From: Nonomuraea soli
Lineage (GTDB): Bacteria > Actinomycetota > Actinomycetes > Streptosporangiales > Streptosporangiaceae
Reading direction: 5' to 3'
Assembly (NCBI RefSeq): GCF_013761175.1
Contig: NZ_JACDUR010000001.1
Location: forward strand, 434,001-498,000
Length of the DNA: 64,000 bases
Positions 1-64,000 of this stretch are shown here, in pieces. Every line of letters begins with the position of its first letter. Within the stretch, counting starts at the first letter, position 1. A model generated the notes under the pieces. It did not search any database. It saw only the letters and a program-made list of their open reading frames with translations, and was not told where the DNA came from. The position numbers and the translations under genes are program-made.

Positions 1-695
1 GTAAGAGCGAGATCCTCCTCGGCGGCCCGGAAGGCCGCCACGCGGCGACCGTACGGCGCCTGCGCGCGGGAGAGAGGGTCGACCTCACCGACGGCGCGGG
101 CGCGGTGGCCGAGTGCGTCGTCGCCGAAGAACGCAAGGACTCCCTCCTGCTCGACGTGCTGAAGACCTACGACACGCCACCGCCCGGCCCCCGCCTGGTG
201 GTCGTCCAGGGCCTGCCGAAGGGCGACCGCGGCGAACTGGCCGTGGAGATGATGACCGAGGTCGGCGTCGACGTCATCGTGCCCTGGGCGGCGGCCAGGA
301 GCATCACCCAGTGGAAGGGCGAGCGGGCGGCCAAGGCGCTGGGCAAGTGGCGGGCCACGGCGCGGGAGGCGGGCAAGCAGGCGCGGCGCTTCCACCTTCC
401 CGAGGTGACGGAGCAGGCCTCGACGGTCCAGGTCGTGCAGCTGCTGCGGAAGGCCGCGCTGGCCGTGGTGCTGCACGAGGAGGCCGACATGCGGCTGGCC
501 TCGGTGGAGTTGCCCGCGGAGGGCGACATCGTGCTCGTGGTCGGGCCCGAGGGCGGCGTCGCGGGTGAGGAACTGGCGGCCTTCACCGGCCAGGCCGGGG
601 CCGTACCCGCTCTTCTCGGCACGACGGTGCTCAGGACCTCGACGGCGGGGGTGGCGGCGGCGTCCGTGCTGCTCGCGCGCACCGGACGCTGGTAG
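1..695 (+). CDS. rsmE: 16S rRNA (uracil-1498-N3)-methyltransferase RsmE, 5' partial
   Basis: This is a SPOUT-family methyltransferase that makes m3U1498 in 16S rRNA. Reading starts at base 3 and stays open from the window edge; about 230 residues are present and the family is usually about 240-250, so only the extreme N-terminus is missing. The PUA-like N-terminal part is followed by the SPOUT fold. Visible hallmarks are VVVQGLPKGDR, the glycine-rich knot segment VVGPEGG, and the C-terminal LLGTTVLRTSTAG, which form the SAM-binding trefoil knot. An ATG at 105 gives a shorter reading frame but would remove part of the PUA domain. The next gene is convergent, so rsmE ends a rightward unit. Confidence 0.93.
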   Translation, partial: KSEILLGGPEGRHAATVRRLRAGERVDLTDGAGAVAECVVAEERKDSLLLDVLKTYDTPPPGPRLVVVQGLPKGDRGELAVEMMTEVGVDVIVPWAAARSITQWKGERAAKALGKWRATAREAGKQARRFHLPEVTEQASTVQVVQLLRKAALAVVLHEEADMRLASVELPAEGDIVLVVGPEGGVAGEELAAFTGQAGAVPALLGTTVLRTSTAGVAAASVLLARTGRW

Positions 696-706
696 ACCCC
701 CTGACG

Positions 707-1339
707 TCAGCCGCTCGGCTGCACCAGGGGGCTGTAGAACTCACTCGGCTCCGGCGTCAGGGGCGGCTCCTCGGGAGGGCACTCCTCGACCGGGCACGTA
801 GCCTCGGGCTCGACGGTCTCGCTGGGCGTGGGGGTCGGACTCTCCTCGGGGCAGTCGTCGGCCGCGTCCTGCTCCTGCGTCGGGCACGTCGGCGTCGGGC
901 TGGCCGAGGGAGGCGACGGCTTGGTGGTCGAACCGGCCGTCTGCGGCGCCTTGACGGGCTGCGTGGGCGCGACGACCTCGGGCGTGGCCACGGAGTTGAC
1001 CGGAGGCGGGTTCTGCTCCGACTGCGTGCGCTCGGAGCGCTTGGGCCTGGAGGTGGACTCCGAGCTGGGCGTGGGTTTGACGTCGTCGGTCCAGTTCACC
1101 ACGGTGGTGACGACGCTCTCCCGCCACTCGGGGACGATCATGACGACGGAGGCGGCCACCAGCACGGCGCTCGCTCCCGCCGCACCGGCCCGCCACCAGA
1201 ACAGGTTCCTGACACCGCGCCGCGCGATGCGGTCGCGGATGATCTCGAGACCTTCGGGAGACGGAACCACCTGATCCGCCTCCGCGCGGAGTACACGGCG
1301 CAGAATGTCGCCGTGCTCGTCGGGGCGTAGGTGGCTCAT
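707..1339 (-). CDS. Sigma-factor-linked membrane protein with a Pro/Thr-rich outer tail
   Basis: The protein has 210 residues: a charged cytoplasmic N-terminus (about 1-45), one membrane segment (about 49-70), and a long low-complexity Pro/Ser/Thr/Glu tail containing four cysteines in TCP and ECP contexts. Its start overlaps the stop of the sigma-factor gene by four bases (ATGA), so the two are translationally coupled. The layout matches a membrane partner or anti-sigma-like protein of an ECF-type sigma factor. I see no zinc-binding HxxxCxxC anti-sigma motif, so a direct anti-sigma role is inference only. The tail probably sits outside the membrane in the cell wall. Confidence 0.7.
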   Translation of the reverse strand: MSHLRPDEHGDILRRVLRAEADQVVPSPEGLEIIRDRIARRGVRNLFWWRAGAAGASAVLVAASVVMIVPEWRESVVTTVVNWTDDVKPTPSSESTSRPKRSERTQSEQNPPPVNSVATPEVVAPTQPVKAPQTAGSTTKPSPPSASPTPTCPTQEQDAADDCPEESPTPTPSETVEPEATCPVEECPPEEPPLTPEPSEFYSPLVQPSG

Positions 1340-1959
1340 GTGAGGTTCTCCAGGACGGAACGCAGGGCTGCCATGCCACGTGCGGTGTGGCTCTTGACCG
1401 CCCCCTTGCTGATGCCCATGGCATGGGCGATCTCAGCTTCTGACAGGTCCCCGTAATACCGCAGGACCAGGGCCTCCCGCTGCCGGGCAGGCAGCGAACG
1501 CAGGGCCTCGATGACGGCTGAGCGCTCCAGCTCGCCGATGGCGCCGTTCTCGGCGCTCGGCGCGTCGGGCATGCCCTTGGGTGCGTACTTCTCGACGACC
1601 GCGCGGTGACGCAGCACGGAACGGGACCGGTTGACGACGGATTGTCGCAGGTAGGCCAGTGCCTTGTCGGGGTCACGGAGGCGGCGCCACGCCCCGTGCA
1701 GGGCCACGAAGGCGTCCTGCACGACTTCCTCCGCGGTCGCTATGTCGCGCACGAGCAACACAGCGAGACGCACTAATGACCGAAAGTGTGCGCTGTAGAG
1801 CGCGGTCACGGCCATGTCGGCGTCCCAACCGACGGGCACCGCTCCCAACGACCTGTCGGCCAGCAGGGTTTCGGTGGTCACATCAGTGGGACGCGCGGCC
1901 TTCCCAGAGGGTTTACGCTCATCTGGTCCAAGCGGCTTTCCTGGTTCCTTAGGGTGCAT
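1336..1959 (-). CDS. SigE-like ECF RNA polymerase sigma factor
   Basis: This is a sigma-70 family extracytoplasmic-function factor of 207 residues. Region 2 is visible around residues 50-115 (YSAHFRSLVRLAVLLV, then EEVVQDAFVALHGAWRR). Region 4 lies around 150-205 (LPARQREALVLRYYGDLSEAEIAHAMGISKGAVKSHTARGM read in parts), with a clear helix-turn-helix. The first about 48 residues are a charged extension not usual in the family, so an internal start at the MAVTALY methionine is possible. No strong ribosome site precedes the ATG at 1959. It is co-transcribed with the membrane protein at 707-1339, its likely control partner. Confidence 0.85.
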   Translation of the reverse strand: MHPKEPGKPLGPDERKPSGKAARPTDVTTETLLADRSLGAVPVGWDADMAVTALYSAHFRSLVRLAVLLVRDIATAEEVVQDAFVALHGAWRRLRDPDKALAYLRQSVVNRSRSVLRHRAVVEKYAPKGMPDAPSAENGAIGELERSAVIEALRSLPARQREALVLRYYGDLSEAEIAHAMGISKGAVKSHTARGMAALRSVLENLT

Positions 1960-2097
1960 GACCCGGTCGTGTCCTCGACAGGTGGCCTCGCCCGACCCTG
2001 AATCGTCTTATTTGTCGGTGAAAGTTCGGGTGAAAGTCTCGCACACCCACCCTAACCGCGGGGATCATCGAAAGCGATTACCGATTGGCAACGGCGA

Positions 2098-2103
2098 TAA
2101 GGT
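2098..2103 (+). promoter_or_regulatory. -10 box of a probable leaderless promoter for the HIT gene
   Basis: TAAGGT lies six bases before the GTG start at 2110, leaving no room for a ribosome site, so transcription probably starts at or next to the start codon. No good -35 box is visible. Confidence 0.5.
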
Positions 2104-2109
2104 CTTGTC

Positions 2110-2454
2110 GTGAGCGACTGTCTGTTCTGCAAGATCGTGGCCAAGGAGATCCCCGCGACCGTCGTCTACGAGAGCGACCGGGCGCTGGCCTTCCGTGACA
2201 TCAACCCGCAGGCCCCGACCCACGTGCTGGTCATCCCGAAGCTGCACGTCGCCAACGCCGTCGAACTGGCCGACGCCGGCGACGGCCTGGCCGACGACGT
2301 GCTCAGGGCCGCGCACGCGGTGGCCGAGCAGGAGGGCGTCTCCGAGGGCGGCTACCGGATCGTCTTCAACACCGGCGCCGACGCCGGTCAGACGGTCTTC
2401 CACGTGCACGCGCATGTTCTCGGCGGGCGAAGCCTGACCTGGCCGCCCGGCTAG
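2110..2454 (+). CDS. HIT family nucleotide-binding hydrolase
   Basis: This is a histidine-triad protein of 114 residues, a normal full length for the HINT branch, which hydrolyses nucleoside phosphoramidates and similar adducts. The N-terminal CLFCKI gives two zinc-type cysteines (C4, C7). DINPQAPTHVLVIPK is the conserved core strand. The active site VFHVHAHVLGG carries the triad His98, His100 and His102. The GTG start at 2110 has no ribosome site but sits directly after a -10 box, as in a leaderless message. It lies just upstream of phoH, the common actinobacterial order. Confidence 0.9.
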   Translation: MSDCLFCKIVAKEIPATVVYESDRALAFRDINPQAPTHVLVIPKLHVANAVELADAGDGLADDVLRAAHAVAEQEGVSEGGYRIVFNTGADAGQTVFHVHAHVLGGRSLTWPPG

Positions 2455-2540
2455 AAACCCACGCGACCTTCCCCCAGCTCCTCGATACGATGGGGGAAGA
2501 AGAACCTGACCGAGGAGGCACAGGCCAGACGGGCCTGCCC

Positions 2541-3611
<1,071 letters not shown>

Positions 3612-3675
3612 CCGGGCACGTACGGCACGCGCTCCGGGGCGCGACCGGGCAGCGCGGCGCACGGGGGGAGCGCTC

Positions 3676-4140
3676 ATGAGCATCGAGATCAACAACGAGT
3701 CCGGGGTGGAGGTCGACGAGGAGCGCCTCGTCGGCCTGGCCGCCCACGTGCTGGCCGAGATGGACGTCAATCCGCTCGCGGAGTTGTCGATCATCGTGGT
3801 CGACGAGGACGTCATGTCCGAGCTGCACGAGAAGTGGATGGGCGAGCCCGGTCCCACCGACGTGCTCTCCTTCCCGATGGACGAGCTGCGTCCGGGCGGC
3901 GGCGCCCGCGGCGATGGCGAGGGCCCGGCCGATCCGGCGCTGCTGGGTGACGTGGTGCTCTGCCCGACGGTGGCCGAGAAGCAGGCCAAGGAGGCCGGGC
4001 ACAGCACCCGCGACGAGCTTGAGCTGCTGTGCACGCACGGCATCCTGCACCTGCTCGGCTACGACCACGCGGAGCCCGAGGAGCACAAGGAGATGTTCGG
4101 CCTGCAGGCCAAGCTGCTGGAGTCGTGGCGAGCCCGATGA
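3676..4140 (+). CDS. ybeY: Endoribonuclease YbeY (rRNA maturation factor)
   Basis: This is a zinc-dependent endoribonuclease for 16S rRNA 3'-end maturation and 70S quality control. It has 154 residues, the normal size. The diagnostic motif [11 protein letters not shown] supplies the three zinc ligands His121, His125 and His131. A short acidic/glycine-rich insert (about 72-86) interrupts the middle. GGGGG at about 3662 precedes the ATG at 3676. The stop overlaps the ATG of the CorC-like gene (ATGA), so the two are coupled, and phoH is just upstream; the phoH-ybeY-corC order is conserved in many bacteria. Confidence 0.95.
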
Positions 4141-5429
4141 ACGGCTGGTTGCTCTTGGCCATCGTGCTCGTCGTGTGCGGTGGCCTGATCGCGAGTGCCG
4201 AGACCGCGCTGTCGCGGATCTCGCGCGTGCGCGCGGAGGAGTTCGTCCGTGACGGCCGGCCGGGCGCCAAGCGCCTGCAGGCCATCGTCACCGATCCGCC
4301 GCGCTACCTGAACCTGCTCCTGCTCCTGCGGCTGAGCTGCGAGCTGGTGGCGACGGTGATCGCCGCCTCCCTCTTCATCGACCTCATGGGCGACCAGGGC
4401 TGGGCCTACGTGACGGCCGCGGCGGTCATGGTCGTGGTCAGCTATGTGATCGTCGGCGTCTCGCCGCGTACTCTGGGCCGCCAGCACGCCGAGCCGATCG
4501 CGCTGGCCAGCGCCCCGGTGGTCTACGTCCTGACGAAGATCTTCGGCCCGCTGCCCACGCTGCTCATCCTGCTGGGCAACGCGGTGACGCCGGGCAAGGG
4601 CTTCAAGGAGGGTCCGTTCACCTCCGAGGCCGAGTTGCGTGACCTGGTCGACCTGGCCGAGGAGCGCCGGGTGATCGAGCCCGACGAGCGCGAGATGATC
4701 CACTCGGTGTTCGAGCTGGGTGACACGCTGGTGCGCGAGGTGATGGTGCCGCGCACCGACATGGTCTTCATCGAGCGCGGCAAGAGCCTGAACCAGGCCT
4801 TGTCGCTGGCGCTGCGCAGCGGTTTCTCGCGTGTTCCCGTGGTGGGCGAGAACGAGGACGACGTCATCGGCATCGCGTACCTGAAGGACATCACCCGGCA
4901 GGTGCACGAGTCGAGCGCGGGCGCCGAGCGGGTCGACTCCGTCATGCGTCCGGCCAGCTACGTGCCGGAGAGCAAGCCGATCGACGAGCTCCTGCGCGAG
5001 ATGCAGGCGCGCCAGATCCACGTGGCCATCGTGATCGACGAGTACGGCGGCACGGCCGGCCTGGTGACGATCGAGGACATCCTGGAGGAGATCGTCGGTG
5101 AGATCACCGACGAGTACGACCAGGAGGCTCCGCGCGTCGAGGAGCAGCCCGACGGAGCGTTGCGGGTGACCGCCCGCATGCCCATCTACGAGCTGGCCGA
5201 GCTGTTCGGCACCGAGATCGAGGTCGACGACGTCGAGACCGTCGGCGGCCTGCTGGCGCACGCCCTGGGCCGGGTGCCGATCGCGGGTTCCGAGGCGGAG
5301 GTGGCGGGGCTCAGGCTGACGGCTGAGAGCCTGGCGGGCCGCCGCAACCGGATCAGCACGGTCCTGGTACGGCGAGCGGTCCACGAGGATGACGACGAAC
5401 CCGTCGAAGCCTCCGCACAGCAGGATTAA
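4137..5429 (+). CDS. CNNM/CBS-domain membrane protein (CorC/HlyC family)
   Basis: The protein has 430 residues. An N-terminal DUF21/CNNM membrane domain with about four helices (1-150) is followed by a tandem CBS pair (about 205-330; [11 protein letters not shown] and [20 protein letters not shown]) and a C-terminal CorC_HlyC domain (about 345-420). Relatives are tied to magnesium/cobalt efflux or resistance; some are annotated as hemolysins without direct evidence. The CBS pair probably senses adenine nucleotides. The ATG at 4137 overlaps the ybeY stop by four bases; a longer open frame back to 4029 is only a shadow of ybeY. Confidence 0.92.
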
Positions 5430-5483
5430 TCGGCATCAAGCGTTCTACAAGCGGATTGCAAGGGGGGTCGGCCACTCTCTTCT

Positions 5484-5509
5484 CAGACGCCCTGTGCGGT
5501 GGGCGTCTG
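5484..5509 (+). ncRNA. Perfect 9-bp hairpin after the phoH-ybeY-corC unit
   Basis: CAGACGCCC at 5484-5492 pairs perfectly with GGGCGTCTG at 5501-5509 around an 8-base loop. It could be the terminator of the upstream operon (no T-run follows, only a G-run) or the first stem of a structured leader or small RNA. Confidence 0.45.
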
Positions 5510-5564
5510 GGGGGGAGTCCAAGGGCCGGGAGGGGTTCGCGGCCCGAGGACGATCCTGGGGGGT

Positions 5565-5582
5565 GAGCAACGAGAGTTGCTC
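5565..5582 (+). ncRNA. GNRA-capped 7-bp hairpin
   Basis: GAGCAAC at 5565-5571 pairs with GTTGCTC at 5576-5582 and the loop is exactly GAGA, a GNRA tetraloop. Such loops are typical of functional folded RNA rather than of simple terminators. It lies between the hairpin at 5484 and the terminator at 5589. Confidence 0.45.
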
Positions 5583-5588
5583 GACGAC

Positions 5589-5621
5589 TAAGGGTGCTCT
5601 CGCCTGGCGAGGGCACCCTTA
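5589..5621 (+). terminator. Strong intrinsic terminator-like hairpin
   Basis: TAAGGGTGCTCTCGC pairs with GCGAGGGCACCCTTA around a CTG loop: a 15-bp stem with one T-G wobble. AAGCGTTTATT follows, a modest T-rich tail. It ends the structured region that follows corC. Confidence 0.7.
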
Positions 5622-5680
5622 AGCGTTTATTGGCGAGTGTGGTGGATTGCCTCTTTCGGCAGCTGGGCACATGGTTGATC

Positions 5681-6313
5681 GTGAATCGGGGACTTTGGAG
5701 CACACTCGCCTGCGCTGCGTTGCTTCTGGCGGGTTGTACAAGCGGGGGCGGCCAGTACACCGACGGCGAGGTGCACCAGGAGCTCGTGCGCCTGCGTCAG
5801 ATGCTCAACCGAAGCCCGGCGCTGCCCGACGGCTTCTCCGACAAGGCCCAGCCGGCGTGGAAGCCGCCCTTCGCGGCGGGGAGCCGTGCCTGCCGTGCCA
5901 TCCTGCAGGCGACCTCGGGGCACGCGCCGCCGCGCGCGATCATGGCCCAGGCGGCGGTCACCTACGAGGGCGACCTGCTCGGCGAGCTGGCGGCGGTCGG
6001 GCTGGCGTCGTACACGGGAGGCGAGGCCGACTGGCACATGCGCGACCTGGGCAAGGCGCTCGACGGTTGCGCGTCGCTGGCCTCCGGCTCCGGCACGTCG
6101 CTGCCGATGAGGGACCTGCCGCTGCCCGTGCTGGGCGACGGCGTCGACGGTGCGGTGGCCAGGCAGGCCAGGGGCAGGCTCAACGGCTATCCGTACGCGC
6201 TGAACCTGATGCTGGTGCGTTCGGGCGACACGATCATCTCGATCGTGCACACGGGGCTGTCGAAGGTGGATTCCAAGCGCACCCAGCAGCTGGCGCGCTC
6301 GTTCCTCAAGTAA
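5681..6313 (+). CDS. Putative lipoprotein of unknown function
   Basis: From the GTG at 5681 the protein starts MNRGLWSTLACAALLLAGC, a short signal peptide with a lipobox (LLAGC) at Cys19, so it is probably exported and lipid-anchored. The mature part of about 190 residues has no family I recognise; it carries several Cys and Ala/Gly-rich helices. The start is uncertain: no good ribosome site is seen, and TTG 5675 or GTG 5642 are in-frame alternatives. It sits between corC and the cytidine-deaminase-like gene, with 11 bases to the latter, so they may be co-transcribed. Confidence 0.7.
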   Translation: MNRGLWSTLACAALLLAGCTSGGGQYTDGEVHQELVRLRQMLNRSPALPDGFSDKAQPAWKPPFAAGSRACRAILQATSGHAPPRAIMAQAAVTYEGDLLGELAAVGLASYTGGEADWHMRDLGKALDGCASLASGSGTSLPMRDLPLPVLGDGVDGAVARQARGRLNGYPYALNLMLVRSGDTIISIVHTGLSKVDSKRTQQLARSFLK

Positions 6314-6324
6314 TCTGGGCTCTC

Positions 6325-6639
6325 ATGGATCCCGAAGACAGCAAGATCATTACCCTGGCCCGCGCCGCCCGCGCGCGCAACGGTTCCGCGCAGGGCGCGG
6401 CCGTGCGCGACGAGACCGGCCGCACCTACTCCGCCACCAACGTGGAGCTCGCTGCGCTGCGCCTGTCGGCGCTGCAGGTGGCGGTGGCCATGGCGGTCTC
6501 CAGCGGCGCCGAGTCGCTCGAGGCGGCGGCGCTGGTCAGCGGCGGCGACGGCCCGAGCGCCGACGACGAGGCCGTCGTGCGCGAGCTGGGGGCCCAGACG
6601 CTGCTCGTGGCGGGGCCCGACGGCGAGCTGCGGAGCTGA
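6325..6639 (+). CDS. Degenerate cytidine deaminase-like protein
   Basis: The protein has 104 residues with the fold pattern of homotetrameric cytidine deaminases (SATNVELAALRLSALQVAVAMAVSSG in pieces), and it sits in the usual place of cdd between corC and era. The zinc site is gone: the expected Cys-Ala-Glu is replaced by Leu-Ser-Ala-Leu and the distal PCxxC by acidic residues (SADDEAVV). It is therefore unlikely to deaminate cytidine. A non-catalytic role is inference. ATG 6325 is the only sensible start; a longer frame upstream is a shadow of the lipoprotein gene. Confidence 0.75.
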   Translation: MDPEDSKIITLARAARARNGSAQGAAVRDETGRTYSATNVELAALRLSALQVAVAMAVSSGAESLEAAALVSGGDGPSADDEAVVRELGAQTLLVAGPDGELRS

Positions 6640-6694
6640 CCTCGATGATCGACTGTCCGGCCTGCCCGAGCAGGAGCAGGAGCTGGAGCCGACG

Positions 6695-7168
6695 ATGATG
6701 GCGATGTCCCCCTACCTGGCAGGCCTGCGCGCGGAGGTCGGCTCACGGCTGCTGCTGCTCCCCTCCGCGGCCGGATTCGTCTTCGACGAGCACGGCAGGC
6801 TGCTGGTCGCCCGGCACGCCGACACCGGCCTGTGGGCGCCGCCCGGCGGCAGCATGGACCCCGACGAGAGCCCGGAGGACACGGTCGTGCGCGAGCTGGC
6901 CGAGGAGGTCGGCGTCGAGGCCGAGGTGCGCGGGCTGATCGGCGTGTACGGCGGGCCGGACTTCCGCACCGTCTACCCCAACGGCCACGAGTGCGCCTAC
7001 GTCATCGCCGCGTACGGCTGCGCCGTGGTCGGCGGCACACCGATGCCCGATCGTGACGAGATCCTCGAGGTCAGGTGGGCGGGCGAACACGAGGCGGCGG
7101 GGCTGCTCATGCCCGCCTGGACCACCCATGTGCTGCCCGCGGCCTTCAGCTGGTGGGACAATCATTAG
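6695..7168 (+). CDS. NUDIX hydrolase
   Basis: This is a diphosphate hydrolase acting on nucleoside-diphosphate-linked substrates; the exact substrate is unknown. It has 157 residues. The full Nudix box G-x5-E-x7-REL-x-EE-x-G is present at about residues 49-71 (starting GSMDPDE), so it should be active with Mg2+. Two adjacent ATGs (6695, 6698) and a third at 6704 are possible starts. The stop abuts the GTG of era with no gap, so it is probably in one transcript with era. Confidence 0.9.
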   Translation: MMAMSPYLAGLRAEVGSRLLLLPSAAGFVFDEHGRLLVARHADTGLWAPPGGSMDPDESPEDTVVRELAEEVGVEAEVRGLIGVYGGPDFRTVYPNGHECAYVIAAYGCAVVGGTPMPDRDEILEVRWAGEHEAAGLLMPAWTTHVLPAAFSWWDNH

Positions 7169-8071
7169 GTGACCTCTGAACATCGAGCCGGATTCGCCTG
7201 TTTCGTCGGACGGCCCAACGTGGGCAAGTCCACGCTGATGAACGCCCTGGTCGGCCAGAAGGTGGCGATCACCTCCAACAAGCCGCAGACCACCAGGCGC
7301 GCCATCAGGGGCATCGTGCACCGGCCTGACGCCCAGCTGGTCATCGTCGACACTCCCGGCCTGCACCGGCCGCGCACGCTCCTCGGCGAGCGTCTCGACA
7401 GCCTGGTGTTGTCGACGCTCACCGAGGTCGACGTGATCGGTTTCTGCGTGCCCGCCAACGAGAAGGTGGGCAAGGGCGACCGTTTCATCGCCGACAAGCT
7501 CACCGCGGTCAAGAAGACCCCGGTGGTCGCCGTGGTCACCAAGTGCGACCTGGCCTCCCGCGAGCAGATCGCCGAGCAGCTGCTGGCCGTCTCCGAGCTG
7601 GGTGAGTTCGCCGACGTCGTGCCGGTCTCCGGCGTGTCGGGCGACCAGCTCGACATCCTCGGCGACGTGCTCATCAAGCACCTTCCCGAGTCGCCGCCGC
7701 TCTACCCCGACGGCCAGCTCACCGACGAGCCCGAGCAGGTCCTGGTGGGCGAGCTGATCAGGGAGGCCGCGCTGGAGGGCGTGCGCGACGAGCTGCCTCA
7801 CTCCATCGCGGTGGTGGTCGACGAGATGCTGCCCCGCGAGGGGCGCGACGACCTGCTCGACATCTACGCGCACATGTTCGTCGAGCGGCCCTCGCAGAAG
7901 GCGATCGTGATCGGCCGCAAGGGCGAGCGCCTGCGCGAGGTCGGCACCACGGCGCGCAAGCAGATCGAGGCGCTGCTCGGCACCCGCGTCTACCTCGACC
8001 TGCGCATCAGCGTGGCGAAGGACTGGCAGCGCGACCCGAAGCAGCTGCGCCGGCTCGGTTTCTACGACTGA
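7169..8071 (+). CDS. era: GTPase Era
   Basis: This is a ribosome-assembly GTPase that binds the 3' end of 16S rRNA. It has 300 residues, full length. G1 is GRPNVGKST (residues 14-22), G3 is DTPGLH and G4 is TKCD. The C-terminal KH domain includes VIGRKGERLREVGTTAR. The GTG start follows the NUDIX stop directly. Its 3' end overlaps the convergent membrane-protein gene by 65 bases. Confidence 0.96.
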   Translation: MTSEHRAGFACFVGRPNVGKSTLMNALVGQKVAITSNKPQTTRRAIRGIVHRPDAQLVIVDTPGLHRPRTLLGERLDSLVLSTLTEVDVIGFCVPANEKVGKGDRFIADKLTAVKKTPVVAVVTKCDLASREQIAEQLLAVSELGEFADVVPVSGVSGDQLDILGDVLIKHLPESPPLYPDGQLTDEPEQVLVGELIREAALEGVRDELPHSIAVVVDEMLPREGRDDLLDIYAHMFVERPSQKAIVIGRKGERLREVGTTARKQIEALLGTRVYLDLRISVAKDWQRDPKQLRRLGFYD

Positions 8072-8465
8072 TCGCCAGCACGGCGCAGAGCGTCGCGACC
8101 AGCGAAGCACCCAGCGCCGCGTAGCAGCCGGGCTGGATCACCGTGCCGACCGTCAGCCAGTTGCCCAGCCGCAGGTCGACCGCGCCGGTGGCGTGCACCA
8201 GGTAGAGCACGACCAGCACCCCCGCGGCCAGCGCCGGCACGGCGGCCAGGCCCGTGAGCAGGCGGCGGCCCGCGTAGGCGCCCGTCGCGCCCAGGGCGAT
8301 CACGATGATGCCGCAGATCAGGACGAGCAGCCCGAGAGGGTTCTCCAAAGCGCGCTCCTGGGCGAAGGAGCCGCTGATGATGGTCGTGCCCGCCTCGATG
8401 GCCACCCAGGGCAGGGTGGAGCAGTAGACGAGCACCACACCGGCGACGACGACGAGCAAGGCCAT
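8007..8465 (-). CDS. Small four-helix membrane protein of unknown function
   Basis: The protein has 152 residues with four predicted membrane helices (about 1-16, 45-65, 72-92, 112-132) and a basic, Ala/Ser-rich cytoplasmic tail. No family is recognised. The tail is read antisense across the last 65 bases of era, so the two mRNAs can pair. The hydrophobic pattern supports real coding; the C-terminal boundary is less sure because that part is constrained by era on the other strand. Confidence 0.65.
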   Translation of the reverse strand: MALLVVVAGVVLVYCSTLPWVAIEAGTTIISGSFAQERALENPLGLLVLICGIIVIALGATGAYAGRRLLTGLAAVPALAAGVLVVLYLVHATGAVDLRLGNWLTVGTVIQPGCYAALGASLVATLCAVLAISRRNRAGAAASGRAASPSPR

Positions 8466-8545
8466 GACACAACCCTAGGTCGCGTACGGCCCGACAGCCA
8501 GGGCATGACACCGTGGCACGCACGCCGGAGTCCGATGCCGGGGGT

Positions 8546-9319
8546 CTACGACGGCGGCACCTGGGCGAGGCCCCAGTCGAGGCGCTCGCGCAGCTCGACC
8601 GCGTCGGCGGCCAGGGCCTGGACCAGCGTTCCCGGTCCGGCCAGCGGCATCACCACCACCCCGTCGGCCACAGCCCCGTCGGCCACAGCCCCGTCGGCCA
8701 CAGCCCCGTCGGCCACCGCCGTGTCGCACGGCCGCGTCGTCAGCACGCTGCCGACGCACCGGGCGCCGCCCAGCACGGCGGGGGAGCAGGGGCCGGTGCC
8801 GAGCTCCAGCTCCTGCCTGAGCAGCGGCCGGCCGCCGGCCGTGGCGTCGAAGCGGGTGACGCAACGCCCGCCCGCCTCGCCGTACCTGCCCATGACGACC
8901 TCCTCGCGCCACCACACGCGGGCGTCGCCGTCCAGCGACAGCCGTACGGCCATGCGGTGGTCGCAGCCGTCGGCCAGGACGGTCGGTTCCGGGGCGAAGC
9001 GCAGCGACGCGCCCGCGCCGACGTGCGCCGTCACCGTCATGGACGACGGGCCCTCACCCGGCAGGACCAGCGTGGAGGCGATCGAGCCGACCTCGAGCGT
9101 CGTGCCGGGGGCCACGCGCAGGTCCAGTTCCAGCTCGTCGCCTCCGAGCGGCCCCGCCGCCGTGGAGACGAGGTGGACGGTGACGGGTCCGGTCTGGCGC
9201 AGGGTGAGCGGAGGGCTGGAGCGCAGGACGGTGAGGGCGGTCCGGCCCGCGGAGAGGGTCGTGGCGATCTCCGCCCGCGCCCGCATCGCCCGCCGCGCCG
9301 CGACCGCGGCCAGGCTCAC
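8546..9319 (-). CDS. ureD: Urease accessory protein UreD
   Basis: UreD (UreH) is the scaffold that with UreF and UreG loads nickel into apo-urease. It has 257 residues. Family signs include [22 protein letters not shown] and [14 protein letters not shown] read in parts. The GTG start at 9319 overlaps the ureG stop (GTGA). An open frame upstream to 9388 is an Arg-rich shadow of the His-rich ureG tail. Odd feature: residues about 201-220 are four copies of a VADGA unit encoded by a perfect 15-bp DNA repeat. It is the last gene of the leftward ureABCFGD operon. Confidence 0.93.
8659..8718. repeat. 15-bp tandem repeat, four copies, inside ureD
   Basis: The unit CCCCGTCGGCCACAG is present four times head to tail (8659, 8674, 8689, 8704), the last copy with one substitution. 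It is in frame and encodes the repeated VADGA stretch of UreD. Confidence 0.95.
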
Positions 9320-10026
9320 GCGTGCACCGGATGCCCGTGGTCGTGCCCGTGCCCGTGGTCGTGCCCGTGCTCGTGCTCGTGGGACCACTCGTGGACCTGT
9401 TCCGTGACCCAGGCGGCCACCTCTGCCGCCCCCTCGGTCCTGACCGAGGTGAACAGCACCGGCTTGCCCTGCCGTACGGCGGCCGCGTCGCGGTCCATGA
9501 CGCCCAGGTCGGCGCCGACCATCGGCGCCAGGTCCGTCTTGTTGACCACCAGCAGGTCGGCGGAGGTGACGCCGGGGCCGCCCTTGCGCGGCACCTTGTC
9601 GCCGCCCGACACGTCGAGGACGAAGATCTGCCGGTCGACCAGGCCCCGGCTGAAGGTGGCGGTCAGGTTGTCGCCGCCACTCTCGACGATCACCAGGTCG
9701 AGCGGCCCGAAGCGCTCCTCCAGCGTCTCCACGGCGTCCACGTTGGCCGCGATGTCGTCGCGGATGGCGGTGTGCGGGCAGCAGCCGGTCTCGACGGCCA
9801 GGATGCGCTCAGGGTCGAGCACCCCGGCCCTGCGCAGGAAGTCGGCGTCCTCGGTGGTGTAGATGTCGTTGGTAACCACGCCCAGGCGCAGCGAGCCGCC
9901 CAGCGCGCGGCACAACGCCGCGGTCAGGGCGGTCTTGCCGCTGCCGACCGGGCCGCCGATGCCCAGGCGCAGGGCCCGGCCGCGGCCGTCGGGAGCGTGG
10001 TGGACGTCGTCGTGTACTGCGCCCAT
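9316..10026 (-). CDS. ureG: Urease accessory GTPase UreG
   Basis: This GTPase delivers nickel to the urease active site. It has 236 residues. The P-loop GPVGSGKT lies near residue 25, and VVESGGDNL and [10 protein letters not shown] are the family Mg2+/base-binding motifs. AAAGGAG lies seven bases before the ATG. The N-terminus has HDDVHH, and the C-terminus carries an unusual His/Glu/Asp tail (about 212-236, including [17 protein letters not shown]) that could hold nickel ions. Most UreG proteins with a His-rich stretch have it at the N-terminus, so this placement is notable. Confidence 0.95.
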
Positions 10027-10038
10027 GATGGGCTCCTT

Positions 10039-10653
10039 TCAGGAGACGAACAACCGGACGGGGCTGCGGCGGTGCCGCTCGGCGAGCAGGTCGAGCAGCG
10101 GAGCCGAGGCCGCGGGCAGCCCGTCGGGTGAGGGAAGGTCGAGCGTGGCCAGGACCCGGTGGACCGCCACCGGGTCCAGGCCGAGCAGCCGCACCGCCGC
10201 CGTGGCGGGGCCGGTGACCGCGTGGTAGGCGGCCGCGGCGCCGGCCTCGCGCGGGGTGGCGCCCACCACGGCGGCCGTCACACCCAGGGCGATCGGGTGG
10301 TGGGGGCTGGGGAGCCTCCCGGCCAGCTCCTCCAGGGCGGGGGAGGGCCAGATGCGCCTGGCCACCCGGAGCAGCAGCCGTCCCTGGGTCCTGGCGGCCT
10401 CCCGCTGGGCCGGGGAGGCGGTCCTGGCGTCGAGCTCCGCGTCGAGCTCGACCGGGTCGTGCCCGGCGCACGCCTGGGAGGCGAAGCCCGCGGCGACCGC
10501 GCCCGCCGTCCTGAGCCGCCCGGCGAGGAACGACTCCAGGCTGGCCAGGTCGTGGACCAGGCCCTCCTTGACGGCCTGTTCCATGCCTCCCGAGTGGGCG
10601 TGGGAGCCGGCGGGAAGGCGGGAGTCGGTGAGCAGGAGGAGGCCTGGCGTCAT
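10039..10653 (-). CDS. ureF: Urease accessory protein UreF
   Basis: UreF links UreD and UreG in the nickel-loading complex. It has 204 residues, all-helical. Hallmarks are LLLLTDSRLPAGSHAHSGG at the N-terminus and the C-terminal AVHRVLATL region. The ATG at 10653 overlaps the ureC stop (ATGA); the very long open frame reaching 11817 is a shadow of ureC. It ends 12 bases before ureG. Confidence 0.94.
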   Translation of the reverse strand: MTPGLLLLTDSRLPAGSHAHSGGMEQAVKEGLVHDLASLESFLAGRLRTAGAVAAGFASQACAGHDPVELDAELDARTASPAQREAARTQGRLLLRVARRIWPSPALEELAGRLPSPHHPIALGVTAAVVGATPREAGAAAAYHAVTGPATAAVRLLGLDPVAVHRVLATLDLPSPDGLPAASAPLLDLLAERHRRSPVRLFVS

Positions 10654-12350
10654 CAGAACAGGAAGTATCGCTGGGCCAGGGGCAGCACCGTGGCGGGCGA
10701 GGGTTCGACGCGTTCGCCGTCGATGCGCACCTCGAAGGTGTCGGGCGCGACCTCGATCCTGGGCATGGCGTCGTTCAGCGGCATGGAGGCCTTGCCTCGC
10801 CGCCGTACGTCGGCCACGGGCGCCAGCCGGCGGCGTACGGCGAGCCGGTCGCCGAGGCCCGACTCCAGGGCGAGCGGCGAGATGAAGTGCAGCGAGGTGG
10901 CCGCCGGAGTGGCGCCGAACGCGCCGAACATGGGCCGGGGCAGCACCGGCTGCGGCGTCGGGATGGAGGCGTTGGCGTCGCCCATCTGGGCCCAGGCCAC
11001 CACGCCGCCCTTGAGCACGAGGTCGGGCTTGACCCCGAAGAAGGCCGGGTCCCAGAGCACCAGGTCGGCGAGCTTGCCCGGCTCGACCGAGCCGACCTCC
11101 GCCTCCAGGCCGTGGGCGATCGCCGGGCAGATCGTGTACTTGGCGATGAAGCGGCGGGCCCGCAGGTTGTCGGCCACCGGGCCGAAGCGCCGCTCCATGA
11201 CGTGGGCGGTCTGCCAGGTACGGATGATCGTCTCGCCGACGCGTCCCATGGCCTGGGAGTCGGAGCCGATCATGGAGATCGCGCCCAGGTCGTGGAGCAC
11301 GTCCTCGGCGGCCATGGTCGAGGGCCTGATGCGCGACTCGGCGAAGGCCAGGTCCTCGGGGATGGAGGGGTTGAGATGGTGGCAGACCATCAGCATGTCG
11401 AGGTGCTCGTCGAGCGTGTTGACGGTGTGCGGGCGGGTCGGGTTCGTCGACGACGGCAGGATGTTGCCGTAGGAGGCCACCCGGATGATGTCGGGAGCGT
11501 GCCCGCCTCCGGCGCCCTCGGTGTGGTAGGCGTGGATCATCCGGTCGCCGATGGCCTTGAGCGTCGACTCGACGAATCCCGCCTCGTTGAGCGTGTCGGT
11601 GTGGATGGTCACCTGCACGCCGGTGGCGTCGGCGACGGCCAGGCAGGCGTCGATGGCGGCCGGGGTGGTGCCCCAGTCCTCGTGCAGCTTGAAGCCCGAG
11701 GCCCCGGCGCGCAGCTGCTCCAGCAGGCCCTCGGAGCTGACGGTGTTGCCCTTGCCGAGCAGAGCGAAGTTGAGCGGGAAGGCGTCGAGCGACTCCAGCA
11801 TGCGGCCCAGGTACCACGACGGGGTGACGGTGGTGGCCTTGGTGCCGTCGACCGGTCCGGTGCCGCCGCCGATGATCGTGGTGATGCCGGAGGCGATCGC
11901 GGTGTCGAGGACCTGCGGGCAGATCAGGTGCACGTGCGAGTCGATGCCGCCCGCGGTGAGGATCTTGCCGTTGCCGCCGAGGATCTCGGTCGACGGGCCG
12001 ATGACGATGTCGACGCCGTCCATGGTGTCGGGGTTGCCGGCCTTGCCGATGGCAGTGACGCGCCCGTCGGTCACGGCGACGTCGGCCTTGATCACGCCCC
12101 AGTGGTCGAGGATGACCGCGCCCGTGATGACCAGGTCGGGAGCGCCCTCCGCACGGGTGGTGCGGGCCTGGCCCATCGACTCGCGGATCACCTTGCCGCC
12201 GCCGAAGACGACCTCGTCACCGGCTCCCGCCGGGCCCATGGAGCGGTCCTCGGTGACCTCGATGAACAGGTCGGTGTCGGCCAGGCGCACCTTGTCGCCG
12301 ACGGTGGGGCCGTAGAGGGCGGCGTAGCGCGCGCGGGAGATCTCAGGCAT
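10653..12350 (-). CDS. ureC: Urease alpha subunit UreC
   Basis: This is the catalytic subunit that hydrolyses urea to ammonia and carbamate at a di-nickel site. It has 565 residues, full length. Visible are the HxH metal motif in DSHVHLI, the carbamylated lysine in GFKLHEDWG (about residue 217), and the catalytic flap histidines in [22 protein letters not shown] (read in parts). The chosen start is ATG 12350 ([18 protein letters not shown]). A 43-bp duplication places a decoy copy of the same start at 12393, which opens only a 16-codon frame. Confidence 0.97.
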
Positions 12351-12417
12351 GGGGGTGATCCTCGGTCGAGCGGGCGCGGGAGATCTCAGGCATCGGGGGC
12401 TCCTCGGTCGAGCGGGC
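12331..12417. repeat. 43-bp imperfect tandem duplication at the ureB-ureC junction
   Basis: The segment beginning GCGCGGGAGATCTCAGGCAT at 12331 is repeated from 12374. Each copy includes the ureC start with its first seven codons and the CTCGGTCGAGCGGG flank. The copies differ by a few bases between the CAT and the flank. Confidence 0.9.
12345..12393 (-). CDS. 16-codon upstream frame bridging ureB and ureC
   Basis: The decoy ureC start at 12393 opens a frame that reads [16 protein letters not shown] and stops at 12345-12347. It begins by overlapping the ureB stop (ATGCCTGA) and ends by overlapping the true ureC start with the identical ATGCCTGA arrangement. Ribosomes could pass ureB to mini-frame to ureC by the same coupling. 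It is probably a by-product of the 43-bp duplication; translation is inferred, not shown. Confidence 0.5.
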
Positions 12418-12708
12418 CTGCCCACTCGGGGCGCAGTCCTGGCACGATCCGGTTGCCGGCCAGCGGCACCAGGGTGACGTCGCGCTCCACGCCGGGCTCG
12501 AAGCGCACGGCCGTACCGGCGGGGACGTCGAGGCGGTGACCCCAGGCGGCCTTGCGGTCGAAGGACAGGCCGGGGTTGACGGCGGCGAAGTGGTAGTGGG
12601 AGCCGACCTGGATCGGGCGGTCGGCGGTGTTGACGACGCGCAGCGTGACGCGCGGGCGGCCGGGATTCAGCTCGACGGCCTCGTCGGGCACGACGTACTC
12701 GCCGGGGA

Positions 12709-12712
<4 letters not shown>
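12386..12712 (-). CDS. ureB: Urease beta subunit UreB
   Basis: This is the structural beta subunit of the urease (alpha-beta-gamma)3 complex. It has 108 residues, normal. Motifs: [10 protein letters not shown] start, then [18 protein letters not shown] and [15 protein letters not shown], typical of the family. The ATG at 12712 overlaps the ureA stop (ATGA). Its 3' end lies in the tandem duplication that separates it from ureC. Confidence 0.95.
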
Positions 12713-13011
<299 letters not shown>

Positions 13012-13192
13012 GCCCGGACCCTAGGGACGGGGCATTTCCAAGGTGTTGCCGACGTATGTCGCGCCGGTTTCCCTGGGTTGGCCTCGTGTCGCGAACGAGC
13101 GGTGAAGTCCGGGCAATCCGCAATTAACCGTCGCGATCTTCAGGGGAAATCCCCGCCGTTCACGCTGCTTGCGAAACGAGAGGGGTATACCA
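13012..13192. promoter_or_regulatory. Divergent promoter region between ureA and urtA
   Basis: These 181 bases must serve both the urease and the urea transporter operons. I see GAGAGGGG at about 13178 as the urtA ribosome site and a short inverted repeat GGGGA-AA-TCCCC at about 13143. TTAAC-N6-GATCT near 13132 resembles one half of an actinobacterial GlnR box only weakly. No clear -10/-35 pair stands out. Confidence 0.5.
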
Positions 13193-14401
13193 ATGCGACT
13201 GTCCAATGCCCTGTTGGCGACAGCCCTGATGGTCGCCGCCGCCGGATGCGGATCCACCGGCTCCACCGGTTCCGCCGAAGGCGGTGACATCAAGGTCGGG
13301 ATCCTGCACTCCCTCAGCGGGACGATGGCCATCAGCGAGGTCACCGTGCGCGACGCCGAGCTGCTGGCCATCGAGGAGATCAACGCCGCGGGCGGCGTGC
13401 TGGGCAAGAAGCTCGTGCCCGTGGTGGAGGACGGCGCCTCGGACTGGCCCACCTTCGCCGAGAAGGCCACCAAGCTCATCCGCCAGGACAAGGTCGCCAC
13501 CGTCTTCGGCGGCTGGACCAGCGCCAGCCGCAAGGCCATGCTCCCGGTCTTCGAGCGCAACAAGGCGCTGCTGTGGTACCCGGTGCAGTACGAGGGGCTG
13601 GAGGCCTCGCCGTACATCTTCTACACCGGCGCGACCACCAACCAGCAGATCATCCCCGGCCTCGACTACCTCAAGGAGCAGGGCAAGAAGAAGATCTTCC
13701 TGGTGGGCAGCGACTACGTCTTCCCGCGCACCGCCAACAAGATCATCAAGGCGTACGCCACCGCCAACGGCATGGAGGTCCTCGGCGAGGAGTACACCCC
13801 GCTGGGCCACACCGAATACTCCACGCTCGTCAACAAGGTCGCCCAGGCCAAGCCGGACGCGGTCTTCAACACGCTCAACGGCGACAGCAACGTGGCCTTC
13901 TTCAAGCAGTTCAAGAGCGCGGGCCTGACCGCCGAGGCGATGCCTGTCCTGTCGGTGAGCGTCGCCGAGGAGGAGGTCACCGGCATCGGCGTCGACAACA
14001 TCGCCGGCCACCCGGTGGCGTGGAACTACTACCAGACCACCGCGACCCCCGCCAACGACAAGTTCGTCGCCGCCTTCAAGGCCAAGTACGGCGCGCAGAA
14101 GGTGACCAGCGACCCGATGGAGGCCGGCTACAACGCCGTCTACCTGTGGGCCGAGGCGGTCAAGAAGGCCGGCACCACCGAGGTCGAGGCCGTCAAGAAG
14201 GCCGCCGGCGGCATCGCGCTGGAGCGCCCCGAGGGCCTGGTGACCATCGACGGCGAGAACCAGCACATGTACAAGACCGCCCGCATCGGAATCATCCAGA
14301 CCGACGGTCTGATCAAGGAGGTCTGGAACTCCGGCCAGCCCATCAAGCCCGACCCCTACCTCAAGGGCTACCCCTGGGCGAGCGGCCTGACCGCGGGCTG
14401 A
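13193..14401 (+). CDS. urtA: Urea ABC transporter substrate-binding lipoprotein UrtA
   Basis: This is the extracellular urea receptor. It has 402 residues: a signal peptide with lipobox ending in Cys19 (MVAAAGC), a short Gly/Ser/Thr linker, then a two-lobed periplasmic-binding-protein type I domain ([17 protein letters not shown]..., [28 protein letters not shown] in parts), the signature of the UrtA/AmiC group. GAGAGGGG precedes the ATG at 13193; a start at 13169 would spoil the signal peptide. It is the first gene of urtABCDE and is divergent from urease. A strong hairpin follows before urtB. Confidence 0.95.
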
Positions 14402-14407
14402 CCGGGC

Positions 14408-14455
14408 GCCGGGCCGCCGAGAGCGCGAAAGAACGCATCTGCCCGGCGGCCCGGC
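14408..14455 (+). promoter_or_regulatory. Perfect 12-bp intercistronic hairpin between urtA and urtB
   Basis: GCCGGGCCGCCG at 14408-14419 is exactly complementary to CGGCGGCCCGGC at 14444-14455, with a 24-base loop that can form a small inner GCG/CGC stem. No T-run follows. Such hairpins after receptor genes often protect the upstream message or thin transcription into the permease genes. Confidence 0.7.
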
Positions 14456-14480
14456 CGGACCTCCACTGGAAAGGACGGCC

Positions 14481-15332
14481 TTGGAAGCCTTCGTCAACCA
14501 GCTGCCGATCGGCCTGTCGATCGGCGCCGTGCTCCTGCTCATCGCCCTGGGCCTGACCTTCACCTTCGGGCAGATGGGCGTGATCAACATGGCGCACGGC
14601 GAGTTCATCATGGCGGGTGCCTACACCGCCTTCCTCCTGCCCGGCCTGTTCGTGCCCTCGCTGGTCGTGGCCTTCTTCGTGGCCGGGGCGATGGGCCTGG
14701 TCCTGGAGCGGCTGGCCATCCGGCACTTCTACGGCAGGCCGCTCGACACGCTGCTGCTCACCTGGGGCGTCAGCCTGGTGCTGCAACAGCTCGCCCGCGA
14801 CCTGTTCGGCGCCCCGAACGTGCAGGTCAAGGCGCCCGACTGGCTCGCCGGCGGCATCGGCATCCTGCCGTACAACCGCCTGTTCATCATGGGCCTGGCC
14901 ATCGCCAGCGTCGTGGGGGTCTGGCTCTACCTGGTGAGAACCAAGCACGGCCGGCGCATGCGCGCGGTCATGCAGAACAGAAGGCTCGCGGCGACCAGCG
15001 GCATCGACACCGGCCGCGTCGACATGCTGACCTTCTTCATCGGCTCCGGGCTGGCGGGCATCGCAGGGGTGGCGCTCACGCTCGTCGGCCCGGTCGGTCC
15101 CTCGCTGGGCACCTACTACATCGTCGACGCCTTCCTGGTCGTGGTCGCGGGCGGTCTCGGACAGCTGCGCGGGGCGGTCCTGGCGGCGGCCGGGCTCGGG
15201 CTGCTCAACTCCTACGCCGAGTTCTGGTCGGACGCGAGCCTGGCCAAGGTCATCGTGTTCGCCGCCGTCATCGCGTTCCTGCAGTTCCGGCCGCAGGGCC
15301 TGTTCACCGTCAGATCGCGAGCCCTCTCATGA
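14481..15332 (+). CDS. urtB: Urea ABC transporter permease UrtB
   Basis: This is a LivH-type inner-membrane permease of 283 residues with about eight helices. It starts with TTG at 14481, supported by AAAGGACGG at about 14469 and by the start of the first helix (MEAFVNQLPIGLSIGAVLLL). Family features include GQMGVINMAHGEF and GLGQLRGAVLAA. It is shorter than proteobacterial UrtB, which often has an extra exported domain. The stop overlaps the urtC ATG. Confidence 0.94.
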   Translation: MEAFVNQLPIGLSIGAVLLLIALGLTFTFGQMGVINMAHGEFIMAGAYTAFLLPGLFVPSLVVAFFVAGAMGLVLERLAIRHFYGRPLDTLLLTWGVSLVLQQLARDLFGAPNVQVKAPDWLAGGIGILPYNRLFIMGLAIASVVGVWLYLVRTKHGRRMRAVMQNRRLAATSGIDTGRVDMLTFFIGSGLAGIAGVALTLVGPVGPSLGTYYIVDAFLVVVAGGLGQLRGAVLAAAGLGLLNSYAEFWSDASLAKVIVFAAVIAFLQFRPQGLFTVRSRALS

Positions 15333-15382
15333 ACAAGACCGACGTCATGAACAAGGCCGACGTCATGAAAAAGGCCGATGTC
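15329..15382. repeat. 18-bp tandem repeat with start codons in urtC
   Basis: Three full units of ATGAACAAGRCCGACGTC type (15329, 15347, 15365) are followed by a partial fourth at 15383. Each begins with ATG in the urtC frame. Confidence 0.95.
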
Positions 15383-16381
15383 ATGAAAAAGGCGATCTAT
15401 CCGATCCTCGTCGGCCTGCTGGTCGTCGCCGCGCCGTTCCTCATGGACGCCTTCCGGCTCAACCTGCTGGCCAAATACCTCTGCTTCGCGATCGTCGCCC
15501 TCGGCATTGGCCTGGCCTGGGGACAGGGCGGCATGCTCACCCTCGGCCAGGGCGTCTTCTTCGGCCTGGGCGGCTACTCGATGGCCATGTACCTCAAGCT
15601 CCAGGAAGGCGGCCTGCCCGACTTCATGGTCTGGAGCGGCGTGGAGAAACTGCCCGCGCTGTGGACGCCCTTCGCCAACCCCGTCTTCGCCCTCGCGACG
15701 GCAATCCTCGGGCCCATGCTCCTGGCCACCCTGCTCGGCCTGCTGGTCTTCCGCCAGCGGGTGCGCGGCGCCTACTTCGCCATCCTCACCCAGGCGCTGG
15801 CCGCCGCCCTGGTCATCCTGCTCGTCGGCCAGCAGGGCCTGACCGGCGGCACCAACGGCATGACCAACTTCTACGACCTGTTCGCCTGGGACCTGGCCGA
15901 GGACTCCACGCAGCGCGGGCTGTACTTCGTGGTCGCCGTCGTGCTCGCGCTGCTCTACCTGGGCGCGCGTCAGCTGGTCAGGAGCAGGTACGGCAGGCTG
16001 CTGGTGGCGGTGCGCGACGGTGAGGACCGGGTGCGCTTCCTCGGCTACGACCCGGCCACCGTCAAGACCGTCACCTTCGCGATCTCGGCGGGCATGGCGG
16101 GCCTGGCCGGAGCGCTGTTCGTGCCCGTCGTCGGGATCATCTCGCCCGCCCTGCTCGGCGTCGTCCCGTCGCTGGAGCTGGTCGTCGCCGTCGCGGTGGG
16201 CGGACGCTACGCGCTGGCCGGAGCCGTCCTGGGCGCGGTCGTCATGGGATACGCCAAGACCGCCTTCAGCGAGCAGTTCGCCGACGGCTGGCTCTACCTG
16301 CAAGGGGCCCTGTTCATCCTGGTGATGACGCTCGCCCCGAAGGGAATCATGGGGGTGATCAAGCGTGCTCGAACTGCGTGA
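15329..16381 (+). CDS. urtC: Urea ABC transporter permease UrtC
   Basis: This is a LivM-type permease of 350 residues with about ten helices; GQGGMLTLGQGVFFGLGGY is the family motif. The first 25 residues are an odd Lys/Asp-rich repeat (MNKTDV-MNKADV-MKKADV-MKKAIYP) encoded by an 18-bp tandem repeat, and every unit begins with an in-frame ATG (15329, 15347, 15365, 15383). ATG 15329 overlaps the urtB stop and is the coupled start; 15383 would give a more usual N-terminus. Confidence 0.94.
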   Translation: MNKTDVMNKADVMKKADVMKKAIYPILVGLLVVAAPFLMDAFRLNLLAKYLCFAIVALGIGLAWGQGGMLTLGQGVFFGLGGYSMAMYLKLQEGGLPDFMVWSGVEKLPALWTPFANPVFALATAILGPMLLATLLGLLVFRQRVRGAYFAILTQALAAALVILLVGQQGLTGGTNGMTNFYDLFAWDLAEDSTQRGLYFVVAVVLALLYLGARQLVRSRYGRLLVAVRDGEDRVRFLGYDPATVKTVTFAISAGMAGLAGALFVPVVGIISPALLGVVPSLELVVAVAVGGRYALAGAVLGAVVMGYAKTAFSEQFADGWLYLQGALFILVMTLAPKGIMGVIKRARTA

Positions 16382-17114
16382 CATCCAGGTCGACTTCGAC
16401 GGCTTCAAGGCCCTCGGCGGCGTCGATCTCACCGTCGCCGAAGGGGAACTGCGCTTCCTCATCGGGCCCAACGGCGCCGGCAAGACCACGCTGATCGACG
16501 TGATCACCGGCCTGACCAGGCCCACGTCCGGCACCGTCGGCTTCGACGGCCACGACCTCGTCGGCCGCAAGGAACACCACATCGTCAGGCTCGGCGTCGG
16601 CCGCACCTTCCAGACCGCGGTGGTCTTCGAGGAACTCACCGTCCTGGAGAACCTCGACCTGGCCGCCAGCTTCCGCAAGCCGCTGTGGAGCCTGATGAGA
16701 CAGCGCAAGGGCGTCACCGAGGCGGTCGAGGAGGCTCTGAGCAGGACCGGCCTCGAAGAACTCGCCGAACGTTCGGCCGGCGTTCTCTCGCACGGCCAGC
16801 GCCAGTGGCTAGAGATCGGCATGCTGCTGGCCCAGAGGCCCCGGCTGCTGCTGCTGGACGAGCCGGTCGCCGGCATGTCGCGCGAGGAGCGCGAGCGCAC
16901 CGGCGAACTGCTCACCGGCATCGCCCGGGACCACACCGTCATCGTCGTGGAGCACGACATGGAGTTCCTGCGGCGCTACGCCTCGCAGGTCACCGTGCTC
17001 CACGAGGGCAAGGTGCTCACGGAGGGGTCGGTCGACCAGGTACGGGCCGACCCGCGCGTCCAGGAGGTCTACCTCGGGAGGAGGGCCAGTGATGCTGTCG
17101 GTACGGGATCTTGA
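16365..17114 (+). CDS. urtD: Urea ABC transporter ATP-binding protein UrtD
   Basis: This is a LivG-type ATPase of 249 residues. Walker A is GPNGAGKT at 34-41, the signature is LSHGQRQ, and Walker B is LLLLDEP followed by VAGMSREE. It starts at GTG 16365, inside the last codons of urtC (17-base overlap), and is followed by urtE, whose GTG lies inside its end. It energises UrtBC together with UrtE. Confidence 0.94.
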   Translation: MLELRDIQVDFDGFKALGGVDLTVAEGELRFLIGPNGAGKTTLIDVITGLTRPTSGTVGFDGHDLVGRKEHHIVRLGVGRTFQTAVVFEELTVLENLDLAASFRKPLWSLMRQRKGVTEAVEEALSRTGLEELAERSAGVLSHGQRQWLEIGMLLAQRPRLLLLDEPVAGMSREERERTGELLTGIARDHTVIVVEHDMEFLRRYASQVTVLHEGKVLTEGSVDQVRADPRVQEVYLGRRASDAVGTGS

Positions 17115-17781
17115 GTCGGGGTACGGCAGAGCGCGCGTGCTGTTCGGAGTCTCGCTGACGGTCGAACCCGGCGAGCTCGTCTGCGTCATGGGACGCAACG
17201 GCGTCGGCAAGACCACCCTGCTCGACACGGTGATGGGCGTCCTGCCCGTCACCTCGGGCACCGTCACCTTCGACGGGCGCGACATCACCAGGCTCAAACC
17301 GCACGAGCGGGTACGGCTCGGCATCGCCTACGTGCCCCAGGGACACGACACCTTCCCGCAGCTGTCGGTGCTGGGGAACCTTCAGGTGACGCTGGAGGCC
17401 TCGAAGGGCTCGCCGTCGGCGCTCGACGAGGCGCTCGACGTCTTCCCGGCGCTCAAGCCGCTCCTCAAGCGGCAGGCGGGCTACCTGTCGGGCGGCCAGC
17501 AGCAGCAGCTGGCCATCGCGCGTGCGCTGGTCACCCGGCCGAGGATGCTCATCCTGGACGAGCCGACCGAGGGCATCCAGCCGTCGATCATCATCGAGAT
17601 CGAGGAGGCCATCGAACGGCTGCACGGGTCGGGGCTGTCGGTGCTGCTCGTGGAGCAGTACGTGGACATCGCCCTGCGGCTGGCCGACCGGTTCGTCATC
17701 CTCGACGCCGGCCGCGTCGTGCGCGAGGGCGAGGCCCGCGAACTGCGCGGCGAGGAGGTGCAGCACCTGCTCGCCGTCTGA
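17089..17781 (+). CDS. urtE: Urea ABC transporter ATP-binding protein UrtE
   Basis: This is a LivF-type ATPase of 230 residues. Walker A is GRNGVGKT at 35-42, the signature LSGGQQQQ and Walker B MLILDEPTEGIQPSI, where the EGIQPSI run is typical of UrtE. GGGAGGAGGG at about 17077 precedes the GTG at 17089 and the alternative ATG at 17092. It overlaps urtD by 26 bases and is the last gene of the operon. Confidence 0.94.
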   Translation: MMLSVRDLESGYGRARVLFGVSLTVEPGELVCVMGRNGVGKTTLLDTVMGVLPVTSGTVTFDGRDITRLKPHERVRLGIAYVPQGHDTFPQLSVLGNLQVTLEASKGSPSALDEALDVFPALKPLLKRQAGYLSGGQQQQLAIARALVTRPRMLILDEPTEGIQPSIIIEIEEAIERLHGSGLSVLLVEQYVDIALRLADRFVILDAGRVVREGEARELRGEEVQHLLAV

Positions 17782-17914
17782 GCATCGCGCCGTTTGAGAG
17801 GCCGGGCCGGTGACACCGCCTTCGCCGCCGGTGCGGCGGGTGCGAAGGGGCCTTTCAATCTGCGTGCTTGAGGAGTGCAATCGCCGTGCAAGAGCCGCCC
17901 CCTACCTTCGCCTC

Positions 17915-18538
17915 ATGACGAAGAGACTCCTGCTCGGCGCGGCGGCCACTGCGGCCACGGCCGCCCTTCTGCTTCAGCCCGCGGCCGCGCAGGCCGCCTC
18001 GCCCAAGCCGGTCACGGTGTCCGGCAAGCTGTTCAAGGCGTGGGTGGCCGGCGACGAGGCCAAGGCGCTGAAGTACGGCTCGCCCTCGGCCGTGAAGACC
18101 TTGTTCGCCTACCCCTACCGCACGCCTGACGTGGGCCCGAAGTGTTACGGCAAGGTCTGCGACTTCGCCCACACCAGCGTGACCGTGCCCGGTGCGCTCA
18201 ACGGCATCCGGATGATCGTCTCCGGCTCGAAGGTGGTCAAGGTCTACACCTCGCGCCACCTGACCAAGCCGTCGCACGCCGCCAAGTGGCTCTACAAGGC
18301 CTACCTCGCCAACGACAAGAACGCGGCCATGGAGGTCGCGACCTTCAAGGCCATCACGCAGCAGTTCAAGGCCAAGTACCAGCCCGGTGACCAGATCCAC
18401 CAGTTCATGGGCTGCGAGAAGGAGTCCAAGGGCTACATCTGCCACTGGTACTACGAGGGCGGCGCGGCCAACATGCACGTGCGCGGCAGCAAGATCCGCG
18501 GCTACTACGTCGACCACATCACCTACGTGGCTGACTAG
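17915..18538 (+). CDS. Secreted protein of unknown function
   Basis: From ATG 17915 the protein begins MTKRLLLGAAATAATAALLL and has an AQA cleavage site near residue 28, a clear Sec signal peptide. The mature part of about 180 residues contains two related halves, each with a KAWVAGDEAKALKYG- or KAYLANDKNAAMEVA-like helix, plus four cysteines (KCYGKVC and GCEK...YICHW) likely to form disulfides. The halves suggest an internal duplication. I recognise no family. The longer frame to 17810 would bury the signal peptide. Confidence 0.8.
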   Translation: MTKRLLLGAAATAATAALLLQPAAAQAASPKPVTVSGKLFKAWVAGDEAKALKYGSPSAVKTLFAYPYRTPDVGPKCYGKVCDFAHTSVTVPGALNGIRMIVSGSKVVKVYTSRHLTKPSHAAKWLYKAYLANDKNAAMEVATFKAITQQFKAKYQPGDQIHQFMGCEKESKGYICHWYYEGGAANMHVRGSKIRGYYVDHITYVAD

Positions 18539-18545
18539 GCGCCCC

Positions 18546-18791
18546 TTACTGCCGGTAGTTCTCCACCTGCCCGGCGGGGCGCACGCCGGCGGCGTCGGGG
18601 TCCTCGCCGGCCGAGCGGCGGGCGCGCCGCTGGCGCAGCAGGTCCCAGCACTGGTCGAGGGCGACTTCCAGCTCCCTGACGCGGGTGTTCTCCTCGTCGG
18701 AGCCGAGCGTGCCCTCCGACAGTTTGGTGCGCAGCTCGTGCTCCTCGGCGACCAGCTGCTTGATCCGGCTCAGAATCTCGTTGTCCTGCAT
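18546..18791 (-). CDS. DUF2630 family protein
   Basis: This is a small cytosolic protein of 81 residues. The helical N-terminus (ILSRIKQLVAEEHELR) and DQCWDLLRQRRARR followed by GEDPDAAGVRPAGQVENYRQ are the full DUF2630 pattern. The function of the family is unknown. A TACAGT box seven bases upstream of the ATG suggests a leaderless message. Confidence 0.9.
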   Translation of the reverse strand: MQDNEILSRIKQLVAEEHELRTKLSEGTLGSDEENTRVRELEVALDQCWDLLRQRRARRSAGEDPDAAGVRPAGQVENYRQ

Positions 18792-18798
18792 GATCCTG

Positions 18799-18804
18799 AC
18801 TGTA
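18799..18804 (-). promoter_or_regulatory. -10 box for the DUF2630 gene
   Basis: On the minus strand TACAGT lies seven bases before the ATG at 18791, so the transcript is probably leaderless. No clear -35 box is seen. Confidence 0.45.
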
Positions 18805-18865
18805 CCGACACGGTGATAGAAAGCCTTCTACGGCAGGTATTGCCCTGGTCAGGGAAGCGGTTGCG

Positions 18866-19828
18866 TCACCTGCCTGTCAGCACCACTTGCCAGGTAGCCC
18901 ACTGGTCGAGCGGCCGGAACCCCATGGCGTGGTTGATGGCCAGCATGTGCGCGTTGGAGTCGGCGTTCCAGGTGAGGATCCTGTCGAGCGACGGGTCCGC
19001 CTCGCGCATCCAGCGGGCGTTGGCCAGCTTGACCAGCAGCCCCAGCCGGTGTCCGCGATGCGCGCGCAGCACCGCGGTGTCCTGCTGCTTGGCCCAGCCG
19101 CCGTGGTCCTCGTCGACCGCGACCATGGTGAACGCGGCGGGCTCGCCCGTGGCGTCATGGGTGGCCATGGTGATGTAGAAGGTCACGCCCTTGGCGTGCA
19201 GCCGCTGCTGGAACTCCTGGTAGCGGGCGGTGGTCCAGCGGGTGGCGGCGAAGTCGATCTCGCCGGTGGGGATGTCGTTCATCCCCTCCATCAGCGTCAC
19301 CAGCGCGGGCAGCAGCTCCTCGGGAGCCGGCCAGGGCAGGTGGGTGACGGTGTAGCCGGCGGCGTGACCGGCGGCCTCCCGCTCCAGCTCGGCGAAGTGG
19401 CCCACGCCGGAGAGGTCGAGCACGCTCCTGGTCTCGGGCAGCGCGGGAGTGCCGCCCACGGCGGCCGAGAACTTCGCGCCCGGCATGCCGTCGGGCGTCT
19501 CCCAGACCACGGTGGTGCGGCCCAGCGCCCTGGCCCGGCCGATCGCGTGCTCGAACAGGGCACGCCCGATGCCCTCGCGCTGCCGGCGGGGATCGACCAC
19601 CAGCGGGCCGATCGAGGTGAAGTGGAGGTTCTCGGCCAGCGGGGCACGCAGGCTGTACCAGCCGGACAGATCGGATGTGACCCACGCCTCACGCGCGTCC
19701 GTCGACGGCGGATCGCACACCATGGCCCGCACCATTCGCTCACTCAGCAGGGGGCCGGAAAAGTCCTGGTGGGAGCGGACGTAGAGGTCGTACATGGCGG
19801 GCAGGTCATCAGGCTCGAACGGTCGCAT
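18866..19828 (-). CDS. GNAT acetyltransferase with two GNAT-like halves
   Basis: The protein has 320 residues from the ATG at 19828 (MRPFEPDDLP, a typical GNAT opening); an upstream ATG at 19864 is possible. The N-terminal half has the acetyl-CoA loop RRQREGIGRALFEHAI. The C-terminal half has the degenerate RGHRLGLLVKLANARWM. This double arrangement resembles mycothiol-synthase-like acetyltransferases. The substrate is unknown. It is divergent from the leuA leader, with 84 bases between. Confidence 0.85.
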   Translation of the reverse strand: MRPFEPDDLPAMYDLYVRSHQDFSGPLLSERMVRAMVCDPPSTDAREAWVTSDLSGWYSLRAPLAENLHFTSIGPLVVDPRRQREGIGRALFEHAIGRARALGRTTVVWETPDGMPGAKFSAAVGGTPALPETRSVLDLSGVGHFAELEREAAGHAAGYTVTHLPWPAPEELLPALVTLMEGMNDIPTGEIDFAATRWTTARYQEFQQRLHAKGVTFYITMATHDATGEPAAFTMVAVDEDHGGWAKQQDTAVLRAHRGHRLGLLVKLANARWMREADPSLDRILTWNADSNAHMLAINHAMGFRPLDQWATWQVVLTGR

Positions 19829-19899
19829 CGAGTCAGTCAACCACGCCACAAGTCTTCTCAGCATCTGAGATACGGTCCGGGGCTCCGCGAGACGTCTGG

Positions 19900-19905
19900 T
19901 AGCGT
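19900..19905 (+). promoter_or_regulatory. -10 box for the leuA leader transcript
   Basis: TAGCGT ends seven bases before the ATG of the leader peptide at 19913, so the leader peptide itself is probably translated from a leaderless transcript start. Confidence 0.5.
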
Positions 19906-19912
19906 CGTTGAC

Positions 19913-22761
<2,849 letters not shown>

Positions 22762-22765
<4 letters not shown>

Positions 22766-23361
22766 AGGTGCACTCCCGTCATGGTCGAGGCGTACGCGCG
22801 GATCTGCCTGGCCGCCTCGTCGGGGGAGACGGTCGGCACGGCCATGGTGGCGTGCAGGCCGTAGCCGTCCTCGAGGGCGACGAGGTTGCGCGCGATCATG
22901 GTCGAGTCCTGGCGGAGCGCGAAGGCGCCCGAGGCGCTGCCCGCTTCCAGCACGGCCACGTAGATGCCCACCTGCCTTTCGTAGAGCCTGATGTACTCGG
23001 CGGCGCACTCGGGATCGCGCCTGGCGATCGCGCCCAGTTCGTAGAGCAGGATGCACAGCTCGTCGCGTGGGTCGTCGGGCAGCCCGCTGTCGATCATCGC
23101 CCGAAGCCGGGCGACCGGGTCGGGCTCGGCCCGCACGGCCTCCTCCCGCGCGGTGCAGAAACGCTGGACCGCCTCCCTGTGCACCTCGCGCAGCAGCTCG
23201 GTCAGGCCGGGGAAGTAGTAGAGCACCGAGCCGGAGGACATGCCCGCCGCGTCGGAGACGTCGCGCAGGCGCAGCCCGAGCAGGCCGCGCTCGACCACGC
23301 TGCGCCGGGCGGCGGCGATCAGATGGGCGCGGCGTTCGTGCGCGCGATTGGGTCTGGCCAT
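22762..23361 (-). CDS. TetR family regulator of the S58/APC module
   Basis: The protein has 199 residues from ATG 23361 (MARPNRAHERR); ATG 23382 is a possible start. The N-terminal helix-turn-helix is LRDVSDAAGMSSGSVLYYFPG at about 35-55, and the rest is a ligand-binding helical domain. It is co-transcribed with the peptidase and divergent from the APC permease. The inverted repeat at 23407-23431 in the shared region is its likely operator. Confidence 0.87.
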
Positions 23362-23406
23362 AGTTATCTGAACACCATTCAAAGCTATTGACGGGGTCTA
23401 CGCCGA

Positions 23407-23431
23407 GTTCTTTGATGCTTGTTAAAAGAAC
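23407..23431. promoter_or_regulatory. Inverted repeat, candidate TetR operator
   Basis: GTTCTTT at 23407-23413 and AAAGAAC at 23425-23431 form a perfect 7-bp inverted repeat with an 11-base spacer. It lies 15-20 bases downstream of TTGACG (23386-23391), that is, over the expected -10 and start site of the permease gene. This position suits repression. Confidence 0.55.
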
Positions 23432-23449
23432 TAGACGTGGAGGCTCTCG

Positions 23450-24778
23450 ATGGCCCTGCGACGTGGTTTGCGCGCCTTCGGCACCCTGCTCATCGTCCTG
23501 TCCGCGATCACCCCCGCCTCGTCGGTCTTCATCATCGCCCCCGGCGTCATCCGCCAGGCGGGCACCGGCGCCTTCTGGAGTTACGTGCTGGCCGCGGTGG
23601 TCGGCGTGTTCATGGCCTTCGTCTACGCCGAGCTCTCCTCCGCCTACCCGCTGACCGGCGGGGAGTACACCATCATCGGGCGCACCCTCGGCCGGCTGCC
23701 CGGCTTCATGGCGCTCGTCCTGGTGCTCGTCACCCAGTTGCTCATCCTCGCCGTGATAGCCCTGGGCGTCGGCATCTACCTCGGCGCCCTGCTGCCGGGC
23801 CTGCACGGTCCGACGATCGCCGCCGTCACCGTGCTGGTGTCGATGGCCCTGGCGGTCCTCGACATCAAGGTCAACGCCGTCGTCACCGGGATCTTCCTGG
23901 CCGTCGAGATGCTCGCCCTCGTCGTGGTCACCTGGCTCGGCCTGGCCAACGTCACGCGGCCGTTCGGCGACCTGCTGGTCAGCCCGGTCGCCGCCGACGG
24001 CTCGGCCGTCTCGTTCGGGATGATCGCCATCGCCACCGCCGTCGCGATCTTCTCCTACAACGGGTACGGCTCGGCCGTCTACTTCGGCGAGGAGACCCAC
24101 GAGCCGAGGCGCGACATCGCCAGGGTGATCCTCTGGGCGCTGGTCATCACCGTCGCCTCCGAGCTGATCCCGATCACCGCGGCCCTGCTGTCGGCGACCG
24201 ACCTGGGCGGCGACGTGATGCTGGAGTTCGTGGCCCAGCGCGGCGGCCAGACGGTGACGACGCTGGTCAGCCTCGGCATCGCGCTGGCCATCGTCAACGC
24301 GGTGCTGGCCATCATGTTGCTGTGCGCGCGCCTGGTCTTCAGCAGCGCCCGCGACGCCACCTGGACCAGGGGCGCCAACCGGGCGCTGTCGAGCGTGCAC
24401 CCGCGCTTCGGCACCCCGTGGGTCGCCACGATCGCCGCCGGAGTGGTCAGCGCCGCCTTCTGCTTCGTGCCGCTGCAGTTCCTGCTCGTGGTCACCGGCA
24501 CCTCGCTGGTGGTGCTCTACGCCGCCCTGTGCGTGGCGGTGATCGCCGGGCGGCGCAACGGCAGCACCTCGCGCGGCGCCTACCGTATGCCCCTCTACCC
24601 GCTCGCGCCCGTGGCCGGGCTGGCGGCACTGGGCTACGTGCTCTACGCCAACGCCATCGACCCGGTGTTCGGCCGTCCCAGCCTGTACGTCACCGCGGGC
24701 CTCCTGGCCGTGGCCGCGCTGCTCTACGCCACGCTCATCAGGCGCGGGTGGAGCATCGGCGACGTCAGCGAGGACTGA
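23450..24778 (+). CDS. APC superfamily amino-acid/polyamine permease
   Basis: This is a secondary transporter of 442 residues with about 12 helices. The N-terminal motif ITPASSVFIIAPGVI and YPLTGGEYTIIGRTLG are typical of amino-acid permeases, as is the EETHEPRRDIARVI loop. GTGGAGG lies 11 bases before the ATG. The divergent S58 peptidase suggests uptake of an amino acid or small peptide product; the substrate is not known. Its end overlaps the convergent TetR gene by 14 bases. Confidence 0.9.
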   Translation: MALRRGLRAFGTLLIVLSAITPASSVFIIAPGVIRQAGTGAFWSYVLAAVVGVFMAFVYAELSSAYPLTGGEYTIIGRTLGRLPGFMALVLVLVTQLLILAVIALGVGIYLGALLPGLHGPTIAAVTVLVSMALAVLDIKVNAVVTGIFLAVEMLALVVVTWLGLANVTRPFGDLLVSPVAADGSAVSFGMIAIATAVAIFSYNGYGSAVYFGEETHEPRRDIARVILWALVITVASELIPITAALLSATDLGGDVMLEFVAQRGGQTVTTLVSLGIALAIVNAVLAIMLLCARLVFSSARDATWTRGANRALSSVHPRFGTPWVATIAAGVVSAAFCFVPLQFLLVVTGTSLVVLYAALCVAVIAGRRNGSTSRGAYRMPLYPLAPVAGLAALGYVLYANAIDPVFGRPSLYVTAGLLAVAALLYATLIRRGWSIGDVSED

Positions 24779-25466
24779 GCCCGAGGTAGGCGGCCATCGA
24801 CAGGGCACCGTGCTCGAAGGTGGCCGCCCGCTTCTCGACGATGTTGTTGTACATGCCGAACAGCTCGAAGCTGACCGCGCCGTAGAGCCACGTCCAGGCG
24901 TGCAGCCCCCGAAGCGCCACCTCGGGGTCGACGTCGGCGAAGATCGTCTCGCGCAGCTTCTCGGCGTCGGAGAAGGCGCCGACGGGGGCGTCGGTGGGCG
25001 GCGGCACCCGGATCTCGCCCGCCCGCGAGGCCTCCGACAGCAGGCGTGAGAAGCGGATCCCGTCGCGCGCGGCCGGATCGACGGTGTCCTGCGGTGCCTG
25101 GTATCCGGGGACCGGGGTGCCGTGGATCAGCGCGTATTCGTGCGGGTGCGCCAGAGCCCAGGCGCGCACCGCCCGGCACATGGCCATCCACCGGCCGGCG
25201 TAGTCGTCGCGCGGCGCGGCGTCGTCGGCGTCCTCGACGGCCTGGCCGACCGCGTTGTACGCGTCGATGATCAGCGCCGTCAGCAGGTCGTCCTTCGTCG
25301 GGAAATAACGATGGATGGCGCTCGACACCATGCCCATCTCCCGGGCCACGGCGCGCAACGACAGCCCTCCTGCGCCGTCGGTCTCCAGGTGGCGCCGGGC
25401 GATGTCGGTGATCTCCCTGGTCAGCTCGGCTCTGACTCGTTCTCTCGCGGTACGGCCTGCGCTCAT
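24765..25466 (-). CDS. TetR family regulator of the DUF2568/epimerase module
   Basis: The protein has 233 residues from ATG 25466 (MSAGRTARERVRAEL). The helix-turn-helix is LRAVAREMGMVSSAIHRYFPTK, and the C-terminal half resembles the WHG-type TetR ligand domain (FELFGMYNN). A longer start at 25541 would run through the operators. It is divergent from the DUF2568 gene, and the palindromes at 25497-25548 are its likely sites for auto- and cross-repression. Confidence 0.88.
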   Translation of the reverse strand: MSAGRTARERVRAELTREITDIARRHLETDGAGGLSLRAVAREMGMVSSAIHRYFPTKDDLLTALIIDAYNAVGQAVEDADDAAPRDDYAGRWMAMCRAVRAWALAHPHEYALIHGTPVPGYQAPQDTVDPAARDGIRFSRLLSEASRAGEIRVPPPTDAPVGAFSDAEKLRETIFADVDPEVALRGLHAWTWLYGAVSFELFGMYNNIVEKRAATFEHGALSMAAYLGLSPR

Positions 25467-25496
25467 GCCCCCACCGTAGCAGAGCGGTGAGAAGAA

Positions 25497-25548
25497 AAGA
25501 GAGCACCGCTCTTGACGTTTGTTGCTCTCTTGAGAGAGCATTGCTCTC
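25497..25548. promoter_or_regulatory. Three overlapping palindromic operators
   Basis: AAGAGAGCACCGCTCTT at 25497-25513 is an interrupted palindrome. TGCTCTCTTGAGAGAGCA at 25523-25540 is a perfect 18-bp palindrome. GAGAGCA-T-TGCTCTC at 25534-25548 is a perfect 15-bp one sharing its half-site with the previous. All use the half-site (T)GCTCTC. They cover the promoter region (TTGACG at 25512) of the rightward genes and the start region of the TetR gene. Confidence 0.75.
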
Positions 25549-25559
25549 AGAAGGGAGCA

Positions 25560-25907
25560 ATGATGACAATTTTCAAGGGTGCCAACCTCCTGCTGATGTT
25601 CCTGCTGGAGCTGGGGGTGCTGGCCGCGGCGGGACTGTGGGGCTTCACACTCCAGGCGGGCTGGCTGGTGCGCGTCGTCGCGGGTCTGGGAGCCCCCGGG
25701 GTGTTCATCGCGGTGTGGGCGCTGTTCGGAGCCGCCAACGGCGCCAAGTACCCCCTGACCGGCCTGGCGCGCTTCGTCCTGGAACTGGGGTGGTTCGGCG
25801 GCGGCGCCGTCCTGCTCTACCTGGCCACCTCGGCCGCCCCCGCCGCCGTCTTCTTCGGCCTCTGGGTCCTCAACGGCGTTCTCCGTCTCGTCTGGAAGCA
25901 GGTCTGA
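25560..25907 (+). CDS. DUF2568 (YrdB-like) small membrane protein
   Basis: The protein has 115 residues with about four helices. The pattern LLLMFLLELGVLAAAGLWGF, AALFGAANGAKYPL-like WALFGAANGAKYPLTG and a final LNGVLRLVWKQ matches DUF2568/YrdB. The function of the family is unknown. GAAGGGAGC precedes ATG 25560 (a second ATG follows at 25563). It is the first gene of a three-gene run and lies two bases before the epimerase. Confidence 0.85.
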   Translation: MMTIFKGANLLLMFLLELGVLAAAGLWGFTLQAGWLVRVVAGLGAPGVFIAVWALFGAANGAKYPLTGLARFVLELGWFGGGAVLLYLATSAAPAAVFFGLWVLNGVLRLVWKQV

Positions 25908-25909
25908 TC

Positions 25910-26803
25910 ATGGGAAAGCATCTTGTCGTCGGAGCCGGTCAGGTCGGCTCCCACCTGGCCCGCACGCTGGCCGGCCAGGGTCACGAGGTCGTGCAGGTGA
26001 GCAGGTCGGGCAGTGGCCCGTACGGCGTGGCCGCCGACGCCAGCGACCGCGCCAGGCTGACCGAACTGGCCAAGGGCGCCGACGCCGTCTACAACTGCGT
26101 GAACCCCGCCTACCACCGCTGGCTGACCGACTGGCCGCCGATGGCCGAGTCGTTCCTGGCCGCCGCCCGCGAGAACGACTCCGTCCTGGTCATCCTGGGC
26201 AACCTCTACGTCTACGGCCCGGTGGACGGGCCGATGACCGACGACCTGCCTCTCAGGCCCTCCTCGGAGAAGGCCGCGGTCAGGGCGAAGATCTGGAACG
26301 ACGCGCTGGCGAGCGGGGTGCGCACGGTCGAGGTGCGCGGCTCCGACTACTTCGGCCCCGGCTCGACCGACCAGGGCTACTTCGGCGAGGAACGGTTCCT
26401 CAAGCCGCTGCGCGAGCGGAAGACCATCCGCACGGTCTGGCCGCTGGACGTCCCGCACACCTTCACCTACCTGCCCGACGTGGCCGAGTCTTTGGCCATC
26501 GCGGGCAGCGACCCCAGGGCCTGGGGCCGGGCCTGGCACGTGCCGTCGAACGAGCCGACGACCTTCCGCGAGATGGGCAGCCGCATGGCCGCCGTGCTCG
26601 GCCTGCCCGAGCCTCGCATGTCGGCGATGCCGTGGCCGATGGTCAGGATGGCCGGGCTGTTCTCCCCGATGGTCGGCGAGATGAAGCACGTGCGCTACCA
26701 GTTCACCAGCCCGTTCGTGATGGAGTCCGCGGACTTCACCACCACCTTCGGGCTGCGGGCGACCCCCATGGACGAGGCGCTGCGCCGTACGCTGGGTCGA
26801 TGA
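25910..26803 (+). CDS. NAD(P)-dependent epimerase/dehydratase-like protein
   Basis: This extended short-chain dehydrogenase fold has 297 residues. The cofactor loop GAGQVGSHLARTLAGQG is at about 8-24. The active-site YxxxK is not in the usual context (LYVYGP is present, without an obvious Lys four on), so it may be an atypical NmrA-like or reductase-like member. ATG 25910 follows the DUF2568 stop immediately, and the stop overlaps the next ATG (ATGA). Regulation is shared through the TetR operators upstream. Confidence 0.85.
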   Translation: MGKHLVVGAGQVGSHLARTLAGQGHEVVQVSRSGSGPYGVAADASDRARLTELAKGADAVYNCVNPAYHRWLTDWPPMAESFLAAARENDSVLVILGNLYVYGPVDGPMTDDLPLRPSSEKAAVRAKIWNDALASGVRTVEVRGSDYFGPGSTDQGYFGEERFLKPLRERKTIRTVWPLDVPHTFTYLPDVAESLAIAGSDPRAWGRAWHVPSNEPTTFREMGSRMAAVLGLPEPRMSAMPWPMVRMAGLFSPMVGEMKHVRYQFTSPFVMESADFTTTFGLRATPMDEALRRTLGR

Positions 26804-27684
26804 AGATTGCCATGATCGGACTGGGCGACATCGCGGAGAAGGCCTACCTCCCCGTGCTGGCCGCCCAGCCCGACCTCGAACTCCACCTGTGCACCCGCAA
26901 CAAGGCCGCCCTGGACCGGATCGGCGACGCGCACCGCGTCACCGGCCGGTCCACGGCCGTCTCCGGGGTCGTCGAGGCGGGGGTCGACGCCGCGTTCGTG
27001 CACGCCGCCACCGCGGCGCACTTCGAGATCGTGGAGCCGCTCCTGCGCGCGGGAGTGCCGGTCTACCTCGACAAGCCGATCACCTCCGACCTGGCGTCGA
27101 GCACGGAGCTCGTACGGCTGGCCGCAGGATCGGGCGTCTCGCTCATGGTGGGCTTCAACCGGCGCGTCGCCTACGCCGGACTGGCCGGGCTGCCGCGCGA
27201 CCTGGTGCTGATGCAGAAGAACCGGGCGCACCTGCCCGACGAGCCGCGCAGGGCGGTCTTCGACGACTTCATCCACGTGGTCGACACCCTGCGCTTCCTG
27301 GCGCCCGGCGAGGTGACCTCGCGCCACATCCGCACCCGGGTGCGCGACGGGCTGATCGAGCACATCGTGCTGGAGCTCGCGGGTGAGGGCTTCTCGGCCA
27401 TCGGGATCATGAACAGGGTCGGCGCGGCCTCGGAGGAGTCGTGCGAGGTGATGGGCGCGGGAGCCAAGCGCCGCATCGTCAACCTCGGCGACGTGATCGA
27501 CTACTCGGCCGAGGGGGAGACGCTGCGGCGCAGGCCCGACTGGGTGCCGGTCTCGCGCCAGCGCGGCATCGAGCAGCTGTGCCTGGAGTTCCTCGACGCG
27601 GTGCGGCAGGGGCGGGTGCTCGACGCCTCCGACGCGCTGGTCTCGCACGAGATCTGCGAGGAGATCGTCCGCCAGGCGAGCTGA
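26800..27684 (+). CDS. Gfo/Idh/MocA family oxidoreductase
   Basis: The protein has 294 residues with an N-terminal Rossmann domain (MIGLGDIAEKAYLPVL) and the family LDKPIT segment, which places the catalytic lysine at about residue 90. Members oxidise or reduce sugars, inositols or related hydroxy compounds with NAD(P). The substrate is unknown. The ATG overlaps the epimerase stop, so both act in one pathway governed by the TetR at 24765. Confidence 0.88.
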   Translation: MKIAMIGLGDIAEKAYLPVLAAQPDLELHLCTRNKAALDRIGDAHRVTGRSTAVSGVVEAGVDAAFVHAATAAHFEIVEPLLRAGVPVYLDKPITSDLASSTELVRLAAGSGVSLMVGFNRRVAYAGLAGLPRDLVLMQKNRAHLPDEPRRAVFDDFIHVVDTLRFLAPGEVTSRHIRTRVRDGLIEHIVLELAGEGFSAIGIMNRVGAASEESCEVMGAGAKRRIVNLGDVIDYSAEGETLRRRPDWVPVSRQRGIEQLCLEFLDAVRQGRVLDASDALVSHEICEEIVRQAS

Positions 27685-27740
27685 ACTGCGAGGGCGCTGC
27701 CCGGCCGCCGCGCGGGTGCGGGCGCGGCGGCCGGGAGGTC

Positions 27741-28751
27741 TCAGGGGCCGGTGTACTCCGACGCCAGCCGGCGCAGTCTGGCGTGCGCCCCCTCGTAGAC
27801 GTCGCCGCCGCCACCCAGATACCTCTTGGCGACCTTGGCGACCATCGTGTAGTTGGTGTCGCAGACGTTGCCCACCGGGGCCTGCCCCGCCTGGCTGACC
27901 AGCTGGTAGGCGTCGAGCGTGTCGAGCCCGGTCAGCTCGCAGGTCCAGGTCACCAGGTCGTGCTGGCTGATGCGGTAGGCGTCCTCCAGCGGCCTGGCGG
28001 AACCGGTCGACATCAGGTGATCGTCGTCCTCCAGCCGGGGCCAGGGCGTCGGCACCCCCTTGATCAGCTCGACCGCGACCACGGTGTTCATCGCGCACTC
28101 CAGCGCCGTGCCGCACACCTCGCCCTCGCCCTGGCGGGCATGGCCGTCGCCCACGGCGAACAGCCCGCCCTCCACGTTGACCCCGAGGTAGACGGTCACC
28201 CCGGCCCGCAGCTCGGTGGTGTCCATGTTGCCGCCGTGCGCGTCAGGAGTGATCGTCATCCTGGCCTCGCCGGCCGCGGGCGCCACGCCGACGGTGCCGT
28301 GCATCGGGTCCATCGGAAGGGCGACGGTGAAGTCGCCGTTCCTGGCCTGATACCTGGCGACCTGGCGGTCGAGGTCGAGGTCGTAGCGCCAGACGCGCTC
28401 CTCCAGCGGGGGCTGGAGCGTGGCGGTCGTGTGGGTGCCGGTCAGCGCGCCGAACAGCGGGAACGTCGAGGACCACGCGTGGTCGCGCGCCGGGGTGATC
28501 GAGACGAAGTGCAGGGCGAGCGTGTCGCCCGGTTCCGCGCCCTCGACGTGGAAGGGCCCGGTCACCGGGTTCAGGTAGGGGAACTCGCACACCTGCGAGG
28601 GCAGGTCGTCGACGCTCTTGACCCGGCCGGCGAAGCAGTCCTCGGTGAACAGCTCCAGGATCGTGCCCGGCCGCAGCTTGCCCACGGCGGCGCGGCCGCC
28701 GAAGGTGTAGCTGTACTCCTCGGGCGAGGGCCGGTAGGACACGATGTTCAC
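27741..28751 (-). CDS. Acetamidase/formamidase (FmdA/AmdA family)
   Basis: This hydrolase of short-chain amides releases ammonia. It has 336 residues, a usual length. Family features include GPFHVEGAEPGDTLALHF, ITPDAHGGNMDTTEL and GDGHARQGEGEVCGTALE (in parts), where acidic and His residues bind metal. GTG 28751, with AGGAGG just upstream, overlaps the permease stop (GTGA), so the two are coupled. The set amide sensor, permease and amidase forms one operon. Confidence 0.9.
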   Translation of the reverse strand: MNIVSYRPSPEEYSYTFGGRAAVGKLRPGTILELFTEDCFAGRVKSVDDLPSQVCEFPYLNPVTGPFHVEGAEPGDTLALHFVSITPARDHAWSSTFPLFGALTGTHTTATLQPPLEERVWRYDLDLDRQVARYQARNGDFTVALPMDPMHGTVGVAPAAGEARMTITPDAHGGNMDTTELRAGVTVYLGVNVEGGLFAVGDGHARQGEGEVCGTALECAMNTVVAVELIKGVPTPWPRLEDDDHLMSTGSARPLEDAYRISQHDLVTWTCELTGLDTLDAYQLVSQAGQAPVGNVCDTNYTMVAKVAKRYLGGGGDVYEGAHARLRRLASEYTGP

Positions 28752-30130
28752 GAAACCTCCTGAGGGAGAGAGGGCCGGCGGCCGAGCAGGTAGGAGACGC
28801 CCAGCACCACCAGGCCGATGCCGAGCCAGATGAAGCCCAGCACCTGGGCGGCCACATTGGCGTTGACCACGACGAAGACCAGCACGGCGAAGCCGATCGC
28901 CGGAGCGACCAGGTGGGCGAGCAGGTCGCGGCTGCGTTGCCGTACGACGAAGTGGACCACGACGGCCACGTGCAGGAGCAGGAAGGCGGTCATGGCGCCG
29001 AAGTTGACCAGCGAGACCAGCAGCGACACGCCGTCGTCGAGGGTGTTCATCCACAATCCGACGCCGAGCGAGATCAGGGCGACCACGAGCGTGGCGTTGA
29101 CCGGGACCTTGTGGCGCGGGTCCACCTTGGCCAGGAACGCGGGCAGCTGCCGGTCGCGGCCCATCGCGAACAGCAGGCGTGAGGTGGCGGCCTGGGCGAC
29201 CAGGGAGTTGGCGAAGCCCCAGGCGACCGCGGTGGCCACGGCGGTCAGGATGGCCAGCCACGGGCCGCCCGCGAACTCGGCCAGCGCGTAGAAGGCGTTG
29301 TTCTTGACGTCGTCGTCGGTCATCACCGCGGCGCGGTTCTGGGTGAGCAGGGCCGCGACCCAGGTCTGGGCGATGAACAGCACGCCGACCAGGGCGAGCG
29401 CGGCGACCATGGAACGGCCCAGGCGCGCGGCGCTCTCCCTGTTCTCCTCGGCCAGCGTGGAGATGCCGTCGAAGCCGAGGAACGACAGCACCGCCACCGA
29501 GGCGGCGCCGAAGACGACGGTCCAGGAGAAGGTGTTGGGGTCGAACACCGGCGAGAGGGTCTCGGCCTGGCCCTTGCCCGAGGCCAGCGCGACGACGCCG
29601 ACGACGAGGAAGACGGCGAGCACGGCCAGCTCGGCGATCAGCATGATCTTGGTGACGCGGGCGGTCATCTGGATGCCCAGGTAGTTCACCACGGTGTTGA
29701 GCAGCACGAAGATGATCAGCCAGCCCCAGATGGGGATGGCGGGGACGAACGAGGCCATGGCCGCGCTGGCGATCAGGTAGAGCAGGCTCGGCACCAGGAT
29801 GTAGTCGAGCAGGATCGCCCAGCCCGCCATGAAGCCCACCGGCGCGGCGATGCCCCGGCCCGCGTAGGTGTAGACCGAGCCCGCCATCGGGAAGGCACGG
29901 GCCATCTGCGCGTACGACAAGGCGGTGAAGGCCATGGCCACGAGGCCGACGAGGTAGGCCAGGGCGACCATGCCGTGGGAGGCGCGGAAGACGTCGCCGA
30001 AGATGCCGAAGGGGGCGATCGGCACCATGAAGATCAAGCCGTAGATCAGCAGGTCGGCGAAGCCGAGGGAGCGCTGCAACTCCTGGCGGTAGCCGAACCT
30101 CTCCACGGTCTCGGGGGGTGTGGTCATCAT
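28748..30130 (-). CDS. APC family permease of the amidase operon
   Basis: The permease has 460 residues with about 12 helices. FGYRQELQRSLGFADLLIYGL is the start of the first helix; FAMGRDRQLPAFLAKVDPRHKVP is the typical cytoplasmic loop. It is probably an uptake system for an amide, amine or amino acid that feeds the amidase. A double ATG (30130, 30127) offers two starts. It lies 25 bases after the sensor gene and overlaps the amidase gene. Confidence 0.9.
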   Translation of the reverse strand: MMTTPPETVERFGYRQELQRSLGFADLLIYGLIFMVPIAPFGIFGDVFRASHGMVALAYLVGLVAMAFTALSYAQMARAFPMAGSVYTYAGRGIAAPVGFMAGWAILLDYILVPSLLYLIASAAMASFVPAIPIWGWLIIFVLLNTVVNYLGIQMTARVTKIMLIAELAVLAVFLVVGVVALASGKGQAETLSPVFDPNTFSWTVVFGAASVAVLSFLGFDGISTLAEENRESAARLGRSMVAALALVGVLFIAQTWVAALLTQNRAAVMTDDDVKNNAFYALAEFAGGPWLAILTAVATAVAWGFANSLVAQAATSRLLFAMGRDRQLPAFLAKVDPRHKVPVNATLVVALISLGVGLWMNTLDDGVSLLVSLVNFGAMTAFLLLHVAVVVHFVVRQRSRDLLAHLVAPAIGFAVLVFVVVNANVAAQVLGFIWLGIGLVVLGVSYLLGRRPSLPQEVS

Positions 30131-30155
30131 GAGCGGAGCCTAGAACTGATATTTT

Positions 30156-31220
30156 CTAATGAAAAGGTTTCTCTAGAAAGAATGACAGCCCGTCGGCCCT
30201 GCCCAGGTGCACCCGCTGGCGCACCTGCCGGTCGACCAGCGTCAGTTCGCCCCTCGCGCTGGTGATCGTGGCGCCGTCGGCATGCCTGTCGATCGTGTCG
30301 ACGTCGAGGGAGCCCGCCCGCCTGATGAGGCTGGCCAGCATCATCACCGCCTCGTAGCAACCGTGGCCGTGCGCGTTGAGCAGCGGAGCGTGCGGGCCGA
30401 ACCGGCCGGTGTACCTCTCGGCGAAGCTCAGTCCGGCATCGGTGTCGAGCCCGTGGAAGTAGCCCATCGAGGCGAACAGCTCGCCCGTCTCGTCGCCGCC
30501 CATGCCCAGCAGGCCGTGCTCCTCCAGCGCCGCGCACAACCTCGGCACCGCCAGGCCCTCCTGGACGAAGGCCCGGTTGAAGCGCACCAGGTCGCTGCCG
30601 ATCAGGGTGAGCAGGATCGCGTCGGGCCTGGCCGCCCTGACCCCCTCGACCGCCGCGACCGCCGCGCCGTGCGGCACGTAGGACTCGCCGACCACCTGGT
30701 CCAGGTAACCCCTGATCGCGCCGTTGACCAGCCGCGGCCACACGTAGTCGTTGCCCAGCAGGAACCACCGCCGCGTCCTGCGGTGGGCGCGCAGCCACTC
30801 GATCGCCGGCCGCAACTGCCGCACCGGCGTCTCGCCCAGGAAGTACAGCCCCCTGGCCTGGCCCCCGCCCTCGTACGGCGGCGCGTACACGAACGGCACG
30901 CGTCCCCGCAGCAGGTCGACCACGGCCACCCGCACATCGCTCGCATGCGTGCCGGCCAGCGCCTGGATCGTGCCGCTCGCGACCAGCCCGCCGACCTCCG
31001 CCGCCACCTCGCGCGGCGCCCGGCCGCCGTCGATCAGGACCAGCTCGACCCGCCTGCCCAGCAGCCCCCGCCCGTTGACCTCCTCGGCCGCCAGCAGGGC
31101 GCAGTTGATCGCGCACGGGCCGACCAGGCCCAGCACTCCCGACACCGGCACGATCAGCCCGATCCTCACCGCCGAGGAGGGCAGCAACCGTGCCTCCAGC
31201 GGATCGACCATCGGTGCCAC
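30156..31220 (-). CDS. AmiC-like cytosolic amide/urea-binding protein
   Basis: The protein has 354 residues of the type I periplasmic-binding fold in the same family group as UrtA and AmiC (VRIGLIVPVSGVLGLVGPCAINCALLAAEEVNGRGLLGRRVELV in parts; YFLGETPVRQLRPAIEWL; NDYVWPRLVNGAIRG). It has no signal peptide or lipobox, so it should stay in the cytosol and serve as a sensor rather than a receptor. The partner AmiR antiterminator is not nearby. It heads the operon with the permease and amidase. An alternative start is Met4. Confidence 0.8.
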   Translation of the reverse strand: MAPMVDPLEARLLPSSAVRIGLIVPVSGVLGLVGPCAINCALLAAEEVNGRGLLGRRVELVLIDGGRAPREVAAEVGGLVASGTIQALAGTHASDVRVAVVDLLRGRVPFVYAPPYEGGGQARGLYFLGETPVRQLRPAIEWLRAHRRTRRWFLLGNDYVWPRLVNGAIRGYLDQVVGESYVPHGAAVAAVEGVRAARPDAILLTLIGSDLVRFNRAFVQEGLAVPRLCAALEEHGLLGMGGDETGELFASMGYFHGLDTDAGLSFAERYTGRFGPHAPLLNAHGHGCYEAVMMLASLIRRAGSLDVDTIDRHADGATITSARGELTLVDRQVRQRVHLGRADGLSFFLEKPFH

Positions 31221-31249
31221 GCGCCGAGTATCCTCCTAAACTGGACGCC

Positions 31250-31693
31250 ATGACGAATGCCGGGCTCGGCTCCTCTCTGGCCTATCTGCTCAGCCGCGCC
31301 GAACGCAGCGTCAACCGCGCCCTGTCCGCCGTGCTGTCGGCGGAAGACATCACCGTCGAGCAGTGGCGCATCCTGCGGGCCCTCGGCGACGGCCGGGGCC
31401 ATTCGATGGGGGAGCTCGCCACCGCCGTCCTCATGCCGCACCCCACGCTGACCAAGGCCGTCGACCGGCTCATCGACCGCTCGCTCGTCTACCGCGGCCC
31501 CTCCTCCGAGGGCGACAGGCGCAGGGTCGCCGTCTTCCTCGCCTCCAGGGGCGACGAACTGCTCGCCCGGGTCGAGGGCGGCATCGCCGAGCACCACCGG
31601 CTCATCGAGGCCGCGTACGGCACCGCGCGCACCGAGGAGCTCATGCGCGCCCTCGAAGACCTCGTGCAAGCCCTGGAGCATGGCAATCCTTGA
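31250..31693 (+). CDS. MarR family regulator divergent from the amidase operon
   Basis: This winged-helix regulator has 147 residues. WRILRALGDGRGHSMGELATAVLMPHPTLTKAVDRL contains the recognition helix and EGDRRRVAVFL the wing. ATG 31250 is preferred; the frame back to 31190 overlaps the start of the sensor gene. Only 29 bases separate the two divergent starts, so one MarR dimer site there could control both. Confidence 0.88.
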   Translation: MTNAGLGSSLAYLLSRAERSVNRALSAVLSAEDITVEQWRILRALGDGRGHSMGELATAVLMPHPTLTKAVDRLIDRSLVYRGPSSEGDRRRVAVFLASRGDELLARVEGGIAEHHRLIEAAYGTARTEELMRALEDLVQALEHGNP

Positions 31694-31728
31694 TCAAGCC
31701 ATTCCCGCCCCTAGTGCACCCAGCGGGA

Positions 31729-32358
31729 ATGACTCCGGGCATGACAGCACAGACCTCCACCTCCACCTCGGAGAAGACCACCCTGGGCGCGCTCTCGCGG
31801 GTCTGCCTGGGCGCCATGGTCCTGCTGGAACGGCAGGTGCGCCAGACGCTCACCGCCCAGCCCGGCAAGGTGGGCGACGCGACAGCGGTCGTGCTGGGCA
31901 TCGCCGACCGTACGGCCTGCGCGGCCCGTGACGTCCTGGGCCGCGGCAGGCGCGCCGTCACCGACCCCGTGGGCACCGGCAAGGCGCTGGCCGGCTCACC
32001 GCCGGTGGCCTGGATCACCAGCCCGGCGCGCGGAGTGGCCTCGAAGGTGGCCGCACGGCTCGACAGCCTCGCCGCGCACGGACGCACCGTGGCCGACGAG
32101 GTCAGTGACGACGCGGCGGCCTTCCTGAAGGTGGAGTCCGACCGGGCCATCGCCTGGGCGCGCACCACCGTGATCCCGCCGATCGTGGAGGACCTGGCCA
32201 ACAACGAGAAGATCCGTGACCTGGTGTTCAACCAGGCGCTCGGCGCGGTCTCCGACGCCTCCCGCACGGTCAAGGGCGTGGCCAGCGACGCCGACGCCCG
32301 CGTCGAGGCCGGGTTCCAGCGGCTGCTGCGGCGCGGAGAGGCCGCCGATGGCGGATGA
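31729..32358 (+). CDS. Hypothetical Ala-rich helical protein
   Basis: The protein has 209 residues (or 205 from ATG 31741). It is mostly amphipathic helix with repeated small residues and regularly placed Arg/Asp (VASKVAARLDSLAAHGRTVADEVSD in parts). There is no signal peptide and no clear membrane segment, and I recognise no family. The stop overlaps the RDD-protein ATG by 11 bases, so the pair is probably co-expressed. Confidence 0.65.
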   Translation: MTPGMTAQTSTSTSEKTTLGALSRVCLGAMVLLERQVRQTLTAQPGKVGDATAVVLGIADRTACAARDVLGRGRRAVTDPVGTGKALAGSPPVAWITSPARGVASKVAARLDSLAAHGRTVADEVSDDAAAFLKVESDRAIAWARTTVIPPIVEDLANNEKIRDLVFNQALGAVSDASRTVKGVASDADARVEAGFQRLLRRGEAADGG

Positions 32359-32797
32359 CGCCTACGCCGGGCTCGTCTCCCGGGTGATGGCGCTGCTGAT
32401 CGACGTGCTCGTGCTGGTGCTCGGCACGGCGGCGGTCTACCTGGTGCTGGTCGAGGGGTCGGAGCTGATGCTCGGCGGCTCGCCGTCCTGGGTGCGCCCC
32501 GTCGCAGGCACCGTGATGGGCGTGCTGCCGACCGCCTACTTCACCCTCGCGTGGTGGCTCACGGGACAGACGGCCGGCGACATCGTCATGGGCGTGACGG
32601 TGTCGAGGGCGAACGGCGAACGGCTCGGCTTCCTGCACGCCCTGCTACGGGCCGTGGTCGGGCTCGCGCTGGCGCCGCTGTGGCTGGCCGGGATGGTCAC
32701 CACGCTCATCGACGGGCGGCGGCGGGCATTGCTCGACATGCTCTTCGGCACCGTCGTCCGCTACGGCGGCGCCCGCACGAACCTGCAGCTCCTCTGA
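32348..32797 (+). CDS. RDD family membrane protein
   Basis: The protein has 149 residues and about three to four helices. GLVSRVMALLIDVLVLVL opens the first helix with the family Arg...Asp, and TAGDIVMGVTVSRANG is the RDD mid-motif. The family function is unclear (possibly ion or small-molecule transport). It starts inside the end of the previous gene. Confidence 0.85.
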   Translation: MADDAYAGLVSRVMALLIDVLVLVLGTAAVYLVLVEGSELMLGGSPSWVRPVAGTVMGVLPTAYFTLAWWLTGQTAGDIVMGVTVSRANGERLGFLHALLRAVVGLALAPLWLAGMVTTLIDGRRRALLDMLFGTVVRYGGARTNLQLL

Positions 32798-32840
32798 ACC
32801 CGGCTGGACGCGCGGCCGCCGGCGGGCGGACAGTGGAGTC

Positions 32841-33212
32841 ATGGCTGTCGACCTGAACCACACGATCGTCCCGTGCCGCGACCCCAAGGCCTCGGCGGAG
32901 TTCCTCGCCGCGATCCTCGGACTCCAGGCGGGCAAGCAGCGGGGCCCGTTCATCCCGGTCGAGACCGCCAACGGGGTGACACTCGACTACATGGAGGCCG
33001 GGCAGTTCCGGCCGATCCACTACTGCTTCATCGTCAGCGACCCCGAGTTCGACGAGATCTTCGCCAGGATCGAGGAGCGCGGGCTCGACTACTGGGCCGA
33101 CCCCGCGCACCGCGAACACGGCACGATCAACCATCTGTACGGCGGGCGCGGTTTCTACTTCGACGACCCCAACGGGCACAACATGGAGGTCATCACCGCC
33201 CCCTACGCCTAG
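32841..33212 (+). CDS. VOC (glyoxalase/bleomycin-resistance fold) protein
   Basis: The protein has 123 residues: one vicinal-oxygen-chelate unit of two beta-alpha-beta-beta-beta modules. His7 (LNHTIVP), His57-region (IHYCFIV) and the terminal Glu (NMEVITAPY) are the expected metal-ligand positions. Substrate unknown. It overlaps the convergent cupin gene by four bases. Confidence 0.85.
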   Translation: MAVDLNHTIVPCRDPKASAEFLAAILGLQAGKQRGPFIPVETANGVTLDYMEAGQFRPIHYCFIVSDPEFDEIFARIEERGLDYWADPAHREHGTINHLYGGRGFYFDDPNGHNMEVITAPYA

Positions 33213-33679
33213 ATCCAGTAGTTGTCGTGCTGCGCGTAGAACTCCGGCCCCTGCTGCTCCAGCAGACCCTCGAAGTAGCCCTCGCGCGGCGCACCCGGCG
33301 AGAAGTGGATGAGCATCGAGGCGGGGGCGCCCGACTCGTTGCGGAAGCCGTGCACCCCGCCGATCGGCACGTGCACGAAGTCGCCGGGGCCGCACTCCAG
33401 CCACTTCTCGCCGTTGTAGATGGTGACGGCGCCCTCGAGGACGAAGAACGACTCGGTCATGGTCCGATGGAAGTGCGGCGCGGGCCCGGACGGCGTGGCG
33501 GGCATGTTCCACCGGTAGAGCCCGAACAACCCGCCGGTCGAGGCGCCCGTCGCCAGGTAGTGGGCGCTGCCGCCGTGCGGGTAGCGCAGGTCGGGTTCCT
33601 GGGAGGCGGGGCGGAAACTCGCCGTGATCTCGCCCTTGTCGCCGAAGTACTTCGGGTCGGGATAGGTCATGACGTCCAT
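33209..33679 (-). CDS. Cupin-domain protein
   Basis: The protein has 156 residues with one cupin barrel. Motif 1 is HFHRTMTESFFVLEG (HxHx4Ex6G) and motif 2 contains PIGGVHGFRN, together giving a 3-His/1-Glu metal site. It could be a dioxygenase, isomerase or sensor; nothing in the sequence decides. The ATG at 33679 lies at the stop of the PucR gene, so the gene may be the last member of the leftward PucR operon. Confidence 0.85.
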   Translation of the reverse strand: MDVMTYPDPKYFGDKGEITASFRPASQEPDLRYPHGGSAHYLATGASTGGLFGLYRWNMPATPSGPAPHFHRTMTESFFVLEGAVTIYNGEKWLECGPGDFVHVPIGGVHGFRNESGAPASMLIHFSPGAPREGYFEGLLEQQGPEFYAQHDNYWI

Positions 33680-35301
33680 TAAAGGTGAGGGGTTCGTGCG
33701 GGGGCGGGGTGACCCCCGCCAGGAGTACGGCTCGCGCCCGCCGTCAGCGAGCGGCAGGCCAGATGCAACGCCAGCCGGTCCAGCGACGCCACCGGCCCGC
33801 CCAGCAGCCGCTCCAGCACCGTGATCCGCTGCGTCACGGTGTTGCGGTGCAGCCCGATCGCCTTTGCCGTCTCACCCGGCGACGACCCGCACGTCAGATA
33901 GGCGTCCAGAGTGCGCAGCAGCATGCCACTGTCGGGCGCCGCGAGCACCGGCGCCAGCAGCCGGGCCGCCTGCTCGCGGAAGGCCTCGGTGGTGAACCAG
34001 CGCCACATCAGCTGCTCGGGGCCGACGTCGTCGATGTGCTCCACCACGCCGGGGCCGTCGCTCGCGGCGGTGAGCGCCGCCTGGTGCGCTTGACCCAGCG
34101 TCGCCGCGACCGCCGCCGGGCCCGTCGCAGGCCGGCCGACTCCGGCGGCGAGCGGCACGAACGAACGGTTCTCGGCGTAGGCGGCGTTGAACCACGCCAG
34201 CACCTTCCGCAGCCGCGCCGCCAGCAGGCCGACCTCCTGCTCGGAGGGCCTCTCGGGCGAGGTCACCCACGACGACCAGCCGTCCGCCCGCTCGAACACC
34301 GGCAGGGCGAACCCCTCCTCCTCCAGCGCGGACGTCAGCTGCGGTGTCAGGTCCGCGGACGTCTGCTCCCCGCCGTACCCCCACGTCAGGTGCACGCCCA
34401 CATGCCAGCCGTCCAGCACGATCCCCGCCCGGGCGGCCCGCCGGGCGACATGCTCGGGGATGACCGGCGCCCCCTCCAGTTGCAGCAGCTCCGTCAGCAG
34501 GCCCGCCAACCTGGCACGGTCGCGTTCCTGCCGGAGCCGGTCGTGCGCGACCCACGCCCCCGCCGCGACCGCGGCCGTCTGCGTCACCGCCCGCGCCGCC
34601 TCCTGCCACGCCGGGCCGCCGTCGGCGGTTTCGGCCACCAGCCACAGCCGGTGGCCGCTGCCCGGTACCGGGCACGACGCCCACGCATGATCCGGCAGCC
34701 GCTCGGTGGTGATCGTCGCATGGCGGGTGACCTGCTCCGGCGTCGCCCACCGCAGCCCGCCCGACACGATCCGCCCCTCAGCGGCGACCACCGCCGCTGT
34801 GCCGCGCAGCGCCTCGGCCGCGATCGCCACGACCCGTTCCAGGGTGTCGGCGGTCACGAGCTTGGACACCACTCCCGCCATCGCCCGCGCGTACAGCAGC
34901 TCCGGCTGCTGCACCAGCCCGAGCAGCCGCGCCGTCAACGCGGCCGCCGACGCGGGGATCGACGTCGGCGCGACCGCCACCAGCGGCAGCCCGAACCGGT
35001 CGGCCAGCCTGATCGTGGACTGCGTGGCAGCCTCCACGTTGCCGACGATGACCAGCATTCTTCCGCCGCGGCCATGCAGGCGGCGGCAGAACACCTCCAC
35101 CAAGTGCTGCGCCGACACCCCCGCCCGGTCGCCGAGGTCGGTGACGCCGACCGAACCGGGCGCGATCCGGCTCAGGTCGGCGCCCGTCTGGATCTGCGCC
35201 GCGTTCCGTACGACGTGGTCCAGCCCGGACGCGCCGCCGAGAAGCCGGTAGCCGTGGAAGGCGGGGTCGTTGAGCAGATCACGAGCGGTGACGACGGTCA
35301 T
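33679..35301 (-). CDS. PucR family transcriptional regulator
   Basis: The protein has 540 residues. An N-terminal PucR domain (TARDLLNDPAFHGYRLLGG, about 1-130) is followed by a GAF/CdaR-like middle and a C-terminal PucR-type helix-turn-helix (ETAKAIGLHRNTVTQRITVLERLLG). Members control purine and related nitrogen-ring catabolism. ATG 35301 overlaps the stop of the upstream DUF917 gene, so it is part of the operon it probably controls. Confidence 0.9.
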   Translation of the reverse strand: MTVVTARDLLNDPAFHGYRLLGGASGLDHVVRNAAQIQTGADLSRIAPGSVGVTDLGDRAGVSAQHLVEVFCRRLHGRGGRMLVIVGNVEAATQSTIRLADRFGLPLVAVAPTSIPASAAALTARLLGLVQQPELLYARAMAGVVSKLVTADTLERVVAIAAEALRGTAAVVAAEGRIVSGGLRWATPEQVTRHATITTERLPDHAWASCPVPGSGHRLWLVAETADGGPAWQEAARAVTQTAAVAAGAWVAHDRLRQERDRARLAGLLTELLQLEGAPVIPEHVARRAARAGIVLDGWHVGVHLTWGYGGEQTSADLTPQLTSALEEEGFALPVFERADGWSSWVTSPERPSEQEVGLLAARLRKVLAWFNAAYAENRSFVPLAAGVGRPATGPAAVAATLGQAHQAALTAASDGPGVVEHIDDVGPEQLMWRWFTTEAFREQAARLLAPVLAAPDSGMLLRTLDAYLTCGSSPGETAKAIGLHRNTVTQRITVLERLLGGPVASLDRLALHLACRSLTAGASRTPGGGHPAPARTPHL

Positions 35302-36371
35302 CGGGCCCGGCCTTCCGGCGTGCGATCGTCGAGGACGCCCAGGCCGAACATGGGCGGAGCGACCAGGGGGTAGGCGTCGGCGGTCAGCCACTCGGCCGGG
35401 GCCGGGATGCGGATCACCTCGACGTGCCTGCCGGGCGATATCTGCTCGGCGGAGATCGGCTGCCAGGTCCGCTTGTCCAGCACGCAGATGATGTCCGGCA
35501 CGTGGGCGGTGACGGCGCCGTCGTCGATGGTCATCGCGTACTCGTCGGCCATCTCCACCCGCATCACCCGGCCGGGGTCGCTTTCGTGCTCCAGGGTGAG
35601 CGCGCCGCCGGTACGCGGCCGGGGGTGACGCACCACCTCGATCACGACGCCGGAGAACAGCGGGCTCGCGCCCGCTTCGGCCAGCATCGCCGCCCTGGAA
35701 CGGCGATCGCGCTGCCCCTCCCGCAGAGCCCGTCCCAGCCGGATCGTGTCGGAGAACGCGCCTCGGATGCCGCACCTGGCCGCCTGCCCTGCCGTCATCG
35801 GGTAGAGGGCGGTGGCCGCCCACCCGCCCAAGGCCGGGAGCGCGGCCCGCAGCAGCCGCTCGGCGTCGGCGTTGTCCCTGGCCGCGTTGATCGTCACCAG
35901 GTTCCCGCTCGGGTCGGCCAGCACCACCGGAGCCGCCGCCACCCCTCCCGGGTTGAACGTGACCTGGTCCACGCGCGGGAACGCCCGGCCCATGCCGTCG
36001 GCGTCGATCAACGGCAGCCGCGACCAGGCCGCGGCCGCCACCGCGAACAGCGCGTTCGCGCCGCCCGCCTCGAAGCCGAGAATCGCCGCCACGTCCCGCC
36101 CCAGCAGAGCGCCGACGGCCGTGACCGCGTCGGTGAAACAGTGGGCCGCCGGGAGCCGTTCGAGCATCACGGTGATGGATCCGGTCGCCGCCACCGGCAC
36201 CACCAGCGCCTCAGAGGGGAGGCTGCCGGCGTCGGCGAGCCGCACGGGGCCGTGCTGCCGCAGCGCGTGCCGCAGCAGCACCGCGACGATGGAGGTGTCC
36301 CCGCCGCCGCCCGACCCCTTCAGGGTCGCGCCGGCGGCGAGGTCGTCGACCACCCCGGCCGTGATCTCCAC
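35298..36371 (-). CDS. DUF917 family protein, copy 2
   Basis: The protein has 357 residues from GTG 36371. The family pattern is GSGGGGDTSIVAVLLRHAL near the start and LIDADGMGRAFPRVDQVTF in the middle. DUF917 proteins accompany hydantoinase/oxoprolinase-like enzymes; their own reaction is not established. It differs markedly from its neighbour copy (36375), so the two may be distinct subunits rather than a recent duplication. Confidence 0.88.
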   Translation of the reverse strand: MEITAGVVDDLAAGATLKGSGGGGDTSIVAVLLRHALRQHGPVRLADAGSLPSEALVVPVAATGSITVMLERLPAAHCFTDAVTAVGALLGRDVAAILGFEAGGANALFAVAAAAWSRLPLIDADGMGRAFPRVDQVTFNPGGVAAAPVVLADPSGNLVTINAARDNADAERLLRAALPALGGWAATALYPMTAGQAARCGIRGAFSDTIRLGRALREGQRDRRSRAAMLAEAGASPLFSGVVIEVVRHPRPRTGGALTLEHESDPGRVMRVEMADEYAMTIDDGAVTAHVPDIICVLDKRTWQPISAEQISPGRHVEVIRIPAPAEWLTADAYPLVAPPMFGLGVLDDRTPEGRAR

Positions 36372-36374
36372 CCG

Positions 36375-37481
36375 TCAGGGCCCGCCCACGAGCTGCTCGA
36401 CCGGCACGTACGGGTCGTCCAGGCCGAACCCGGCCGGGCCGAAACACGCCAGCGCCTCCGGCGAGCGCATGATGCGCGGCGTGGAGATGGCGTACACGGT
36501 GAGCCGCTGCCCGTACGTCAGCGCCTCCGTGGTGACCGGCGCCCCCGTCTCGCTGTTGAGCGTGCAGATCAGGTCCGGCACGATGGCCGCCGGTTGCCCG
36601 TTGCGTCGCGCCACCAGGTGCTCGTTCTGGAACACGATCTCCATCTGGTCGCCCGGGTCGTCCATGGCCGTCAACCGCACCCGCCCGCGTGCGAACCCGG
36701 CCACCGTGCGCCGCTCGATATCGGCTACCTTGCCCCGGAACAGCACCACGCCATGACTGTAGATGGTGTCGGCCAGCATCGCGGTCAAAGCCGCGAACGG
36801 GTCCCGGTGATCGTCCCTGGCCTGACGCAGGGTCGCCCCGATCCTGGCCGCCAGCGTCAGCGTGCCCGGCACCGCCGTACGGCGCACCTCGCGGGCGTCC
36901 ATCGGGTAGTCGCAGATGTAGGCCGACCCGCCCATCTGCACTGTCACCGCCCGCGCCAGCATCTCCATGCGCCGGTTGTCGACGGCGTCGATGATGCCCG
37001 CGTCGCCGTGGTCGGAGGCGATCGACATGGGCGAGCCGGGCACGCCCATCACGGCGAACGTCTCCATCTGCAGCTCGGGAAAGGCGCGGCCCATCCCGTC
37101 CGCGTCCACCACCGGCAACCCGGTCTCGGCGCCGAGCACCAGCGGGATCATCGAGTTGAAGCCGCCGCACTCGATCGGCATCGTCGCCGCCGCCCGCCGC
37201 CCCAGCCTGTCTTCCAGCGTGCGCAGCGCGGTCACGATCCCGGCCGCGCCGGGCAGCTTCTCGTGGAAGACGGTCGGGGCGCCCATGAGCGCGCACGGCA
37301 ACACCAGCGCGTCGTCGGGCAACTCGTCGACGCCGATGATCCGCACCGCACGGCCGGCGCGCAGCTGCTGCTCGACCAGCAGCCTGCCCACGTAGGGATC
37401 GCCGCCGCCGCCGGTGCCGAGCACCGCGGCGCCCTCGGCGAGGTCCCGCAGTGTGTCCAGCGTCAGTTCAAAGCCGCCCAC
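36375..37481 (-). CDS. DUF917 family protein, copy 1
   Basis: The protein has 368 residues from GTG 37481, with GGAGGG just upstream. It has GTGGGGDPYVGRLLVEQQL near the N-terminus and VVDADGMGRAFPELQMETF in the middle, matching copy 2. Its start overlaps the last 19 bases of the hydantoinase gene. The operon context points to joint action in opening or modifying a cyclic amide or an N-acyl amino acid. Confidence 0.88.
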   Translation of the reverse strand: MGGFELTLDTLRDLAEGAAVLGTGGGGDPYVGRLLVEQQLRAGRAVRIIGVDELPDDALVLPCALMGAPTVFHEKLPGAAGIVTALRTLEDRLGRRAAATMPIECGGFNSMIPLVLGAETGLPVVDADGMGRAFPELQMETFAVMGVPGSPMSIASDHGDAGIIDAVDNRRMEMLARAVTVQMGGSAYICDYPMDAREVRRTAVPGTLTLAARIGATLRQARDDHRDPFAALTAMLADTIYSHGVVLFRGKVADIERRTVAGFARGRVRLTAMDDPGDQMEIVFQNEHLVARRNGQPAAIVPDLICTLNSETGAPVTTEALTYGQRLTVYAISTPRIMRSPEALACFGPAGFGLDDPYVPVEQLVGGP

Positions 37482-39055
37482 GGCTCGCCCTCCTGCCTGC
37501 TCGTGGCCACCGCGAGATCCAGGTCGCCGACCGCTTTCACCCGCACCCGCACCGCGTTGCCGGGCAGGTACGACACCGCCACCTCGTCGATCTCGGTGAT
37601 CTCGACGCTGTCCGGCGCGGCCCCCGCCGACACCGCCCGCTCGATCGCCTCGGCGCGGGCCTGCTCCAGCACCTCCTCCCGGGTGCGCGAGGCGGTGATC
37701 GCGAACAACCGGTCCACGTCCCCTCCGATCTGCCCGATCGCAGCGCCGATCGCGTTGGCGACCGCGTGGTGTTCGGGCCGGTACACCGCGGGCACTCCTG
37801 GCAGGTCGGGCGGGACCAGGACGCTGCCGCCGCCGACGAGCACCACCGGCAGCGGCGTGTCGGAGACCCGCATCTGGTCGACCAGGTCCGCCACCGTCCG
37901 CGTCATCCACTCCACGCCGGTTTTGACGAGGCCGCGGTCCAGGTGCCGCACCAGCGACCGGTCCCCGATGTCGGCCAGCCCGTACGCCACGGCGAGGTCG
38001 GTCGCGGTCAGCACCTGCCCGCCGAACACGAGCGCCGCCTCCGTCAGCCGGTACCCGACCGAATCGGGCCCCACCTCCAGCGTCGGCGACGTCAGGACCC
38101 GGCTACCGCCGCCCAGGCCGTGCGACAGCACGTCCGGCATGCGGAAGTTCACCCGGACCCCGCCGATGTACATCTCGCCGGCCGCCTGCCGCGGGTAGCC
38201 GTGCACCAGCACGCCCACGTCCGTGGTCGTTCCGCCGATGTCGACCACCGCGCAGCTGGGCAGGTCCGCCAGGTGCGCGGCGCCGCGCATGCTGTTGGTC
38301 GGGCCGCTGGCGAACGTGCGGACCGGGTAGCGGCGCGTGTATTCGGCGTCCATCAAGGTGCCGTCGTTCTGCGACAGGTACAGCGGAGCGGCCACGCCGA
38401 CCGCCGCCAGGGCGGACGCGAACGCCTCGACGATGTGGCCGGCCAGCTCACGCAGGGCCGCGTTGATGATGGTGGCGTTCTCCCGCTCCAGCATCCCGAT
38501 CCTGCCGATCTGGTGCGACAGGCTGACGTGCAGGTGCGGCAGCTCGGCCAGCAGGATGTCGGCGGCGGCCTCCTCCATCTCGGCGTTGACGGGGGAGAAC
38601 ACCGAGCTGATCGCGACGGTTTCTATGCCGCGCGCGGCCAGGTCGCCGGCGACTCGTTTCAGCTCCTCAGGCTTCAGCGGCGAGATCGGCCGCCCGTCGA
38701 ACTCGTGCCCTCCGTGACACAGGTGCGTGGAGGGCCGGATGGCGTCGATCAGGCGCTGCGGCCAGTCCACCAGGGGTGGAAGCGCTGAGGTGGCCGGTAA
38801 CGCCAGCCGTACCACGCCGGTGGCGGCCAGGCCCCGGCCGGTCACCAGCGCGTTGGTGAAGTGGGTGGTACCGATCATGACGCCGTCGATGGCGGCGCGA
38901 TCCACCCCGGACGAGGAGAGGACCTGCTCCAGAGCGGACACGATCCCGGTGGTCACGTCGGCGGTGGTCGCTGTCTTGACGGACGCCAGGACGGTGGTCC
39001 CGTCCATGAGGACGGCGTCGGTATGGGTGCCGCCGACGTCGATCCCTACTCGCAC
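37463..39055 (-). CDS. Hydantoinase/oxoprolinase family protein (HyuA-like)
   Basis: The protein has 530 residues of the ATP-using ASKHA-like fold: N-terminal RVGIDVGGTHTDAVLM and central VVDIGGTTTDVGVLV are the two phosphate-binding segments. Relatives open hydantoins or 5-oxoproline. At 530 residues this is the short, HyuA-only type, and no HyuB partner is present; the two DUF917 proteins may take its place. It lies 54 bases after the permease gene. Confidence 0.9.
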   Translation of the reverse strand: MRVGIDVGGTHTDAVLMDGTTVLASVKTATTADVTTGIVSALEQVLSSSGVDRAAIDGVMIGTTHFTNALVTGRGLAATGVVRLALPATSALPPLVDWPQRLIDAIRPSTHLCHGGHEFDGRPISPLKPEELKRVAGDLAARGIETVAISSVFSPVNAEMEEAAADILLAELPHLHVSLSHQIGRIGMLERENATIINAALRELAGHIVEAFASALAAVGVAAPLYLSQNDGTLMDAEYTRRYPVRTFASGPTNSMRGAAHLADLPSCAVVDIGGTTTDVGVLVHGYPRQAAGEMYIGGVRVNFRMPDVLSHGLGGGSRVLTSPTLEVGPDSVGYRLTEAALVFGGQVLTATDLAVAYGLADIGDRSLVRHLDRGLVKTGVEWMTRTVADLVDQMRVSDTPLPVVLVGGGSVLVPPDLPGVPAVYRPEHHAVANAIGAAIGQIGGDVDRLFAITASRTREEVLEQARAEAIERAVSAGAAPDSVEITEIDEVAVSYLPGNAVRVRVKAVGDLDLAVATSRQEGEPWAALN

Positions 39056-39109
39056 GGTGGGCTCCTGATTCTCGGTGGGAAGGCACAGGGGAGGGGAGTG
39101 GCGCGGCCG

Positions 39110-40432
39110 TCAGGCGGAGGCGGAGACTCCGCGCGTGCGGGCCGCCCCGGTCAGGCCCGCCTTGCCCGCGATCACGTACAGCACGAACGCGGCCAGGAGC
39201 GAGTTCAGCGCCGGGATGCCCCAGGCCAGGTAGTGGCCGACCAGCGCCGCCGCGATCCACACCACCAGCGCCGCGGGCACCCAGCCGGGCGCCGTCGAAG
39301 GGAGCTCGCCGGTGGCGCGGGACTCGTCCAGCAGCGGCCGCCACGCGCGGACGACGTAGTACTCGGCGACCATGATGCCGGCGATCGGCGGGACGGCGAC
39401 GCCCAGCAGGATCAGGAAGTTCACCAGGTGGTCGGCGATGCCGAGCGCGGCCAGCGCGGTGCCGACGACGCCGAGCACGACGGTGACGGCGGCCCGCCCG
39501 GACCGCATGCCGAACGCGGTGTGCAGCGCGTTGGTGACCCCGAGACCGGCCGCGTACAGATTCCAGTCGTTGGTCTTCAACGTGGCCGCGACCAGGATGA
39601 TCGTGCCGACCACCCCCGAGGTGGTGGTGACGATCGCCACGACGTCGCCGGTGCGCAGCGCGTGCGCGAGCAGCACGCCGACGAGGGCGAGCACGTACTC
39701 GCCGAGCGTGATTCCCACGACGGTCTGCTTGACCACGTCGGCGGCGGACTTGTTGAACCGGCACATGTCCGGGCTGATGACCGCGCCGACGATGAACCCG
39801 CCCGCGACCAGGGTCGCCCCCTGGGCGAGGCTGAGGGCGGGACCGGCCGGCTGCGAGGCGACCAGCTCGCCGAGCGGGTGCTTGCCGAGCTCGACCGCGA
39901 TCGCCCACCCGGCCAGCGCCAGGAACGCCGGGACGGTGATCCACGCGGTCCACGCCATCCCGAGGAAGCCCGGGACGACGATCGCCGTGATGGCCAGGCC
40001 GCCGACGACGGCCCACAACCAGGCCGGCCCGCCCAGCAGCGCCGCCATGCCCGAGCCGAGCACCGCGGACTGGACGCCGAACCAGCCGAGGAGGCAGACC
40101 GCGATCACGACGCCGACCAGGCCCGACCCGTACCGGCCGAACCCGGTCCATCGGGCCAGCACGGTGGTGGACATGCCCTCGCGCATGCCGGCGATCCCGA
40201 TCGCGATGGCGACCAGCTCCAGGATCACCGCCCCCAGGGTGACGGCGAGGACGGCCTGCCAGAACGTCATGCCCATGCCGAGGGTGGCGCCGAGCAGGAA
40301 CTGCGACAGGGCGCTGAGGAGGCCGAACCGCTGGATCGCGACGGTCGCCCAGCCGTAGCGGGCGGTGGTGGGTACGCGCTCCAGGGCGTAGTCGTCGCGG
40401 GCTAAGCCTCCGTCAGCCGGTGTGGGGGTCAT
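39110..40432 (-). CDS. NCS1 family purine/cytosine/hydantoin-type permease
   Basis: The protein has 440 residues and about 12 helices, CodB/NCS1-like (FLLGATLGMGMTFWQAVLAV, VGAVISPDMCRFNKSAADV). GAAGGGA lies upstream of ATG 40432; an ATG at 40453 is less likely. As first gene of the leftward operon it probably imports the nucleobase, hydantoin or cyclic amide that HyuA and the DUF917 proteins process. Confidence 0.88.
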   Translation of the reverse strand: MTPTPADGGLARDDYALERVPTTARYGWATVAIQRFGLLSALSQFLLGATLGMGMTFWQAVLAVTLGAVILELVAIAIGIAGMREGMSTTVLARWTGFGRYGSGLVGVVIAVCLLGWFGVQSAVLGSGMAALLGGPAWLWAVVGGLAITAIVVPGFLGMAWTAWITVPAFLALAGWAIAVELGKHPLGELVASQPAGPALSLAQGATLVAGGFIVGAVISPDMCRFNKSAADVVKQTVVGITLGEYVLALVGVLLAHALRTGDVVAIVTTTSGVVGTIILVAATLKTNDWNLYAAGLGVTNALHTAFGMRSGRAAVTVVLGVVGTALAALGIADHLVNFLILLGVAVPPIAGIMVAEYYVVRAWRPLLDESRATGELPSTAPGWVPAALVVWIAAALVGHYLAWGIPALNSLLAAFVLYVIAGKAGLTGAARTRGVSASA

Positions 40433-40566
40433 TGGCGTTCCCTTCACGTTCATCCCGAGAAGAGAGACGCTAAGGCTCGCCGGTCATCCGATAAAGGGGC
40501 AAAATGCCCTCAGCTCCGCGCGATCAGGGCGTCCTGCACAGTGCCTCACCTGGGGCTCCCGCCGGT

Positions 40567-40593
40567 GCCCGGGTTCCCGGAGGGAACCCGGGC
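40567..40593 (-). terminator. Perfect 12-bp terminator hairpin after the dehydrogenase
   Basis: GCCCGGGTTCCC at 40567-40578 pairs exactly with GGGAACCCGGGC at 40582-40593, loop GGA. It begins eight bases past the stop of the leftward dehydrogenase gene. There is no T-run, as is common in high-GC actinobacteria. Confidence 0.75.
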
Positions 40594-40600
40594 GTGGGGG

Positions 40601-41878
<1,278 letters not shown>

Positions 41879-41943
41879 GGGGTGAGCCTCCTCAAGGAGT
41901 CCAGGCGCCATTGCCTGAAACCCTTATGGGTGTTGTGTCGCAA

Positions 41944-41970
41944 TCACCCTAGGGTGACCGGTTTCACCCT
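41944..41970. promoter_or_regulatory. Palindrome with an extra half-site upstream of the dehydrogenase gene
   Basis: TCACCCTAGGGTGA at 41944-41957 is a perfect 14-bp palindrome. A further half-site TTCACCCT follows at 41963-41970. It lies 66-92 bases upstream of the dehydrogenase start and about 100 upstream of the divergent phosphatase, so it may be an operator for either. Confidence 0.6.
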
Positions 41971-42071
41971 GGCTAGAGGTGAACGTTGCGCAGAGGGGGT
42001 ATTCACATGCGTCTGTTGCCGCTTCGAAGCCGATCCGTTGCCGGTAGCCTGATCATGGGAAGGGAACGGGC

Positions 42072-43604
42072 ATGCCAGAACTCTTGGTCGGGCCGATGTT
42101 GCGCTACGTCGACGAGACGAGCGCGTCCATCTGGGTCGAGACCAGTCAGCCGTGCGAGGTGACGGTAGAGGTCGGAGCGACGCGGGGCAGGGCCTCCACC
42201 TTCACCGTCCACGGGCACCACTACGCCATCGTCGACGTCGAGGCCGAGGGCGCCTACGAGGTGCGCCTCGACGGCGAGAAGGTGTGGCCGCCGCCCGACA
42301 GCCGGGCCAGCCGCATCATGCTGCTCGACCTGTCGAAGCCGGTACGGCTGGCGTTCGGCTCCTGCCGTACCAGCGTGCCCCACGACGCGGCGCACAACGC
42401 CACCCACGGCCCCGACGTGCTGCGGGCCTACGGCGCGCACCTGATGCAGACGGCCGACGACGACTGGCCCGAACTGCTGCTGCTGCTCGGCGATCAGGTC
42501 TACGCCGACAGCCCGTCGCCGGAGATGCTCGACTTCATCAAGGAGCGGCGCCCCGGCCAGGAGCCCGCCAAGGAGATCGCCGACTTCGAGGAGTACGCCG
42601 AGCTCTACCGGCAGGCCTGGACGGAACCGGAGATCCGCTGGCTGCTGTCGACCGTGCCGACCGCGATGATCTTCGACGACCACGACCTGCGCGACGACTG
42701 GAACACCTCGCGCGACTGGCGGCGCAAGATGGCCAAGGTCGAGTGGTGGCCGCGCAGGGTGATCGCCGGGCTCGGCGCCTACTGGGTCTACCAGCACCTG
42801 GGCAACCTCTCGCCCGCCGAGCGGGCCGACGACCCCCTGCTGCAGAAGCTCACGGCCGGAGGGGGAGCCGAGGTGCTCGACGCCTTCGCCGCCCGCGCCG
42901 ACGCCGACCCCTCCAGCAACCGCTGGAGCTACTCCCGCGACCTCGGCGACACGCGCCTGATCATGGTCGACACCCGCTGCGCCCGCCAGCTGGTGCCGCG
43001 CGACCGCATGATGCTCGACCCCGCCGAGTGGTCGTGGCTGCTGGAGCAGGTCGACTCGCCCGCGCGGCGGCTGATCATCGGCTCGTCCATCCCGTACCTG
43101 CTGCCCGAGGGCGTGCACTACGTGCAGAACTGGAACGAGGCGCTGTGTGACGGCAAGTGGGGCAAGCTCGTCGCCAGGCTGTCCGAGGCCTTCCGCCAGG
43201 CCTTCGACCTGGAGCACTGGGCCGCCTTCCGCCAGTCGTTCGACCAGCTCGGCAGCCTGCTGAAGGACCTGGGCAAGCCCGTCATGATCCTCTCGGGTGA
43301 CGTGCACTACTCCTACGCCGCCAGGTCCGGCAACATCCACCAGCTCGTCTGCTCGCCGATCCGCAACCCGCTGAGCCGTACACTCCGCCTGGCCAACGTG
43401 ATCACCCAGTTCGGCATCGCCACCCTGATCGGGCGTTTCCTGGCCAGGCTGGCGGGGCTGCCCAGACCGCCCTTCCGCTGGAAGATCGTCAAGGGCCCGT
43501 GGTTCCAGAACGCCCTGGCCCAGATGGAGCTGGGGGAGGGCACCACGGTGTCCTGGTACGGCGCGCAGAAGAAATTCGAGGAGATCGACAGCGTGAGGCT
43601 ATGA
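42072..43604 (+). CDS. PhoD-like metallophosphatase
   Basis: The protein has 510 residues. A beta-sandwich-like N-terminal part (1-90) is followed by the metallophosphatase domain: LAFGSCRTS, LLLGDQVYAD, IFDDHDLRDDWN and SGDVHYSY carry the metal-binding Asp, His and Asn. It has no signal peptide, unlike secreted PhoD enzymes, so it is probably cytosolic with an unknown phosphoester substrate. Its stop overlaps the methyltransferase ATG. Confidence 0.88.
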   Translation: MPELLVGPMLRYVDETSASIWVETSQPCEVTVEVGATRGRASTFTVHGHHYAIVDVEAEGAYEVRLDGEKVWPPPDSRASRIMLLDLSKPVRLAFGSCRTSVPHDAAHNATHGPDVLRAYGAHLMQTADDDWPELLLLLGDQVYADSPSPEMLDFIKERRPGQEPAKEIADFEEYAELYRQAWTEPEIRWLLSTVPTAMIFDDHDLRDDWNTSRDWRRKMAKVEWWPRRVIAGLGAYWVYQHLGNLSPAERADDPLLQKLTAGGGAEVLDAFAARADADPSSNRWSYSRDLGDTRLIMVDTRCARQLVPRDRMMLDPAEWSWLLEQVDSPARRLIIGSSIPYLLPEGVHYVQNWNEALCDGKWGKLVARLSEAFRQAFDLEHWAAFRQSFDQLGSLLKDLGKPVMILSGDVHYSYAARSGNIHQLVCSPIRNPLSRTLRLANVITQFGIATLIGRFLARLAGLPRPPFRWKIVKGPWFQNALAQMELGEGTTVSWYGAQKKFEEIDSVRL

Positions 43605-44314
43605 CCGACCACTACTCCGTCGCCGTCCCCTTCTACGACCTGTGGCACGACGATGGCCACGTCCCCGACATGCGCGAGAAGCTGCCTTCCGTGCTGTCGG
43701 GCGTACGGCGAAGCGTGCTGGAGATCGGCGCGGGCACCGGGCGCATGACGGAGGTGATCGCCGCCGCGACCCCCGCCGAGATCTTCGCCGTGGAGCCCTC
43801 GCTCGGCATGCGCGGCGTGCTCCTGTCGCGCCTGGCCGACCGGCCCGACCTCATGGAGAGAGTCACCGTCCTGCCGTACGACGCCCTGAGCGTCGAGCTG
43901 GACGAGCCCGTCGAGGCCGTGGTCATGATCGCGGTCCTCTACACCTTCAGCGCCGCGGAACGCGCCAAGCTCTGGCAGGTGCTCGCCAGGCAGCTGGAGC
44001 CCGGCGGGCTGCTGGTGTTCAACTGGCGCGAGCGTCCCGTCGCCGAGCCGGGTGAGCTGGAGCAGCTCGACACCTACCGGGTGGGCCGCCACGACTACGA
44101 GATCTGGGCGCAGACGCTCACGGCCTCCGAGGAGCTCTCCACCGCCCGCTTCCTCTACCGGATCCGCCACCGCGGCGTCGTGATCAGCGAGGACGAGGTG
44201 GTCAGCAGCAGCCACCGCCCCGGCCTCGACGCCCTCACCGCCGAGCTGACCGCCGCCGGATTCGTCCCCGGCGACGCCCCCGAGGGCCTGCTCACCTGGC
44301 GGCTGCGGAAATAG
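43601..44314 (+). CDS. Class I SAM-dependent methyltransferase
   Basis: The protein has 237 residues. VLEIGAGTGRMTEVI at about 35-50 is the SAM loop, VEPSLGMR the acidic ribose-binding strand, and LEPGGLLVFNWRERP the post-motif III. Substrate unknown. ATG 43601 overlaps the phosphatase stop (ATGA), so the pair is coupled. Confidence 0.88.
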   Translation: MTDHYSVAVPFYDLWHDDGHVPDMREKLPSVLSGVRRSVLEIGAGTGRMTEVIAAATPAEIFAVEPSLGMRGVLLSRLADRPDLMERVTVLPYDALSVELDEPVEAVVMIAVLYTFSAAERAKLWQVLARQLEPGGLLVFNWRERPVAEPGELEQLDTYRVGRHDYEIWAQTLTASEELSTARFLYRIRHRGVVISEDEVVSSSHRPGLDALTAELTAAGFVPGDAPEGLLTWRLRK

Positions 44315-44384
44315 TGGGAACCGGGGGCGGCGCAGCGGCCAAGGACAGGGTGACAGCCTGCCCACCCCCGAGAGGACCACGAAG

Positions 44385-44939
44385 GTGCTCACGCTCGACG
44401 ACGCCACGCTGATCGGGCGGTCGTTAGGCGAGCCGGAGATGTTCGCCCAGCTCTTCGACCGGCACGCGGACGAGATCTTCCGCTACGCCGCCAGGCGGCT
44501 GGGTCCCGAGCTCGCCGAGGACGTGGTGGGAGAGGTCTTCCTGACCGCCTTCCGCCGCCGCTCCGGCTACGACACGACCCGGCCGGACGCCCGGCCCTGG
44601 CTCTACGGCATCGCCACCAAGAAGATCGCCGCACACCGCCGGGCCGAGATGCGCAGGGCCAGGGCCATGGCCCGGCTGGCCGCCGAGCGGCCTGACGGCT
44701 TCGACGAGCGAAGCGCCGAACGCGTGACGGCCGAGCAGCTGCAGCCACGCCTGGCCAGGGCGCTCACCAGGCTCAACGCCGGTGAACGCGATCTGCTGCT
44801 CCTGCTGGCCTGGGCGGACCTGACCTACGAGGATGCGGCGCTCGCACTCGGCGTCCCCGTCGGCACCGTCCGCTCCCGCCTGCACCGGCTGCGCGCCAAG
44901 GTCCGACGGGCCCTTCCCGAGGAGTTCCACCATGGATGA
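44385..44939 (+). CDS. ECF RNA polymerase sigma factor
   Basis: The protein has 184 residues. Region 2 is about 20-85 (LFDRHADEIFRYAARRLG, EDVVGEVFLTAFRRR). Region 4 is about 130-175 with LTYEDAALALGVPVGTVRSRLHRLR. It starts with GTG 44385 near GAGAGGACCACGAAG. Its end overlaps the start of the membrane-anchored partner by eight bases, the usual layout of ECF factors with a CU044_5270-type partner. Confidence 0.88.
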   Translation: MLTLDDATLIGRSLGEPEMFAQLFDRHADEIFRYAARRLGPELAEDVVGEVFLTAFRRRSGYDTTRPDARPWLYGIATKKIAAHRRAEMRRARAMARLAAERPDGFDERSAERVTAEQLQPRLARALTRLNAGERDLLLLLAWADLTYEDAALALGVPVGTVRSRLHRLRAKVRRALPEEFHHG

Positions 44940-46032
44940 GGAGATCCGTTTCTTCGCCGACAACCGGCCCGGCGCCCCGCCCTACCCTGACGAGGCGCGC
45001 GCCAGAGTACGGCAGCGGCTGGAGAGCCGGGGGCGGCGTCCGCGCTTCCTCCAGCCCGCCCTGGCGGCGTTCGCGCTGACGATCGCCCTGGTGGCGGGGG
45101 TCACGGTCCTGCTCTCGGGCGGACGGGACGGTGACGACGGCGTCGCCGTGACGGCCCTGCCCGAGCTGGATCCGCGGCCGGGACAGTTCGTGCTGATCGA
45201 GGCGCGGCATTCCTACACCGACGAGCAGGGCAGGGCCACGGTGTATCACACGCGCGCCTGGCAGCCGGTCGAGCCGAGCCACGGCACCGGCGTCGTGGAG
45301 AGCACCGGGGCGGACCGGCCGGCCTGGACCCCGCCCCAGGAGGTGGCCTTCGGCCGCACCGAGTGCCCGCCGATCCTCGAGATCGCCCGGGTCGACTACC
45401 AGTACCTCGCCGGCCTGCCCGTGGACGCGGCGGGCATGCGAGAGTGGCTGGAGCGGCGCATGGCCGGCAACGGCGCCGAGGTCGACTTCTGGGAGCTGGA
45501 GTCGTTCCTGCAGGTCACCTACCTGCCGCAGGCGCAGCGCAGGGCGCTGGTCGAGGCGATCAGGACGCTGCCGGGCGTGCGGGTGACCGAGAACGTCACC
45601 GACGCCGACGGGCGGACCGGCCTGGCGCTGGGCTTCGTGACGGAGGGAGTGGGGGTGTCGGGCGGGGGCACGATCCGGGTGACGGAGCAGCTCATCTTCG
45701 ACCCGGCGACTGCCGCCTTCCTGGGCGTCAGGAACGAGGGCCAGGGCACCCGCGCCTCGGCCCGTGTCGCGCTCTCGCTGGTCGATGCGCCAGCCGCGGT
45801 CAGAGACGGCGGATGCCTGGTCGCGCCCCCGCCTATCCCTGTGACGGCGCCGACCGAGATGGGGAACATGTGGATGACGCCGCAGCCCTCGCCCTCGACG
45901 ACCGTGCCTGACGAGGAGCAGCCCGAGCTCGAGATCCGCTCGACGCTGACCCCGGAGCCGGTCGAGTCGGTCCTCCCGACCCCGATCCCCGAGTCGGACA
46001 CCGTCACCTTCACCCCGGTCCCGACCCCCTGA
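44932..46032 (+). CDS. CU044_5270-type membrane-anchored partner of the ECF sigma factor
   Basis: The protein has 366 residues: a short cytoplasmic N-terminus, one membrane segment at about 42-62 (ALAAFALTIALVAGVTVLL), then an outer domain of about 230 residues and a Pro/Thr/Glu tail (about 300-366). It matches the family always found after this type of sigma factor. Regulation of the sigma factor is inferred from position; no anti-sigma zinc motif is seen. It is bounded by a strong terminator. Confidence 0.82.
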   Translation: MDEEIRFFADNRPGAPPYPDEARARVRQRLESRGRRPRFLQPALAAFALTIALVAGVTVLLSGGRDGDDGVAVTALPELDPRPGQFVLIEARHSYTDEQGRATVYHTRAWQPVEPSHGTGVVESTGADRPAWTPPQEVAFGRTECPPILEIARVDYQYLAGLPVDAAGMREWLERRMAGNGAEVDFWELESFLQVTYLPQAQRRALVEAIRTLPGVRVTENVTDADGRTGLALGFVTEGVGVSGGGTIRVTEQLIFDPATAAFLGVRNEGQGTRASARVALSLVDAPAAVRDGGCLVAPPPIPVTAPTEMGNMWMTPQPSPSTTVPDEEQPELEIRSTLTPEPVESVLPTPIPESDTVTFTPVPTP

Positions 46033-46035
46033 GAA

Positions 46036-46067
46036 CTCCGGTACGGCTTGGCCGAGCCGTACCGGAG
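46036..46067. terminator. Perfect 13-bp bidirectional terminator hairpin
   Basis: CTCCGGTACGGCT at 46036-46048 pairs exactly with AGCCGTACCGGAG at 46055-46067 with a six-base loop. It sits between two convergent genes, three bases after one stop and seven bases from the other, and can serve both. Confidence 0.85.
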
Positions 46068-46074
46068 CACCCGG

Positions 46075-47283
46075 CTACTGGAACGACTCGATCGTCTCGG
46101 CGAGGCGGTCGACCGCCCACAGCAGGTCTTCCTCCGAGATCACGATCGGCGGCGCGAGGCGGATCGTCGAGCCGTGGGTGTCCTTGGCGAGCACGCCGCG
46201 GGCCATCAGCGCCTCGGAGATCTGCCGTCCGCTGGCCAGCGACGGGTCGATGTCGACGCCCGCCCACAGGCCACGGCCGCGGACGGTCACCACGCCCTTG
46301 CCGACGAGGGTCGCGAGCCTCTCGTGCAGGATCACGCCGAGCCGGGTGGCGCGCTCCTGGAACTCGCCGGTGTTGAGGATGTCGATGACGGCGTTGCCCA
46401 CCGCGCAGGCCAGCGGGTTGCCGCCGAACGTGGAACCGTGCTGGCCGGGCTTGATGACCCCGAGCACGCCGGCGTCGGCCGCGATGGCGCTGACCGGCAC
46501 GACGCCGCCGCCCAGGGCCTTGCCCAGGACGTAGATGTCGGGCACGACGCCCTCGTGGTCGCAGGCGAAGGTCTTGCCGGTACGGCCGAGGCCGGACTGG
46601 ATCTCGTCGGCGATCATCAGCACGTTGTTCTCGGTGCAGATCTCGCGGACCTGGGTGAGGTAGCCGTCCGGCGGCACCAGCACGCCCGCCTCGCCCTGGA
46701 TGGGCTCGACCAGGACGGCGACGGTGTTGGCGTCGATCGCCTCGCGGATCGCCTCCGCCGAGCCGTACTTCACGATCTTGAAGCCCGGCGTGTAGGGGCC
46801 GAAGTTCGTGCGGGCGTCGGGGTCGGTGGAGAAGCTCACGATCGTGGTGGTGCGACCGTGGAAGTTGTCCTCCATGACGATGATGTTCGCCTGCTCGGCG
46901 GCGACGCCCTTGACCTCGTAGCCCCACTTGCGCGAGACCTTGATGGCGGTCTCGACGGCCTCGGCGCCGGTGTTCATCGGCAGGATCATGTCCTTGCCGG
47001 TGAGGTCGCCGAGCCCGGCGGCGAAGCGCGCGAACTGGTCGTGGTAGAAGGCGCGGCTGGTGAGGGTCAGGTTGCGCAGCTGCTCCTGGGCGGCCTCGAT
47101 GATCTTCTCGTTGCCGTGGCCGAAGTTCAGGCTGGAGTAACCCGACAGGAAGTCCAGGTAACGCTTGCCTTCGACGTCGGTCACCCACGCGCCGTGGGCC
47201 TCGTGGATCACGATCGGCAGCGGGTGGTAGTTGTGCGCGCTCCGGCGCTCGCTGATCTCGATCTGCTCGGTGGTCTTGCTCAT
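46075..47283 (-). CDS. rocD: Ornithine aminotransferase RocD
   Basis: This class III PLP enzyme converts ornithine and 2-oxoglutarate to glutamate-semialdehyde and glutamate. It has 402 residues. [26 protein letters not shown] and [15 protein letters not shown] (Schiff-base lysine) are typical. ATG 47283 overlaps the stop of the upstream hydrolase gene (ATGA), so both enzymes act together in arginine/ornithine breakdown. Confidence 0.93.
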
Positions 47284-48071
47284 CGAATCTCCAGGGTGCA
47301 GCACTTGGGACCGCCGCCTGCCTTGCGCAGCTCGGACAGGTCGACCGGAATGACCTCGTATCCTCGGCGCTTCAGCTCGAGCTGCAGGTCATTTGCCTCG
47401 ACATTGATGACGACATGGCTGCCGTCGCTCACCGCGTTGAGGCCCAGAACCTCGGCGTCGGCGAGGGTCGCCTGGATCGCGTCCGGGAACATCCGGCGCA
47501 GCACTTCCTGGCTCCCTAGAGAGAACGCTCCGGGGTAGTAGGCGATATTCCGCCCGTCGAGCGGGAACAAAGCGGTGTCGAGGTGGTAGAAGCGGGGATC
47601 GACCAGCTGGAGCGTCACCACGGGGCGGCCGAGGAACTCCTGCGCCTCCAGGTGGGCCGAGCGGTCGGTGCGGAATCCGGTGCCCGCCAGGATCACGTCG
47701 TCGAGGGTGAGGAAGTCGCCCTCGCCCTCGTTGACGAAGCCCGCCTCCAGGGTCTTGCCGAAGCCGTTGTCACGGAACCACCGCAGGTAGGCCGGGCCCT
47801 CGGGGCCGCGCTCCGGGAAGGCGAACCGCGCGCCGTACACGCGGCCGTCGACCACGAGCGCGCCGTTGGCGGCGAACACCATGTCGGGCAGGCCCTCGAC
47901 GGGGTCGATCAGGCTGACCTGGTGGCCCAGTTCCTCGTAGGCGGCCTTCAGCGTCTCCCACTGGCGGATCGCCAGCTCGCGATCGGCGCCCTTGGCCGGG
48001 TCCATCCACGGGTTGATGGCGTACTCGACCGCGAAGTGCTCGGGGCGGCACATCAGGAAGTGCTTGGGCAT
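47280..48071 (-). CDS. ddaH: Dimethylarginine/arginine dihydrolase-type hydrolase (DDAH)
   Basis: This amidinotransferase-fold enzyme has 263 residues from ATG 48071 (MPKHFLMCRPEHF), which has GGAG six bases upstream; ATG 48089 would add six residues without a ribosome site. The catalytic Cys lies in [12 protein letters not shown] at the C-terminus and the catalytic His in GSHVVINVEAN-like SDGSHVVINV. The enzyme releases citrulline from methylarginine or arginine-like substrates; which one cannot be told from sequence. Coupled to rocD. Confidence 0.88.
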   Translation of the reverse strand: MPKHFLMCRPEHFAVEYAINPWMDPAKGADRELAIRQWETLKAAYEELGHQVSLIDPVEGLPDMVFAANGALVVDGRVYGARFAFPERGPEGPAYLRWFRDNGFGKTLEAGFVNEGEGDFLTLDDVILAGTGFRTDRSAHLEAQEFLGRPVVTLQLVDPRFYHLDTALFPLDGRNIAYYPGAFSLGSQEVLRRMFPDAIQATLADAEVLGLNAVSDGSHVVINVEANDLQLELKRRGYEVIPVDLSELRKAGGGPKCCTLEIR

Positions 48072-48100
48072 GCAGGTCTCCGTCGTCATTGAGGGGATCG

Positions 48101-48113
48101 TGACCCAGGGTCA
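48101..48113. promoter_or_regulatory. Palindromic operator in the ddaH leader
   Basis: TGACCCAGGGTCA is a perfect palindrome around a central A. It lies just downstream of the expected ddaH transcription start, a position suited to repression. The Lrp/AsnC regulator upstream is a candidate binder. Confidence 0.55.
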
Positions 48114-48121
48114 ACGGAGCA

Positions 48122-48151
48122 ATGCTAGAAACCGGTGTTTACGCAGGCCAA
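48122..48151 (-). promoter_or_regulatory. Promoter of ddaH-rocD
   Basis: On the minus strand TTGGCC (48146-48151) and TAGCAT (48122-48127) form a -35/-10 pair with an 18-base spacer, about 50 bases before ATG 48071. Confidence 0.55.
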
Positions 48152-48190
48152 GCACTACAGCTTGCGTGTTGGCGCGGGTCTGTTGCGTTT

Positions 48191-48676
48191 CTAGGCGGGG
48201 TTTGCGGATCCGTTGCGTTCCACCGGGACGGCCGTGCCCGGGGTGGCGTCGACCAGGCGTGAGAGCACGATCGCCGACTTCGTCCGCACCACGAACGCCT
48301 CGGCCGCGATGCGTTCGATGACCCGCTCGACGTGGCGCACGTCTGTTGCGCGGATGTGGAGCAGGGCGTCGGCCTCGCCGGTGATGGTGGCCGCGCTCAC
48401 CACTTCCGGGAACCGCATGACGGCCAGGGCGATGTCGGAGGGTTTCGTCTTGCCCGCGCAGAAGAGCTCGACGTAGGCCTCGGTGGTCCAGCCCAGGGCC
48501 TGGGGGGAGACGCGGGCGCTGAAGCCGGTGATCGCGCCCGACTCGCGCAGGCGGTCGACGCGGCGCTTGACAGCCGAGGCGCTCAAGCCGATGGCCGCCC
48601 CGATGTCGGCATATGTCGCCCGGGCGTCCTCGACGAGCGCGCCGATGATGTCACGATCCAGCCGATCCAGTTCCAC
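48191..48676 (-). CDS. Lrp/AsnC family regulator
   Basis: The protein has 161 residues from GTG 48676 (VELDRLDRDIIGALVEDAR). Helix-turn-helix: YADIGAAIGLSASAVKRRVDRLRESG. The C-terminal RAM/ligand domain (about 65-145) includes ITGEADALLHIRATD. An ATG at 48709 would add 11 residues, but TATACA at 48685-48690 looks like a -10 box placed for a leaderless GTG. It lies directly upstream of ddaH-rocD on the same strand and probably controls them. Confidence 0.88.
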   Translation of the reverse strand: MELDRLDRDIIGALVEDARATYADIGAAIGLSASAVKRRVDRLRESGAITGFSARVSPQALGWTTEAYVELFCAGKTKPSDIALAVMRFPEVVSAATITGEADALLHIRATDVRHVERVIERIAAEAFVVRTKSAIVLSRLVDATPGTAVPVERNGSANPA

Positions 48677-48684
48677 GAGAGTCC

Positions 48685-48690
48685 TGTATA
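48685..48690 (-). promoter_or_regulatory. -10 box for the Lrp gene
   Basis: TATACA (minus strand) ends eight bases before GTG 48676, consistent with a leaderless or near-leaderless start. Confidence 0.4.
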
Positions 48691-48726
48691 CCGCTTGTCG
48701 CGCACCCATGACGCCCCGAGGCGGGC

Positions 48727-49674
48727 CTACCGGCTCTCGCCCGGCAGCACCTCGGCTCCGAGCTGCGGGAAGACCTTCGACACCTTGCTCAGCAGGTAGT
48801 CGCCGTAGGTGCCGGTGAAGGCCCGCAGGTCCTGGCCGTCCCACCGGGCCCGCCCGCCGGGCGTGTACGGCAGAGGCGGCACCTCGCAGTCCCACCCGGG
48901 ATCGAAGAAGAACGGGAAGCTCAGGCGCTCGTTGCCGCTCAGGTTGCGCACCCGGTGCGGCGTCGAGCGGTAGAGGCCACCCGTCAGCTTGTCGAGCATG
49001 TCGCCGATGTTGCACACGAACGTGCCCTCGATCGGCGGGGCCTCGATCCAGCCGTCGCGGGTGTGCACCTGGAGCCCGGCGTTGTCGTCCTGGAGGAGCA
49101 GGGTCAGCAGGCCGTAGTCGGTGTGCTCGCCCACACCCCAGCCGTCGGCGTCGGGTTCGCTCGGCGGGTAGTGGAAGACGCGGAACAGGACGGTGGGGTC
49201 GGCGGTGTAGCCGGTGGAGAAGTAGCCGGGGTCCAGGCCCAGGCTGCGGGCGATGCCGCTCATGACCCGCTGGGCCGTGCGGGTCATGACCTCCAGGTAC
49301 TCCAGGACGGCCGGCCCGAGCTCGGGGACCTGCTCCGGGAAGAGGTTGGGGCCGCGCAGCGGCAGCCCTGACGCGGGCTCCTCCCTGCCGAAGTAGACGC
49401 CCTCCTTGAGGTCGGGCCTGCCGGAGGTCAGCTCGCCGCCGACCGGGAAGAAGCCGCGCCAGGCCCGGCCGCCGCGCTCCATCGAGATCTCGGCCTTGAC
49501 GTGCTCGGGGAGGTCGAAGAAGCGCCTCGCGGCCGAGTCGAGCCGCTTGATCAGCTCGGGTGGTACGCCGTGGCCTGACAGGTAGAAGAAGCCGTTGTCG
49601 CGGCAGGCCTGGCCGATCTGGTCGGCGACCTGGTCGTCGGGCTGGCTCAGGTCGATCACGGGGAGCGTGCTCAT
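48727..49674 (-). CDS. Fe(II)/2-oxoglutarate-dependent oxygenase (isopenicillin N synthase family)
   Basis: This non-heme oxygenase has 315 residues. The N-terminal DIOX_N part has [11 protein letters not shown] and [12 protein letters not shown]. The iron site is [11 protein letters not shown] (His-x-Asp) plus the distal His in RSTPHRV, and RLSFPFF is the 2-oxoglutarate Arg-x-Ser. Substrate unknown; relatives hydroxylate or cyclise small metabolites. It is divergent from the alpha/beta hydrolase. Confidence 0.9.
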
Positions 49675-49714
49675 GAAGTGAATTATCGTCGGGCGAGACC
49701 CGCTGCAGGGCCGC

Positions 49715-49720
49715 TAGCGT
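49715..49720 (+). promoter_or_regulatory. -10 box for the hydrolase at 49727
   Basis: TAGCGT ends six bases before ATG 49727, suggesting a leaderless transcript. The same hexamer precedes the leuA leader peptide. Confidence 0.45.
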
Positions 49721-49726
49721 ATTCGC

Positions 49727-50308
49727 ATGTTCCCGGAGAAGATCCATGGCGCCGCCACCCGGATCGTCGGTGACCCGTCGCGGGTGGCGCTCCTGCTGCC
49801 CGGCCGTGGGTACAGCGTGGCCAGGCCGCTGCTCCACTACGCGCGCAAGGTGCTGCTCGCCCACGACTGGACCGTGCAGGAGATCTGGTGGGAGGTGCCG
49901 GAGGATCTCTCCGTCGACGACAGCCCGGCCTGGGTGGCCGGCCAGACGCGGCGGGCGCTCGATCGGGAGGACGCCGGGAGCGTCATGCTGGTGGGCAAGT
50001 CGCTGGGCACTCTCGCGGCGCCCCTCGCCGTCGAGCGCGGGCTGCCCGCCATCTGGCTGACGCCGCTGCTCCACATCGACGGCATGGCGCGCACGCTCGG
50101 GCTGTCCACCGCGCCGACCCTGCTCATCGGCGGCACCAACGACGCGTCCTGGCCGCCGGGGGCCGCCGAAAGGACCGGGCAGGAGTACCTGGAGTTGCCG
50201 GGCGCCGATCACGCGCTGGAGCTGATGGGCGACCCGCTGGGCTCGGTGGAGCACCTGGCCAGGGCGACGGCGGCCATGACGGCCTTCGTCGGAGGCCTCG
50301 GCCGGTAA
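49727..50308 (+). CDS. Small alpha/beta hydrolase
   Basis: The protein has 193 residues. The nucleophile elbow is GKSLG (Ser about 91), the acid Asp lies in GTNDASW and the His in ADHALEL, so the catalytic triad is intact. It is a compact KANL3/Tex30-like hydrolase with no lid and no signal peptide. Substrate unknown. Confidence 0.85.
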   Translation: MFPEKIHGAATRIVGDPSRVALLLPGRGYSVARPLLHYARKVLLAHDWTVQEIWWEVPEDLSVDDSPAWVAGQTRRALDREDAGSVMLVGKSLGTLAAPLAVERGLPAIWLTPLLHIDGMARTLGLSTAPTLLIGGTNDASWPPGAAERTGQEYLELPGADHALELMGDPLGSVEHLARATAAMTAFVGGLGR

Positions 50309-50320
50309 GGAGAACCCTGC

Positions 50321-50932
50321 CTAGCTCTCCCGGGCGCGCATCCAGGGGCCGAGTGCCGTGTCGGTGGCCTCGGTCATGCGGCGGCGCGTGGTGTCGAGGT
50401 CGTCGCCAGCCTCCTCCAGCAGCACCTGCAGCGCTCCCGTGATGGCCCCGACGAACGCGCCCACCAGGGCCGCGGCGCCCACCTCGTCGAGCTCCTCGGG
50501 AAAGGCGGCGTGCAGGTGCCGGGCGATCTCGCGCTGCGCGTCGAGCTGCAACTGCAGTCCGCGCCCCCGCACGGCCGGCACGGTCCGGATCAGCCGCATC
50601 CGCAATGCCGCCGTGCGCCCCACCATGTCGTCGCTGTCGCGGTTGGCCTCGCGCAGCGCCCTCAGCAGCACGTCCGCGGGCCCGTCGTCGGCCGCGCGCG
50701 TCGCGATCGCCTCGAGGACGGCCACGATCCGCCCGTCGCTCTCCGGCCAGAGCACCTCCTCCTTGCTCGCGAAGTAGCTGAAGAACGTCCGGCTCCCGAT
50801 CTCGGCCGCCTCGGCGATGTCGGCGATGGTGGTGCCGTCGTAGCCGCGCTCCTCGAACAGTTCCACCGCGGCCTCGACGATCGCGCGCCGGGTGCGGCGG
50901 CGCTTGCGGTCCCGCAAGGTCAGTTCAGCCAT
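50321..50932 (-). CDS. TetR family regulator of the flavin monooxygenase
   Basis: The protein has 203 residues. The helix-turn-helix is TTIADIAEAAEIGSRTFFSYFASKEEVL; the rest is an Ala/Arg-rich ligand domain. It is divergent from the monooxygenase gene with only 75 bases between the starts, and the inverted repeats at 50955-50993 are its likely operators. Confidence 0.9.
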   Translation of the reverse strand: MAELTLRDRKRRRTRRAIVEAAVELFEERGYDGTTIADIAEAAEIGSRTFFSYFASKEEVLWPESDGRIVAVLEAIATRAADDGPADVLLRALREANRDSDDMVGRTAALRMRLIRTVPAVRGRGLQLQLDAQREIARHLHAAFPEELDEVGAAALVGAFVGAITGALQVLLEEAGDDLDTTRRRMTEATDTALGPWMRARES

Positions 50933-50954
50933 GCCGCAACCCTATCGCAGGCGA

Positions 50955-50993
50955 TGCAATGCTGCATTCATTGCAAATCTGCATTGAGTGCAG
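50955..50993. promoter_or_regulatory. Inverted repeats between TetR and monooxygenase genes
   Basis: TGCAATG at 50955-50961 and CATTGCA at 50969-50975 form a perfect 7-bp inverted repeat (7-base spacer). CTGCA-TTGAG-TGCAG at 50979-50993 is a second palindrome. They cover TTGCAA (50971-50976) and the spacer up to TACTGT (50995-51000), the probable monooxygenase promoter. Confidence 0.65.
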
Positions 50994-50994
50994 T

Positions 50995-51000
50995 TACTGT
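50995..51000 (+). promoter_or_regulatory. -10 box of the monooxygenase gene
   Basis: TACTGT with TTGCAA 18 bases upstream; it ends seven bases before ATG 51008, so the message is probably leaderless. Confidence 0.5.
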
Positions 51001-51007
51001 CGTGCCC

Positions 51008-52117
51008 ATGACAACCGTTCTGATCTCAGGAGCAGGCATCGCCGGCGGCACCCTCGCCTACTGGCTCGCCCGCCACGGCTACGAGCCCACGATCGTGGAG
51101 CGCTCGCGCGGCCGGCGCTCCAGCGGCAACCCCGTCGACGTGCGTGCTCCCGCCCGTGACGTCGCCGAGCGCATGGGCCTGCTGCCCCGGCTGCGCGAGG
51201 CCGCGACCAGGGTGAACCGGCTGACCTTCGTCGACAGCCAGGGCCGGCGGGTCGCCGGCATGCGCATGTCGCCGTCCGACATCGAGCTGCCCCGCTCCGA
51301 CCTGGCGCGCATCCTGTCCGAGGCCGGCCAGGACGACACCGGCTACCTCTACGACGACACCATCACCTCGATGCGCCAGGACCCCTCAGGCGTGGAGGTG
51401 ACCTTCGAGAATGCCGCTCCCCGCCGCTTCGACCTCGTCGTCGGCGCCGACGGCCTGCACTCGGCCGTGCGCCGCCTGGCCTTCGGCCCGGAGGAGCGCT
51501 TCGCCTCCCACCTGGGCATGTACGTGGCCACGCTGCCCATCACCGGACTCGACCTGGACCCCACCGAGGTGACCATGCACAACACGCCGGGCCGGGCCGT
51601 GGCCCTTCATCCCGGCGCCGGTCAGCCGGGGGCCGCCTTCATGTACCGCGCGCCCGCCGTGCCCGGGCTCGACCACCGCGACACCGCGCGGCACAAGGAG
51701 ATCCTGGCCGCCGCATACGCCGGCGCCGGCTGGCGCGTGCCGTACCTCCTGGAGCAGGTACGGCACGCCGACGATCTGTTCTTCGACGCCGTCAGCCGGG
51801 TACGCCTCGACACCTGGTCCGCCGGGCGGGTCGTGCTGCTCGGTGATGCGGCCTCGTGCGTGTCGCTGTTCGGCGACGGCTCCACCCTGGCCATGGCCGG
51901 GGCCTTCACGCTGGCCGAGGCCCTCGCCGCGCATCCGCGCGACCACGGCGCCGCCTTCCGTGCCTACGAGACCCGGCACCGGGTGCTGGCCGACCCCAAG
52001 CAGCGCCTCGTCGCCCCGGCGTCCCGGCTGCTCGTCCCCGCGACCGGATACGGCATCGCCGCGCGGAACGCGGGAGCCCGCCTGCTGTCGGCGGCCTCCC
52101 GCGCTCGCGCGGCGTGA
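51008..52117 (+). CDS. FAD-dependent aromatic-type monooxygenase
   Basis: This group A flavoprotein hydroxylase has 369 residues. The N-terminal dinucleotide loop is SGAGIAGGTLAYWLARHG, then GADGLHSAVRR (DG motif) and VVLLGDAASC (GD motif). It is related to enzymes that hydroxylate or inactivate aromatic or polyketide compounds. With the adjacent TetR it looks like an inducible detoxification pair; the inducer is unknown. It ends five bases from the convergent esterase gene. Confidence 0.9.
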   Translation: MTTVLISGAGIAGGTLAYWLARHGYEPTIVERSRGRRSSGNPVDVRAPARDVAERMGLLPRLREAATRVNRLTFVDSQGRRVAGMRMSPSDIELPRSDLARILSEAGQDDTGYLYDDTITSMRQDPSGVEVTFENAAPRRFDLVVGADGLHSAVRRLAFGPEERFASHLGMYVATLPITGLDLDPTEVTMHNTPGRAVALHPGAGQPGAAFMYRAPAVPGLDHRDTARHKEILAAAYAGAGWRVPYLLEQVRHADDLFFDAVSRVRLDTWSAGRVVLLGDAASCVSLFGDGSTLAMAGAFTLAEALAAHPRDHGAAFRAYETRHRVLADPKQRLVAPASRLLVPATGYGIAARNAGARLLSAASRARAA

Positions 52118-52121
52118 TGTC

Positions 52122-53243
52122 CTACGGCTGGTGGAAGGCCACCTCGGGGTTGTCCTTCGTGGGCGCGTCGAGCAGCGGCTCGTTCTCGCCCTTGAGGTGC
52201 CGGTCGAAGAAGGCGCCCACGTAGGCGCGCGGGATCTCGCCCGAGCGCTTGCCCGACAGCGGCGCCGCCGGGTCGACCATGCCGAGCTGGGCGCCCAGCA
52301 CCGGCAGGTCGACGAAGCTGAGGTGCCCGGTGTCCTTCACCGTCAGCCAGCGCTTCCATCCGCCGAGCCGCTGCCACGAACGGTCCCACGAGGCGTCCAC
52401 GCCGCCGGGGGAGTGGCCGCTGCGCGTGCCGACCATCATGAAGGGCCGCTTGAGGCCGTCGACCGGGGTGAAGAACGTGCCGTCGAGGTTGACGCCCGCG
52501 CGCACCCGGCGATCCTCCGCCATGACCCGCGCGGCCGTGTTGCCGCCGATGGAGTGCCCCGCCATGCCGATGCGGCTCCTGTCGATCATCTTCGCGTACG
52601 GCCAGGCGGACCGGGGGCCCGTCAGCCGGTCGAGCAGGAACGACACGTCCTTGGCCCTGCCCTCGGCGACCTCGGCCAGGCCGCCCTCCTTCACCTTGTC
52701 GCAGGCCACGCAGGTGGTGATCCTGCCTCCGGGGAAGGCCGTGCCGTACGACTCGTTGGCGTGGTCCACGGCCGCGACGACGTAGCCGCGGCTGGCCAGG
52801 TCCTCGGCGAGGCCGGTGAGCAGGCCGCGGGGCAGGGTGAAGCCGGGCGACAGCACGACCAGCGGGTGGCGGCCACGCGCCGGGGCGGCCCCGGCCTTCG
52901 CGTTGACCTTGGTCGCGCTGACCATCTCGGCCGCGCCGGGCTGGTCACGCTTCTGCCCCTTCAGCAGCAGGCGCGCCTCCTCGATGGTCATGTACGGGGC
53001 GGTCGCACCGCCGCCCGGCAGGGCCGGGTAGTACATCGACACCATCAGCTCGCGCGGGCCCTTCCCGGTCCACGGGTCGACCCGGTCACGGTCCACGAGG
53101 TGCAGCACCTCACGCCCGACCGGGCTCTGCCCGGTCACGGCGGGAATCTCCAGCTGGACGGCGGCCTGTGCGGGAGCGGCGGCGACGGTCCCCGCGGCGA
53201 TCAAAGCGGCGGCCAGTGCGGTGGTGAGGGTCTTCTTCGTCAT
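52122..53243 (-). CDS. Secreted alpha/beta hydrolase (PAF-acetylhydrolase/chlorophyllase-like)
   Basis: The protein has 373 residues from ATG 53243 (MTKKTLTTALAAALIAAG), with a Sec signal peptide ending near AQA at about residue 27. Nucleophile: GHSIGGNTA; acid Asp in NLDGTFF; His in DTGHLSFV. CVACDK may form a disulfide. It is an exported esterase or lipase-like enzyme of unknown substrate. The upstream ATG at 53294 would precede the signal. Confidence 0.85.
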   Translation of the reverse strand: MTKKTLTTALAAALIAAGTVAAAPAQAAVQLEIPAVTGQSPVGREVLHLVDRDRVDPWTGKGPRELMVSMYYPALPGGGATAPYMTIEEARLLLKGQKRDQPGAAEMVSATKVNAKAGAAPARGRHPLVVLSPGFTLPRGLLTGLAEDLASRGYVVAAVDHANESYGTAFPGGRITTCVACDKVKEGGLAEVAEGRAKDVSFLLDRLTGPRSAWPYAKMIDRSRIGMAGHSIGGNTAARVMAEDRRVRAGVNLDGTFFTPVDGLKRPFMMVGTRSGHSPGGVDASWDRSWQRLGGWKRWLTVKDTGHLSFVDLPVLGAQLGMVDPAAPLSGKRSGEIPRAYVGAFFDRHLKGENEPLLDAPTKDNPEVAFHQP

Positions 53244-53316
53244 GGGGAAGAAGCTACGGATCACCCCCGGGGCCCCGGCACTGACGAAAGTCAACCCGGG
53301 GCCCTGCCGTTGGTCA

Positions 53317-53436
53317 CCAGTCTTCGCGCGCCCGGTCTTCGCGCGCCCGGCCTTCGTGCGCCTGGCCTTCGTGAACCCGGTCTTCGCGCACTCGGCCTTC
53401 GCGCACTCAGGTGTCGCGCGCCCAGGTCTCGCGCAC
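53317..53436. repeat. 15-bp tandem repeat, about eight copies, across the 3' end of the hydrolase gene
   Basis: Units of the type CCGGTCTTCGCGCGC follow each other at 53317, 53332, 53347, 53362, 53377, 53392, 53407 and 53422 with scattered substitutions. Copies 53407 and 53422 encode the last residues and stop of the leftward hydrolase gene; the other six lie past its stop codon in the same frame. Confidence 0.9.
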
Positions 53437-54237
53437 CCAGTCGAGCGCCTCGGGGGCCGTGCGCAGGATGGAGATGTGCCCGTCGTCCGCGCCCGTCCGC
53501 GCGAGCGCGCCGGGGATGTGGCCGGCCAGCCAGCGGCCGTGCGCGGCGGGGATCACCCGGTCGCGGTCGCCGTGCACCACCAGCGTAGGAACGGCGATCC
53601 GCGCGGGGTCGAACCCCCACGGCGCGACGTAGGCCAGGTCGTCGTCGATCAGGGCTCCAGGACCGTTGTCCATCGCCGCTCCGACCACGCTGCCGAACCA
53701 CGCCCACTCCTGGTCGAGGGCCGCGTGGTCGCCGGGCGTGAACATCTCCGGGTCGTACTCCGCGACCGCCTCGTGGGCTTCCTTGGCCTCCCGGCCCCGG
53801 GCCGCCGCGCGTAGCGACGCCACCCCCGACGGGGTCATGCCGCCGAACCAGTCGAGCCCCTCCGCGTCGTAGGGAGCCGGGCTCGACACGCTCACGACGG
53901 CCCGCACCCGGCCCGGTGACAACGCCGCGCAGGCCAGCGCGTGGGCCCCGCCGCCCGAATGCCCCATCACCACGTAGTGCTCCAGGCCCAGCTCGGCGGC
54001 GACCCGCTCGGTGTACGCCGCGGCCGAGGCGATGTCGCGGCCCGGACTCGGCGTCGAACCGCCGTAGCCGGGGCGGTCGTAGGAGATCCAGCGCACCCCG
54101 GGAAGGAACAGCGGCCGCGGCGGGGCGCCGATGTTGGGGGTGCCGTGGTGCCAGAAGACCGGGATCTCGCCCGTCCGCGTGTCGTAGACGTGCAGGATCC
54201 GGCCTTCGCCCAGGTCGAGATCGAATTCGGCGGTCAT
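53407..54237 (-). CDS. Alpha/beta hydrolase with a repeat-derived C-terminus
   Basis: The protein has 276 residues. The oxyanion segment is FWHHGTPNIGAPP, the nucleophile GHSGGGAHAL, the acid Asp in HGDRDRVIP and the His in DDGHISIL, so it is a complete triad. The last residues (VRETW, ARDT) are units of the 15-bp repeat. The TGA at 53407-53409 falls where a TGG would keep the frame open for six more units until TGA 53314-53316, so the protein may have been longer. Substrate unknown. Confidence 0.87.
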   Translation of the reverse strand: MTAEFDLDLGEGRILHVYDTRTGEIPVFWHHGTPNIGAPPRPLFLPGVRWISYDRPGYGGSTPSPGRDIASAAAYTERVAAELGLEHYVVMGHSGGGAHALACAALSPGRVRAVVSVSSPAPYDAEGLDWFGGMTPSGVASLRAAARGREAKEAHEAVAEYDPEMFTPGDHAALDQEWAWFGSVVGAAMDNGPGALIDDDLAYVAPWGFDPARIAVPTLVVHGDRDRVIPAAHGRWLAGHIPGALARTGADDGHISILRTAPEALDWVRETWARDT

Positions 54238-54262
54238 CCGCGCAGTGTAGGACGCGCCACCG

Positions 54263-54742
54263 TCAATTCGCCCTGCGCACCTCGAACTGGAAGCAGCCGA
54301 ACTCCACCGCCCTCACGTGCACGACGGCCACGCCCGGATCCTCGAAGAGCTCCTTCAGCGCCACCTCGGGGTCCTCGCCCTTGGCCAGGTACTCGCCCCC
54401 GGCGATCGTGCCCTGCGCGGTGTAGGCCCGCATCATGCGGTGCGCGGTGTGCGCCGCGGGCCAGCCCGCCTCCCGCGTGCCCTCGCACGGCTCCGCGTGC
54501 ACGAAGATCGGCCCCACCTCGTCGTAGGCGCCGGGATCCACGCCGGTCTCCGCCGCCCACCTGCGCAGCGGGGCGTAGGACAGCAGCGCCACCCGCTCGC
54601 CCGGCCGCGCCTTCGTCAGGCAGCAGCGCAGCGGGCTGCCGCCCTCCTCGTCCACCTTGACCACCGGCCGGCGTCCCGCGTCGTCCGTCTCCAGCAACGT
54701 TCGCACCACATCCGGGTGGATAGCTCTGACCTTGAGTTCCAT
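54263..54742 (-). CDS. DUF1203 family protein
   Basis: The protein has 159 residues from ATG 54742 (MELKVRAIHPDVV). The pattern CCLTKARPGERVALLSYAPL, VGPIFVHAEPC and VHVRAVEFGCFQFEVRR is the DUF1203 core. The function of the family is unknown. It is divergent from the TOBE-domain regulator, with about 146 bases between; that region has TAGGCT near 54857 as a possible -10 for the rightward genes. Confidence 0.88.
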   Translation of the reverse strand: MELKVRAIHPDVVRTLLETDDAGRRPVVKVDEEGGSPLRCCLTKARPGERVALLSYAPLRRWAAETGVDPGAYDEVGPIFVHAEPCEGTREAGWPAAHTAHRMMRAYTAQGTIAGGEYLAKGEDPEVALKELFEDPGVAVVHVRAVEFGCFQFEVRRAN

Positions 54743-54888
54743 ACCTCGATGGTCGCCCCGCAACCACGGGGGCGCTGGCGGGATCCGGACCTGTCATGGC
54801 CCGCCAGGGGGCGCCGTGTGCCACGGCCGCCCATACGAGGCAGGATGGGCGTCTAGGCTCGCATGTGCGAAAGGTGTGGTGAGGGCTT

Positions 54889-55392
54889 GTGACGACGTTC
54901 CGGATCAGCGAGGCCGCTGCCCTGCTGGGGGTCAGCGCCGACACCGTGCGCCGGTGGGTCGACGCGGGCAGGCTGGCCGCCGAACGCGACGAGCACGGCC
55001 ACCGGCAGGTCAACGGCGCCGACCTGGCGGCCTTCGCCCGCTCCCAGGTGGGCGCCGGTGAGGACGGCGTACGGTCCTCGGCGCGCAACCGCTTCCGCGG
55101 GATCGTGACCGAGGTGATCCGCGACGCGGTGATGGCGCAGGTGGAGATCGCGGCGGGTCCGCACCGGGTGGTGTCGCTCATGAGCCGCCAGGCCGCCGAC
55201 GAGCTGGGGCTGGAGCCGGGGGTGGTGGCCGTGGCGGTGATCAAGTCCACCAACGTGGTCGTCGAACTCCCCAGCCACGACCGCGCCACAGGACAGGACC
55301 GCGCCACAGGACAGGACCGCGCCACGGGTCACGACCGCGCCACGGGTCACGACCGCGCCGCCGCTCACGATCGCGGCGCCGGCCAGGTGTGA
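54889..55392 (+). CDS. MerR-like HTH / TOBE-domain molybdate-type regulator
   Basis: The protein has 167 residues from GTG 54889. Residues 4-50 are an excisionase/MerR-type helix-turn-helix (FRISEAAALLGVSADTVRRWVDAG). Residues 65-130 are one TOBE/Mop domain (ARNRFRGIVTEVIRDAVMAQVEI, VVAVIKSTNVVVE) expected to bind molybdate or tungstate. The tail (131-167) is six units of DRATGQ type encoded by an 18-bp repeat. It overlaps modB (GTGA) and probably regulates it. Confidence 0.88.
   Translation: MTTFRISEAAALLGVSADTVRRWVDAGRLAAERDEHGHRQVNGADLAAFARSQVGAGEDGVRSSARNRFRGIVTEVIRDAVMAQVEIAAGPHRVVSLMSRQAADELGLEPGVVAVAVIKSTNVVVELPSHDRATGQDRATGQDRATGHDRATGHDRAAAHDRGAGQV
55279..55386. repeat. 18-bp tandem repeat, six copies, in the TOBE regulator tail
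   Basis: The unit GACCGCGCCACAGGACAG starts at 55279, 55297, 55315, 55333, 55351 and 55369, with the later copies more diverged. It encodes DRATGQ, DRATGQ, DRATGH, DRATGH, DRAAAH and DRGAGQ. Confidence 0.95.
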
Positions 55393-56318
55393 GGGGACAC
55401 GCGGTGGCAGGTCCCGACAAACGACCACCCGGTGCGCCCGGCACACCCGAGCCTGGCGGGTCGTCCGCGGAACGCGGCCCGGCCGGAGCCGACGCGGCAG
55501 CCGGGCGGCTCGAACCCGGGCAGCTCAAACCGGGGCGGCTCAAGGCCGGGCGGTTGCCGTGGATGCTGGTGGTGCCGGCCGTGCTCGGGCTGGCGTTCCT
55601 GGTCCTGCCCCTGGCCGGTCTGCTGGTCAGGGCCCCGTGGTCGACCCTGCCGCAGCGCCTGGCCGAGCCGCAGGTGCTGGAGGCCCTGCGGCTCTCCCTG
55701 GTCACCGCCACCATCGCCACCGCCGTCTGCCTCCTGCTCGGCGTGCCCCTGGCCTGGCTGCTGGCCAGGGTGGAGTTCCCCGGCCGCCGCCTGGTGCGGG
55801 CGCTGGTGACCGTCCCCCTGGTGCTCCCCCCGGTGGTGGGCGGCGTCGCCCTGCTGCTGGTCCTGGGACGGCGCGGCCTGATCGGCCAGTGGCTGGAGAG
55901 CACGTTCGGCGTCACCCTGCCCTTCACCACGGCCGGGGTGGTCGTCGCCGAGGCGTTCGTGGCCATGCCGTTCCTGGTCATCAGCGTCGAAGGTGCCCTG
56001 CGTGGCGCGGATCGGCGCTTCGAGGAGGCCGCCGCCACCCTGGGAGCGTCGAGGATGACGGTCTTCCGCCGGGTGACCCTCCCGATGATCATGCCGGGCG
56101 TCGTCGCGGGGGCGGTGTTGTGCTGGGCGCGGGCGCTGGGTGAGTTCGGCGCGACGATCACCTTCGCGGGCAACTTCCCCGGCACCACGCGGACCATGCC
56201 CCTGGCCGTCTACCTGGCGCTGGAGACCGAGCCCGAGGCGGCGATCGTGCTCAGCCTGGTCCTGCTGGCCGTCTCGGTGATCATCCTGGCCAGCCTGCGC
56301 GACCGGTGGCTGTCGTGA
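55389..56318 (+). CDS. modB: Molybdate-type ABC permease ModB
   Basis: The permease has 309 residues. After an unusual about 55-residue Pro/Gly-rich cytoplasmic extension, five to six helices follow. EEAAATLGASRMTVFRRVTLPMIMPG is the EAA loop that touches the ATPase, and ALGEFGATITFAGNFPGTTRTMPLAVY is typical of ModB/CysT. GTG 55389 overlaps the regulator stop; the extension contains a 15-bp repeat (GRLEPGQLKPGRLKAGRL). It pairs with ModC; no modA is found in the window. Confidence 0.9.
   Translation: MRGHAVAGPDKRPPGAPGTPEPGGSSAERGPAGADAAAGRLEPGQLKPGRLKAGRLPWMLVVPAVLGLAFLVLPLAGLLVRAPWSTLPQRLAEPQVLEALRLSLVTATIATAVCLLLGVPLAWLLARVEFPGRRLVRALVTVPLVLPPVVGGVALLLVLGRRGLIGQWLESTFGVTLPFTTAGVVVAEAFVAMPFLVISVEGALRGADRRFEEAAATLGASRMTVFRRVTLPMIMPGVVAGAVLCWARALGEFGATITFAGNFPGTTRTMPLAVYLALETEPEAAIVLSLVLLAVSVIILASLRDRWLS
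55506..55550. repeat. 15-bp tandem repeat, three copies, in the modB N-terminus
   Basis: Units CGGCTCGAACCCGGG (55506), CAGCTCAAACCGGGG (55521) and CGGCTCAAGGCCGGG (55536) encode the repeat LEPGQ/LKPGR/LKAGR in the ModB extension. Confidence 0.85.
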
Positions 56319-57340
56319 AGGCGCACCTGGTGGTCACCCGGCCCGCCTTCACCCTCGACATCGAGCTCGACGTCGCCCCGGGCGAGGTCGTCGCGCTGCT
56401 CGGGCCCAACGGCGCCGGCAAGACCACCGCCCTGCGCGCCCTGGCGGGGCTGATCCCGCTGACTCGCGGCGAGATCGTGCTCGACGGGCAGGCGATCCAC
56501 ACCCGGCCCGCCGAGCAGCGCCCCATCGGCATGGTCTTCCAGGACTACCTGCTCTTCCCGCACCTGAGCGCCCTCGACAACGTCGCCTTCGGGCCGCGTT
56601 GCCGCGGCGTCTCCAAGACCGAGGCTCGCCGTACGGCTGCCGCCCTGCTGGAGCAGGTCGGGCTGGCCGGCCACGCCTCCTCCAGGCCGCGCCGGCTGTC
56701 AGGAGGGCAGGCGCAGCGGGTCGCCGTGGCCCGCGCGCTTGCCGTACGGCCGGCGTTGTTGCTGCTGGACGAGCCGCTGGCCGCCCTGGACGCGCATACC
56801 AGGCTGGAGGTCAGGTCGCAGTTGCGCCGCCACCTGGCGGGGTTCGAGGGGGCGACCGTCCTGGTCACCCACGATCCGCTCGACGCCATGGTGCTGGCCG
56901 ACCGGCTCGTGGTCGTCGAGAACGGCTCCGTCGTGCAGCAGGGTGTCCCGGCCGAGGTCGCCCGGCGGCCGCGTACCGACTACGTGGCCAGGCTGGTCGG
57001 GCTGAACCTGTATCGCGGGGTGGCCGACGGGCACCGGGTCACGGTGGGCGATCTGCTGCTCAGCGCGGCGGACACGATGGAGGGGCCGGTGTTCGTCGCC
57101 TTCCCTCCCGCCGCCGTCGCGCTCTACCGGACCCGGCCCGACGGCAGCCCGCGCAACGTCTGGCAGGCCAGGATCGACGGCGTCGAACGGCACGGCGACA
57201 ACATGCGCGTGCACCTGACCGGGCCGGTGACCGCCTTCGCCGACATCACGCCCGCGGCCGTCGCCGAGCTCGACCTGACGCCGGGCCAGGAGATCTGGGC
57301 CTCGGTCAAGGCCACGGAGACCCACGCCTACCCGGCCTGA
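56315..57340 (+). CDS. modC: Molybdate-type ABC ATP-binding protein ModC
   Basis: The protein has 341 residues from GTG 56315, which overlaps the modB stop. Walker A GPNGAGKTT, Q-loop VFQDYLLFPHL, signature LSGGQAQR, Walker B LLLLDEPLAALD and switch His VTHDPLDAM are all present. The C-terminal TOBE-like domain (about 265-340) is typical of ModC, though sulfate or other oxyanion transporters are similar. It is the last gene of the rightward run and ends 13 bases from a convergent gene. Confidence 0.9.
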   Translation: MKAHLVVTRPAFTLDIELDVAPGEVVALLGPNGAGKTTALRALAGLIPLTRGEIVLDGQAIHTRPAEQRPIGMVFQDYLLFPHLSALDNVAFGPRCRGVSKTEARRTAAALLEQVGLAGHASSRPRRLSGGQAQRVAVARALAVRPALLLLDEPLAALDAHTRLEVRSQLRRHLAGFEGATVLVTHDPLDAMVLADRLVVVENGSVVQQGVPAEVARRPRTDYVARLVGLNLYRGVADGHRVTVGDLLLSAADTMEGPVFVAFPPAAVALYRTRPDGSPRNVWQARIDGVERHGDNMRVHLTGPVTAFADITPAAVAELDLTPGQEIWASVKATETHAYPA

Positions 57341-57352
57341 ACGCCGATGGGC

Positions 57353-57835
57353 TCACTCCCACAGGGAGTCGGCCGAGATCACCCTGATGTCGGTGACCTC
57401 GCCGATGTGCCGTGCCCCGCACCGGTCGCCCGGCATCACCAGGTGCGGTCCGCGCCCGTCGAGCTCCTGGCAGTCGATGCTGACGGCCAGCAGCGCGGCG
57501 GTGTTGCCGAACTCCGGGTCGATCTCGCCCCACGACAGCACCACCCGGTGCCCGTCGCGCCCGAGCACCGTGACCAGGAACCTCAGCCGGTCTCTGCGGT
57601 CGCCCGACGCGAAGAGCGGCTCGGCGGCCAGCAGCACGTCGATGAGCAGGGGGCCGGTGAAAGAGTGACGCCTCGGCCCCGAGCTGCGGCACTCGAAGGT
57701 GACCGTCAGCTCCCGCTGCGGCATCGCCCGCAACGTCGCGACGCTCAGCCAGGCCGGGGCGCGCACGTCGCCGGACAGCGCCGTCAGGCCCTCGGCACGA
57801 CGATCGATCTGCTCCACCAGCGCCCTCCTCGTCAC
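57353..57835 (-). CDS. Molybdopterin-oxidoreductase-like (sulfite-oxidase fold) protein
   Basis: This short protein has 160 residues and resembles the Moco-binding domain of the sulfite-oxidase family (SGDVRAPAWLSVATLRAMPQRELTVTFEC; LVMPGDRCGARHIGEVTDIRV in parts). The usual Moco-ligand cysteine is expected in the FECRSSG segment (Cys49 here); the full enzyme domain is longer, so it may be a partial or cofactor-free relative. Its placement beside modBC supports a molybdenum link. Confidence 0.75.
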   Translation of the reverse strand: MTRRALVEQIDRRAEGLTALSGDVRAPAWLSVATLRAMPQRELTVTFECRSSGPRRHSFTGPLLIDVLLAAEPLFASGDRRDRLRFLVTVLGRDGHRVVLSWGEIDPEFGNTAALLAVSIDCQELDGRGPHLVMPGDRCGARHIGEVTDIRVISADSLWE

Positions 57836-57916
57836 GGCCCCTCATGCCCACGATCACCGATCGGCACGCGCGGATGCAAGCCGTGTCGCCGATACCCCTC
57901 GCAGATGCGGACACAA

Positions 57917-57953
57917 CGCGGCCCCCGCCCTCTGGTGAGGGACGGGGGCCGCG
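57917..57953 (-). terminator. Strong 16-bp terminator hairpin
   Basis: CGCGGCCCCCG plus CCCTC pairs with GAGGG plus CGGGGGCCGCG around TGGT, with one bulged A. It lies 17 bases past the stop of the DUF5941 gene on the minus strand, followed by TTGTGT, and ends the leftward operon. Confidence 0.85.
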
Positions 57954-57969
57954 TGGAGACGCCGAGGTG

Positions 57970-58689
57970 TCAGCCCTTGTCGGCCTCGCCGGTGCTGGCC
58001 TCCTGGACCTCCTCGGGGGAGGCCTCCAGGTCCTGCTCGGCGTCGGCGCCCGCCTGCGCGGAGGCCTTGTCGAGCTTGACCCAGCTGTAGACGCTCTCCA
58101 CCGAGAAGAGCACCAGCAGGTAGGCGGTGAGCACCGCGAGCACCCACGTCAGCTGCCCGGCCGCCGCGGCCACGCCGATGATCAGCAGGCGCAGCTCCCA
58201 GCCGAGCCCGGCGTGGAAGACCCACGCGGGCGGCCAGATGCTCTGGCGGGTGCGGTAGACGGTGTCGTAGGTGTGGTAGCCGACCACGTACAGCAGGACG
58301 AACAGCAGCCAGCGCGGCGCGTCGGCGGCCAGGCCCACCAGGATGATGATCAGGAACTCCAGCCCGCGCACCAGCGGGGGAGTCAGCCAGTCGAAGCGGC
58401 CCAGGTGGTCGCGCGCGGCGGTCGGCAGCACCAGGACCAGCGCGATCAGCGACGGGACCAGGAGCCAGAAGCCCGAGGTGAGCTGCCCGGCCACGGCCAG
58501 GCCGATGACCGCGACGACCGCGACCAGCAGCGTGGGGACGGGCGGCAGGCCCTTGCCGAGGCGCGGGGCCAGGGCGTGGACGAGCGGGCCGTCGTCGCGG
58601 TAGGCGAGCAGGCGCGCCGTCTGGACCCTGCGGCGCTCCTCGTCGGGGTCGGGCGTGTCGGTGGACAGGGCCTGCGGCTGGGTGATCAT
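57970..58689 (-). CDS. DUF5941 family membrane protein
   Basis: The protein has 239 residues with about five helices and an acidic Ala/Glu-rich tail (about 205-239). Its start ATG 58689 overlaps the stop of the CDP-alcohol phosphotransferase gene (ATGA). In actinobacteria this domain occurs next to or fused with that enzyme; its own activity is unknown, but a role in making or moving the lipid product is likely. Confidence 0.85.
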   Translation of the reverse strand: MITQPQALSTDTPDPDEERRRVQTARLLAYRDDGPLVHALAPRLGKGLPPVPTLLVAVVAVIGLAVAGQLTSGFWLLVPSLIALVLVLPTAARDHLGRFDWLTPPLVRGLEFLIIILVGLAADAPRWLLFVLLYVVGYHTYDTVYRTRQSIWPPAWVFHAGLGWELRLLIIGVAAAAGQLTWVLAVLTAYLLVLFSVESVYSWVKLDKASAQAGADAEQDLEASPEEVQEASTGEADKG

Positions 58690-60194
58690 GATGCGAGCGA
58701 CCTCAGGAGACGACCGGAGAGGGAGTAGCAGGCGGCGACGGTGCCCCAGATCAGCAGCGTGAGGAAGGTGATCCGGGCGTCGAAGAAGGCGGCGGTGATC
58801 GCGATGGCCGCGAACCGCTCGCCGATGGGGAAGACCAGCATCTTGCGGACCCAGTGGACGGACTTGTACCTGCCGGCCTTGGTCCACATCTTCAGCAGGC
58901 CGCGGATGCCGCCACTGCGCTCGTTGCGCCGGATCTCCAGCTGCTTGCGCAGCGGGCGGTCGTCGGGAGCGGTGAGCTCCAGCGTGGGCAGCGGCCTGGG
59001 CGGCTTGCGACGGCTCGCGGCGCCGTACGAGAAGTCGAGCAGGTGGCGGATCGACTGCAGGCCGATCGCGGCCATGGCCAGGGTCCAGATCTCGTCGCCG
59101 TGGCCGGTGACCACGTAGCCGACCGCGAGGCCGGCGAAGACGACGTACTCCTTGAACCGGTCGAAGGTGGCGTCGAGCCAGGCGCCGAGCACGCCGAACT
59201 TGCGGGCGTAGCGGGCGACCTGGCCGTCGACGCAGTCGAAGACGAAGGCGAAGTAGATGAGGATGCCGCCCGCGACCATGCCCAGGCGCTCGCCGGTGGC
59301 GAAGCAGGCCGCGGCGGCCACGCCGAGGGCGATGGAGATCAGCGTGACCTGGTTGGGGGTCAGCCCGCGCCTGGCCGCCCAGCGGGCGATGAAGCGGGAG
59401 TAGGTGCTGACGAAGTAGGTGGTGAAGAAGCCGTCGGCGCCCTTGACCGCGTTGTTGAGCCTGGCCCGGTCTTCGTCCATGCCGCCGATCTCGGCGCTCG
59501 CCTCGTTGGCCTCCGCCTGGGTGGTGACCCGGCGGAAGAACAGGTCGCGGCGGCCGCGGATGCCGACGGAGACGCCCTGGCGCACGAGGCCGAAGACCAC
59601 GATCTGGATCAGGTCGTCCTCCGGGCCGAACAGGTGGGTCAGCTCGGCCAGCTCGCGGCAGGTCTGGGCCAGCACGGGGGCGTGGCGCACGTTGAGGTGG
59701 AGCGGTCCCAGGAGGACGGTGTTGGGCCGGGTCACCGCGTGGTGGGCGGTGCCGACCGAGATCACCCTGGACCTGCCCGCGCGGGTGCGGACCATGAGCC
59801 CTTCGAGGGTGCGGTCGCCGATCTCCGGCGCCGCCTCGTCGATGGGGATCTCGTCGGTCTCCTCGCCGTTGGTCTCCGGCCGAGGCTCCTTGACCACGAG
59901 GGCCTGCGCGGCACGCTTGGCCTTGTGGAGCTGGTAGAGCAGCTCGTCGTGGACGACGGAGTTGTCGGGCAGGATCAGGAGGTTCTCGGTGGCGGCCTCG
60001 GCGACATCGGCCAGGGCGCGCAGCATGGTGGCCACGTCGCCGTGGGCGACGGTGGCGGGCTGCGGGTCCAGGGAGAGGACCTGGCTGTGCAGGCGCTCGG
60101 CGACGGTGGGGGTGCCGGGCAGCGCGGTCAGCCGGAGGCCGGTCGGGGCGGCGTCATGGCCGGGCGAGGAGCCCAGCAGGACAACGCGAGGCAT
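58686..60194 (-). CDS. CDP-alcohol phosphatidyltransferase family protein
   Basis: The protein has 502 residues from ATG 60194 (AAAGGGAG just upstream). Residues 1-230 are a soluble domain with nucleotidyltransferase-like features (VVLLGSSPGHD, LLILPDNSVV). Residues about 270-500 are the membrane enzyme with the full DG-x2-AR-x8-G-x3-D-x3-D motif (DGQVARYARKFGVLGAWLDATFD). It joins an alcohol phosphate to a CDP-lipid or CDP-polyol; the exact product is unknown. Confidence 0.88.
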   Translation of the reverse strand: MPRVVLLGSSPGHDAAPTGLRLTALPGTPTVAERLHSQVLSLDPQPATVAHGDVATMLRALADVAEAATENLLILPDNSVVHDELLYQLHKAKRAAQALVVKEPRPETNGEETDEIPIDEAAPEIGDRTLEGLMVRTRAGRSRVISVGTAHHAVTRPNTVLLGPLHLNVRHAPVLAQTCRELAELTHLFGPEDDLIQIVVFGLVRQGVSVGIRGRRDLFFRRVTTQAEANEASAEIGGMDEDRARLNNAVKGADGFFTTYFVSTYSRFIARWAARRGLTPNQVTLISIALGVAAAACFATGERLGMVAGGILIYFAFVFDCVDGQVARYARKFGVLGAWLDATFDRFKEYVVFAGLAVGYVVTGHGDEIWTLAMAAIGLQSIRHLLDFSYGAASRRKPPRPLPTLELTAPDDRPLRKQLEIRRNERSGGIRGLLKMWTKAGRYKSVHWVRKMLVFPIGERFAAIAITAAFFDARITFLTLLIWGTVAACYSLSGRLLRSLAS

Positions 60195-60294
60195 GTCTCC
60201 CTTTCGGAGGGGGGCGAAGGACGGGGCAGTCGTCAAAGTCTAGTGAGCCTTGAGTAAAGCCCGTGCATTCGAGGTTTGGGGGCGCCGCATTCCA

Positions 60295-60300
60295 TAGAAT
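60295..60300 (+). promoter_or_regulatory. -10 box of the recO promoter
   Basis: TAGAAT ends six bases before the GTG of recO, so the transcript is probably leaderless. No clear -35 box. Confidence 0.5.
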
Positions 60301-60306
60301 ACGCAG

Positions 60307-61044
60307 GTGAGTCTGTATCGTGACGAAGGCGTTGTGCTGCGCACTTCCAAACTGGGCGAAGCCGATCGCATCGTCACAATTCTTACAAAACGCACAGGGA
60401 AGGTTCGCGGCGTCGCCAAGGGCGTGCGCCGCACCACCTCGCGCTTCGGCGCGCGCCTGGAGCCGTTCACCCACGTCGACCTGCAGCTCCACACCGGACG
60501 CACACTCGACGTGATCACCCAGGCCGAGACGCTCCGCCCGTACGGCGAGGCGCTCGCGCACGACTACCCCCGCTACACCGCCGGGCACGCGATGCTCGAG
60601 ACCGCCGACAAGCTCACCCACGGCGAGAAGGAACCCGCGCTCAAGCAGTTCCTGCTCCTGGTCGGCGGGCTGCGCACCCTCGCCGACGGCAGCCACGAGG
60701 CACGCCTGGTGCTCGACGCGTTCTTCCTGCGCTCCCTGGCGGTCGCCGGATACGCTCCGGCGATCCACCAGTGCGCCAGATGCCAGGCTCCCGCCGTACG
60801 CGCCTTCGCCATCGTCGCCGGCGGAGCGGTGTGCGGGCCGTGCAGGCCCGCCGGCTCCGCCGTGCCCGCCCTGGAGACCCTCACGCTGATGGGCGCGCTC
60901 CTCAAGGGCGACTGGGCGAGCGCCGACGTCTCCGACAAGCGGCACCGGGCCGAATGCAGCGGTCTGGTCGCCGCTTACCTGCAATGGCACCTCGAACACG
61001 GCATACGCTCTCTGCGACACGTAGAAAGGGAGCCCGTCACGTGA
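60307..61044 (+). CDS. recO: DNA repair protein RecO
   Basis: RecO is the recombination mediator that helps load RecA on SSB-coated DNA. It has 245 residues. The N-terminal OB-fold part is [25 protein letters not shown] and [23 protein letters not shown] four-cysteine zinc site appears as CARCQ and CGPCR. The start GTG 60307 has no ribosome site but a -10 box six bases upstream. Its stop overlaps the uppS start (GTGA). Confidence 0.95.
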
Positions 61045-61820
61045 AGTACCGCCCGCCGACCCCCCACCCCTCCGGCGCGACCCCGCCGCCGATCCCGCGT
61101 GATCTGGTGCCGCGGCACGTCGCCATCGTCATGGACGGCAACGGCCGCTGGGCCAAGCAGCGCGGCCTGCCGCGCACCGAGGGGCACAAGGCGGGCGAGT
61201 CCTCCCTGTTCGACGTGATCGAGGGCGCCCTGGAGCTGGGCGTGCCGTACCTCAGCGCCTACGCCTTCTCCACGGAGAACTGGAAGCGCTCGCCCGAGGA
61301 GGTGCGCTTCCTCATGGGCTTCAACCGCGACGTGATCCGCCGCCGCCGCGACGAACTGCACGCCATGGGCGTGCGCGTGCGCTGGGCCGGGCGGCCAGGA
61401 CGCCTGTGGAAGAGCGTCATCTCGGAGCTGGAGACCGCCGAGGAGATGACCAGGGACAACCGCAAGCTGACGCTGCAGTTCTGCGTCAACTACGGCGGAC
61501 AGGCCGAGATCGTCGACGCGGCGCTCAAGCTCGCCAAGGACATCGCCGACGGCAGGGTCAACCCCAGGAAGGTCAACGAGAAGGTCTTCGCGCGCTACCT
61601 CGACGAACCCGACATCCCCGAGGTCGACCTGTTCGTCCGCTCCAGCGGGGAGCAGCGCTTCTCCAACTATCTGCTCTGGCAGTCGGCCTACGCCGAGATG
61701 GTCTTCCTCAACCGCCTGTGGCCCGACTTCGACCGCCGCGACCTGTGGGAGGCCTGCGAGGTCTTCGCCAAGCGCGACAGGCGGTACGGCGGGGCCGTGC
61801 CGAACGAGGTCGCCGGATAA
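61041..61820 (+). CDS. uppS: Isoprenyl transferase (undecaprenyl/decaprenyl diphosphate synthase type)
   Basis: This cis-prenyltransferase makes the long lipid carrier of cell-wall synthesis. It has 259 residues. Visible motifs: [15 protein letters not shown] (catalytic Asp and diphosphate loop), [10 protein letters not shown], and [22 protein letters not shown] (in parts). GTG 61041 overlaps the recO stop. Position after recO is conserved in actinobacteria. Confidence 0.95.
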
Positions 61821-61864
61821 ATCCGGGATGCGGCGGGGCCGCACCCGGTGAGAAGGTTGCCCCC

Positions 61865-62818
61865 ATGACCTCGCGCAACGACCAGCTCGACCAGCTCTGC
61901 TCGCAGGTGTCCGACCACTACGTCTTCCCCGACGTGGCCAACGAGATCGTGGCGGTCCTGCGCGGCCGCATCGCGGAAGGCACCTACACCGGCCTCGACG
62001 ACGACGCCGCGTTCGCCGAGGCCGTCACCCGCGACCTGCAGTCGGTCAACGGCGACAAGCACCTGCGGCTGGTCCACAGCGTCGACGTCGTGCCCGAGCA
62101 CGACGCCTTCGACATGGAGGCCTACCGCCAGCAGGCCGCGCTCAGCGCGTACGGCTTCGCCCGCGTGGAACTCCTCGCGGGCAACGTCGGCCTGCTCGAC
62201 ATCCGCAGCCTCTACGACGCCGGGCTCGCGGGCGAGCGCGCCACCGCGGCCATGACCCTGGTGGCCGAGGCCGACGCGCTCATCGTCGACCTGCGCCGCA
62301 ACGGCGGCGGCTCACCCGACATGATCGCCCTGCTGTGCAGCTACCTGTTCGACGAGCCCACCCACCTCAACTCGCTGTACTGGCGCGCGAGCGACACCAC
62401 CGAGCAGTACTGGACGCTGCCCTACGTGCCCGGCGCCAGGTACGGCGGCGAGAAGCCGGTCTACGTGCTCACCAGCGCGTACACCTTCTCGGGCGCCGAG
62501 GAGTTCTCCTACAACCTGCAGTCGCGGTCGCGGGCGACCCTCGTCGGCGAGACCACCCGCGGCGGCGCCCACCCGGGGACGCGCTACTACATCGGGCCGC
62601 ACCTGAAGTCGGCGGTGCCCAGCGGCCGGGCCGTCAACCCGGTGACGGGCACCAACTGGGAGGGCACCGGGGTGCAGCCGGACCTCAAGGTGGCGGCGGA
62701 CGACGCGTTCGACGTGGCGTACGCGCTGGCGCTGCAGCACGTGCTCACCCTGGGGGAGGAGGGCGCCCGCCGGCCGGTGGCCGACGCCGCCCGCGAGGCG
62801 CTCCAGGAGCTCGGCTGA
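61865..62818 (+). CDS. S41 family peptidase (IRBP/tail-specific protease fold)
   Basis: The protein has 317 residues. A helical N-terminal part (1-75, NDQLDQLCSQVSDHYVFPD) precedes the S41 core: DLRRNGGGSPDM, TSAYTFSGAEEF (nucleophile Ser in TFSGAE) and GETTRGGAHPG. It has no PDZ domain and no signal peptide, so it is a cytosolic IRBP-like member rather than an exported C-terminal processing protease. It begins 45 bases after uppS. Confidence 0.88.
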   Translation: MTSRNDQLDQLCSQVSDHYVFPDVANEIVAVLRGRIAEGTYTGLDDDAAFAEAVTRDLQSVNGDKHLRLVHSVDVVPEHDAFDMEAYRQQAALSAYGFARVELLAGNVGLLDIRSLYDAGLAGERATAAMTLVAEADALIVDLRRNGGGSPDMIALLCSYLFDEPTHLNSLYWRASDTTEQYWTLPYVPGARYGGEKPVYVLTSAYTFSGAEEFSYNLQSRSRATLVGETTRGGAHPGTRYYIGPHLKSAVPSGRAVNPVTGTNWEGTGVQPDLKVAADDAFDVAYALALQHVLTLGEEGARRPVADAAREALQELG

Positions 62819-62834
62819 CGCTGCTCCGGCACGC

Positions 62835-63761
62835 TTAGTCCGCTCCGGGTGAGACGAGCAGCCGCTCGCGCTCGCTCAGCAGCCGCAGCCGGTCCCGGGC
62901 GGCGGCCTCGCGGCCGTTGACGATCGCGGCGAGCATGCGCTCGGCCCAGCGCGCGACCTCCTGCACGCCCCGCTGGGTCTGCTTGATGCGGTCGTGCTTC
63001 ATCGCGTCGGTGATGATGTTGTCGAAGAACGTGTCGACGAACCACCGCGTGTCGACCTCGGGCAACGTCGGCTTGGCGCGGATCCCGAGGTCGGCCAGCT
63101 CGCGGGCGAAGACGTCGAGCGCCCGCTGGGCCTTCCACACGGCCCGCTCCGCCTGCTTCAGCCGGTCGTGCTCGAACGCGTCCGCGACGAGGCCGCCGCC
63201 CAGCATGTCCCAGCCGGAGAGATTTCGTGCCGAGTCGAGCAGCTTGAGCACCGCGGCGACCTCGCGCTGCGCGGCGAGCCCGGCCTGGCGGGCCTCGTCG
63301 TGCTCGCGGATGGCCTCGCCCACGTCGGTCAGCAGGACGCCCAGCTCCGCCAGCCGCGCGGCATTCGGTTCCCCGCGCTCCAGGATGTCGCGCTCCCTGG
63401 CGGCCAGCAGCGCCGGGTAGGCGGCATGGGCGTCGCCGAGCCGCCCCAGCTCCCGCTCGATGCCTGCCAGATCCTCCAGGAGACCGGCCAGTCTCTCCGT
63501 CTCGCCTGCGAGGCGCTGCCACGCGGCCAGCGCTTCGGCGCGCTCGCGGGTGAGTCTCTCGTCGCGGGAGCCTGTCAGCCCGGCCAGGAACCCGCTGAAC
63601 CCGCTCTCGAGCCGCGCGACGTCGCGTTCCTCTTCGGTTACCCGGCGCTTGAGCTCGGCGATCGCCCGCCGTACCTCGTCGGCTTGGTCGGTCGCGGCGG
63701 TTCGTTGCCGCCGGAGGTGGTCGCCGCGCCGGACGAGGGCCGCGCACTCTTCGAGATCCAC
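62835..63761 (-). CDS. Coiled-coil protein of unknown function
   Basis: The protein has 308 residues from GTG 63761 (VDLEECAALVRRGDHLRR); the frame continues open to 63947 but that part is Arg/Pro shadow. Residues 20-190 are long charged heptad-like helices (EVRRAIAELKRRVTEEERDVARLES). The C-terminal part has NLSGWDMLGGGLVADAFEHDRLKQAERAV and VDTRWFVDTFFDNIITDAMKHDRIKQ, two related segments. No family is recognised; a structural or membrane-associated role is a guess. Confidence 0.75.
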   Translation of the reverse strand: MDLEECAALVRRGDHLRRQRTAATDQADEVRRAIAELKRRVTEEERDVARLESGFSGFLAGLTGSRDERLTRERAEALAAWQRLAGETERLAGLLEDLAGIERELGRLGDAHAAYPALLAARERDILERGEPNAARLAELGVLLTDVGEAIREHDEARQAGLAAQREVAAVLKLLDSARNLSGWDMLGGGLVADAFEHDRLKQAERAVWKAQRALDVFARELADLGIRAKPTLPEVDTRWFVDTFFDNIITDAMKHDRIKQTQRGVQEVARWAERMLAAIVNGREAAARDRLRLLSERERLLVSPGAD

Positions 63762-63799
63762 GCCCGCTCCAACGAAAGGGGCGAAGGGCCGCGTTCCCG

Positions 63800-64000
63800 T
63801 CAGGCGCGGCGGCGGGCGCGGTAGGCGGCGACGTGCATGCGGTTGCCGCAGGTGCGGCTGTCGCAGTAGACGCGCGACCGGTTGCGCGACTCGTCGACGA
63901 ACACGCGCTCGCAGTCGGGCGCCGAGCAGGTGCGCAGCCGCTCCCACTCGTCTTCCACCAGCAGGTGGGCGAGGGCCACGCCGCAGTCGGCGGCCAGGTG
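63800..64000 (-). CDS. CGNR zinc-finger protein, 5' partial
   Basis: The last 66 residues of a protein of the CGNR family are present; the gene enters from the right edge. The zinc finger has TCSAPDC then YCDSRTCGNRMHVAAYRARRR, with the CGNR signature. Such proteins (ABATE plus zinc finger) are probably transcriptional regulators. The frame is open at 64000, so the rest lies beyond the window. Confidence 0.9.
   Translation of the reverse strand, partial: HLAADCGVALAHLLVEDEWERLRTCSAPDCERVFVDESRNRSRVYCDSRTCGNRMHVAAYRARRRA

Follow-up and report, generated by a model that had tools for sequence, protein, structure and literature searches.

A duplicated ureB-ureC junction with a 16-codon frame that may keep two urease genes coupled

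How two overlapping genes might stay translationally coupled after an insertion has pulled them apart is the question raised by the urease genes in the window (the whole 64-kb stretch of DNA that was analysed). Here ureB, a mini-frame of 16 codons and ureC overlap in series on the minus strand, and both links are made through ATGCCTGA (Table 1). The preliminary description had placed an ATG at 12393 over the ureB stop, with a 16-codon frame ending in the same overlap over the ureC start at 12350, and this arrangement was confirmed in the sequence. Minus-strand occurrences of ATGCCTGA and of the 20-mer ATGCCTGAGATCTCCCGCGC were found at 12393 and 12350, and alignment with relatives identified ATG 12350 as the start of ureC. 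The overlap at the two relay steps is -8 and -8, and the direct spacing from ureB to ureC is +35. The best explanation, to which we assign a probability of roughly 0.55 from the sequence comparisons below, is that a 42-bp duplication plus one base produced the mini-frame, which would serve as a ribosome relay that keeps ureB and ureC coupled. The peptide encoded by the mini-frame, which is known from one genome, probably has no role. The duplicated junction is a test case, provided by nature, for the way in which overlapping genes remain coupled once an insertion has occurred, and it points to a simple mutational origin for very short coupling cistrons that involves no mobile element.

Table 1. 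Features of the urease junction and of the urtB-urtC array (positions in the window)
Feature	Position	Strand	Remarks
ureA	12709-13011	-	Named by NCBIfam models
ureB, urease beta subunit, 108 aa	12386-12712	-	Translation; NF009682.0, E 1.2e-46 (scanned as 12389-12715)
ureC, urease alpha subunit, 565 aa	10653-12350	-	NF009685.0, 1058 bits against a cut-off of 907
Overlap of ureA stop and ureB start	12709-12712	-	ATGA
First ATGCCTGA, mini-frame start over ureB stop	12386-12393	-	ureB stop at 12388-12386
Mini-frame, 16 codons	12343-12393	-	Start ATG 12393, stop 12345-12343
Second ATGCCTGA, ureC start over mini-frame stop	12343-12350	-	ureC start at 12350
Repeat copy 1, 42 bp	12376-12417	-	Contains ureB stop and first ATG; AGGAG 6 nt before this ATG
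Repeat copy 2, one extra base	12331-12375	-	Match extends to 12331; contains true ureC start; AGGA at 12362-12359, 8 nt before it
Left 7-bp microhomology	12411-12417	-	GCCCGCT
Right 7-bp microhomology	12369-12375	-	GCCCGCT, 42 bp from the left one
18-bp array over urtB-urtC ATGA overlap (15329-15332)	15327-15393	+	Four in-frame ATGs (MNKTDVMNKADVMKKADVMKK)

The array at the ureB-ureC junction received a TRF score of 154, the highest among 82 rows in the window; the maxima for 20 random 64-kb sequences of the same nearest-neighbour composition were 45 to 68. The repeat is not a product of chance. Its left block, with GCCCGCT and CTCGACCGAGGA, recurs with a period of 42 bp, and its right block, with ATGCCTGAGATCTCCCGCGC and the ATGs, with a period of 43 bp. 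These unequal periods imply a one-base indel between the copies, which also differ by a few substitutions, both near the indel and at CGCGCCCGC/CGCGCGCGC. The duplication of 43 bp that had been proposed initially therefore stands as to the two copies of the ureC start, 43 bp apart and within the high-scoring array, but not as to the unit, since a clean 43-bp duplication is ruled out by the 42-bp spacing of the left block. The simplest reading is that 42 bp were duplicated between the two GCCCGCT heptamers and that one base was added. The duplication would have occurred by slippage or recombination between the heptamers and would initially have placed 14 in-frame codons before ureC; the extra base would then have turned the upstream ureC start into that of a mini-frame ending on the ureC start. 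This insertion is more likely to have occurred in copy 2 than in copy 1, because copy 1 is constrained by ureB coding, whereas the corresponding stretch of copy 2 does not code for UreB. Alternatively, a 43-bp unit may have been duplicated and a base lost from copy 1.

An intact relay had been presented as surprising in that 43 is not a multiple of three. This argument did not hold up. At an overlap of the type ATGNNTGA, a relay results from a shift of 1 mod 3, an in-frame extension from one of 0 mod 3 and neither from one of 2 mod 3, so that the relay seen here follows automatically and is unsurprising in itself. The chance of relay phase for random gaps at such a junction is about 1 in 2.

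A UreC-like match was found in 51 of the 54 genomes of the genus, and an orthologous ureC with a readable junction in 43, the window included. In the 42 others an in-frame ureC start lies over the ureB stop without exception, at -5 in 41 and at -14 in one (L064). The duplication with its mini-frame was absent from all 42 of these ureB-ureC junctions, by which an ancient shared mini-frame was ruled out. The comparison with related genomes suggested in the preliminary description, made here with one genome per species, supported a lineage-specific duplication: judged from these sequences, the duplicated junction is a derived state within the genus. Its sequence did not turn up in distant relatives either, the finding that was to have spoken against recency, and the bridging mini-frames that exist elsewhere are unrelated. 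In a UreC tree of 100 rows, built from a conserved tyrosine onward and hence without the junction, by a quick method with SH-aLRT values only and no bootstrap, the window fell inside the genus clade (SH-aLRT 99) as sister of L064 from genome G051 (98). This nearest UreC relative carries a 9-bp in-frame duplication of its own over the ureC start. In the window's own genome (G000), no other copy over the repeat was found at E 1e-3 and only short, weak ones up to E 10; two genome matches at E 7e-4 lie at query positions 249-279 and 720-760, outside the repeat (query 604-690). A pattern for the same double junction gave 0 matches across the collection, a weak zero in that records near the window's genome may be omitted. 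A ureC match with an in-frame TAG, representing a pseudogene or a sequence error, was noted at G008:C4:139687-141393.

A wider survey drew on the genus, the family Streptosporangiaceae, the class, one further genus (g71, Mycobacterium) and 80 named contigs. Its 396 loci yielded 361 distinct ureB-ureC junctions after removal of 3 non-junctions, 24 duplicates and 8 unreadable cases, and 356 could be chained. Direct overlap was observed in 313, one bridging frame in 21, chains of two or three frames in 3 and neither in 19. The bridged junctions therefore number 24 including the window, and 18 of the 23 others are from Mycobacterium. The bridges outside Mycobacterium, besides that of the window, comprise 12 codons in L115 (Jidongwangia harbinensis), 6 codons in L139 (an actinomycete MAG), a 63-codon GTG frame in L282 (an uncertain case, with other in-frame upstream starts for ureC), one 58-codon frame in L175 (Roseococcus sp. 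SYP-B2431) that contains three 60-bp repeats and has TGATG at both ends, and 5 codons from a TTG in L177, which looks accidental yet is counted among the 24. A 5-codon bridge seen by eye in L396 was scored as direct overlap owing to an in-frame TTG.

The frequency of bridging was compared with that in a null model of random gaps, conditioned on the absence of direct overlap. Separated junctions with a gap below 6 nt or without a usable start were dropped (L107, L108, L170, L171, L176, L177, L213, L245, L343 and L389), leaving 15 non-mycobacterial and 18 mycobacterial junctions. Among the former, 5 of 15 were bridged against 2.0 expected (P 0.008), or 4 of 14 against 1.5 when the window was left out (P 0.014), both P values being for few, post hoc cases. 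All 18 mycobacterial junctions were bridged against 7.2 expected, the cases not being independent. An unconditional version of the null gave 1.39 and 5.3 expected, respectively, which makes the conditional one the stricter. An excess of bridging over random gaps, and selection for bridging in general, are suggestive only.

Mycobacterium was represented by 248 genomes, and the gene was present at E 1e-200 in 173 of them. Junctions were picked in order of UreC score, not randomly, and 18 of 121 distinct ones were bridged. In most cases a short ORF resembling ATGAGCGCTTGCGCGAAGA... forms the bridge; L198 and L377 have a different sequence. The pattern ATGA...ATGAC before ureC was present in 8 of the 248 genomes, with both ATGs in relay phase in all 8. 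In L328, L339 and L345 the unit occurs three times in 32-bp steps, which yields a chain from ureB through as many as three mini-frames to ureC. Exact matches of the mycobacterial unit numbered 11 in G454, 29 in G609, 36 in G724, 2 in G245 and 15 in G734; there were 0 in the window's genome, and 0 for the reversed control. Among 12 sample loci, some units bridge other genes likewise, for example in L407 (10 codons between a 414-aa and a 358-aa frame), and others, such as those of L400 and L405, do not bridge. At L404 (G734:C4), a 468-aa and a 320-aa frame appear to be separated by a series of four MIRU-like 11-codon frames, one of which starts with GTG.

MIRUs are reportedly to be attributed to Supply et al. 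1997. In the portion of a review available to us (PMC12548453), they are described as short repeats, apparently mobile, whose insertion at a start codon couples their own ORF with -4 spacing to the gene at that site; the coupling presumably keeps the impact of the insertion on this gene small. From their fit with this partial description, we infer that the mycobacterial bridging units are MIRU-like. The short ORF of the window resembles them in overlapping both the flanking stop and the flanking start, as the mycobacterial ureB-ureC ORFs also do, sometimes in tandem. It differs in two respects: MIRUs are dispersed, whereas the window has one copy only, made locally from the junction itself; and the spacing with which MIRUs insert at start codons is -4 (ATGA), whereas the window has 8-nt ATGCCTGA overlaps.

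Duplications spanning a start were sought at ureB-ureC and urtB-urtC. All 8 obeyed the phase rule, namely those at ureB-ureC in the window, L064, L075, L289, L328, L339 and L345 and that at urtB-urtC in the window, the 32-bp mycobacterial cases possibly sharing ancestry. Tandem duplications were observed in 14 of 356 junction windows as opposed to 0 of 280 ureC and 0 of 356 ureB control windows, a comparison in which the junction windows exceed the 55-nt controls where the genes lie apart, coding constraint differs, and the array described here is uncounted owing to its indel. Of 32 genus relatives with a match, 29 were fetched, and all 29 lack the 18-bp array at urtB-urtC. Small in-frame repeats of a different kind lie directly downstream of the urtC start in two urtC loci from genus relatives (L415 and L418).

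It is conceivable, though on balance we think it unlikely, that overlapping stop-start junctions are self-copying relay modules, that their duplication is a general way in which tiny coupling cistrons arise, and that MIRU-type units could derive from them. If so, a duplication would add codons in frame when its length is 0 mod 3, and would give rise to a bridging cistron at 1 mod 3 (for ATGNNTGA) or 2 mod 3 (for ATGA); the remaining phase alone would break the link. All overlapping gene pairs lend themselves to a check of this phase rule.

Under the relay reading, a share of the ribosomes ending ureB would restart at 12393, read the 16 codons, stop at 12345-12343 and restart at 12350. Coupling would thereby be kept despite the distance of 35 nt that now separates the ureB stop from the ureC start. 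According to the available text of PMC10666635, reporters on native pairs of Haloferax volcanii and Escherichia coli had coupling almost abolished by a gap of about 20 nt; at +38 nt, two E. coli pairs lost 80-90% of it and a third lost it entirely. For coupling, no more of the upstream gene is needed than its last 15 nt, according to that text. Other reporter studies cited in the same text found coupling to persist over 73 nt and over 150-850 nt. Since the direct gap in the window is near those at which native-pair coupling was nearly lost, the mini-frame would repair the coupling. The spacing at each relay step also falls within the -8 to +10 nt given there for termination-reinitiation.

The predicted ribosome site was -7.9 kcal/mol for the mini-frame ATG and -5.9 kcal/mol for ureC. 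For the -16 to -4 stretch, the latter value is close to what is typical of the genus (median -6.2, range -9.6 to -2.1, n=42), but it is weaker than the genus median of a wider stretch (-7.8, range -9.6 to -5.0) and than the median of 52 other family junctions (-8.4). The ureC start region was predicted to be unpaired at 0.58, compared to a genus median of 0.38 (range 0.24-0.51, 42 relatives), and this predicted openness was hardly altered, at 0.56, when the ureB stop region was held open. An open start that is little changed by opening of the ureB stop may need no ribosome delivery, and local RNA structure as the reason for a relay is unsupported by these predictions.

The mini-frame could instead be a bystander, with ureC initiated independently from its own site (AGGA, spacer 8) and the frame an arithmetic by-product. 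Such an explanation is plausible but, in our judgement, doubtful. It is consistent with the ribosome site and predicted open start region of ureC, with the lack of a bridge at 10 of the 15 non-mycobacterial separated junctions and with a relay phase that follows from arithmetic. It has to accommodate, however, that ribosomes ending ureB sit on ATG 12393, where the predicted site is the stronger of the two and a certain amount of initiation is therefore likely; moreover, 35 nt exceeds the coupling range for native pairs in the available text of PMC10666635, and direct overlap has been retained at 313 of 356 junctions. If, on the other hand, the extra base were an assembly or sequencing error, the real state would be a 42-bp in-frame duplication giving UreC 14 more N-terminal residues or two alternative starts. 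The exact 42-bp spacing of the left block would be explained, and in-frame duplications spanning a start do occur at ureB-ureC in L064 and L075 and at urtB-urtC in the window. We nevertheless consider an error quite improbable, as the substitutions between the copies, around the indel and beyond it, indicate a genuinely diverged region, and the host contig measures 1.55 Mb.

Insertion of a mobile MIRU-type element between ureB and ureC would account for a design that matches the mycobacterial short ORFs at this junction. The insert is, however, a copy of the ureB-ureC junction itself, its own genome has no other copy over the repeat, and the mycobacterial unit has 0 matches there as opposed to 2-36 in five Mycobacterium genomes. 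A dispersed element was ruled out by the lack of both, and we find such an insertion scarcely credible.

Coupling via a short upstream ORF is already known from MIRUs, coupled small ORFs and synthetic bicistronic designs. As given in the accessible part of Shell et al. 2015 (PMC4633059), coupled small ORFs are over-represented in mycobacteria (23/220 as opposed to 32/1000), and the linkage can be conserved without conservation of the peptide sequence. Like the mini-frame, they end on the start codon of the next gene; unlike it, the small ORFs described in that part were defined by an RTGA tetramer and scored on leaderless transcripts, whereas the frame in the window lies inside an operon and uses ATGCCTGA, so that no RTGA is shared by stop and next start. 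The termination-reinitiation pairs in the available portions of PMC6728339 and PMC10666635 share the overlap of stop and start and neighbours that encode subunits of one complex, but the window has two overlaps in series via a very short frame. The leader cistrons of bicistronic designs, synthetic constructs mentioned in the available text of PMC12548453, likewise pass ribosomes from a short cistron to the next start, but the frame described here is natural, operon-internal and made by duplication. In searches of an open-licence library, no bridging frame born from the duplication of an overlapping junction was found, and none at ureB-ureC. Annotation is likely to miss a bridging frame of this kind.

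Further arrays were observed in the window. Near the urease genes, an 18-bp array at 9332-9381 encodes the His/Gly/Asp-rich tail of UreG. The frame at 8546-9388, adjoining ureG, contains a 15-bp array of 4.1 copies (8659-8720) encoding AVADG repeats; it had no match among the NCBIfam models and is probably the urease accessory gene ureD. Towards its end, a regulator-like frame (54889-55392) has DRATGQ/DRATGH repeats encoded by an 18-bp array of 5.6 copies at 55276-55375, which lies 14 nt before the GTGA overlap (55389-55392) of this frame with a permease-like one (55389-56318). A 15-bp array is present at 55501-55553, and a 15/45-bp array at 53320-53442 lies around the end of a hydrolase-like frame (53407-54237).
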